This document shows, piece after piece, positions 1 through 37,185 of a DNA stretch of 37,185 bases; positions within the stretch are counted from its first letter, which is position 1, and every line of letters begins with the position of its first letter. The notes under the pieces are model-generated. The model worked only from the letters and a program-made list of their open reading frames with translations, made no database searches and was not told where the DNA came from. The stretch comes from Ignavibacteria bacterium. GTDB taxonomy: Bacteria; Bacteroidota; Ignavibacteria; Kapaibacteriales; Kapaibacteriaceae. Made by a program: the position numbers and the translations under genes. The stretch lies in assembly GCA_947459875.1 (NCBI GenBank), contig CANHFG010000014.1, forward strand, positions 1-37,185, written 5' to 3'.

Positions 1-1212
1 ACGGACGTTCTGGTGGTCACTCACGCCCACACGGACCATATCGGAGGCGTACCGTATGTGATGCGCCGGCTTCCGCACCTTCGTCCCGTTATGACGCACG
101 CCACGCGCGACCTGAGTCACATCGTCCTGCACAATGGTGCACGACTCCTGAGAAATGAGATCGCGACCGCTTTTCCGAAGCAGTGGCTGGAGTTCTACGA
201 GCGCGAAACCATCGAGGCGCTGCGTCAGGCCTTCGAGGCGGTTCCGTATGATGAGCCCCTTCGCTTTCGCGGTTACTCGGGTCGCTCACCCATCGATCTT
301 TCCTTTCACTGGGCCGGACACATCCTGGGATCGGCCAGCGTTTCACTGAGCGTCAAGGGGTTTTCCATCCTCCACACGGCAGACGTGATGATGTCGGATC
401 AGTTTGTCGTGCCAAAGGCACGTCTTCCGAGGCAACACGTGGACGTATTGATCACCGAGGCAACAAATGCGGCTACGGAGGATATGCCGGCCTATGCCGA
501 TGAGACCAGGCGTTTGGCGGGCTTCATCAACGACATAGCCGGACGTAACGGGTCGGTGCTCATACCATGCTTTGCCATGGGAAAACTGCAGGAAATGATC
601 GTCCACCTCTACTCTCTCATGCGGCGAGGCAGCATTCCGCATCTGCCGATCTACTCCGGTGGTATCGGCGTGCGGATCAACAAGGTCTATGATCAGTATT
701 GCTACAGCGATCCTATGAAGCGGCCCGGATTTGAGGTCTCCGACGTGCCGCAGGAACGTCTGCACCGCGACGAACTGGTAAGGGGCGACTTTATGCGTGA
801 ACCGTCGATCGTTCTTGCGCCATCAGGCATGATGAATTCTGGAACGATGTCGCATACCCTTGCCAGAGAATGGTTCATTCGGCCAAACTTCGGAATCGCC
901 TTCATTGGGTATCAGGACCCCGAATCACCGGGCCATAGTCTGCTGACTTCGGAAACAAAGAAACCGTTCGACTTCGGGTCCACACGCTCTCGACGTGTGT
1001 GTGAGGTCGAACGGTTCCGATTCAGCAGCCATGCCTCGCGCGAGCATCTTATCGAACTCGCTCAAGACATCCGCCCTTCAACGGTCGTCATCACCCACGG
1101 TGACTCGGGTGCGTGCGAGTCACTCGCTCTGGCAATTCACGAACGCCTTCCCGGCACACGGATCATCATTCCGCGGCACGGAGTTTCTTACACTCTGCTC
1201 AGCGATATCTGA
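1..1212 (+). CDS. beta-CASP metallo-beta-lactamase fold RNA nuclease (YSH1/CPSF73-like), 5' end missing
   Basis: Probable RNA-processing endo/exonuclease of the metallo-beta-lactamase/beta-CASP superfamily (COG1236-type), acting in the cytoplasm. The reading frame is open to base 1 and already inside the fold (TDVLVVTHAHTDH), so the true start lies upstream of the window; a GTG at 13 would cut the zinc-binding motif from its preceding strand. Visible parts are the HxHxDH zinc motif near the beginning, FHWAGHILGSAS and HTADVM (further metal ligands), a beta-CASP insert with FAMGKLQEM and APSGMMNSG, and a C-terminal FSSHASREHL plus ITHGD, the usual last histidines. The protein probably lacks only a few dozen N-terminal residues. 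It converges with the next gene with no spacer between stop codons. Family assignment is firm; the substrate is unknown. Confidence 0.88.
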   Translation, partial: TDVLVVTHAHTDHIGGVPYVMRRLPHLRPVMTHATRDLSHIVLHNGARLLRNEIATAFPKQWLEFYERETIEALRQAFEAVPYDEPLRFRGYSGRSPIDLSFHWAGHILGSASVSLSVKGFSILHTADVMMSDQFVVPKARLPRQHVDVLITEATNAATEDMPAYADETRRLAGFINDIAGRNGSVLIPCFAMGKLQEMIVHLYSLMRRGSIPHLPIYSGGIGVRINKVYDQYCYSDPMKRPGFEVSDVPQERLHRDELVRGDFMREPSIVLAPSGMMNSGTMSHTLAREWFIRPNFGIAFIGYQDPESPGHSLLTSETKKPFDFGSTRSRRVCEVERFRFSSHASREHLIELAQDIRPSTVVITHGDSGACESLALAIHERLPGTRIIIPRHGVSYTLLSDI

Positions 1213-1848
1213 TCACCGGTTGATGATCAGGGGGCTCTGCAGCACCTGTCCCTGCCGGGTGCGCGACAGCACCGTGTAGGCTCCAACGCCCAGATCGGCC
1301 ACGTCCACCGTACACATTCGTGTTGCCTCGCCGGGAGAGACCAGTTTCACGCGCACGCCGCGGGCGTCGACGATCTCAATGCGCCCCACCGGCTGCGTCC
1401 ACGTCAGATGTATCTGCTCGGAGGCCGGACGCGGCATGACGTCGAGTTCGCCCCCTACCTGAGCTTGTTGACGCACCGATGTCGTCACCGGGGCGGGTCG
1501 CATGATGGCATGAAAGCCAATGCTTGCCATCGTTCGCTCAGGCCGGCGCGCGTCGCGCACAACGAACCGATACCGACGTCCATCGGTGATGCCCACCGGT
1601 ATCGTCCAGGTCAGCTCACGCTGCTGACGCGTCACATTGTTTGCGATCTCGGCCGTAGTTCCGCGCACGCCGTCCCAAAGCTCAACGTTGACAACGTCAG
1701 CTTCGAGGTCGTCACTCCATCGAATGGTGACAACGCTCCCGGGAAGCAGACTCATGGAGGACTCGGCAGAATGCACGGTCACTTCGGCCCGAAGGAGAAC
1801 GAATCCGGCAAGAACGTAGACAAGACAGATGATGATGTTCGTTTTCAT
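1213..1848 (-). CDS. Secreted Kre9/Knh1-like domain protein with T9SS sorting tail
   Basis: A 211-residue exported protein of unknown function. Residues 1-21 form a signal peptide (MKTN start, hydrophobic IIICLVYVLAGFVLL). Residues about 30-115 resemble the Ser/Thr-rich Kre9/Knh1-type beta-sandwich domain (PGSVVTIRW, LTWTIPVGITDGRRYRFVV). The last 75 residues look like a type IX secretion C-terminal sorting domain: VGRIEIVDARGVRV, then DLGVGAYTVLSR and a final PLIIN-R strand. It is the last gene of a three-gene minus-strand run, 11 bp after the preceding gene. It would be exported across the outer membrane and anchored or released by T9SS. Domain calls rest on recognisable patterns, not a search. 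Confidence 0.75.
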   Translation of the reverse strand: MKTNIIICLVYVLAGFVLLRAEVTVHSAESSMSLLPGSVVTIRWSDDLEADVVNVELWDGVRGTTAEIANNVTRQQRELTWTIPVGITDGRRYRFVVRDARRPERTMASIGFHAIMRPAPVTTSVRQQAQVGGELDVMPRPASEQIHLTWTQPVGRIEIVDARGVRVKLVSPGEATRMCTVDVADLGVGAYTVLSRTRQGQVLQSPLIINR

Positions 1849-1859
1849 GAGGTGGTTTC

Positions 1860-2825
1860 CTAATAGTGATGAATGGGAGTGTGGGTTATGTGATGACCAT
1901 CACGCACAATGCACAGATACACGCCTGATGCCAGACTCTCCAGTTGTATTGTCTCGATAGCCGAGCCCCAGAGACTGCGGTGCACGACCCGTCCTGTGGC
2001 TGTTACGATCATGATCTCCCCATCCGAGGGCAGGGGGCGTTCCACACAGATCGTTGATCCCCTCCTGCTGACGCGAACGCTACCACCGGGCACCTCCTGA
2101 ACATCAGAGGTCCGCAGCCGAAACATGGCGTTGAACACCGTCGTAACGTTGATCGGCCAGCACAGGGTCCTGATCACCTGAAACGGCGCATAGATATCAT
2201 ACGGTACCCTCGTGTACGAGCACGTCCAAAACAGGAACTCGTACTTCTGATTGCTCCATGCGTTCAGTCTGAAGGGGGCGTCACCGGTGTTGACGGCATG
2301 ATCAGCGGTCGGCTCCACAAGCCCCGGATCAGTGATCTCGAGTCCGGTATCGTAGTCGATGGCCACGGCGTGGGCACGGAAGCCCCGGCTTACCATAAAC
2401 GGGATGCTGCTCGTGTCGGTGGTCTCCTTGCCCCGCCAGTACTCACAGTACATGTGCACTTCATAGGTCTTGATCTTTGCCGGATCGGTCTCGGCCGTGA
2501 GTATCTCTTCGGGGATGACCATAACGCGCTCGGCGTTTTCACACAGCACCTTGGCCGGAACCTTACGAACGATTCGGTTCGCCCCCTTTCCCGACACTTC
2601 GAAGAGCTCCGCACACGACCCGGGAGGCATCAGACCCGTTGGTGGCATGGGTGATGTTTTGCCGATCCTGAGCGTATCAAGACACTGCGGGACGACGCCA
2701 TTCCAGGACTGGTAGGGAATTTCAATGAATGTCTCGTAGCAGGTAACTGGCGGAAGTACCGGCTGAGAACAGGCAATGGCTGATACCGTGATAATCAGAA
2801 ACAGCTGTACAAGGATCTTGATCAT
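1860..2825 (-). CDS. Exported protein with T9SS C-terminal sorting domain, unknown function
   Basis: About 321 residues when started at the internal ATG, giving MIKILVQLFLIITVSAIACSQP, a clear signal sequence; a start at 2852 adds nine residues ahead of it and has no better ribosome site. The cysteine after SAIA could be a lipid-attachment site but the lipobox is poor. The middle part (CYETFIEIPYQSW, many paired cysteines) matches no family I recognise. The end is a typical T9SS type A sorting domain: VRVSRRGSTICV, MIVTATGRVVHRSLWG, LASGVYLCIVRDG. It lies between two other exported-protein genes on the same strand, 39 bp from the upstream one and 11 bp from the downstream one, so they are probably co-transcribed. 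Confidence 0.7.
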   Translation of the reverse strand: MIKILVQLFLIITVSAIACSQPVLPPVTCYETFIEIPYQSWNGVVPQCLDTLRIGKTSPMPPTGLMPPGSCAELFEVSGKGANRIVRKVPAKVLCENAERVMVIPEEILTAETDPAKIKTYEVHMYCEYWRGKETTDTSSIPFMVSRGFRAHAVAIDYDTGLEITDPGLVEPTADHAVNTGDAPFRLNAWSNQKYEFLFWTCSYTRVPYDIYAPFQVIRTLCWPINVTTVFNAMFRLRTSDVQEVPGGSVRVSRRGSTICVERPLPSDGEIMIVTATGRVVHRSLWGSAIETIQLESLASGVYLCIVRDGHHITHTPIHHY

Positions 2826-2864
2826 GGTGGATATCCAATGATGATTGTACATGACGTTATGAAT

Positions 2865-5800
2865 CTATCGGACAACGGCACGCGAGACGTACCACTGTCC
2901 ACGCAGGCTATAATCAGCATTTTCCTCGGAGAGGAAAATACGCGGAGCTGTTGGAGTTGACATTCCCCAGAGGCTCGTGGCAGACTCGAGGTATGTCACT
3001 TCTGCAAGGTGATCGTCCTGTTCGGCGACCGGCAGAAGTGCAGAGATGAGATTGGACCCCAAAGAAATGATGTCGTAGATAACGTCTTCCTTTGTAGAGC
3101 CGAGCGAGTCGCCCTTATACAGATCGGAACGTTTCTGCAACTCGCCGAGAACATCACGGAGATTGTTCACAAGACAGCGGTCGTTATCCTGACAGTCCTC
3201 GTCCCATGATCCGATCCTCGCAAAGGCAAGATCTCCCCAATCCATCCAGGCCGTCTGTAGCCAGATCTCCCGATCACCGAAGCTGAAGCTGTCTCCTTCG
3301 TCTCCACACTCACGCGTACAGTCTCCATCCGGTATGCGCTGCTGACGGCAATCCGGGTAGCGAACGAAGCCGTCAGCATTCACAACCGGACTATACGAGG
3401 ACGTGTTCATACCATACAGCGCATGGTACATCTCGCCATGGTCTTCCCAGAAGAAGTAGTCGGTATCTCCATCATAGGCAAACTTGGCGTCCGTGACGCG
3501 CAGCCCAAATCCGGGAAGCTCCATGCGCCTGACCGCAAAGATCTTCATCGTTTCGAGGGGCTCACCGTCGATCGAGCGCAGGCCCGTCGAGCACAGAAGG
3601 TCGATCATCCCTGCATGCAGAGCCTGCTTGATTGGCTTCGTGCCGGGCTGGTACACGGCAAACTCAACGATGTCGAGATACTGTCCCGATGATGACTGCA
3701 CGAGCGTGTTTCCCTGTTCCGAACTCACCGCCGTAAAGTCCAGATCTCTTGCCTGCGGATCAGTATGGAGAATGTTGGCCGTGCACTCAGCCGATATCGT
3801 TCCGGCGTAGGCCGAAGGCACGTCGAGTGGTCTGGAAAAGCGAAGCTTGATCGTTGTACCACGACGCGCGATATACTCGATCTGACGTCCACCACGAGGC
3901 TCGTCACGGTCGATATCGTAGTAGAGCAATGGATCATACCACCGCTCTTCGAAACGGTATTTCCAGCGCTCACCACCCTGATGTGTGCGGACGCGGAACG
4001 AAACGGCATCGATGACAAATCGTTTTCGGAATGCCGCGCGGATTGCCACTTCGCGGTGACCAAGCATCTGTCCATCGCACGACGTGGCATCGAAGCGTGC
4101 GACTGATTCGTCGATCTTCAGTGTGTATACCGGTGCGTTATCCACCGGATCGGTGCCACGCGGCAGCGCATACCTATCACGCGCCGTCCACCATCGCCAC
4201 TGCTCACCACGCTGCGTAGCGGCACGCACGATAAGTCGGATCTTGTCACCACATCGCAATCCCGCACGCTGCGTCGAAATGCCATTCATCATGCAGATCG
4301 ATGTTGACAGAGGGATCCACCTCTCCACACCATTGATCGTAACAAGCTTGTCAACATCGATCCGCGTCTCGCTGTGCGGCGCGCGGCCGGTGATGACGTC
4401 ATCATCACTGTCCTTTGAAAGAAGTACGCGCTCTATCCGAACGTCGATCGGCACGCGTCGACCAAAGAACACGAGTGTGTTTTCCGGATCCAGCAACTCA
4501 GCATCAACACAGAGATCTTTACGCCCCTTGTCAAACCAGACCGGCGGACCAGTAGCAGCATCATGATAGCCAATGATCTCCCAACAGTCTTCTGCCAGAA
4601 CACAAACCGTACGCGTTGTCCGGTGCGTTTCCTCGAACTCGCTAGGCGTTGTGAACAAGACGTGGTCAGCAATCGAATAGCCCTCTTCCGGCTGCGAGTT
4701 TGCAATCCGAGCCACGAGTCGATAACGGTCACCGGCTACCGGCGTCAGCTTGATGAACCGTGGGTTGATGTACACATGGGGCTGATTGCCGGTGTAGCCA
4801 CCGACCGGCGAACCCTGCACTGAAGTGCTCGGATTGACGGCCGAATGTACCAGTGCGGTTACGGGAACCGTTAGCGATGGTGCGGTGCTTGCCTGACATC
4901 CCGAGATGTTGCTCGTCCACGCTGCGAACGTTCCTCCTGTCAGGGGGCGAGCCGACAGGAACAGACGCGTGATCGTTGTGTCCACCATCAGCGTCGCGGT
5001 ATCTTCCACCACAGCTATCTCCCGTCCATCCTGATCGCTGACGACAACCACGCCGAGCGTGTCAGCCGAGATCGTCACCGCTATCGTGTCTACGAACTCA
5101 TACACGGCACGCGCCTCGATCTCGGGCTGAAGCGCTGCGCAGTCGACCGGCGATTGCACAGCCGGCGTGATCGAGCCATGCACTTGCGGAATCTTCGAGC
5201 ACTCCCAGCGCAGAAAGCGCCATCGATCGTCTGAGTACTCCGGCATGACAAGAGCAAGGCCGGTCGTTGGAGTTATGACACCGCACAACCTCTGCGCCGC
5301 CGAATCAAGCGTCTCCGGTACGGCACGTCCATCGGTCGAGATACTCCGCACACTCAGCCGTGCAGCACCACGCACCATGGCTTCCAGGCGTCGATCATCT
5401 GCTACTTCGCCGGTGATACGAGATAGACGCGCATTCACACGAAGGGTCAGTCCGGGACTCCAGCCGCTTGTGCATCCGATAGCAGCAAGTGAACGGGTAA
5501 CACGCTGAATCTGATGCCGTGGTGCCGGTCCCCAGGTGCCATCTGATCGCTGCTGTTCCACCTCGATGAGATCGTACATCGACACGTCGTCATCGACCGG
5601 TGCGGTGAACGGCAGCCAGACAATACTGGAACAGGACACTACCTGATGCGTGTCCAGTGTGCTCGCACCAAGTCTCGGCACGTGTCCTGCCGTTGTGAAC
5701 TCGAGATCAAGCGGTGGCAGCTCCTCCGGTCCCTGTGCCGATTCCACTACGATACCCTGCACGATGCATCGGTAGGTGGTTCCCGGAAGCAGCCGTCGCG

Positions 5801-6125
5801 GCTTCCATTCCATCGTGTAATCATCAAGCTGTCGCACATCGCCGACGATACATCGCTTGATCCATTCGTGTCGATCGAGCTTTTCTGATACACCCTTTCG
5901 GATCACCATAACCGTTGGTTCCCGGTGGCGTCCTGCCTTGGATGAACGGGGCAGTGCACGATCGAGTGACGACGCGTGAATCGGTGAAGGGGCACGCACT
6001 CGTATGCTGGCTGAAGGAGACACGTCCAACTGTCCGTCATACGGTATGCTGGTGAGCGACGCCACCTGGGCAAGGATGGACGAGGTTGCCAGCAGAGAAA
6101 ACAGCAACACAGATAGATACCACAT
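2865..6125 (-). CDS. Large secreted Ig-like (Big_5/SbsA-type) domain protein, unknown function
   Basis: A 1086-residue exported protein. The start is well supported: MWYLSVLLFSLLATSSILAQ is a signal peptide, and GGAGG lies a few bases upstream of the ATG. Residues about 25-165 resemble a bacterial Ig-like Big_5/SbsA domain (IPYDGQLDVSPSASIRV ... LLPGTTYRCIV ... LDLEFTT). A second similar sandwich may follow (residues about 170-250). The remaining 800 residues are mixed beta-rich sequence with many cysteines and no family I recognise. Unlike its two downstream neighbours it has no evident T9SS tail and ends SLRGQWYVSRAVVR. It is the first gene of the three-gene run, so its product probably works with the two small T9SS cargo proteins at the cell surface; that is inference. 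Confidence 0.72.
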   Translation of the reverse strand: MWYLSVLLFSLLATSSILAQVASLTSIPYDGQLDVSPSASIRVRAPSPIHASSLDRALPRSSKAGRHREPTVMVIRKGVSEKLDRHEWIKRCIVGDVRQLDDYTMEWKPRRLLPGTTYRCIVQGIVVESAQGPEELPPLDLEFTTAGHVPRLGASTLDTHQVVSCSSIVWLPFTAPVDDDVSMYDLIEVEQQRSDGTWGPAPRHQIQRVTRSLAAIGCTSGWSPGLTLRVNARLSRITGEVADDRRLEAMVRGAARLSVRSISTDGRAVPETLDSAAQRLCGVITPTTGLALVMPEYSDDRWRFLRWECSKIPQVHGSITPAVQSPVDCAALQPEIEARAVYEFVDTIAVTISADTLGVVVVSDQDGREIAVVEDTATLMVDTTITRLFLSARPLTGGTFAAWTSNISGCQASTAPSLTVPVTALVHSAVNPSTSVQGSPVGGYTGNQPHVYINPRFIKLTPVAGDRYRLVARIANSQPEEGYSIADHVLFTTPSEFEETHRTTRTVCVLAEDCWEIIGYHDAATGPPVWFDKGRKDLCVDAELLDPENTLVFFGRRVPIDVRIERVLLSKDSDDDVITGRAPHSETRIDVDKLVTINGVERWIPLSTSICMMNGISTQRAGLRCGDKIRLIVRAATQRGEQWRWWTARDRYALPRGTDPVDNAPVYTLKIDESVARFDATSCDGQMLGHREVAIRAAFRKRFVIDAVSFRVRTHQGGERWKYRFEERWYDPLLYYDIDRDEPRGGRQIEYIARRGTTIKLRFSRPLDVPSAYAGTISAECTANILHTDPQARDLDFTAVSSEQGNTLVQSSSGQYLDIVEFAVYQPGTKPIKQALHAGMIDLLCSTGLRSIDGEPLETMKIFAVRRMELPGFGLRVTDAKFAYDGDTDYFFWEDHGEMYHALYGMNTSSYSPVVNADGFVRYPDCRQQRIPDGDCTRECGDEGDSFSFGDREIWLQTAWMDWGDLAFARIGSWDEDCQDNDRCLVNNLRDVLGELQKRSDLYKGDSLGSTKEDVIYDIISLGSNLISALLPVAEQDDHLAEVTYLESATSLWGMSTPTAPRIFLSEENADYSLRGQWYVSRAVVR

Positions 6126-6213
6126 ACAGACCTCCGATAGATAAAAGGTGATAACTGCACACCACCATGGTGTACCTATCGGTCGTCGTACGATTTAGGT
6201 CACAAACGTGACT
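6126..6213. promoter_or_regulatory. Intergenic region upstream of the exported-protein operon
   Basis: This 88-bp spacer holds the promoter of the 2865-6125 gene and the 3' end of the cyclase gene. The Shine-Dalgarno-like GGAGG of the former is at about 6131-6135. Two short hairpins are visible: ACACCA/TGGTGT around 6160-6175, and GTCAC/GTGAC with a 4-base loop around 6198-6212. Neither has a T-run, so I do not call a terminator. Confidence 0.35.
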
Positions 6214-7023
6214 TCAGCGGATCTCGATCCGGAAAACAGAAGGCCAGTTCTTGCCCGTTACATAGAGGTGGTCGTTGTTCGCGTCCCAGGCAATGCCATT
6301 GAGGACGTCTGTTGTTGCGGTTCGCTTTGATGCGGGGAGCAGTCCCGACATGTCGACCACACCCGTGACGCGCCCCGTTGACGGGTCGATGCGAAGGATC
6401 TTCTCTGTCTGCCAGACATTGGCCCAGATCTCTCCCTTGATCCACTCCAGTTCATTCAGGTTGGCAACCGGATTGCCGTCCATCGTCACACCGATGGTCC
6501 TCAACGTTCGATATCCCTCCGGATCGTGCACACTGATAGTGTTCGACCCGTTGCTCATATACAGGTGCGTTCCGTCGGTCGTCAAGCCCCATCCCTCGCC
6601 GAAATACGAGAACTCATCGATCTTCTGCAGGGATGCTTCATCGTAAATGAAGCCCTTTTGATTGAGGTACGTAAGAACGTAGATCCGCCCCTTGAGCACC
6701 GTCATGCCTTCGGCAAAGTACCGTGCATCGATCTTCTCCAGACGGCTGACCTTGCCGGTGCGGATAGCCACCCGACGCAGACTTGAGAAGCCATACTGAC
6801 CGGTGCTTTCGAGGAATGCACCGTTGTTCACGACGAGACCCTGCGTAAAGGCATTCACATCATGCGGGTACGTCTCGACCACGCTGAAGCTGTACTGTCG
6901 GACCGGCGCAGCTGCTGACGCCGGGGTCTCGGCAATGGTCTTGGGCTCTTCTGCCGGCTTCTCTGTTGAGCAGCCGATGAGCATGGCACAGATAATGCTA
7001 AGTGAAAGCGAGCGGGGTTTCAT
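6214..7023 (-). CDS. Glutaminyl-peptide cyclotransferase (plant-type, beta-propeller), lipoprotein
   Basis: Converts N-terminal glutamine of peptides to pyroglutamate. The fold is the five-bladed propeller of the plant/bacterial glutaminyl cyclase family (PF05096-type). Characteristic stretches are YPHDVNAFTQGL, LESTGQYGFSSLRR, FAEGMTVL, FSYFGEGWGLTTDG, LNELEWIKGEIWANVW and VLNGIAWD near the C terminus. I chose the internal ATG at 7023, which gives MKPRSLSLSIICAMLIGCST, a lipoprotein signal peptide with lipobox LIGC (Cys18); the longer frame from 7101 would bury it and overlap the divergent gene. The product (269 residues) is predicted to sit in the outer membrane or periplasm. It is divergent from the L,D-transpeptidase gene with 53 bp between starts. 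Confidence 0.88.
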   Translation of the reverse strand: MKPRSLSLSIICAMLIGCSTEKPAEEPKTIAETPASAAAPVRQYSFSVVETYPHDVNAFTQGLVVNNGAFLESTGQYGFSSLRRVAIRTGKVSRLEKIDARYFAEGMTVLKGRIYVLTYLNQKGFIYDEASLQKIDEFSYFGEGWGLTTDGTHLYMSNGSNTISVHDPEGYRTLRTIGVTMDGNPVANLNELEWIKGEIWANVWQTEKILRIDPSTGRVTGVVDMSGLLPASKRTATTDVLNGIAWDANNDHLYVTGKNWPSVFRIEIR

Positions 7024-7076
7024 GATTGAGCACGAATCTAGCGAGATTTGTCCCCGGCTCTTACCCTTTCGCACCC

Positions 7077-8210
7077 ATGTCCCGACGTCGCTTCGTTCCA
7101 TCCGTCCTCCTCGGCCTGTCCGGGATCGTCTTCGTTTCGTCGATGGTGTTCATGTACACCGACTGGCAGGGCCGTTCCGGCTTGGTCGATGAGAGGACAA
7201 CCCAGACAGCCGAGCAGCAGTCGGCCGAAGAAGAAGAACGTCGTCAGGTTCGACGTGACAGTTTGATGTCGCGGTTTCCGCGCATCGAGTACCACCGGGT
7301 TGCGATGAGTAGCCGTGCCGTCCTGGATAGTTTCCGGCGGGCATGCTCGCCCCTTGACAGCGTCTCGAATGCGTATAAGGTCATGCGCCTGCTCAACCGC
7401 AAGGACATCCAGTACCTCCGCGTGGGCGACACGCTGGTGATGCCCGATACGATCGTGCAGGACCTTCGTGCCTATTCGATCTTTCCACAGTATTGGGCCG
7501 GTGGCGATACGATCCCGAAGGTCATCCTCGTGAGTAACGTCTGGCAGGCATACGCCTGTTATGAGTACGGTGAACTTGTGCGCTTTGCTGCTTGCAACAC
7601 CGGTGAAGAGCGGAAGCCCTCGTTTCCCGGGCGCTACGCCGTGTACTGGCGCCAGCGCCTTCGAATCTCGTCGCTCAACGATGAATGGAAGCTACCGTTC
7701 ACGGTGAACTTCCACCTTCAGGCAGGTAGTGCTTTTCACCAGTTCGACATGCCTGGACGTCCGGTGTCGCACTCGTGTATCCGACAGTTCATACAGGATG
7801 CTGAGTGGCTCTACCGGTGGGTACGCGTGGCCCGCAAGGACACCATCCGTCACACCTACATTCCAATGTCCGGAACTCCGGTCATCATCCTTGATGTGTT
7901 CAACTTTGCGCGGCGAAGGGGCGGGCCGTGGCTTGAGCTCACGTCAAATGACACCGTCGGCATCGAGCTGCCCACAGATCCGATGTCGGTTGAAGAGGCC
8001 CTGATCCCGATCTCCCAGGTTCCTAAGGAGAGCCGCGGTTCGCTGCGCAACATCAAGCGGTACATGACGGCAGATAGCGTTCTGCGCGCCCGGGGTCTGA
8101 TCCGGCCACAGGTGCGTCTGCTGGAAAGCATCAACTACAATGAACGGCGCGCAAAAAAGGCAGCTGCAAAGAAGGCCGCCGAGGCCAGGGCCGCACAGCC
8201 GAAGAAGTAA
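7077..8210 (+). CDS. L,D-transpeptidase (YkuD family) with LysM-like segment
   Basis: Peptidoglycan-modifying enzyme that forms 3-3 cross-links or anchors proteins to the wall. Started at the ATG giving MSRRRFVPSVLLGLSGI, it has 377 residues with one N-terminal membrane segment or uncleaved signal (about 6-27). Residues about 40-60 are a charged linker (EEEERRQVRR). Residues about 95-125 look LysM-like (LLNRKDIQYLRVGDTLVMP). The catalytic YkuD motif is HQFDMPGRPVSHSCIRQF, with His231/232-region and catalytic Cys234. The tail is a Lys/Ala-rich stretch (RRAKKAAAKKAAEAR) of a kind that could contact the wall or acidic polymers. It runs convergently into rarA with 6 bp between. Confidence 0.88.
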   Translation: MSRRRFVPSVLLGLSGIVFVSSMVFMYTDWQGRSGLVDERTTQTAEQQSAEEEERRQVRRDSLMSRFPRIEYHRVAMSSRAVLDSFRRACSPLDSVSNAYKVMRLLNRKDIQYLRVGDTLVMPDTIVQDLRAYSIFPQYWAGGDTIPKVILVSNVWQAYACYEYGELVRFAACNTGEERKPSFPGRYAVYWRQRLRISSLNDEWKLPFTVNFHLQAGSAFHQFDMPGRPVSHSCIRQFIQDAEWLYRWVRVARKDTIRHTYIPMSGTPVIILDVFNFARRRGGPWLELTSNDTVGIELPTDPMSVEEALIPISQVPKESRGSLRNIKRYMTADSVLRARGLIRPQVRLLESINYNERRAKKAAAKKAAEARAAQPKK

Positions 8211-8216
8211 GACCGG

Positions 8217-9533
8217 TTAGCGACCTTCTCTGTCCGGCCAGCGCCGGTAATGACGATCACGTATGTCCTGCTCAGCCCCCTGCGATGTAGGTCTGTAAAA
8301 GACCGTTCCCTGTATGCCGTCGGGCATATAGTCGGCGTCGACGAAATGCTCGGGATGAGCATGAGGATAGTCATAACCCTTGCCGTGTCCCTGCTGCTTC
8401 ATAAGTGCTGTCGGGGCATTGCGTAGATGCGCCGGAATGCTCACGGGTGCCCCTTCATGAAGTCGGGCAAGAGCCGCGTCGACGGCGATGTAGCTGGCGT
8501 TCGACTTTGGTGCCGTAGCCAGGTAGGTGACGCCTTGTGAGAGGACGATCCGTCCTTCCGGCATACCGATCCGCTCTATGGCCTGAAAGACATTCACGGC
8601 AATACCAAGCGCCGCCGGGTCGGCATTGCCTATATCCTCACTGGCAAAGATGATCATCCGCCTGGCGATGAACGTCGGGTCTTCGCCGGCATCGATCATG
8701 ATAGCCAGATACAGCAGCGCGGCATCTGGATCGCTACCCCGCATGGATTTAATGAAGGCCGATACGGTGTCGTAGTGATTGTCGCCATGCTTGTCATAGC
8801 GAAGCACTCTTCTCTGCAGTGCCTGCGAAAGCACCTGCGCCGTCACATGGAGGGGGCTTTCCACGGATGGGTGCATCATCGCCACGGCTTCGAGAGCATT
8901 GAGCACCTTGCGAGCATCACCACCCGAGAGCCGAATAAGCGCCGGCATGTCGTCCACCACAACCTCAACGCCCCTTGATCGAAAATCGGCAACTGCCCGT
9001 TCGACGATCGTGACAATCTGATCATCGGGAAGGGCTTTGAGGACGTACACGTGACATCGCGACAGGAGTGCGGAGTTGACCTCGAAGGAGGGGTTCTCGG
9101 TCGTGGCACCGATCAGTGTGACAAGGCCGCTCTCTACAGCATGCAGCAAGGCATCCTGCTGAGACTTGTTGAAGCGGTGGATCTCATCGATAAAGAGTAC
9201 CGTGCGACGCTTCTTGGTCTTCTGTATCTCGGCTCGGCGCATGGCATCACGCAGATCCTTGATGCCCGATTCAACCGCCGATAGCCGCTCGATATGGGCG
9301 TCAACAGATGCGGCCAAAATGTTCGCAAGCGTCGTCTTGCCCGTTCCCGGCGGGCCCCACAGGATCATCGACGGGAGTTCGCCCCGTTCGACGAAGCTTC
9401 GTAAGGGAGCGCCGCTACTCAGCAGGTGCTCCTGTCCGGCTACGTCATCCAGGTTGGCCGGTCGGATGCGCTCGGACAACGGCGCATGCGGAGATACCGC
9501 GGGCTGGTCAGGGTCGGTAAAGAGTGATTCCAT
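8217..9533 (-). CDS. rarA: Replication-associated recombination protein A (MgsA/RarA AAA+ ATPase)
   Basis: A 438-residue clamp-loader-like AAA+ ATPase that acts at stalled replication forks. It has the family opening [21 protein letters not shown], Walker [10 protein letters not shown] (residues 60-68), Walker [21 protein letters not shown] (111-130), sensor 1 [20 protein letters not shown], and a sensor 2/C-terminal tetramerisation region ([51 protein letters not shown]). Full length for the family. A standalone gene convergent with the L,D-transpeptidase. The assignment is near certain. Confidence 0.96.
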
Positions 9534-9590
9534 ACGCAGGGCGGCAACATAGAAGATTTTGCCTGCACACTCAGCATAACCTCCATTTGC

Positions 9591-10535
9591 CTACCCCTGC
9601 ATTGAATACGTACTGCCGGGAAGTCGGGCCGCCAGAACCATGTCGTATTCACATGCGCGCAGACGGAGCCGTTGAAGGGGCTCGTTGATCGGTTCCGGGC
9701 TCTGCTTGAACGTCATGTGGTGAATCGGCATCAGTGATCGGGCCCTCATCATGGCAGCCATTTCCAGCGCCTGCTCAGGCGTGCAGTGCAGATGCTCATA
9801 TCCGTCGTAGGATCCGATCGGCATGATGGCAAGGTCCACCGAGCCGGTGATCTGCGAGAATCTCCGGCAGAAGGCCGTGTCGCCGCCAAAGACCACGCGC
9901 GCCCCATTCCACTCGATCACGTAACCATTGAAGCTTCGTCCGCGGCGCATGTTGCCGGCCGCACGGCAGGGCTCGCCCGGCAGGCGCCAGCCGTTGTGGA
10001 CGACTTCGATGGCCTGGATGTCGATGCCGGCGTTGCACGATCGGCCATGCCAGTCGAGCTCACCGACGGACTTCCACGCAAACTCCCGCAAAAGGTCCGC
10101 CGTGTTGGACGGCGTGATCACATCGATCTGATTCGGCCATCGCCTGGTGAGCATCTCCAGCGAAGGAAGGTCCAGATGATCCATGTGGGCATGGGAGATC
10201 AACACAACATCCGGACGGGGGATCTCCTCCAGTGAAAGGGCAGGGGGCGTTAGGCGCCGTGGCCCGATGCGCAGACCCAGAAGGTTCAAGCCCACGACGT
10301 CGGAAAAGACCGGGTCGGTCAGAACCCAGGTCGACCCCAGCTTTATCAGCACCGTGGAGTGTCCTATCCAGCAGGCCCAGACCGGACTGTCCACGGCAAG
10401 ATCCAGTCGTGGTTTACGGTAGACGACCTCGCCGGATCCGGCGGCGAATGCATCCAAAGGAAAGCCCCCTGCGATGATCGCACCCGAGGCCATGATCGCG
10501 GTCTGAACGAAGGTTCGGCGCGGTATAGTCGACAT
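9591..10535 (-). CDS. MBL-fold metal-dependent hydrolase (RomA/NAPE-PLD-like) with Tat signal
   Basis: A 314-residue metallo-beta-lactamase-fold hydrolase related to UlaG/RomA/NAPE-phospholipase D-like enzymes. The internal ATG at 10535 gives MSTIPRRTFVQTAIMASGAI, a twin-arginine signal (RR at 6-7) ending near AFA; the longer frame from 10604 would displace it. The zinc motif HAHMDH is at 115-120, preceded by WIGHSTVLIKLGSTWVLTDPV, and followed by FGGDTAF, MPIGSYDG and MPIHHMTF, which carry the remaining metal ligands. Folded export through Tat fits a metal-loaded periplasmic enzyme. The natural substrate cannot be read from sequence. Divergent from the beta-barrel gene across a 110-bp region that contains a strong inverted repeat. 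Confidence 0.85.
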   Translation of the reverse strand: MSTIPRRTFVQTAIMASGAIIAGGFPLDAFAAGSGEVVYRKPRLDLAVDSPVWACWIGHSTVLIKLGSTWVLTDPVFSDVVGLNLLGLRIGPRRLTPPALSLEEIPRPDVVLISHAHMDHLDLPSLEMLTRRWPNQIDVITPSNTADLLREFAWKSVGELDWHGRSCNAGIDIQAIEVVHNGWRLPGEPCRAAGNMRRGRSFNGYVIEWNGARVVFGGDTAFCRRFSQITGSVDLAIMPIGSYDGYEHLHCTPEQALEMAAMMRARSLMPIHHMTFKQSPEPINEPLQRLRLRACEYDMVLAARLPGSTYSMQG

Positions 10536-10595
10536 ATCGTTGTTTCCCCCCGAAATCAACGGTGGCGAAACTGGGCGAACTTTCCCTTCCATCCG

Positions 10596-10638
10596 AGTTA
10601 CCATCTCTTTGCAGTGAGTACGTTAGGTGATGGTAACT
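10596..10638. promoter_or_regulatory. Perfect 10-bp inverted repeat (23-bp spacer) in a divergent promoter region
   Basis: AGTTACCATC (10596-10605) is exactly mirrored by GATGGTAACT (10629-10638). The right arm ends 7 bp before the ATG of the beta-barrel gene, and the region is shared with the divergent Tat hydrolase gene. It could be an operator, or a 5'-UTR hairpin that controls translation of the beta-barrel cluster. Which of these it is cannot be decided from sequence. Confidence 0.5.
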
Positions 10639-10645
10639 TCGCGGT

Positions 10646-11434
10646 ATGCGTGCCTTCTTTTTGACGATGTTCGTCATACTCGCAGTACGGCTTCTTCCAG
10701 CTCAGATCGCAGGGGATAACGCGTTTGTTGATGAAGCCCCGGTCGAGGATATCGACCCTGCAATCATTGCGCGCATCAAGGATCAGGCGCTGCCCATTCA
10801 ATGGTCGGCCGGTTTCATGCAGAGTATCGCACAGTCCGAGCTGCGAACAGAGCTTGATTCCATAAATGCTCCAGCTGCCGGATATGGTTTTGGTGTGGAG
10901 TTTGGCCGGTACTTCGACCCCGTGCCGGTGTTTATCGGCGCGAATTTCGGGATGGCCTTCTACCCTTCGCGAGACCGGACGATTAACTCGTCTTCGCGCC
11001 GTAGCTACAGCGTCACCACTTCGAATTTCTCCATGCCCATCCTGGCTACGGTGCGCTTTCAACCCAGCATCTACAACTGGGTATATCCGTACGCCGAGGT
11101 GTTAGGGGGCATCACGGTCTTCTCGTCGGACGTGACGGTACGACGCATTTTTGATAACGACACAACCACGACGGGTGATGGGGACGGCGATTTTTCGTGG
11201 ACCTATGGTGTGGGTATGGGTGCAGCGATCAAGGTAGCAGACATTATCACGTTACCGAATTCACTGCAGCGGACATTAATCGATATCCGCTTTCGTTATA
11301 CCACCGGGAGCCGGGTGGAAGTCTCATACGCCGATCTCTTGGACGAAACGACCTTGGACTACCAGGTGCGCCGTGCCGAGGTGGCCCGACCGGCAATGCT
11401 CACGTTTCAACTTGGACTGACCTTTCAGTTATAG
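10646..11434 (+). CDS. Outer-membrane beta-barrel protein
   Basis: A 262-residue protein with signal peptide (MRAFFLTMFVILAVRLLPAQ) and a run of alternating hydrophobic/aromatic strands typical of small outer-membrane barrels: YGFGVEFGRYF, FIGANFGMAFYP, FSMPILATVRFQP, VYPYAEVLGGITVF, FSWTYGVGMGAAIK. It ends PAMLTFQLGLTFQL, an amphipathic last strand of the kind recognised by the BAM machinery. First gene of a four-gene plus-strand cluster; the next gene starts 41 bp downstream. No specific porin family recognised. Confidence 0.75.
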   Translation: MRAFFLTMFVILAVRLLPAQIAGDNAFVDEAPVEDIDPAIIARIKDQALPIQWSAGFMQSIAQSELRTELDSINAPAAGYGFGVEFGRYFDPVPVFIGANFGMAFYPSRDRTINSSSRRSYSVTTSNFSMPILATVRFQPSIYNWVYPYAEVLGGITVFSSDVTVRRIFDNDTTTTGDGDGDFSWTYGVGMGAAIKVADIITLPNSLQRTLIDIRFRYTTGSRVEVSYADLLDETTLDYQVRRAEVARPAMLTFQLGLTFQL

Positions 11435-11475
11435 CGATCTTTCGATCTCACCAGGACATCACAAGGAGTTCGACC

Positions 11476-11901
11476 ATGTCATCCATCTCTTTTGCTCTTC
11501 GCTCTGCGGCCCTTGCGGCTGTGGTTCTTGCTTCCATACCGGCCTGCCGCTCCGTGCAGGATCACCGCAACGATCTGCACTCAACGCGCGAGCGTGAGCT
11601 TACTGCCGGCGTTGTGCGTCGGGAGATCAAAGTGGGAATGGGAGTAGCAGATGTTGCCTCTGCTCTTGGTTCGCCCAACATCACGCGCACGGAAGATGAT
11701 GGCCGTGAAGTATGGGTGTATGACAAGATTGCCACGGAAGCCTCCTACTCTGAAGGTCAGAGCGCAATCTTCCTGATCCTTGGAGGTGTCTCCAATCAGA
11801 GCGGTGCAATGGCCACAACCCAGCGGACCCTGACGGTCGTGATCACCTTCGACAAGAACGGCAAGGTGATGAAGTTCAACTACCACCAGAGCAAGTTTTA
11901 A
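11476..11901 (+). CDS. BamE/SmpA-like lipoprotein
   Basis: About 141 residues. The ATG at 11476 is preceded by AAGGAG at a good distance, and gives MSSISFALRSAALAAVVLAS with Cys24 as a probable lipidation site (IPAC, an imperfect lipobox). The longer frame from 11197 runs through the upstream gene and is rejected. Residues about 50-80 (IKVGMGVADVASALGSPN ... REVWVYDK) match the pattern of the BamE/SmpA small lipoprotein fold, in which a short helix-turn precedes a G-x-P strand pair. The last part (TLTVVITFDKNGKVMKFNY) also fits that fold. Role in envelope assembly is inference. Two bases separate it from the next lipoprotein gene. Confidence 0.72.
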   Translation: MSSISFALRSAALAAVVLASIPACRSVQDHRNDLHSTRERELTAGVVRREIKVGMGVADVASALGSPNITRTEDDGREVWVYDKIATEASYSEGQSAIFLILGGVSNQSGAMATTQRTLTVVITFDKNGKVMKFNYHQSKF

Positions 11902-11903
11902 GC

Positions 11904-12476
11904 ATGCGTTCATCGTTGCTTCGTCCTGCGCTGATGTCACTGGGTCTTGCCTTGACGCTGGCCTCGTGCACCATCATCAACCGTCCGCCGCGGATTCCGC
12001 CCCCTGAGACTCAGCTTCAGACGCGGGAGTTCCAAACGCGGGAGTTCGACACCAACGACGTCAAGCTCATCATGAAGGCCATGCTGAATGTGCTGCAGGA
12101 TGACGGCTTCGTTGTGAAGAACGCCGTCATCGACCTTGGCCTGCTGACGGCCACCAAGGAGATCCAGCTCTCGTCGCGCCCAAACACCAGCGACTCATAC
12201 TGGACAGAGGCTTTTGCCGGTCTGCTCTCGGGTCGGACCCAGGATCGCAATCGTCAGCAGCAGGATCTTCGATACAACAAGTTCAAACAGATCGAAGTCA
12301 GCATCAACGTTTCTGAGATGGGGCTTCGCAGCCGTGTACGGGCGAACTTCCAGGCGAAGATCCTCGATAACACCGGCAACCCGGTCGAGGTTTATGTGAT
12401 CAAGGATCCGAAGTTCTATCAGGACTTTTTCTCCAAGGTCGACAAGGGGATCTTCCTCCAGAAGCAGGGTTTCTGA
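11904..12476 (+). CDS. Lipoprotein of unknown function
   Basis: A 190-residue predicted lipoprotein. The signal is MRSSLLRPALMSLGLALTLA with lipobox LASC (Cys22), followed by a proline-rich linker (RPPRIPPPETQ) and a tandem five-residue repeat QTREF-QTREF. Residues about 55-185 form a single alpha/beta-looking domain (LIMKAMLNVLQDDGFVVKNA, LGLLTATKEIQL, FKQIEVSINVSE, FYQDFFSKVDKGIFLQKQ). I do not recognise a named family, but the layout is typical of small outer-membrane lipoproteins that bind a partner. Translation is probably coupled to the upstream BamE-like gene (2 bp gap) and the downstream ankyrin gene (1 bp gap). Confidence 0.7.
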   Translation: MRSSLLRPALMSLGLALTLASCTIINRPPRIPPPETQLQTREFQTREFDTNDVKLIMKAMLNVLQDDGFVVKNAVIDLGLLTATKEIQLSSRPNTSDSYWTEAFAGLLSGRTQDRNRQQQDLRYNKFKQIEVSINVSEMGLRSRVRANFQAKILDNTGNPVEVYVIKDPKFYQDFFSKVDKGIFLQKQGF

Positions 12477-12477
12477 G

Positions 12478-13227
12478 GTGGTGGAAGCAGCGTTCAAGAA
12501 ACTGTTGCTGACTGCGCTTACGCTGATCATCAGCGTGAGCGCCTTGTCTGCGCAGTCGATCCTCGAAGCCGTTCAGTCGGCCGACACCAAGGCCGTCCAG
12601 AAACTCCTCAAGCGATCGACCGGTCGCATCAACGAACAGGATGAGCGGGGGATCACGCCCCTTATCCTGGCCACGTTAGCCAATGACAGCGCTATGGTCG
12701 AGCTCCTCATCTCCTTCAGAGCCGATCCGAACATCCAAGCCGATGGTGGGATGACCGCGCTCCACGCTGCTGCCTTTCACAATCGCGATCGCTGCAGTCC
12801 TATACTCCTGCGTGCTGGCGCTCAACCAAACGTCATCGATGACCGTGGTCGTTCGCCACTTCATGTGGCAGCCCAGCAAGGAAGTACGAACATCGTGACG
12901 CAGCTGGTCGAGGCGGGGGCCTTTATTGAACTACCGGATTGGAAGGGTAACACCCCTCTCATGCTCGCCTGTGGCAGTCGTCAATTGGGGTGTATGGAAG
13001 AGCTGCTCGAAAAGAAGGCATACGTAAATCCACGTGATTATTCTGGCCGGACACCACTGATGCTCCTTGCCGTGCTCGGTGAAGACGAAATGATGCGTGT
13101 TCTGCTTCGCTTCAAGCCCGACATCTACGCCATCGATTATGGATGCCGTACAGCATTGACATACGCAAAGCAGAATCGGCGAAAAGCAATTATTCGCATA
13201 TTGGAGGCCGCTGGAGCAAAGTTCTGA
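12478..13227 (+). CDS. Exported ankyrin-repeat protein
   Basis: A 249-residue protein with a signal peptide (FKKLLLTALTLIISVSALSA-Q) followed by at least five ankyrin repeats from about residue 60: ERGITPLILATLANDSAMVELLI, GGMTALHAAAFHNRDRCSPILL, RGRSPLHVAAQQGSTNIVTQLV, KGNTPLMLACGSRQLGCMEELL and SGRTPLMLLAVLGEDEMMRVLL. A degenerate repeat closes the domain (CRTALTYAKQNRRKAIIRIL). Translation begins at one of two adjacent GTG codons (12478 or 12481), 1-4 bp after the previous stop, which suggests coupling. An exported ankyrin protein in an operon with two lipoproteins and a barrel suggests a scaffold in the periplasm; that is inference. Confidence 0.85.
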   Translation: MVEAAFKKLLLTALTLIISVSALSAQSILEAVQSADTKAVQKLLKRSTGRINEQDERGITPLILATLANDSAMVELLISFRADPNIQADGGMTALHAAAFHNRDRCSPILLRAGAQPNVIDDRGRSPLHVAAQQGSTNIVTQLVEAGAFIELPDWKGNTPLMLACGSRQLGCMEELLEKKAYVNPRDYSGRTPLMLLAVLGEDEMMRVLLRFKPDIYAIDYGCRTALTYAKQNRRKAIIRILEAAGAKF

Positions 13228-13267
13228 GGTTGTTTGCGCTCCGCACTATGACATGATATGTCTGGGT

Positions 13268-13292
13268 AAAACCTGTTTATTTCAAAACCTGT
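13268..13292. repeat. Direct repeat AAAACCTGT x2 upstream of the NYN gene
   Basis: AAAACCTGT occurs at 13268-13276 and 13284-13292, 16 bp apart start to start. The second copy ends 6 bp before the ATG at 13299. It may be a regulator site or chance in a short A/T-richer spacer. Confidence 0.3.
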
Positions 13293-13298
13293 ACCACG

Positions 13299-14294
13299 AT
13301 GTCCTCACCTTGCAACACCAAGTTGACGAAGGTTGCCCTATTCTATGATGGGAACTACTTCCTTCACGTCAGCAACTACTACGCATTCAATCATCCGCGT
13401 AATAGCCGCATAAGCCTCAAAGGCTTGCATGAATTCATCCGTCATCGGATCGCCTCTTCGGAAAACACAGAGGTACACCTGACGCAGATCGTCGACAGTC
13501 ATTTCTTCCGCGGACGTATCTCGGCAAACGAGGCACAGCAGCGGGGAAATCTTCTGTACTATGACCGTGTGTTTGAGGACATCCTCATGTGGGAGGGTGT
13601 TATCACACACTATTTGCCGCTTCGACATAGCGGTGGTCGACGCGAAGAAAAGGGTATCGATGTGTGGATGGCACTCGAGGCGTACGAACTTGCCCTACTG
13701 AAGCAATTCGACGTTGTTGTGCTCATCACCTCTGACGGTAACTACGTGCCACTGGTTCGTAAGCTCAATACCCTTGGTGCACGAGTCATGGTTCTGTCGT
13801 GGGACTTTGAGTTCATCGACAATGAAGGTAAGCACGTGGTAACGCGTACCTCGCAGGAACTCCTCGAAGAGGTAACCTATCCGGTACAGATGCATCAGCT
13901 GATCGAGAGCCGATATGCGGCTGACGATGAAGTGATTCAGAACCTGTTTGTTCGCCGAGATGATACGCAGCCGCGCCCACCACGTGACGCACGCGAAATG
14001 GCCGAACTCACCGAAGGCCGCGCTCCGCGTATCGATCTGGAGGAGGACGATGATGCAGAACGCGTTGAGTCCTACGTGCTGACCCTGAAGAACGGCTATG
14101 GTTTCATTAAGTACCCACCAAACAATCTGTTCTTCCACTCTTCTGATATCCTCAATGCAGATTTTGCAGATCTGCGCGAGGGCGACCCGGTAGACTTCGT
14201 CATCGGCTATAACCGCGATGGTGAAGAGATCGCCAAGCGGGTTAAGCTCATTTTCGAAGAAGAAGAGGAAGATGGGGAAGAAGACGCATCTTAA
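13299..14294 (+). CDS. NYN-domain (LabA/DUF88-type PIN-like) nuclease fused to a cold-shock domain
   Basis: A 331-residue protein, probably an RNA nuclease or RNA-binding regulator. The N-terminal NYN/PIN-like domain (residues about 10-170) has conserved acidic residues at the expected places: FYDGNY (Asp17), EEKGIDVWMALEAY (Asp121) and LITSDGNYVPLVRKL (Asp146). A linker of about 60 charged residues (RRDDTQPRPPRDAREM, EEDDDAE) leads to a C-terminal cold-shock-like OB fold (about 256-320) with NGYGFIKYPPNNLFFHSSDI, DLREGDPVDFVI and AKRVKLI, recalling the RNP1/RNP2 motifs. It ends in an acidic tail. It precedes the aminotransferase by 14 bp, so the two may share a transcript. Confidence 0.85.
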   Translation: MSSPCNTKLTKVALFYDGNYFLHVSNYYAFNHPRNSRISLKGLHEFIRHRIASSENTEVHLTQIVDSHFFRGRISANEAQQRGNLLYYDRVFEDILMWEGVITHYLPLRHSGGRREEKGIDVWMALEAYELALLKQFDVVVLITSDGNYVPLVRKLNTLGARVMVLSWDFEFIDNEGKHVVTRTSQELLEEVTYPVQMHQLIESRYAADDEVIQNLFVRRDDTQPRPPRDAREMAELTEGRAPRIDLEEDDDAERVESYVLTLKNGYGFIKYPPNNLFFHSSDILNADFADLREGDPVDFVIGYNRDGEEIAKRVKLIFEEEEEDGEEDAS

Positions 14295-14308
14295 GGTGTG
14301 ATCAGACT

Positions 14309-15454
14309 ATGTTCGAATCGAAACTCCCGAACGTCACAACAACGATCTTCTCTGTCATGACAGCCCTTGCCCAAAAGGCAGGGGCTGTTAACGTTTCACA
14401 GGGGTTCCCCGATTATCCGATCGATCCTCTGCTGTCAGAGTTTCTTGCTAAGGCATCTCTTGGTGGATACAACCAGTATGCCCCAATGCCCGGGGTGGGG
14501 GTGCTACGCGAGCGTGTATCGCAGAAGTACAAGCTTGTCCATGATATCGTGGTCGACGCCGATACTGAAGTAACGATCACACCGGGTGGGACCTCGGCCA
14601 TCTTTTGTGCACTGGCGGCTATAGTACGCCCTGGTGATGAAGTGATCGTGTTGGAGCCCTGCTACGATTCCTATGGTCCATCTGTCGATGTGCTCGGTGG
14701 GGTCGTTCGCCCTGTGGCTCTGCGTGTGCCGGAATACACACCGGATTGGGACGCTATTCGAGATGCCGTCACAGAGCGTACACGGTGTATCATCATCAAC
14801 ACTCCGCATAACCCCTGCGGTAGCACATTCAGCGCAGCAGATATCGACACGCTTGCCGAGATATGTGTGCACAACGACATCATGGTGATCAGTGACGAGG
14901 TCTACGAGCTCATCACATTCGATGGGGTGCGCCATACGAGCCCCTTTTCTCATCCATCGTTGCGCGACCGGACATTTGTCATCACCTCGTTTGGCAAAAC
15001 ATTCCACATCACTGGATGGAAGATCGGTGTGTGTGTTGCTGATAGGGGGCTGACAACGGAGTTTCGCAAGGTGCATCAATTCGTTTCGTTCTGTGTGAAC
15101 GCTCCGGCGCAGCACGCACTGGCCGAATACATGGCTGATAGCACGCGCTTGACCGATCTTTCCGGGTTCTTTCAGGCGAAGCGTGATGCGTTCCGGCAGA
15201 TGATGCAGGGCTCGCGCTGGACGTTAAGGCCGTGCAGCGGATCGTACTTCCAGTTGCTTGGCTACGAGAACATCACCAATGAATCAGACGTGGATTTTGC
15301 ACGTCGGCTGGTGGAAGATCATGGTGTTGCCTGCATACCTCTGTCGCCGTTCTTTCGCGACACAGAAGGCGAGTATGATCGTGTTCTGCGGGTGTGTTTT
15401 GCCAAAAGCGACGAGACTCTGCGTCTGGCAGCTGAGCGCTTACGCAGCGTCTGA
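14309..15454 (+). CDS. Methionine/kynurenine-type class I aminotransferase (YbdL-like)
   Basis: PLP-dependent aminotransferase, 381 residues, fold type I, cytoplasmic. It has NVSQGFPDYP (substrate loop), GYNQYAPMPGVGVLRERV, ITPGGTSAIFCAL (cofactor phosphate region), NTPHNPCGSTFS (NPxNP-like) and ISDEVYELITF with the aspartate that contacts the pyridine nitrogen. The lysine motif is SFGKTFHITGWKIG (the PLP lysine), followed by HQFVSFCVNAPAQHALAEYM and a C-terminal RVCFAKSDETL. The latter two features are characteristic of the YbdL/methionine aminotransferase subgroup rather than aspartate aminotransferase. Exact substrate (methionine, kynurenine or a keto-methylthiobutyrate) not determined. 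Its last 15 bp overlap the convergent M16 peptidase gene. Confidence 0.85.
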   Translation: MFESKLPNVTTTIFSVMTALAQKAGAVNVSQGFPDYPIDPLLSEFLAKASLGGYNQYAPMPGVGVLRERVSQKYKLVHDIVVDADTEVTITPGGTSAIFCALAAIVRPGDEVIVLEPCYDSYGPSVDVLGGVVRPVALRVPEYTPDWDAIRDAVTERTRCIIINTPHNPCGSTFSAADIDTLAEICVHNDIMVISDEVYELITFDGVRHTSPFSHPSLRDRTFVITSFGKTFHITGWKIGVCVADRGLTTEFRKVHQFVSFCVNAPAQHALAEYMADSTRLTDLSGFFQAKRDAFRQMMQGSRWTLRPCSGSYFQLLGYENITNESDVDFARRLVEDHGVACIPLSPFFRDTEGEYDRVLRVCFAKSDETLRLAAERLRSV

Positions 15455-16702
15455 CGATCGCGGCACAACGTCAAGACGCACAAACTTCTCTTCCTTACAG
15501 CAGTGCTGACGCAGTGATTCGATCTGCTCCAATGTGACCGTCCGGTAGTCGTCCAGAATCGTATTCACACGTGCCGGGTCATTCCAGAAGAGCGTTGTCC
15601 ACGCGACGGAATCCGAAACGCCATTGACCTTGAGAAGTTCGTTCGCATGATTAGACCGCATCTTGTTGATTCCGGCGGCGAGGTGCTTCTCTGTGATCTC
15701 GGCTGTGCAGAGCGTATCGATCATCGTTGATGCCAGATCATCGCCCGTTACCGACGGATCCGACGCATACGCGTACATGGTAAGCAGCGATGAGTGGGCG
15801 CGTCTGTCAAGGTATGCACCCGCGGCTGTTGCTATTCGTCGGTCGGCAACAAGGGCCTGATGAAGGAACGAGCTATTACCCAGTCCGATGATCGTAGCAG
15901 CGATCTCCACGTCGAGCAGTTCGCTGTTCAGATAGCCTGGCACGTGGGCAGCAAGGAAGACCGCCGTCATTGGAACGTTATCCTCTACAACACAGTGAGC
16001 CCCATACCGTAAGAAGTCATCCTGAAACACATTTCGTGGAGATGTTTCCTGACGGTCTGGAATGTCGCCAAAGAAGCGTTGTGCGAGTTCCACAGCGCGG
16101 TCGGGCGTGACGTCTCCAGAAACGCACAATACTGCGTTGGACGGACGGTAATAACGCTCGAAAAAGCTTCTTGCATCATCGATCGTTACGCCCGATACAT
16201 CCGATTCGTATCCGTACACATCCCACGAGTACGAAGAATCGGCTGTGTAGGCGATCTCTTGCTGTGCTCGACGCCAGACGCCATACGGTTGGTTCATGAC
16301 GTTCTGATTGATCTCCTCCACCACAACGCTGCGCTGTGTCTGCAAAGCATGCTGGGTGATCCGGAAGGACTTCATCCGCTCTGATTCCAGCCAGAAACCC
16401 ATCTCGACGTTGTTCGATGGAAGATCTATGTAGTAGGTCGTATAGTCGAAGGTTGTGTAGGCGTTATTCGAGCCCCCTGCCTTTGTGCAGTAAAGATCAT
16501 ACTGCTTGTCATTCTCGGGCGCAGCGTTGTCGAACATTAAATGTTCGAACAGATGCGCAAGACCTGTCTTGCCGCGATGCTCGTCATGCGAGCCCACGCG
16601 GTACATCACGGTTACGTTAACGACGGGTGCTGTGTGATCTGGACAGACAACTACTCGCAGACCGTTTCCGAGTGTTGTGTCGTATGGATGAATCTGGGCC
16701 AT
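15440..16702 (-). CDS. M16 family zinc peptidase
   Basis: A 420-residue insulinase-type (M16) peptidase. The inverted zinc motif HLFEH is at residues 50-54 with the distal glutamate in SVVVEEINQN (about 129-130), so the active site is complete. A C-terminal inactive-half domain follows (MTAVFLAAHVPGYLNSELLDVEIAATIIGLG, SSFLHQALV, the R/Y-containing region). It has no signal peptide and no lipobox, so it is probably cytoplasmic or works as a processing peptidase like bacterial MPP-type enzymes. Divergent from the M42 peptidase gene, with a strong inverted repeat between the two. Confidence 0.9.
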   Translation of the reverse strand: MAQIHPYDTTLGNGLRVVVCPDHTAPVVNVTVMYRVGSHDEHRGKTGLAHLFEHLMFDNAAPENDKQYDLYCTKAGGSNNAYTTFDYTTYYIDLPSNNVEMGFWLESERMKSFRITQHALQTQRSVVVEEINQNVMNQPYGVWRRAQQEIAYTADSSYSWDVYGYESDVSGVTIDDARSFFERYYRPSNAVLCVSGDVTPDRAVELAQRFFGDIPDRQETSPRNVFQDDFLRYGAHCVVEDNVPMTAVFLAAHVPGYLNSELLDVEIAATIIGLGNSSFLHQALVADRRIATAAGAYLDRRAHSSLLTMYAYASDPSVTGDDLASTMIDTLCTAEITEKHLAAGINKMRSNHANELLKVNGVSDSVAWTTLFWNDPARVNTILDDYRTVTLEQIESLRQHCCKEEKFVRLDVVPRSSDAA

Positions 16703-16711
16703 AATGAGATG

Positions 16712-16751
16712 GTAAGTTTGCCTCGACGTTTTTATCGAACTGCAAACCTAC
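16712..16751. promoter_or_regulatory. Imperfect 10-bp inverted repeat between divergent peptidase genes
   Basis: GTAAGTTTGC (16712-16721) faces GCAAACCTAC (16742-16751); nine of ten positions pair, spacer 20 bp. The whole 53-bp spacer between the two peptidase starts consists of little else, and the right arm ends 4 bp before the M42 ATG. It could be a shared operator or an mRNA hairpin. Confidence 0.45.
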
Positions 16752-16755
16752 TGCT

Positions 16756-17766
16756 ATGGAAACAATCCATCTCCTCGAAGAACTCATCTCGATCGACTCA
16801 CCCACCGGTTACACGCACAACGCCGCCGATATGATCGAACGTGTGTTACGCTCCTTCGGCTTCGCTCCGGTGCGAACCAAGAAGGGGGCTGTGCGGTGCG
16901 CGCTCGGTCCTGAACCGCGAATTGCCTTTGCCGCCCATACCGATACGCTTGGTGCGATCGTGTCGGGCATCAATGCCAATGGCACTCTTCGGCTGTCGCT
17001 TTTGGGCGGACCTCTGCTTCCGAGCTTTGAAGGGGGCTATGTACGTATCCACACGTTGGACAACCGTGTGTATAGCGGAACGTTGCTTCTGAACGACCCT
17101 TCAACACACGCCAATAACACAGCCGCCACCAAGGAACGCACAACATCAGTGATGCACATCCGCATCGATGAGGTGGTGAGTAAACCGGAAGACGTGCGTG
17201 CGCTCGGTATCCGAACGGGCGACATTATCGCGTTCGACCCGAAGTTCCAGCTTCTCGGAAATGGATACATCAAGAGTCACTTCCTTGATAACAAAGCAGG
17301 GTGTGCGGTGCTGTTCGAACTTGCCGCCCGTGTGAGCAAGATGGGGCGCGCTCTGCCTGTCGAGCTCTTCTTCTCCACCTATGAAGAGGTAGGGCACGGA
17401 GGAGCCCCATCACTGTCGGAAACGATCGATGACCTGATCGTGATCGATATGGGTGTGGTAGGAGATTCCCTTGAAGGAAACGAGCGGAAATGCTCGATCT
17501 GTGCGAAAGATTCCGGCGGACCGTATGACTATCACGTCAGGACAGAGCTTGTGCGGTTGGCCGAATCAAACAGCATTGCCCATGCTGTGGATGTCTATCC
17601 TTTCTACAGCTCTGATGGAACGGCGGCCCTGCGTGCCGGTGCCGATGTCCGTGTTGGTCTGATCGGTCCAGGTGTTGCCGCGTCACACGGCATGGAACGA
17701 ACGCACGTAGATGGAATCACAGCAACAGTAGACCTGTGCATGGCCTATGTAGCTCAAAACAGCTAG
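16756..17766 (+). CDS. M42 family metallopeptidase (aminopeptidase/FrvX-like)
   Basis: A 336-residue dinuclear-metal aminopeptidase of the M42 family, cytoplasmic; these enzymes form large tetrahedral assemblies and trim peptides. The metal ligands and catalytic residues are visible: AHTDTLG (His61, Asp63), SHFLDNKAGCAVL (bridging Asp), STYEEVGHGGAPS (catalytic and metal Glu), LIVIDMGVVGDS, and C-terminal ASHGMERTHVDGI with the last His. Start chosen at the ATG giving METIHLLEELISIDSPTG, which is the normal family N terminus. Full length for the family. The gene ends just before the large non-coding gap. Confidence 0.9.
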   Translation: METIHLLEELISIDSPTGYTHNAADMIERVLRSFGFAPVRTKKGAVRCALGPEPRIAFAAHTDTLGAIVSGINANGTLRLSLLGGPLLPSFEGGYVRIHTLDNRVYSGTLLLNDPSTHANNTAATKERTTSVMHIRIDEVVSKPEDVRALGIRTGDIIAFDPKFQLLGNGYIKSHFLDNKAGCAVLFELAARVSKMGRALPVELFFSTYEEVGHGGAPSLSETIDDLIVIDMGVVGDSLEGNERKCSICAKDSGGPYDYHVRTELVRLAESNSIAHAVDVYPFYSSDGTAALRAGADVRVGLIGPGVAASHGMERTHVDGITATVDLCMAYVAQNS

Positions 17767-18250
17767 TTAGGGTGCTATCCACCAGATCATACACCTGTTG
17801 TTCACAGTTCACACGCTGTGGATTGTGCTGTTTTCAGGACTTACGGGAATCGGAGAAAAGCAAACCGAAATGTTCGGTGTGATTTCAACGAAGAGGGTGT
17901 TTCGAGGTGGATAAATCGCGGAGATGTTTTGTTTCGTTCAATGGTGTGTGCAAAGCAAGCGTTAGATGTTCTGTTGTTGTTCTTTGCACTACAAGTTGAA
18001 GGGGGCGTTTTCCCCTCTGATGGTGAAATCAAAGAGTGTTCAACCGAGGATCGTGAGGCCTGTGAAATCGGGGTTGTGCAGGAGTGCAAGAAGAGAGTTT
18101 CCACGTTGTCCACATGCTTCTATCATCATATAGTCTTCTTCTTTTCTTCCAAGAAAGAAACAATAGAATATGAATATGTGGATGTGGACCGAATTGGAAA
18201 GCTCGATCGATCTTCTGAGATTCGAACCTCAGCTGAAGTCTAGTTCTTTC
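17767..18250. other. Candidate replication origin (oriC): DnaA-box cluster with AT-rich element
   Basis: The only gene-free stretch over 300 bp in the window. It contains DnaA-box-like 9-mers, compared with TTATCCACA: CTATCCACC (17775-17783), TTGTTCACA (17798-17806), a reverse CAATCCACA (17817-17825), a reverse TTATCCACC (17906-17914), TTGTCCACA (18106-18114) and a reverse ACATCCACA (18177-18185). Two of these are 8/9 matches and the others share the 7-base core or differ at two sites. Between the last two lies an AT-rich element. An open frame of 141 codons exists here but has no recognisable family. The parS sites 6 kb away and mnmE/mnmG nearby support an origin-proximal location. I infer, but have not shown, that replication starts here. 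Confidence 0.5.
18121..18180. other. AT-rich putative DNA-unwinding element
   Basis: Sixty bases with 16 G/C by hand count (about 27% GC, against an estimated mid-50s for the window). It contains polypyrimidine CTTCTTCTTTTCTTCC followed by AAGAAAGAAACAATAG, i.e. strand-asymmetric tracts next to a TTGTCCACA box. This is the expected position and composition of an oriC unwinding element. Confidence 0.4.
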
Positions 18251-19513
18251 TCAGATCGTATCGAAACCGCAATACGTCCGCAGACACTCCGGCACGATGA
18301 TCCGGCCATCTGCCGTCTGGTACTGCTCAAGTAGAGCAACCATGATCCGGGATGTGGCAAGACCGCTCCCATTGAGGGTATGCACGAACTCGAGCTTTCC
18401 TGTTTCCTCGACCCGGTACCGGATGTTTGAGCGACGTGCCTGGAAGGATTCAAAGTTCGTGCAGGAACTCACCTCCAGCCACTTCTGCTCCACGGGCGAC
18501 CAGACCTCTAAATCGTAGGTCTTGGATCCACCGAACGTCATATCTCCGGTGCAAAGCAGCAGCACGCGATAGGTGAGTCCGAGTCGCTGAAGAAGAAGTT
18601 CGACGTTCCCTACGAGCGACTCCAGCTCATCGTAGGAAGTGTCCGGACGGACGAATTTTACGAGCTCCACCTTATTGAACTGGTGAACACGAAGAAACCC
18701 ACGGGTGTCTTTCCCGTGACTACCGGCTTCGCGACGGAAGCACGCCGAGTACCCGGCGTAATGAATCGGAAGTTGCTCTGTAGGAATGATCTCATCACGA
18801 TGATAGTTCGTGATCGGTACCTCAGCCGTAGGGATCAGATACAGATCGTCACGCTCGGCATGGTACATGTCTTCTTGGGACTTTGGCAGCTGTCCGGTGC
18901 CACGACATGAATCTGCATTCACAACAAACGGAGGGATCATTTCCGTGTATCCCGATTCCGTGCTGTTGGTGTCGAGAAAGAAGTTAATGAGCGCGCGTTC
19001 CAGGCGAGCCCCTTTTCCGACGTAGAAGCCAAATCCCGATCCGGTGACTTTAGCCCCACGTTCAAAATCGAGGATGCCGAGCTTCTGAGATATCGCAATA
19101 TGATCGACCCGATCACTGCGCTCGGCGCATTCTCCAACGCGTCGAATCTCAACGTTATCATCGGCCGAAGCACCCACAGGCACGCTTTCATGGGCGATGT
19201 TGGGGATCAGCAGCATAATGCTCTCTATGTCTGCTTCGACGTTTCGTAGCTCCTCGTCAAAACCCTTGATACGGTCGCCTACCTCTCGCATGGAGGTGAT
19301 CTTTTCCGTAGCGTCCTGACCCTGTTTTTTGAGCTGCGAAATCTCGTTCGATACCACGTTACGGGTATTCTTCAGCTCCTCGACCGTTTGAATGATCGAT
19401 CGACGGTGAAGATCTAGCTCAAGCAGACGGGTTATGTCGCTTGAGTCATTCTTGTTAGAACAGTTCCGACGGACAGCGTCGGGGTTTTCGCGGATGTATT
19501 TTATGTCGAGCAT
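18251..19513 (-). CDS. serS: Seryl-tRNA synthetase
   Basis: Charges tRNA-Ser (and Sec-type tRNAs where present); class II synthetase, 420 residues, full length. The N-terminal antiparallel coiled-coil arm is seen at MLDIKYIRENPDAVRRN through about residue 100 (charged heptads). Class II motif 2 is CFRREAGSHGKDTRGFLRVHQFNKVE, and motif 3 is LNGSGLATSRIMVALLEQYQ. The family end is TADGRIIVPECLRTYCGFDTI. The ATG at 19513 gives the normal start. It points away from the arylsulfotransferase gene, with 103 bp between the two starts, and its 3' end borders the candidate origin. Confidence 0.97.
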   Translation of the reverse strand: MLDIKYIRENPDAVRRNCSNKNDSSDITRLLELDLHRRSIIQTVEELKNTRNVVSNEISQLKKQGQDATEKITSMREVGDRIKGFDEELRNVEADIESIMLLIPNIAHESVPVGASADDNVEIRRVGECAERSDRVDHIAISQKLGILDFERGAKVTGSGFGFYVGKGARLERALINFFLDTNSTESGYTEMIPPFVVNADSCRGTGQLPKSQEDMYHAERDDLYLIPTAEVPITNYHRDEIIPTEQLPIHYAGYSACFRREAGSHGKDTRGFLRVHQFNKVELVKFVRPDTSYDELESLVGNVELLLQRLGLTYRVLLLCTGDMTFGGSKTYDLEVWSPVEQKWLEVSSCTNFESFQARRSNIRYRVEETGKLEFVHTLNGSGLATSRIMVALLEQYQTADGRIIVPECLRTYCGFDTI

Positions 19514-19616
19514 GGTACAAATTTACATCCCCTCACGTCCGGGAAATGAACCTGTTACCTTGCTCGTCTTTCGCGGTTCTTACTCGCAGCACCACACAAA
19601 CATCTCCTCAAGCCCC
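19514..19616. promoter_or_regulatory. Divergent promoter region of serS and the arylsulfotransferase-like gene
   Basis: The 103-bp region separates two divergent starts. I find no palindrome, repeat or obvious T-box-like leader for serS; the promoters themselves are not recognisable by eye. Confidence 0.25.
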
Positions 19617-22070
19617 ATGAAGTCTCTGCTTACTCTCCTTTGCTCACTCTTTGCGGTCATTTCCTTCCCATTCCCGACCGCGGCGCAGATACTCCCCCCT
19701 GTGACCATAAAAACCTCGACAGCACCGGGCGCAGGGGCGCTTTTTCTTGCACCCAATAGTCGCGTTGCGAACCCTCCTTTTGCTCCCTCACTGCTGATCG
19801 TAGGAAACGATGGAAAGCCCCTTGCCTCAAGATTTCTCAAGGATTATGCTTTTGATTTCCGCGTTCTTCCGGATGGTCGAATGGGGTACAGCATCTTTCA
19901 ATCAGCGGGAACCGGACCACGCGAGTCATCCAGTATCTATATCGTTGACACTATACTGAACACCGTTGACTCGTTAGCCGGAGCAAACGGTTACAATCTC
20001 GCTATGCACGGATTCCTCGTGCTTCCAAATGGAAACCGCGTGGTAATCATGCAGGAGAACGTGACCGTCGACATGCGCTCGATCGTCCCCGGAGGTCACC
20101 CCGCTGCATCGGTTCAACAAATGCTCCTGCAGGAAATAGACATCAACGGTCTAATCCTCTTTCAGTGGAGATCGCTTGATCACTTTCCCGTAACGGTCTC
20201 ATACGAAGACCTTACACTCCCTTCCATTCGCTATTTCCACCTCAACTCCGTGGAAATAGACCGTGACGGACATTTTCTCATCAGCGCCCGGCATGCGTCA
20301 TTGGTTGCAAAGATTCATCGCACGACCGGTGAAGTGCTCTGGATCCTGGGCGGTAAGCTAAATCAGTTTACCTTCGAGAACGGTCTCGGTAATGCAGGTC
20401 CGGCGGAGTTTTCCTATCAGCACGACGCACGCCGACTGCCCAATGGGAACATCTCGGTCTTTGATAACGGAACCCAGAGAACACCGCAGTGGTCACGGGG
20501 CGCAGAGTACGAGATAGACGAAGACAAAAAGACCTGTAAACTGGTTTGGCAGTATCGCAAGACGCCAGATCTCTATGCGGGCGTGCAGGGGTCTATGCAG
20601 ACGCTCAAGAACGGCAACCGTGTGATCGCCTGGGGATCAGCCCTTTCCAACAACCGCACGCTCGTTACCGAAGTAGACACCAAAGGCGATGTTGTGTTCG
20701 AGGCAGAGCTGCCGAATATGATGTTTCCCTACAAGGCTGAACGGTATCCCTTTCCAACAGGTCGGTATGCGGCAGACGTTCTGATCGACGAGATACTACC
20801 TACGAACACCTACGTCTACACACGCGGCGCAGACACCGTTGGAGTCTCGATCACCTATCACACTCTGATTTCCTTCTTCTACAACACCACCACAGCACGA
20901 CGTTATATGTGGTCGCCCGAAAACCCCCGGTTTGTCAGCGGTAAAGGCGCATCGGCTGTGGCTGTCTCTGCACCGACGTCGATCTATCAGTCACGCATGA
21001 CCATCACCCAGGAAGGGATGGAAAGTCATGGCGCAGAGTTTCGTTTCAACGTAGATCGATTCGGCATCACAGATCCGGCGAATACAACGGTGTATTGCCG
21101 GGACACGATCGGGAAGGGGGCTTTTTTTGCCCTCCGCACTCGATACAACCCGAACACCCGCGAGCTCGTCGTCGATACTGCGCAGGTAGGGGAGTTCTGT
21201 TTTGGAAGCCCTATCACACCTTCATCGCTGGTGCGTGCCCCTCGCCCCCTCACTCCGATCGGTGGTGTGAAGGTCTCCGATGCAGACCCTGTAACGCTGC
21301 GCGTCTCGCCACAGGGCGTGTATTCACGACTCCGGTATCTGGTGAACACCACGACAGGTCAGAGGGTGCTCGATACCCTCGTCGCGCGAGATAGGTTCGT
21401 TACCCTTAAGCCCCTTGCACCTGGACGTTACTCATGGAACACGCAGGCCGTAGTCATCGCACCCGATGGCACTGAAACTGGACGGTCTGAGTTGTCAGCC
21501 ACGGACAGTTTTGAAGTAGCCTCGCCCTTTCTTGCAATCAATGGGCTCGATTCAGAGCAGGTGTGGGTCAGGGACGTGGCCTACCCGATAACATGGACGA
21601 CCAACCTCGTCGGCAACGTCAGGATAGAACTCGTTAACGAAACCCGCGTTATCGCAACGATCACCGATAGTGTGCGTGCTCCATTGCAGGGTTTCCTGTG
21701 GCGCGTGCCTGTCAGTGTGCCAACCGGAAGTGGCTATGGTCTTCGTTTTATCTCCCTGGTATCCGGTTCACCTCTTACCGAGGAGTCACCTCGTGTGATC
21801 ACGATCGATCAGGGGTCGTCGGTCTCCAGTCTATGGGAGCGTGGTATCACAATCGGACCCAATCCTGCCTCCGCTAGTGTTTTTGTAGGGGGCGATGTGG
21901 AGCTCTCACAGATTTACATCTTCGACAATCTTGGCACGCTGCGTTCATCTACGTCTGTCGTCGGCACGGGTACAAGACTTGATGTTTCCGATTTACCTCA
22001 GGGAGTGTATCATCTCGTGATACGCACCTCGAATGGTCAGACAACACGTCCGCTGGTCATCGAGCGCTGA
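19617..22070 (+). CDS. Arylsulfotransferase (ASST)-like exported protein with T9SS sorting domain
   Basis: An 817-residue exported protein. The ATG at 19617 gives MKSLLTLLCSLFAVISFPFPTAAQ, a signal peptide; the longer frame from 19434 overlaps serS and is rejected. Residues about 60-400 resemble the arylsulfotransferase beta-propeller (EIDINGLILFQWRSLDHF, YFHLNSVEIDRDGHFLISARH, HRTTGEVLWILGG, FSYQHDARRLPNGNISVFDNG, QGSMQTLKNGNRVIAWG), the pattern of PF05935/PF14269-type proteins. Residues about 690-770 are a Kre9/Knh1-like domain (VWVRDVAYPITWTTNLVGNV, FLWRVPVSVPTG). The end is a T9SS type A sorting domain (ITIGPNPASASVFV, LPQGVYHLVIRTSNGQ, RPLVIE). Whether it transfers sulfate is unproved. 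It converges with mnmG, 9 bp apart. Confidence 0.82.
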   Translation: MKSLLTLLCSLFAVISFPFPTAAQILPPVTIKTSTAPGAGALFLAPNSRVANPPFAPSLLIVGNDGKPLASRFLKDYAFDFRVLPDGRMGYSIFQSAGTGPRESSSIYIVDTILNTVDSLAGANGYNLAMHGFLVLPNGNRVVIMQENVTVDMRSIVPGGHPAASVQQMLLQEIDINGLILFQWRSLDHFPVTVSYEDLTLPSIRYFHLNSVEIDRDGHFLISARHASLVAKIHRTTGEVLWILGGKLNQFTFENGLGNAGPAEFSYQHDARRLPNGNISVFDNGTQRTPQWSRGAEYEIDEDKKTCKLVWQYRKTPDLYAGVQGSMQTLKNGNRVIAWGSALSNNRTLVTEVDTKGDVVFEAELPNMMFPYKAERYPFPTGRYAADVLIDEILPTNTYVYTRGADTVGVSITYHTLISFFYNTTTARRYMWSPENPRFVSGKGASAVAVSAPTSIYQSRMTITQEGMESHGAEFRFNVDRFGITDPANTTVYCRDTIGKGAFFALRTRYNPNTRELVVDTAQVGEFCFGSPITPSSLVRAPRPLTPIGGVKVSDADPVTLRVSPQGVYSRLRYLVNTTTGQRVLDTLVARDRFVTLKPLAPGRYSWNTQAVVIAPDGTETGRSELSATDSFEVASPFLAINGLDSEQVWVRDVAYPITWTTNLVGNVRIELVNETRVIATITDSVRAPLQGFLWRVPVSVPTGSGYGLRFISLVSGSPLTEESPRVITIDQGSSVSSLWERGITIGPNPASASVFVGGDVELSQIYIFDNLGTLRSSTSVVGTGTRLDVSDLPQGVYHLVIRTSNGQTTRPLVIER

Positions 22071-22079
22071 GCAGACATA

Positions 22080-23939
22080 CTATCGCAGATACAACGCCAG
22101 GATTGAAACGTCGGATGCCGAGACACCCGGTATGCGAGATGCCTGACCTAAGGATGACGGGCGAATGCGAGCTAGTTTCATTCGAGCTTCAGTTGAGAGA
22201 CTTTGAACCTTATCGTAGCTGAATGTCTCGGGTATCATCATCGATTCCTGTTGCCGGAATCGATAGATTTCTTTGTGCAGTTTCTCAATGTATCCCTCGT
22301 AGCGGATCGCCGTGTCTACGCGATGGATCACGTCTGGATGTTCACTGTAGATGTCCGTGTTTACAGCATCGGATTTCGCAACAAGCAGGCGTGATAGGTT
22401 TACGTTAGGTCGCCGAACGATCGTGCGGATGGTTGTTGTTTCGACGATCGGCTCTTCGTTGACTTCACGAAGTATCGGGTCGGCCTCCGCCGGAGTGATC
22501 TTTGTTTCGTGGGTCACGCGTTCAAGACGCGCTACAAGTTCTTCTTTCCTCGTGATCTTGTTCCACGTGGCGTTACTGATCAGTCCGAGTGAGTGTCCAT
22601 ATCTCGACAGTCGTGAATACGCTGTGTCGATGCGCAGAAGTAGTCGGTACTCGGCCAATGACGTAAAGATCCGATAGGGCTCTTCGGTGTTCTTGTTCAC
22701 GAGATCATCGATCATTACGCCGATGTAGGCCTCGGACCGTTTGAGAGTGAATGTTCCTTCGTTACGGACTGACAGAGCTGCGTTGATGCCCGCCACCAGG
22801 CCCTGTGCGGCTGCTTCTTCGTATCCGGAAGTGCCGTTTATCTGACCGGCAAAGTAGAGCCCCTTGATCGCCTTCGTTTCCAGACCAAAGGTCAACTGAT
22901 ACGGAAAGAAGAAGTCGTACTCGACCGCATAACCATGACGAAGGATCGTCGCATTTTCAAGGCCTTGTATGCTGCGAAGTCCACGCTCCTGTATGTCAAC
23001 TGGTAAACTAGTTGAGAAACCGTTGACGTAGACCGTGTTGGTGCTCAAGCCTTCGGGTTCTAAGACAATGGTGTGGGATGCCCTGTCCGAGAACCGGTCT
23101 ACCTTATCCTCGATCGATGGACAATACCGAGGTCCGGCACCCTTGATCCGTCCGGTAAACATTGGTGAACGCGAGAACCCTTCGCGAAGGATCTCATGCG
23201 TCTGCTCCGTCGTAGAAGTGGCAAAACACGCGAGCCTATTCCGGACATGACGGGTATGGATAGAGAACGGGAGTGGTGTTTCATCTCCGTCGTGGGTGAC
23301 CATTTTAGACAGATCGATCGATGCCAGGTCCACCCGCGGAGGCGTCCCCGTCTTGAGTCGACCTTTCTCCAACCCATGACTTGCCAGCAGATCGGAGATG
23401 CTCTCAGCCGCGCGCTCACCCACACGTCCACCGGCGGAACACGTCTCTCCGGTCCACATCACTCCATTGAGAAACGTCCCTGAACAGAGAATGACCGCCG
23501 AAGCCGTTAGCTCCTCATTTTCCGCCGTCTTAATCCCGTAGACCTGTGATCCACGTACAAGGATTTCGACCGCAGTCTGGGCAACCACGGTGATTCCTCG
23601 ATGCTGCCGAAGAAGATGTTGAGCGAAGGTAGGGTAGAGGTCTTTGTCGTTCTGTGACCGGGGCGACCAGACAGCCGGACCCTTGGAGGTGTTTAGGAGC
23701 TTAAACTGGATACCACTAGCATCGGCTATGCGGGGCATAACGCCCCCTAATGCATCGATCTCGATTGCCAGGTGTCCCTTGGCACTCCCACCGATCGATG
23801 GGTTACAGGAAAGACGTCCGATCGTTCGAGGGTCCATGGACAATAGACCCACACGCATGCCCATCCGGGCGGCCGCGCAGGACGCTTCGATCCCAGCATG
23901 ACCGCCGCCGATGACCAAAACGTCAAACAGAGGCTTCAT
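22080..23939 (-). CDS. mnmG: tRNA uridine-5-carboxymethylaminomethyl(34) synthesis enzyme MnmG
   Basis: FAD-dependent partner of MnmE in modification of the wobble uridine of tRNAs; 619 residues, full length. The FAD Rossmann motif is [19 protein letters not shown] (residues 9-27). Family signatures [42 protein letters not shown] and [16 protein letters not shown] all appear in order, followed by the helical C-terminal tRNA-binding domain. Start ATG at 23939. Its upstream spacer (to 24082) carries two parS-like palindromes. The same-strand order mnmE, GNAT, mnmG suggests one transcription unit or two; in many genomes the mnmE-mnmG pair lies near oriC. Confidence 0.97.
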
Positions 23940-24008
23940 AGGTGTGTTTCTGTGGTGCTCAAGTGAGCATTATGGGGCTAATCAGCCAGAAAACAGCTGT
24001 TTTGAGAA

Positions 24009-24028
24009 AACGTTCCACGTGGAACGTT
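24009..24028. other. parS-like ParB-binding site 1 (perfect palindrome)
   Basis: AACGTTCCACGTGGAACGTT is a perfect 20-bp palindrome. Its core GTTCCACGTGGAAC matches the conserved parS consensus TGTTNCACGTGNAACA at 14 of 16 positions, the end bases being C and G here. It lies in the 143-bp spacer between mnmG and the GNAT gene, where no coding is evident. Binding by ParB is expected from established parS conservation; not shown. Confidence 0.8.
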
Positions 24029-24066
24029 CACAAACTAAACTTTCAAATCACAGGAAATGCAAAATG

Positions 24067-24082
24067 TGTTTCACGTGGAACA
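24067..24082. other. parS-like ParB-binding site 2
   Basis: TGTTTCACGTGGAACA matches the parS consensus (TGTTTCACGTGAAACA in Bacillus subtilis) at 15 of 16 positions, with one T/G mismatch within the palindrome. It ends at the base before the GNAT gene's TAG stop (24083-24085). Centre-to-centre distance from site 1 is about 56 bp, i.e. five to six helical turns. Confidence 0.82.
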
Positions 24083-24610
24083 CTACTTCAGAAACTTCAC
24101 CATATGGTATTCGTCTACGTATGAACTTTCGATTTTCATCGCATGGAGTTCTGTTCCAAAGACCGTGAAGCCGAGACGGAGGTAGAGACCATACGATGCC
24201 TCATTTTGGGTGCTGACGGCCAATTGGACCTGTTCGATATCAAGAACGTTATGGGCGGTATCGAGGACGGACTGGATGAGTAGGGTAGCGAGCCCCTTAC
24301 CGCGGAATTGTGGACGGACGAAGAGACCCCAAACCTGACCTTTATGTCGGATCTTGGGCTGAGATTCGCTGGTAAAACCGATCATACCGACGAGTTCGCC
24401 TTCCTGGGTAAATGCACCAAGAATGAACTGATAGGGGAAGTTGATATACTTCTCGTACCTCTGCTCCTTGGATAGGATAGACAGGCTTTCAAACCACTCA
24501 TAGTCAGACCCGAAGACTTCCGGGGATTGCAGAAGCGCTTCGCGCTGGATCTCGAGGAACGGCGAGAAGTCGACGATTTCGAGCGGTCGAATGCTTAGTT
24601 CAGGCACCAT
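24083..24610 (-). CDS. GNAT family N-acetyltransferase
   Basis: A 175-residue acetyltransferase with the GNAT fold. The acetyl-CoA pyrophosphate-binding loop is VRPQFRGKGLATLLIQSVL (motif A, about residues 95-115). It is preceded by strand beta4 (KIRHKGQVWGLFV) and followed by VQLAVSTQNEASYGLYLRLGFTVFG, the motif B tyrosine region. The substrate is not predictable. It sits between mnmE (3 bp gap) and mnmG (with the parS spacer), so it interrupts a gene pair that is often adjacent. Start ATG (MVPELSIRPLEIVDF) is ordinary. Confidence 0.85.
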   Translation of the reverse strand: MVPELSIRPLEIVDFSPFLEIQREALLQSPEVFGSDYEWFESLSILSKEQRYEKYINFPYQFILGAFTQEGELVGMIGFTSESQPKIRHKGQVWGLFVRPQFRGKGLATLLIQSVLDTAHNVLDIEQVQLAVSTQNEASYGLYLRLGFTVFGTELHAMKIESSYVDEYHMVKFLK

Positions 24611-24613
24611 TGG

Positions 24614-25975
24614 TCATTTCCCTATGCAGAAACGCGAAAAAACTGTTTCGAGAACGTCCGGATTCCACGTTTCCCCAGTGATCTCTCCGAGGAGCCGGAT
24701 GGCTGTACGGAGATCCACGGCGAGTTCGTCGCCAGAAGCGCGACGGTCGATTCCGGTAAGGACTGCCACCAGGCAGTCGGCTATGGCCATCAGGAGGGAG
24801 GCCTGACGGGCATTGACAAGGTAGTCGTTGACGTTCGTGGTGCTGTGGCGAACGTCTGAAAGAATGACGCCACGGAGGGTATCAATCCCTGCGCCAGTTT
24901 TGGCTGAGCAGACAATAGTACCTGCTGGCTGTGCATACACTTCTGAAAGTAGGTCGCTCTTGTTCTGGACCAGTAGAACGGGGATATCCGGGAAGCGCTC
25001 CTGAAGCTCGGTAAAGAGCGCGTTAGAATGGTCAGCCCCCAACGAAATGTCGTTAAGAACAAGCACCAGGTCTGCTTGTTCCATAACCGAAGCGGTGATG
25101 GCGATACCTTCTAGCTCGATCGAATCTTCGGTCTGGCGCAGTCCCGCTGTATCGACGAGGTGGACGGTGTATCCGTCCAGGATCACTGATTCGCTCAGGT
25201 AGTCCCGGGTGGTGCCTGGGATATCGCTCACGATCGCGCGGTTACGCAGCAGTAGCGCGTTGAACAGCGAGCTCTTTCCGGCATTTGGAAAGCCGACCAC
25301 AGCCACGTGAAAGCCAGACCGGAGAACGCTAGCGGCCTGAGCCGATGAAGCGATGAGATGAATCTCTGAAGCGATATCAAGGATCCGCAAGCGCAGGTCG
25401 GCCCGCGGGACAAATTCGACGTCTTCCTCGGAGAAGTCCAGCTCAAGCTCGATCAGGCCTACGATCTCCAAAAGAGCAGATCGGATGGATTCGAGGCGGC
25501 GCGTAAAGCCCCCTGCCAACTGACGTGCTGCGATCTGAGCTCCACGGTGGGAGGCCGCATGGATCATGTCTGCGACGGCTTCAACCTGAACTAGATCGAG
25601 CTTTCGGTTGAGGAACGCCCGACGCGTGAACTCGCCCGGATCGGCAGGACGTGCCCCTGCCGACAGCAGGTCCGCAATGATCGTATCACAGATGAACACA
25701 CCTCCATGACATCCGATCTCGACGACATCTTCACCGGTGTAGGATCGTGGGCAACGGTAGATCATGAGTGTAACGGAATCGACCCGACGATCCAACTCGC
25801 CCCACCATCCAAAGTGGATGGTATGATCCGGAGCATCTACTGCAGAGATGCTTCCTCGAAAAAAAACATCGCAGTACTCAAATGCCCGTGGACCGCTGAT
25901 GCGGATGACTGCAAGACCCGCAACGCCCGGTGGGGTTGCAAGAGCGCAGATAGTATCGGATGAGGCAAGACTCAT
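24614..25975 (-). CDS. mnmE: tRNA uridine-5-carboxymethylaminomethyl(34) synthesis GTPase MnmE
   Basis: GTPase that works with MnmG on tRNA wobble uridines; about 453 residues. The ATG at 25975 gives MSLASSDTICALATPPGVAGLAVIRISG, the family N terminus; the longer frame adds a cysteine-rich MCCLLFCAPC with no homology. The formyl-THF-binding N domain is followed by helical parts and a G domain with P-loop GFPNAGKSS (228-236), DTAGLRQTEDSIE switch II, NKSD (NKxD) and a C-terminal FCIGK with the catalytic cysteine. All essential motifs are intact. Divergent from birA across 99 bp. Confidence 0.97.
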   Translation of the reverse strand: MSLASSDTICALATPPGVAGLAVIRISGPRAFEYCDVFFRGSISAVDAPDHTIHFGWWGELDRRVDSVTLMIYRCPRSYTGEDVVEIGCHGGVFICDTIIADLLSAGARPADPGEFTRRAFLNRKLDLVQVEAVADMIHAASHRGAQIAARQLAGGFTRRLESIRSALLEIVGLIELELDFSEEDVEFVPRADLRLRILDIASEIHLIASSAQAASVLRSGFHVAVVGFPNAGKSSLFNALLLRNRAIVSDIPGTTRDYLSESVILDGYTVHLVDTAGLRQTEDSIELEGIAITASVMEQADLVLVLNDISLGADHSNALFTELQERFPDIPVLLVQNKSDLLSEVYAQPAGTIVCSAKTGAGIDTLRGVILSDVRHSTTNVNDYLVNARQASLLMAIADCLVAVLTGIDRRASGDELAVDLRTAIRLLGEITGETWNPDVLETVFSRFCIGK

Positions 25976-26074
25976 ACAGGGAGCACAAAATAGCAGACAG
26001 CACACGAAAATGGCGGTATGTTGCGCAGGTCACATCTGTCGAATGAACGGATGTAAACATTTTTACTTTTTGTC
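25976..26074. promoter_or_regulatory. Divergent promoter region of mnmE and birA
   Basis: The 99-bp spacer between two divergent starts must hold both promoters. Its right half is A/T-rich (AAACATTTTTACTTTTTG, 26054-26071) just before the TTG start of birA. No operator-like repeat noticed. Confidence 0.3.
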
Positions 26075-26812
26075 TTGACCTTTTCTCGTCATATCCATCT
26101 GAGCGAAGTTGCCTCCACGAACGAGGTGGCAAGGGAGCTACTGCGCGACGTCGAGAGTGTGGTTGTTTCGGCTGACCATCAGACGGGAGGTAAGGGGCGA
26201 AGAGGACGATTCTGGCATGATCTGCCGGGAGAGAGCGTGCTGGTAACGTTTGGGTTGCGACACAACCAGGAGCGCAGCGTCTCTGATCTAGCGGCCGACA
26301 TGGCACGCGGTTGCCTTGCTGCTCTGAATGTCCTTCGTTCACTTGGTCTTACGGATCGGATCCGATGCAAGTACCCTAATGACGTACAGGCACGTGAACA
26401 GACAGGCTGGTGCAAGCTATCAGGTGTGCTGATCGAGCATGACTTTATGGGATCGAAGTGCCAGACGACGGTTATTGGCATCGGGATGAATGTGCTTCAG
26501 AAGGAGTTTGGTGAGACTATTGGTCAGCCCGCAACGTCTTTACGTCGACTCGGCGTCTCAGCGACTCCGCAAACGGTGGTCGAAGGCCTGCGCCTCAGTC
26601 TGGAAACTCTTATCGGGTTGCCGTCAGAAGAAGTTTATGAACTTTGGAGATCGGAACTCGGCATCGGCACGGCAATGGTCGAGTTACTTGGTAGTGACGG
26701 ACAATGGAAAGCCAGCGACCTCGACGAGAACGGCCGCCTTGTGGTGGTGAACATCAACGACGGAACTCAAAGGATAATCGATGATGGCGACACTCTCCGA
26801 TACCTCGATTGA
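26075..26812 (+). CDS. birA: Biotin--[acetyl-CoA-carboxylase] ligase (catalytic type, no HTH)
   Basis: Activates biotin and attaches it to biotin carboxyl carrier protein. A 245-residue minimal (class I) ligase with no N-terminal DNA-binding domain. Motifs are EVASTNEVARE, the biotinoyl-AMP loop DHQTGGKGRRGRFWH, RCKYPNDV (KWPND-like), CKLSGVLIEH and VIGIGMNV, ending with the SH3-like C domain (GRLVVVNINDGTQRIIDDGD). Translation probably begins at TTG (26075): an in-frame TAA sits about 20 bp upstream and the next ATG would remove the STN motif. It overlaps the start of coaX by 32 bp, so the two are likely co-translated. Confidence 0.9.
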   Translation: MTFSRHIHLSEVASTNEVARELLRDVESVVVSADHQTGGKGRRGRFWHDLPGESVLVTFGLRHNQERSVSDLAADMARGCLAALNVLRSLGLTDRIRCKYPNDVQAREQTGWCKLSGVLIEHDFMGSKCQTTVIGIGMNVLQKEFGETIGQPATSLRRLGVSATPQTVVEGLRLSLETLIGLPSEEVYELWRSELGIGTAMVELLGSDGQWKASDLDENGRLVVVNINDGTQRIIDDGDTLRYLD

Positions 26813-27614
26813 ACTCAACAACGTCACATACGGTATTGCCGCGATAGACGTTGGCAACAGTCGTGTGAAAATTCACCATGATGACGTGCACCTGTCATTT
26901 CCTTATGACAAGGAATGGAAGAAGAACGTTCAGTTGCACTTCCGCGATAACGTGTCGAAACGCTACTTGATTGGACTCTCGAGCGTTAATCACAAACAGA
27001 CGACGGCCATCGTTAAAGTACTTCAGCGCATCCCCGGCCACCACGTCCTGAATGCACACACATTGCTGATGCGCAACCAGAGCGAGCTTTCTCTGGAAGA
27101 GATCGAAAATGCCGGGATCGACAGAATGCTTGGCACCATAGGTGCATTGGCGCAAGCGCCAGCCCCTTTACTTACCATTGACTGTGGAACCGCCGTCACC
27201 GTTAACGCCGTGTCAGCATCGAAACATTTTCTAGGTGGCGTGATCTTCGCCGGGTTCTCGACGCAGCTTTTTGGTCTTTCAAAGCAGACGGCGGCCATTC
27301 CTGAGATGACATACACACCGCCGACGCGGACGATCGGCATCAACACGGCGCAGTGTCTGATGTCGGGCATTACTGCTTCGGTTGTAGGAGGTGTTAACCA
27401 TGCGATGACTCATTTCACAGAAGAGATGGGCGTTAAGAACATTCCCGTGGTGGTGACAGGGGGCGAGTCAGGACCCGTCTTTGAGTCGCTCAAGCAATCC
27501 GGAGCGAATGTTCAACACCATCCACATATCGTCACCGAAGGGATACTGATCCTCCTGTCGAAGGCCACGATCGAGAACATTCAAGATTCGATCATTGGAA
27601 AGATCCTTACCTGA
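26781..27614 (+). CDS. coaX: Type III pantothenate kinase
   Basis: First step of coenzyme A biosynthesis (pantothenate to 4'-phosphopantothenate), cytoplasmic. 277 residues, starting at ATG 26781 or the adjacent 26784. It shows the ASKHA nucleotide-binding layout: AAIDVGNSRVKIH (phosphate 1), GIDRMLGTIGA, LLTIDCGTAVTVN (Asp catalytic region) and GGVIFAGF, with PTRTIGINTAQC and VVTGGES further on. Full length. It shares 32 bp with birA and ends 2 bp before the asparaginase gene, giving a probable operon birA-coaX-asparaginase. Confidence 0.93.
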   Translation: MMATLSDTSIELNNVTYGIAAIDVGNSRVKIHHDDVHLSFPYDKEWKKNVQLHFRDNVSKRYLIGLSSVNHKQTTAIVKVLQRIPGHHVLNAHTLLMRNQSELSLEEIENAGIDRMLGTIGALAQAPAPLLTIDCGTAVTVNAVSASKHFLGGVIFAGFSTQLFGLSKQTAAIPEMTYTPPTRTIGINTAQCLMSGITASVVGGVNHAMTHFTEEMGVKNIPVVVTGGESGPVFESLKQSGANVQHHPHIVTEGILILLSKATIENIQDSIIGKILT

Positions 27615-27616
27615 TA

Positions 27617-28498
27617 ATGCGAGAACAACGTTTTGCATTAGCCCTCCATGGGGGAGCTGGAGACCTTGCCCGATATAAGGGCACGGGTCGGCTTGCCGAG
27701 GCAGAAAAACTCATGGGCGAGCTGGTCGACCGAATGCATGCCCGCCTTGCGGCGGGGGACACCGCTCTCGATGTTGCCATAGCCGCCGTCGAGGCCATGG
27801 AAGACTGTGGTTTGTTTCATGCCGGAAGGGGCTCTTCTCCCACGTCAAACGGTATGATCGAACTTGACGCTTCCATCATGCACGGGCGTGAGCGTAGGGC
27901 CGGCGCGATCGCTGTGGCCCGCACGTTGAAGAACCCCATTCGCGTTGCCAACTACATCATGCAGTCGACACCGAACGTTTTTCTTGCCGGAGAAGAGGTC
28001 GACGCGCTGGCGTCCGCAGCCGGAAGTGACGTCGTTGGGGCCGACTATTTCATTCCGTGCGACGACGTTGGTGCGTGGCTACCATCTTCCGGCACTGTCG
28101 GCGCCGTGGTCATGGATATTCACGGTGATATCGTAGCAGCCACCTCTACCGGTGGAACGCTGCGCAAACGAGCCGGACGTATTGGCGACACGCCGGTGAT
28201 CGGTGCCGGCACCTATGCCGACAACGCCGTGGGCGCCGTGTCCTGTACGGGCGTCGGTGAGTACTTCCTCCGCACGAGTGCGGCCTCTCGGATCATAGCG
28301 CGCATGCAATACCTGAACGAAGAGCCCCTTACCGCTTCCGCAGCTGTGTTGACGGAGATCGGTGCCATGGGTGGCTTTGGCGGAATGATCGTGCTCGACC
28401 GACACGGTCGCATAGCATTGCCGTACAACACATCCGGGATGTATCGTGCTTCTATCGATGCCGAGGGTATCCGTATCGTAGGCAGTTGTGACCAGTGA
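27617..28498 (+). CDS. Isoaspartyl peptidase/L-asparaginase (Ntn hydrolase, T2 family)
   Basis: A 293-residue autoprocessing hydrolase that cleaves beta-aspartyl peptides and asparagine. The N-terminal ALHGGAGD and DCGLFHAGRGS signatures are present. The precursor is expected to cleave itself before Thr160 (PSSGTVGAVVMD), which becomes the catalytic nucleophile. Downstream ATSTGGTLRKRAGRIGDTPVIGAGTYADN, with the substrate-binding Arg and Asp, and the glycine-rich GAMGGFGGMIVLD, are standard. No signal peptide. Third gene of the birA-coaX run. Family assignment is firm; preferred substrate unknown. Confidence 0.92.
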   Translation: MREQRFALALHGGAGDLARYKGTGRLAEAEKLMGELVDRMHARLAAGDTALDVAIAAVEAMEDCGLFHAGRGSSPTSNGMIELDASIMHGRERRAGAIAVARTLKNPIRVANYIMQSTPNVFLAGEEVDALASAAGSDVVGADYFIPCDDVGAWLPSSGTVGAVVMDIHGDIVAATSTGGTLRKRAGRIGDTPVIGAGTYADNAVGAVSCTGVGEYFLRTSAASRIIARMQYLNEEPLTASAAVLTEIGAMGGFGGMIVLDRHGRIALPYNTSGMYRASIDAEGIRIVGSCDQ

Positions 28499-28505
28499 CC
28501 GGTAG

Positions 28506-28525
28506 GGTCGCAGCATGCTGCGACC
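28506..28525. repeat. Perfect 20-bp palindrome between convergent genes
   Basis: GGTCGCAGCATGCTGCGACC is an exact palindrome, 8 bp after the asparaginase stop. No T-run follows on either strand, so it is not a classical intrinsic terminator. It could be a hairpin terminator of another type, a dispersed palindromic repeat, or a binding site. It has only one copy in this window. Confidence 0.6.
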
Positions 28526-28548
28526 TCACAGCCAGCGACCCCACAACA

Positions 28549-28590
28549 CCTAAAACCTAAAACCTAAAACCTAAAACCTAAAACCTAGAA
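28549..28590. repeat. Tandem 7-bp repeat CCTAAAA x5 plus one variant copy
   Basis: Five perfect CCTAAAA units (28549-28583) are followed by CCTAGAA (28584-28590). The last unit runs into the TAG stop codon (28585-28587, reverse) of the BamA/TamA-like gene. The same word AAAACCT also begins the direct repeat upstream of the NYN gene at 13268. This resembles telomere-like microsatellites but is internal and short. Confidence 0.75.
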
Positions 28591-30942
28591 GGCATGCCCG
28601 ATGCCGATGCTGAGCTGCCAGTTACTGGTCATGAAGACGCCGGTACGGTCGGTGATCCAGCGTCCTTCGGTGCGCAGGGGGTCATAAACGCTTGTAGCGT
28701 AGTCGACCCGGAAGGGGCCGACTGGGGTTTCGAAGCGGTAGCCGAGCCCCATGGCTACAACACTTCCATAGAGCAGATCACGGGGCGTTACACTACCGTA
28801 TAGCTCTGTTGTAAAGCGATTAAAGGCGTTGCCGATGTCAGTGAACAGCGTCAGACCACTGCGCTCAATGATGCCGGCCCAGAGTTCATCAACGCCGCGC
28901 GGTCTTGGGAAGGTGTAGCGCAGCTCGAAACCGAGCTCGATAAGCGACCCGGATCCAACGACATTGGAGAGAATGATCGACTCATCTGCATCGACGTTGC
29001 CGATGACGCCGGAATTGGGATCATGCAGGCGCCGGGACGCAAACGAACGGATGCTGGCAGGGCCGCCGGCGAAGAACTGCCGGTCGAGAGGAACATAGGT
29101 GTTGTTGCGGATAGAGTCGCCGCGTACGAAATCCAGGAGCTCGATATGACCCAGCTTCACCTTGCCGGCTGCGATAAGGCGATTGCCAACAGGGACGGCG
29201 CTGGAGACGAATGCCTGACCGCGGATGTACTTACCGGCCCCCCAGCCCCATTCCATGGATATACTCGAGAAAGTACCCCGTGACGGGTTCAGCTGATTGT
29301 CGCGATGGTCTCCTCTGAGGGTAAAACCAGCTGTAAGCCCTGTGAAGAAAGAGCCGGACTGTTTGAGATAGTTCGTCAGCACAAGAAACTGGTTGTATGT
29401 GCTTCGCACGAGCGCGGTGTCTTCTGCTGTTGTGGCCTCACCATAGGCAGAGTTGATCGCAAAGTCGAAGTTGATCGGGATCTGACGGTCGATGCCGACA
29501 TTGAGGTCTATCGCATTGAAGAACGTGTGCGAGTAGAACGCAATGGGTGCTTGAGCCGAAACACCAAATGCCTCAAGACGGAACGGGGTGATGAGTTGAC
29601 GGTTTGAATAGAAGGCTGATGTCGATAGGCCGACACGCTGTGAGAAGAGCCGACCCAGATTCTGCCACGCAAGCACCAGAGAGCCGTTGAACTCTCGCTC
29701 GAGTTGCTGACCCTGGGTTAAACGTGAAATGTCCTGCAGCGTGTATTGCAGTAAGATGGATGCCACCTGTGCACCACCGAAGACGTTGCGATACTGCGCA
29801 GAGGCCGCGACACCGAAGTTCAGAAAGTTATCGATGGCCGTCTGGAAGAGAGGGAAGTTGAATCCAACATCGTACGGCTTGGAGTTGCGCGTAAAGACGC
29901 GCATCCGCACGGAACTGTCCGATCCACTGTAGGTAGAGTCATGTCCTACCGTATCGATGAGAACGATCTCAAAGGGGCCCAGCCCCATGAGATTGGCTCG
30001 GGACTGATCGATGAGCTCCTTGCTGTACCATTGTCCGGGAGCAAAGTCAAGCTGGCGCTGCCGTGTCGAGAGATTAACCGCAGGATAACCGTCGGCATAT
30101 TCGATAAACTCGACGCTTTCGATCTTCACCCGACGTCCGGGTTGGACCTCTACCACAACCGTGTCGTGTTCGCCATCGCCACTGATACCGACCAGGGGCC
30201 GCGTATACTTTGCCTTGTAATAGCCGTTGTTCTGCAGAACGCGGATAAGGGTGCGCGCATTTTCCTCGACAAAAGCTTCGGAAAAGGGGCTTCCACGACG
30301 TATCGCGATACTTCGTATCGCTTCGGCCCGCACCGATGCGTCCACCGAGTCAAGTCCGTGCACAACCAACGTATCGATCGTGGCGCGGCGTCCTTCGTCG
30401 ATCACAAAGCGAAGCGTGAACAGCCTGGTCGACGAATCGTATCCATATCCAAAACGGACACTGGCATTATGAAAGCCGTTCTGAATGAGGTAATTCAGCA
30501 GCGTAACACTATCATCACGGGCAACTGCCAGTTCAAAGAAAACCCGTTCTTCGTCGTAGCTCTTGCGGATCGATGTCAGACGCCGTAGCACGACCGATGG
30601 TGCGGCAGGGTTGTTGCGCATCGCTTGTTCGAAGAACACCGTGAGCTTACGTCCCATGGAATAGTCACTCTGCCGGGAAGAGATAATCGTGCGGAGATCT
30701 TCCGGAACGGTCTGCTGACATCCGACGATCTCGACGGCACGCAGCTCCGTCAGCTGCAGCACGCGCGAGCGTTCACCGGCCAGCTCGAGACTGTCCCGAT
30801 ACGTGTCCTGGGCCCAGGCAGACGTCGGCGCGGCCGCTGCGGCACCGAGAAGACCAAGGAACCACAGCAGCACAGAGCGGTATTGACGCCTTGTGTTCAC
30901 GGGGTGCAAGTTACCGACCGAGTACGGAGTTTGATACAGCAA
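28585..30942 (-). CDS. BamA/TamA-like outer-membrane protein (Omp85 superfamily)
   Basis: A 785-residue protein that inserts or secretes outer-membrane proteins. It has a signal region (LLWFLGLLGAAAAAPTSAWA; the ATG at 30942 leaves a longer N terminus, and a start nearer the signal is possible). POTRA-like domains span about 95-320 (IDEGRRATIDTLVVHGLDSV, VQPGRRVKIESVEFIEYADG). A C-terminal 16-strand barrel begins about 360, with RGDHRDNQLNPSRGTFSS and the conserved loop-6 region FFAGGPASIRSFASRRL (cf. VRGF/Y). It ends in a terminal amphipathic WQLSIGIGHAF with the expected final Phe. Convergent with the asparaginase gene over the repeat region. BamA versus TamA cannot be separated here. Confidence 0.88.
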   Translation of the reverse strand: MLYQTPYSVGNLHPVNTRRQYRSVLLWFLGLLGAAAAAPTSAWAQDTYRDSLELAGERSRVLQLTELRAVEIVGCQQTVPEDLRTIISSRQSDYSMGRKLTVFFEQAMRNNPAAPSVVLRRLTSIRKSYDEERVFFELAVARDDSVTLLNYLIQNGFHNASVRFGYGYDSSTRLFTLRFVIDEGRRATIDTLVVHGLDSVDASVRAEAIRSIAIRRGSPFSEAFVEENARTLIRVLQNNGYYKAKYTRPLVGISGDGEHDTVVVEVQPGRRVKIESVEFIEYADGYPAVNLSTRQRQLDFAPGQWYSKELIDQSRANLMGLGPFEIVLIDTVGHDSTYSGSDSSVRMRVFTRNSKPYDVGFNFPLFQTAIDNFLNFGVAASAQYRNVFGGAQVASILLQYTLQDISRLTQGQQLEREFNGSLVLAWQNLGRLFSQRVGLSTSAFYSNRQLITPFRLEAFGVSAQAPIAFYSHTFFNAIDLNVGIDRQIPINFDFAINSAYGEATTAEDTALVRSTYNQFLVLTNYLKQSGSFFTGLTAGFTLRGDHRDNQLNPSRGTFSSISMEWGWGAGKYIRGQAFVSSAVPVGNRLIAAGKVKLGHIELLDFVRGDSIRNNTYVPLDRQFFAGGPASIRSFASRRLHDPNSGVIGNVDADESIILSNVVGSGSLIELGFELRYTFPRPRGVDELWAGIIERSGLTLFTDIGNAFNRFTTELYGSVTPRDLLYGSVVAMGLGYRFETPVGPFRVDYATSVYDPLRTEGRWITDRTGVFMTSNWQLSIGIGHAF

Positions 30943-30999
30943 CGCCCTGCATGCGGCGGCAAACAGGGCGTGATCTAGAATGGTCGAATAAGGGACGTC

Positions 31000-31239
31000 T
31001 TATGACTCGTATCCCTCATCATCTTCACTGAAGAACATATCGTCAGACCCTTCCTCGTACTCAGGCCAGAGGTCCTCGATACCTTCATACGTGATCTCTT
31101 CGGAATCATCCAACTCCGTGAGGTTATCGATCACCTGTAATGGCGCACCGGTGCGGTTACAGTAATCGATAAGCTCTTCCTTTGTTGCAGGCCATGGAGC
31201 ATCCTCGAGATACGTGGCGAGTTCGGGCGTCCAGAACAT
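31000..31239 (-). CDS. DUF2795 domain protein
   Basis: A 79-residue acidic protein (MFWTPELATYLEDAPWPATKEELIDYCNRTGAP) that fits the DUF2795 family, short proteins common in many bacteria with a predicted helical fold; function unknown. The C-terminal half is very acidic (EEITYEGIEDLWPEYEEGSDD). It lies between the Omp85 gene and the ispD gene, in the same orientation as both but spaced 57 and 104 bp away, so probably independently expressed. Confidence 0.78.
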   Translation of the reverse strand: MFWTPELATYLEDAPWPATKEELIDYCNRTGAPLQVIDNLTELDDSEEITYEGIEDLWPEYEEGSDDMFFSEDDEGYES

Positions 31240-31343
31240 GTTTGATCCTTGGTTCTACGATGAGGATTTAGTGAGCGGCGCGAATATACACGCACATGGG
31301 TATCGACGCAAAAGAACCCGTCAGCACGGAGTTTGTTACCTAG
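31240..31343. promoter_or_regulatory. Spacer between ispD end and DUF2795 start
   Basis: About 100 bp carrying the presumed promoter of the DUF2795 gene and the 3' end of ispD. I see no clear promoter boxes, hairpin or repeat in it. Confidence 0.25.
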
Positions 31344-32051
31344 CTACAATCTCGACTCGTTTAGCAGCAACGATGCCAGAGCCAGATCGAAGGCCGTTGT
31401 GATCTTGATGTTTCTTTCCTCACCCGGGATGATGAGGACGGGAACGTCCGCCTGTTCCGCCAGAGAGGCACAGTCCGTAGCCGCCAGATCTCGGTCCATG
31501 GCCTCAGCGTAGACACTCCGGATCAGCTCACCGGAGAAACCTTGAGGAGTCTGCGCCCGCCGAATCGATGCTCGATCCACAGTTTCGATTATGATATCAC
31601 GGGCGTTTACTCGCTTGAGCGTATCGGCAATCGGGATGGCAGGAATGGCAGCGCCGTGTGCGTGTGCTGCCATTGCAACCTCATTGAAAAGCGCGATGCT
31701 CGCCAACGGACGCACGGCATCGTGCACGAGGATGACGTCGGCACCCTCCAGCAATGGATGCGAAAGCCCCTTTGCTACGGACTGGTGTCGCTCGGCGCCA
31801 CCTTCGATGATGTCAATGCGCTCGTCTGTGCACCCATGGGCTTCGAGAAGAGAACGCAGTTGCCCGATCTCCTCTCTTCGCACTGCGATGATCAGCGCAC
31901 GGACGTGGTTGGCAGCAAGTGCCGTCCGCACGGTCCTTACGATGATGGGTAGGCCCCCGAGATCGACGTACTGCTTCGGTATATCGCCGCCGAACCGCGT
32001 GCCACGCCCTCCGGCGGGAATCACAATGCCAACGCTATATGTGGCGTTCAT
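31344..32051 (-). CDS. ispD: 2-C-methyl-D-erythritol 4-phosphate cytidylyltransferase
   Basis: Third step of the MEP isoprenoid pathway (MEP plus CTP to CDP-ME), cytoplasmic. 235 residues, full length. It has the nucleotidyltransferase signature VIPAGGRGTRFGGDIPKQYVDLGG (residues about 10-33), then ADVILVHDAVRPLAS (Asp of DxxRP) and AAIPAIPIADTLKR. TPQGFSGELIRSVY and DCASLAEQ are also typical. Its ATGA start overlaps the TGA stop of mraY by 4 bp, so translation is probably coupled. Placement behind mraY instead of murD is unusual; undecaprenyl phosphate, the substrate of MraY, is made from this pathway, which gives a plausible functional link (inference). Confidence 0.95.
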   Translation of the reverse strand: MNATYSVGIVIPAGGRGTRFGGDIPKQYVDLGGLPIIVRTVRTALAANHVRALIIAVRREEIGQLRSLLEAHGCTDERIDIIEGGAERHQSVAKGLSHPLLEGADVILVHDAVRPLASIALFNEVAMAAHAHGAAIPAIPIADTLKRVNARDIIIETVDRASIRRAQTPQGFSGELIRSVYAEAMDRDLAATDCASLAEQADVPVLIIPGEERNIKITTAFDLALASLLLNESRL

Positions 32052-33175
32052 CGGACCTTAAAAGAAGCCATCGTGATAATGGCCAGCATGATCGCCACGA
32101 TATAGAACCGCGTGACGATCTTGGATTCATGCCAGCCGCTCTTTTCGAAATGATGATGCAAGGGGGCGATATGGAAAATGCGACGTCCTTCTCCGAACTT
32201 CTTCTTGGTGTATTTGAACCACGACACCTGAATGATCACCGAAACAGTTTCGGCAAAGAACACGCCTCCAACGATAGGAAGAAGAAACTCCTTCTTGATC
32301 AGCACGCAGAGAACGCCGATCGCTCCGCCAAGGGCCAGCGAGCCCGTGTCGCCCATGAAAACCTGCGCCGGGTAGGCGTTGTACCAGAGAAAGCCCAGCG
32401 AGGCACCAACGATCGCGGCGCAGAAGATCGCCAGCTCGTCCGTACCGCGCAGGTGCGCGATGTTGAGGTAGTCGGCAAAGAAGGCGTTTCCGCTGAAGTA
32501 GGCGATCACGGCAAGTGTAAGAGCGCTGATGCCCACCGTGCCGATGCAGAGACCGTCGAGACCATCTGTAAGGTTCACGGCATTGGAGGTGGCCGTGATG
32601 ATGAAGATCACCAGCGGTATGTACAGGTACGCAAAGTCAAAATGCGCCAACTTCTGGAACGGTATTGTCGTAAGAGTATTCGTCTGATGCGTCAGTCCGA
32701 ACCACTCAGGAAAGAAGTACAGACAACCGCCAACGAACAGACCAACACTTACCTGACCCACGATCTTATAGCGTCCGATGAGCCCCTTAGGATACTTCTT
32801 GACGACTTTGAGATAGTCATCCAAAAATCCGACGCCGCCAAGAGCGGCCGTTGCCACAACGGCGAGCACAACGTACATATTCTGTACGTTGGCCCATAGG
32901 AGTGTTGGCAGAAGAACCGCCAGCAGCACAATCAACCCGCCCATCGTTGGCGTACCTGCCTTGTTCACGTGCAGGCCAACTTGCTGCAGCTCCACCTTGG
33001 CCTGTTCGCCCACCTGACGGCGTTTGAGCATGGCAATGATGCGCGGACCCACAACAAAGGAGATCAACAGGGCAAAGATGGCGGCCGCTGCGGCCCGAAA
33101 CGTGACGTAGCTGAAGAGGTTGATCCCCGGCACGTCGGTGATCGACCGAATCCACAGCGCTAATTGATACAGCAT
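32048..33175 (-). CDS. mraY: Phospho-N-acetylmuramoyl-pentapeptide-transferase
   Basis: Makes lipid I from UDP-MurNAc-pentapeptide and undecaprenyl phosphate at the inner membrane. 375 residues with about ten transmembrane segments. Signatures are GTPTMGGLIVLL, GFLDDYLKVVKK (catalytic aspartates DD), NAVNLTDGLDGLCIGT, FMGDTGSLALGGAIG and the histidine cluster APLHHHFEKSGWHESKIV. Full length and intact. Starts 4 bp after murF and overlaps ispD by 4 bp, forming the operon rsmH-murF-mraY-ispD. Confidence 0.97.
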   Translation of the reverse strand: MLYQLALWIRSITDVPGINLFSYVTFRAAAAAIFALLISFVVGPRIIAMLKRRQVGEQAKVELQQVGLHVNKAGTPTMGGLIVLLAVLLPTLLWANVQNMYVVLAVVATAALGGVGFLDDYLKVVKKYPKGLIGRYKIVGQVSVGLFVGGCLYFFPEWFGLTHQTNTLTTIPFQKLAHFDFAYLYIPLVIFIITATSNAVNLTDGLDGLCIGTVGISALTLAVIAYFSGNAFFADYLNIAHLRGTDELAIFCAAIVGASLGFLWYNAYPAQVFMGDTGSLALGGAIGVLCVLIKKEFLLPIVGGVFFAETVSVIIQVSWFKYTKKKFGEGRRIFHIAPLHHHFEKSGWHESKIVTRFYIVAIMLAIITMASFKVR

Positions 33176-33179
33176 GGTA

Positions 33180-34562
33180 TTATTCCCCAGGTCCCTCGGA
33201 GAGCAAATCTATGACCTGTTCCATCGCCATGCCGCGTGATCCCTTGACAAGAAGCACGGAATCATCGGCACGGACCTCGATGATGTGATCCCGACATGCG
33301 TGCGTGTTTGCCGCATAGATCACATGCGGCAGATCCAGACGCTCATGCGCCCGGCGGAACTCATCGCCCATTACGATTACAACATCTGCATACTGGTGCG
33401 CATCGTTCAGGATGTGCATGTGCTCTTCTTCGGCTGCGCTTCCAAGCTCTCGCATATCCCCCAGAAGAGCAATGCGCTTGCCTGCGGGAAACTTCTGCAG
33501 CGTTCGAAGCGCCATGATCATCGATTCGGGGTTGGCATTATAGCAATCGTTGATAACGGTCATCGCTGCCAGTCGCTGCACGTGCATACGTCCGTAACCA
33601 TGCGAGGCAGGGGGCTCGTAGCCGGCAAGAGCATGCTGCACATGTGCCGCCGGTACATGCAACGCCCAGGCAACCGCCAGTGCGCATGTGGCGTTATAGG
33701 CAGAGGCGAGTCCGTGCGTGCGCAGCTGTGCGCGCAGCGTGTACGAACCATGCACGATATGTAGCGATGGCCGCACCTGGTCATCAAAGGCGATGCTGGG
33801 GTGGATCTCTCCGCCGGTTTCGACGCCAAAGGTGATGGCACGGGTAAACGTCGGGACGTACTTGGCCAGCCGGTCATCGTCGACGTTGACAAGGGCCACC
33901 CCATGATGGTCGCGGAGATAATCAAACAGGGCCGTTTCTTCTTTCTCGACACCGTCGAGATCAACCAGCTTCTCGAGATGTTCTTTCCCGATGTTGGTGA
34001 TCAGGCCGTGCGTTGGCTGCACCATTGCACAGAGGATCTCGATCTCACCGGGCTCATTCGTACCGATCTCGATCACGGCAGCCCCGTGCTCGTGTGTTAG
34101 TTGCAGCAACGTCAGTGGCGTGCCGACCTGATTGTTGTAGTTCGCCTCCGTCTTCAGAACCGACATGGTTGAGGCCAGTACGTGGGCAACCACGTCCTTG
34201 GTTGAAGTTTTTCCCGCCGCACCTGCGATGGCTACCACCGGGATCGAGAAACGTCGGCGGTGGAACCAGGCAAATGTTCCGAGTGCATGAAGCGTAGAAC
34301 CGCATGCCAGCGCAGTTGCACGAGGGGGCACACGGGAGAGATCCTCGGTGAGGATCAGGCGAGCCCCCTTTTGAAGCGCCTCTTCGATCTTGTCGTGTCC
34401 GTCGAAACGTTCACCACGCAGGGCAATGAATGCATTGCCGGGAACGAGCGTACGCGTATCGGTACTGATGCCGGTGATCGTAAGGTCGGTGGGGAGCGAA
34501 GCCGCGGCCGGACCAAACATGGTCACGAGATCGGGCTGCGTAAACGTTGCCGTGTTGGTCAT
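33180..34562 (-). CDS. murF: UDP-N-acetylmuramoyl-tripeptide--D-alanyl-D-alanine ligase
   Basis: Adds D-Ala-D-Ala to UDP-MurNAc-tripeptide. 460 residues with N-terminal substrate domain (TITGISTDTRTLVPGNAFIALRGERFDGHD), Mur ligase ATP-binding P-loop VVAIAGAAGKTSTKD (residues about 108-122), VIEIGTNEPGEIE and the conserved LITNIGKEHLE. The C-terminal domain has VINDCYNANPESMIMAL and GKRIALLGDMRELGS. Starts 31 bp after rsmH. The usual ftsL, ftsI and murE genes expected between rsmH and murF are absent here. Confidence 0.95.
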   Translation of the reverse strand: MTNTATFTQPDLVTMFGPAAASLPTDLTITGISTDTRTLVPGNAFIALRGERFDGHDKIEEALQKGARLILTEDLSRVPPRATALACGSTLHALGTFAWFHRRRFSIPVVAIAGAAGKTSTKDVVAHVLASTMSVLKTEANYNNQVGTPLTLLQLTHEHGAAVIEIGTNEPGEIEILCAMVQPTHGLITNIGKEHLEKLVDLDGVEKEETALFDYLRDHHGVALVNVDDDRLAKYVPTFTRAITFGVETGGEIHPSIAFDDQVRPSLHIVHGSYTLRAQLRTHGLASAYNATCALAVAWALHVPAAHVQHALAGYEPPASHGYGRMHVQRLAAMTVINDCYNANPESMIMALRTLQKFPAGKRIALLGDMRELGSAAEEEHMHILNDAHQYADVVIVMGDEFRRAHERLDLPHVIYAANTHACRDHIIEVRADDSVLLVKGSRGMAMEQVIDLLSEGPGE

Positions 34563-34593
34563 GCGCTGGGGGTTACTGAAGAGTCATGCAAAA

Positions 34594-35493
34594 CTACTCA
34601 GTCCGTCGCTCGGCCACCCGCAGACGTGCACTGCGCGAGCGGGGGTTGACGCGCTGTTCGTCATCGGATGCCTCGACGGCTTTCTTCGTGATGATCTTCA
34701 GGAGTTCCGGATGATCGCGAAACACGTTCTTGACGATTCGGTCCTCGCCGCTGTGATAGCTCATCACCACGATCCGTCCCTGCGGCGCCAGCAGCGTGAT
34801 CACGTCGAGAAGTGTTGCCCGTAGCCGTTCCAACTCGTCGTTCACGGCGATGCGCAGGGCCTGGAACAACCGTGCAAGCGTCTTTGCCTGATGATGCGGC
34901 GGGATCTGCTGCACAACCAGGTCACGCAGATCGGCCGTGGTTCTGAATGCAGCAAGGGTCCGACGTTGCACGATGGCCTTTGCCAGGCGGCGCGACTGTG
35001 GTTCATCCCCATAGGTAAAAAACAACATCGATAGCTGCTCTTCGGATCGGGTGTTGAGCAGATCGGCGGCAGTCTCACCCTCGGGTGAGAACCGCATGTC
35101 AAGGGGCGCATGGAGTCGGAAGCTGAAGCCACGCACATGGTGATCGAACTGATACGATGACACGCCTAGGTCCAGCAGCACGCCGTTGACGCTTCCCGGC
35201 ATTAGATGTTCACGCATCGTAGAGAAGTTCGCATGTACCAATCGCAATCGTGAGTGGTCCCCACGAGAGAGCTCGTCGGCAAAGCGTCGACTGCAATGTT
35301 CGATGGCAACCTCGTCGGCATCGAACGAGATCAGGCGGCCCGATGAACCGAGCTGTTCAAGGATCGCCGATGTGTGCCCGCCCCCTCCAAGCGTTGCGTC
35401 AACGTATACTCCAGCGTCGGAGATCCTGAGCGCATCAATGCACTCCGAGAGCATGACGGGTATGTGGTAAGTCTCTGCTTCGACACGTGCCAT
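34594..35493 (-). CDS. rsmH: 16S rRNA (cytosine(1402)-N(4))-methyltransferase
   Basis: SAM-dependent methyltransferase (MraW) acting on C1402 of 16S rRNA; usually the first gene of dcw clusters, as here. 299 residues. Seen: HIPVMLSECIDAL, VYVDATLGGGGHTSAIL (SAM loop), NGVLLDLGVSSYQFD, HAPLDMRFSPEG and NPRSRSARLRVAERR near the end. The catalytic-region motif is YHSGEDRIVK; many relatives have HSLEDRxVK, so a glycine replaces leucine. Divergent from the amylase gene with only 26 bp between starts. Confidence 0.95.
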   Translation of the reverse strand: MARVEAETYHIPVMLSECIDALRISDAGVYVDATLGGGGHTSAILEQLGSSGRLISFDADEVAIEHCSRRFADELSRGDHSRLRLVHANFSTMREHLMPGSVNGVLLDLGVSSYQFDHHVRGFSFRLHAPLDMRFSPEGETAADLLNTRSEEQLSMLFFTYGDEPQSRRLAKAIVQRRTLAAFRTTADLRDLVVQQIPPHHQAKTLARLFQALRIAVNDELERLRATLLDVITLLAPQGRIVVMSYHSGEDRIVKNVFRDHPELLKIITKKAVEASDDEQRVNPRSRSARLRVAERRTE

Positions 35494-35519
35494 TGGCGGA
35501 AATTGCCGATTTTTCGCCT

Positions 35520-37185
35520 ATGACAGGACTTGTCGTTGCACTCTCCGCACTCCTGATACTCACACAGGGCCCTCGCATTGACCGGATAGATCCCCCCCAC
35601 TGGTGGGTCGGAATGGGGGTCGACACACTGGAGCTCCTGATGGAGGGGGCAAACCTGGCAGGACGTCCGGTGCGGCTTCAGGGACGGGGCGTTTCGCTTG
35701 TCTCGGCACGTGTGGCGGGCAATACCCGCTATCAATACGTGCGCGTGCAGATTGCACCGAATGCACCGCCGCAAACGATAAAGATCATTGTAGACGGCCA
35801 GCCCGGCGACACCGCACTGTTAGAACTGCGCGAGCGCGGGCGTCAACACGACAGGATCGGACTTGATCCGTCGGACATGATGTATCTGATCGTGGCAGAC
35901 CGGTTTGCCAACGGTGACACGTCTAACGACGTCGTCCACGGCATGCGGCAGGATACGCTCGATCGTAATGACCCGTATGGACGTCATGGGGGAGATCTTG
36001 CCGGTGTGCGGCGGCATGTGGGGTATCTCGACTCGCTCGGGGTTACGGCGCTCTGGCTGTGTCCGGTTCTGGAGAACGATGAGCCCCGTTCAAGCTACCA
36101 TGGTTATGCGATCACGGATCACTATCGCGTCGACCCGAGACTTGGCACCAACGACGACTACCGTCGGCTATCCGACGATTTGCACGCACGCAGTATGCGG
36201 CTGGTGATGGACGTGGTACTGAACCACGTGGGCGACGGTCACAGACTCCACACACAACCGCCCGATGAAGGCTGGTTTAACACCTGGAACGAGTACACGC
36301 AGACCAACGGCCGCGAAAACACAAACTTCGATCCGTATGCCACAGAGCAGGACAAGCGTCGGTTCCGTGGTGGATGGTTCGACCGCATGATGCCCGACCT
36401 GAACACGGCCAACCCGCATGTTCAGCGGTATCTGCTTCAGAATACGATCTGGTGGATCGAAGAGGCCGGCATCGACGCCCTGCGGGTAGACACGTACACA
36501 TATCCGGATCAGTCGTTCATGGACACGTGGAACGCCGAAGTACGGAGGGTGTTTCCGGGCATCTTCATTTTCGGCGAGACGTGGGTAGAGAGTCATGCCT
36601 CTCAGGCCTACTACCTGGAAAAGTTTCCATTCAATCCCTCATCACGATTGCAGTCAGTCACCGACTTCCAGACCTACAACGCAGTTCGGGATGTACTTAC
36701 GCAGACGTCTGGATGGGATACGGGTGTCGGACGGTTGTATCGCACGATGGCGGCTGACTACATGTATGCAAGTCCAAACACGCTGGTGACATTCCTTGAC
36801 AATCATGACTTACCCCGCATCGCAGGCATCGTTAACGGCGACGTGCGCAAACTGCGTATCGGGCTGGCACTTCTTCTTACGCTGCGTGGGATTCCCTGCA
36901 TCACCTACGGAACGGAATGTGGCTTTTCGAGTACGACCGATCACGGTACCATCCGACAGGATATGCCAGGGGGCTGGCCAGGCGATGCAAAACCGTTCGG
37001 TCACACTGTCTCGGACGAACACAAGGAATGGTCCGATTGGCTTGGCAAGCTTCTGAACTTCAGGCGTAAGCATCCAGCCATGTCGACCGGTGCGATGAAA
37101 CACGTCACACCGCAAGACGGTGTCTATGCCGTAGCACGATACAACTCCAAAGAGACGGTGGTCTGCATTATCAACGCCGATGAAA
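35520..37185 (+). CDS. GH13 alpha-amylase family protein (cyclomaltodextrinase/neopullulanase-like), cut by window end
   Basis: Starch or maltodextrin hydrolase, exported, with about 555 codons visible and no stop. Signal-like MTGLVVALSALLILTQG is followed by an N-terminal domain typical of the cyclomaltodextrinase/SusA group (IDRIDPPHWWVGMGVDTLELLMEG). Catalytic regions are intact: region I DVVLNHVG (231-238), region II GIDALRVDTY with nucleophile Asp324, region III FIFGETW with acid/base Glu353, region IV LVTFLDNHD with His429/Asp430. The continuing sequence (RIGLALLLTLRGIPCITYGTE) is the usual barrel end. ATG at 35520 is the first start after rsmH's divergent promoter. Confidence 0.92.
   Translation, partial: MTGLVVALSALLILTQGPRIDRIDPPHWWVGMGVDTLELLMEGANLAGRPVRLQGRGVSLVSARVAGNTRYQYVRVQIAPNAPPQTIKIIVDGQPGDTALLELRERGRQHDRIGLDPSDMMYLIVADRFANGDTSNDVVHGMRQDTLDRNDPYGRHGGDLAGVRRHVGYLDSLGVTALWLCPVLENDEPRSSYHGYAITDHYRVDPRLGTNDDYRRLSDDLHARSMRLVMDVVLNHVGDGHRLHTQPPDEGWFNTWNEYTQTNGRENTNFDPYATEQDKRRFRGGWFDRMMPDLNTANPHVQRYLLQNTIWWIEEAGIDALRVDTYTYPDQSFMDTWNAEVRRVFPGIFIFGETWVESHASQAYYLEKFPFNPSSRLQSVTDFQTYNAVRDVLTQTSGWDTGVGRLYRTMAADYMYASPNTLVTFLDNHDLPRIAGIVNGDVRKLRIGLALLLTLRGIPCITYGTECGFSSTTDHGTIRQDMPGGWPGDAKPFGHTVSDEHKEWSDWLGKLLNFRRKHPAMSTGAMKHVTPQDGVYAVARYNSKETVVCIINADE

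Follow-up and report, generated by a model that had tools for sequence, protein, structure and literature searches.

A conserved DnaA-box and AT-rich module beside serS as the probable chromosomal replication origin of an uncultured Kapaibacterium

Where chromosome replication begins in an uncultured Candidatus Kapaibacterium (genome G000; a 2.40-Mb assembly in 150 contigs) is the question raised by a gap between two convergent genes, an M42-family peptidase gene and serS, both of which point their 3' ends toward it (17767-18250). The gap lies in the window, by which we mean the whole 37,185-nucleotide stretch analysed (contig C14), and had been put forward in a preliminary description as a candidate chromosomal replication origin (oriC). 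This interpretation was supported by the DnaA boxes of the gap, a conserved and unique core, an unstable element and a GC-skew switch in a complete relative (G014); as judged from the sequence, the gap is very probably the oriC. The features are collected in Table 1.

Table 1. Coordinates of the proposed origin and its surroundings in the window (strand "." where none applies).
Feature	Position	Strand	Basis or match
M42-family peptidase gene, left neighbour of gap	16756..17766	+	
Proposed oriC: non-coding gap M42 peptidase / serS, 484 bp	17767..18250	.	ORF coordinates, boxes, family synteny
Left cluster, three weak putative DnaA boxes: CTATCCACC +, TTGTTCACA +, TGTGGATTG (= CAATCCACA on -)	17775..17825	.	
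Putative DnaA box TTATCCACC, 8/9	17906..17914	-	
Putative tandem DnaA boxes GTTTCCACG-TTGTCCACA, predicted platform of unwinding module	18097..18114	+	
Whole core by 18-genome profile	18098..18171	+	E 2.4e-9, 38.4 bits
3-bp spacer + 3-nt-periodic DnaA-trio-like tract (tgc TTC TAT CAT CAT ATA)	18115..18132	+	
AT-rich element, 26.7% G+C, candidate DNA unwinding element	18119..18178	.	nearest-neighbour energies; kept in family alignment
Inverted DnaA-box-like sites TGTGGATGTGGAC, closing right side of core	18177..18189	-	
serS (serine-tRNA ligase), right neighbour of gap	18251..19513	-	TIGR00414, E 1e-150
parS-like pair	24011..24082	.	24011-24026 CGTTCCACGTGGAACG 12/16; 24067-24082 TGTTTCACGTGGAACA 15/16, vs TGTTTCACGTGAAACA

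The preliminary description had counted six DnaA-box-like 9-mers in the 484 bp, and six with no more than two mismatches to TTATCCACA were indeed found, at 17775 (+), 17798 (+), 17817 (-), 17906 (-), 18106 (+) and 18177 (-); dinucleotide shuffles of the gap gave a mean of 1.45 such 9-mers and reached six at p = 0.002. Two of the boxes match TTATCCACA at eight of nine positions, as had been described (TTATCCACC at 17906, minus strand, and TTGTCCACA at 18106, plus strand). The single 8/9 match to TTATNCACA that had also been described was an undercount, as there are three: TTATCCACC, TTGTCCACA and, at 17798, TTGTTCACA. Overlooked at that stage was GTTTCCACG at 18097-18105, which forms a conserved tandem with the 18106 box and carries three mismatches; thus the box adjoining the repeat is an 8/9 match and its partner only a 6/9 match, which counts against the oriC reading. 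When the gaps of 21 family genomes were pooled, 141 sites were present at two mismatches or fewer, versus 40 in shuffles, and 41 at one mismatch or fewer, versus 3.

The boxes are unequally preserved. In the four closest genomes the tandem pair is among the longest conserved blocks, much of the remaining gap having diverged, and the 9-bp spacing of the pair recurs in most family members. The boxes of the left cluster are individually less conserved than the pair; the cluster is partly kept in G008, G001 and G009, and the 17906 box occupies the same site in G001 and is degraded in G008 and G009. On the far side of the core, past the end of the purine run, 11 of 21 family genomes carry box halves in inverted orientation (TGTGGA/GTGGAT; 20 in total, versus 1.8 in shuffles), with only one forward half among the same 21, suggesting that the core may be bounded on both sides by inward-facing boxes.

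The core itself (18097-18165) has a fixed order: two tandem boxes, a tract with 3-nt periodicity, and a polypyrimidine/polypurine tract. The 60-bp element of about 27% G+C noticed earlier was recovered at 18119-18178, which by nearest-neighbour energies has the lowest stability in the entire window at stretch lengths of 40, 60 and 100 bp, and the strand asymmetry attributed to it was likewise present, as TCTTCTTCTTTTCTTCC followed by AAGAAAGAAACA (18134-18162). Across 22 genomes, identity within the periodic tract was 0.47 at lag 3, versus 0.14-0.31 at lags 1, 2, 4 and 5; lag-3 matches numbered 174, versus 111 +/- 8 in shuffles, and 0 of 2000 shuffles scored as high, a probability which is not literal because the compared genomes are related. 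The idea that the AT-rich element always includes a strong inverted repeat was found unsupported (mean arm score of 5.6 versus 4.7 in shuffles); the repeat is clear in the best cases, G007 and G010.

In order to follow the core through other genomes, a profile was built from 18 family genomes, with G000 excluded. Over the full 2.4-Mb assembly of G000 this profile recognized a single place, 18098-18171 of the window; the only other match was a weak one (15.9 bits) on the reverse strand of that same place (18128-18186, minus). Weak reverse-strand matches were seen in G004, G008 and G010 as well, and suggest a two-sided arrangement. The preliminary description had named conservation of the boxes in relatives as a check on its proposal; in a profile search of 60 genomes, the tandem pair and repeat were kept beside serS in 20 of the 23 family genomes, 18 of which had built the profile, with G000 and its near twin G008 held out. 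As to the other three family genomes, the G005 assembly lacks serS, G022 contains only a serS fragment, and G011 carries, by eye, a degraded version. On the 3' side of serS, the relatives present the same succession of a co-oriented box pair, 3-bp spacer, periodic tract, pyrimidine run and purine run.

Other families of the order were less uniform. G044, which was not part of the profile, gave a core match beside serS (E 3.5e-4), and direct reading of G027 and G029 located tandem boxes at the place beside serS, so that the box pair and repeat are recognisable in three genomes from two other families. In G024, an order-level relative from another family, the structure beside serS is not kept and the skew switch (on G024:C1) lies roughly 0.15-0.3 Mb from serS; the serS landmark is therefore not order-wide. 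Within the family serS is the constant neighbour of the core. In four genomes of other genera (G011, G014, G019 and G020) an extra gene separates the M42 gene from the gap, which remains with serS; by eye, this extra gene appears Dps/ferritin-like.

A GC-skew minimum far from the gap had been named as grounds against an origin here. Because G000 is a 150-contig draft, its skew was read locally, and the chromosome-wide pattern was taken from G014, the one complete genome among the family genomes compared, a single contig of 2,841,677 bases. Skew was negative in every one of ten 20-kb samples of G014 taken between 100 kb and 1.38 Mb, and positive in all but one of eleven taken between 1.5 and 2.76 Mb; the cumulative minimum, computed over a contiguous 300 kb, fell at 1,465,929, and the orthologous core at 1,473,670, 7-8 kb away. 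The opposite switch is found at 20-100 kb, which is half a chromosome from the first. The pattern recurs in another family on G027:C15, where negative skew over 50-245 kb gives way to mostly positive skew over 300-470 kb; the switch spans 225-300 kb, and the core structure beside serS lies within it, at about 282.1 kb. Locally, the window, G001, G008 and G010 have a skew minimum at a distance of 3.3-7.7 kb from the core (3.4 kb in the window). The single contigs of G002, G012, G015 and G021 displayed no local skew minimum at the core; these weigh less than G014, because the skew is weak (about 0.01) and the contigs are short, and are nonetheless counted against the oriC reading.

In many bacteria the origin lies beside dnaA, and DnaA-box clusters without origin function occur in other bacteria, E. 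coli datA being one example; the serS gap could on these grounds be a secondary DnaA-binding site, serving as a titration or regulatory locus, with the origin itself beside dnaA. The dnaA gene of G000, on contig C54, does have one perfect TTATCCACA approximately 160 bp upstream. However, the dnaA of G014 (at 1,324,000) is positioned 150 kb inside the negative-skew arm, and it is at the serS gap that the skew switches; the core profile, when searched over the own assembly, had no match at the dnaA locus; and a titration site would not require a periodic tract and an unstable element in fixed order. We rejected an origin beside dnaA on the skew of G014 and the core profile, and consider this explanation very unlikely.

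The convergence of the M42 peptidase gene and serS raises the plainer possibility that the gap is a 3' region consisting of terminators and boxes that arose by chance, and three terminator-like hairpins were present where 0.6 were expected. These hairpins are located at 17800-17878, however, apart from the conserved core, whose sequence, spacing and periodicity are maintained across the family, which stays in place where another gene replaces M42 as the neighbour, and which coincides with the G014 skew switch; we regard such a reading as highly improbable. A coding function of the gap, for a small protein or for a structured RNA, is scarcely credible. A 141-codon frame does run through the gap (17818-18243), but in G008, a genome with a 97% identical SerS, this frame is broken by three internal stops, and in G001 by more. 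An Rfam search of the gap returned no family match; the coding and RNA candidates were thus rejected, and the gap was taken to be non-coding.

With the gap as the probable origin, its closest model is the basal/bacterial unwinding system (BUS) of B. subtilis oriC, which comprises DnaA-box#6/#7 and DnaA-trios (PMC6669920, PMC8287927, PMC10721633). Both have two co-oriented boxes, a spacer of 3-4 nt, a one-strand tract with 3-nt periodicity, AT-rich DNA and further, distant boxes. The Kapaibacterium version differs in that its boxes are weaker, dnaA lies elsewhere, about half of the family has inverted boxes closing the other side, and the genus repeat is YAT on the box strand rather than CTA/TTA (3'-GAT-5', 3'-AAT-5'). 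The oriC reading is based on the sequence elements, on how well they are conserved, on their being unique in the genome and on their agreement with the G014 skew switch; for DnaA binding, unwinding and the choice of strand, the inference is drawn from B. subtilis. By this analogy, DnaA-ATP would bind the tandem boxes, with DnaA on the left cluster and the inverted boxes assisting; a DnaA oligomer would then extend along one strand of the periodic tract, flipping out bases, and the AT-rich element would thereby open for helicase loading.

The register of the repeat bears on how closely the analogy may hold. Counted from a 3-nt spacer, the first phase of the genus repeat holds a pyrimidine in 34 of 36 cases, the second A in 33 and the third T in 32; in this register, other genera of the family show a mixture of YAT and YTA. 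In B. subtilis the trio is 3'-GAT-5', corresponding to CTA on the box strand, and GAT is the most frequent trio and not an absolute requirement (PMC6669920, PMC8287927, PMC10721633). The genus array can be read in either of two registers, a 3-nt spacer with 3'-RTA-5' (middle T) or a 4-nt spacer with 3'-TAR-5' (middle A), and its trios are not mostly 3'-GAT-5'. The published BUS rule specifies a box with at most two mismatches, a spacer of up to 16 nt and at least three NAN trios (PMC8287927). G000 conforms to it, as the box TTGTCCACA (one mismatch) is followed by three consecutive NAN trios, 3'-TAG TAG TAT-5'; several family genomes have no run longer than one or two NAN trios, so that the rule does not hold family-wide. 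Deviant trio motifs were suspected to exist (PMC8287927), and a deviant array in this genus, 3'-GTA-5' with a middle T in the family-shared register, is a tentative reading that we find rather doubtful.

The protein expected to read this tract is altered as well. In B. subtilis DnaA, Asn187 holds the middle A of the trio through hydrogen bonding, and Arg202 together with Glu228 holds the G in the same way (PMC10721633). When the Kapaibacterium DnaA (L032:7433-8935, G000:C54) was aligned to 8btg_A, all three positions were found replaced (N187 to M, R202 to T and E228 to M, in B. subtilis numbering), while Ile190, Ile193 and Asn196 were retained; positions 187 and 202 are identical across all seven DnaA proteins aligned. 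Replacement of these trio-contacting residues suggests that the single-strand reading code of Kapaibacterium DnaA may differ. No covariation of DnaA residues with trio type was seen within the family; G012 and G017, which have near-canonical tracts, share the DnaA replacements, indicating that repeat and protein do not simply covary. With both the repeat and the DnaA pocket altered, the strictness with which DnaA reads single-stranded DNA becomes directly testable.

The parS-like sites reported 6 kb from the gap could be confirmed as two palindromes 56 bp apart that are situated at a distance of 5.8 kb, with mnmG on one side and an acetyltransferase-like gene on the other. Nine further family genomes have sites with two mismatches or fewer to TGTTTCACGTGAAACA on the serS side of the core and no more than a few kb from it, paired in every case except G012. 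A site pair within 6 kb of the origin that recurs in relatives resembles the origin-proximal centromere of the parS-ParB system; unlike the usual parS, TGTTTCACGTGAAACA, several copies here have TGTTCCACGTGGAACA halves. Once the origin had opened, these sites would mark the origin region for ParB segregation.

Compared with oriCs predicted by Ori-Finder or listed in DoriC (PMC6323995, PMC10225481), the gap is likewise intergenic, carries a cluster of DnaA boxes, coincides with or lies close to a skew minimum and has conserved synteny, but its neighbour is serS rather than dnaA or dnaN. Within the collection of papers searched, none contained both 'Kapabacteria' and 'oriC'. An uncultured lineage would hereby gain an origin with a simple landmark, the 3' side of serS, which would be useful to orient genomes and to estimate growth rates from coverage; the layout of boxes, trios and AT-rich DNA would then persist far from model organisms and away from dnaA.

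The genes surrounding the gap were also inspected. Both mnmG (22080-23939) and mnmE (24614-26005), cited earlier as neighbours typical of an origin, are present, and their proximity is by itself weak evidence for one. Adjoining serS, window positions 19434-22070 encode a large protein that carries a T9SS type A sorting domain. At 13299-14294 lies a protein that weakly matches an NYN-domain family; its C-terminus weakly matches a small family and is perhaps a cold-shock-like domain.
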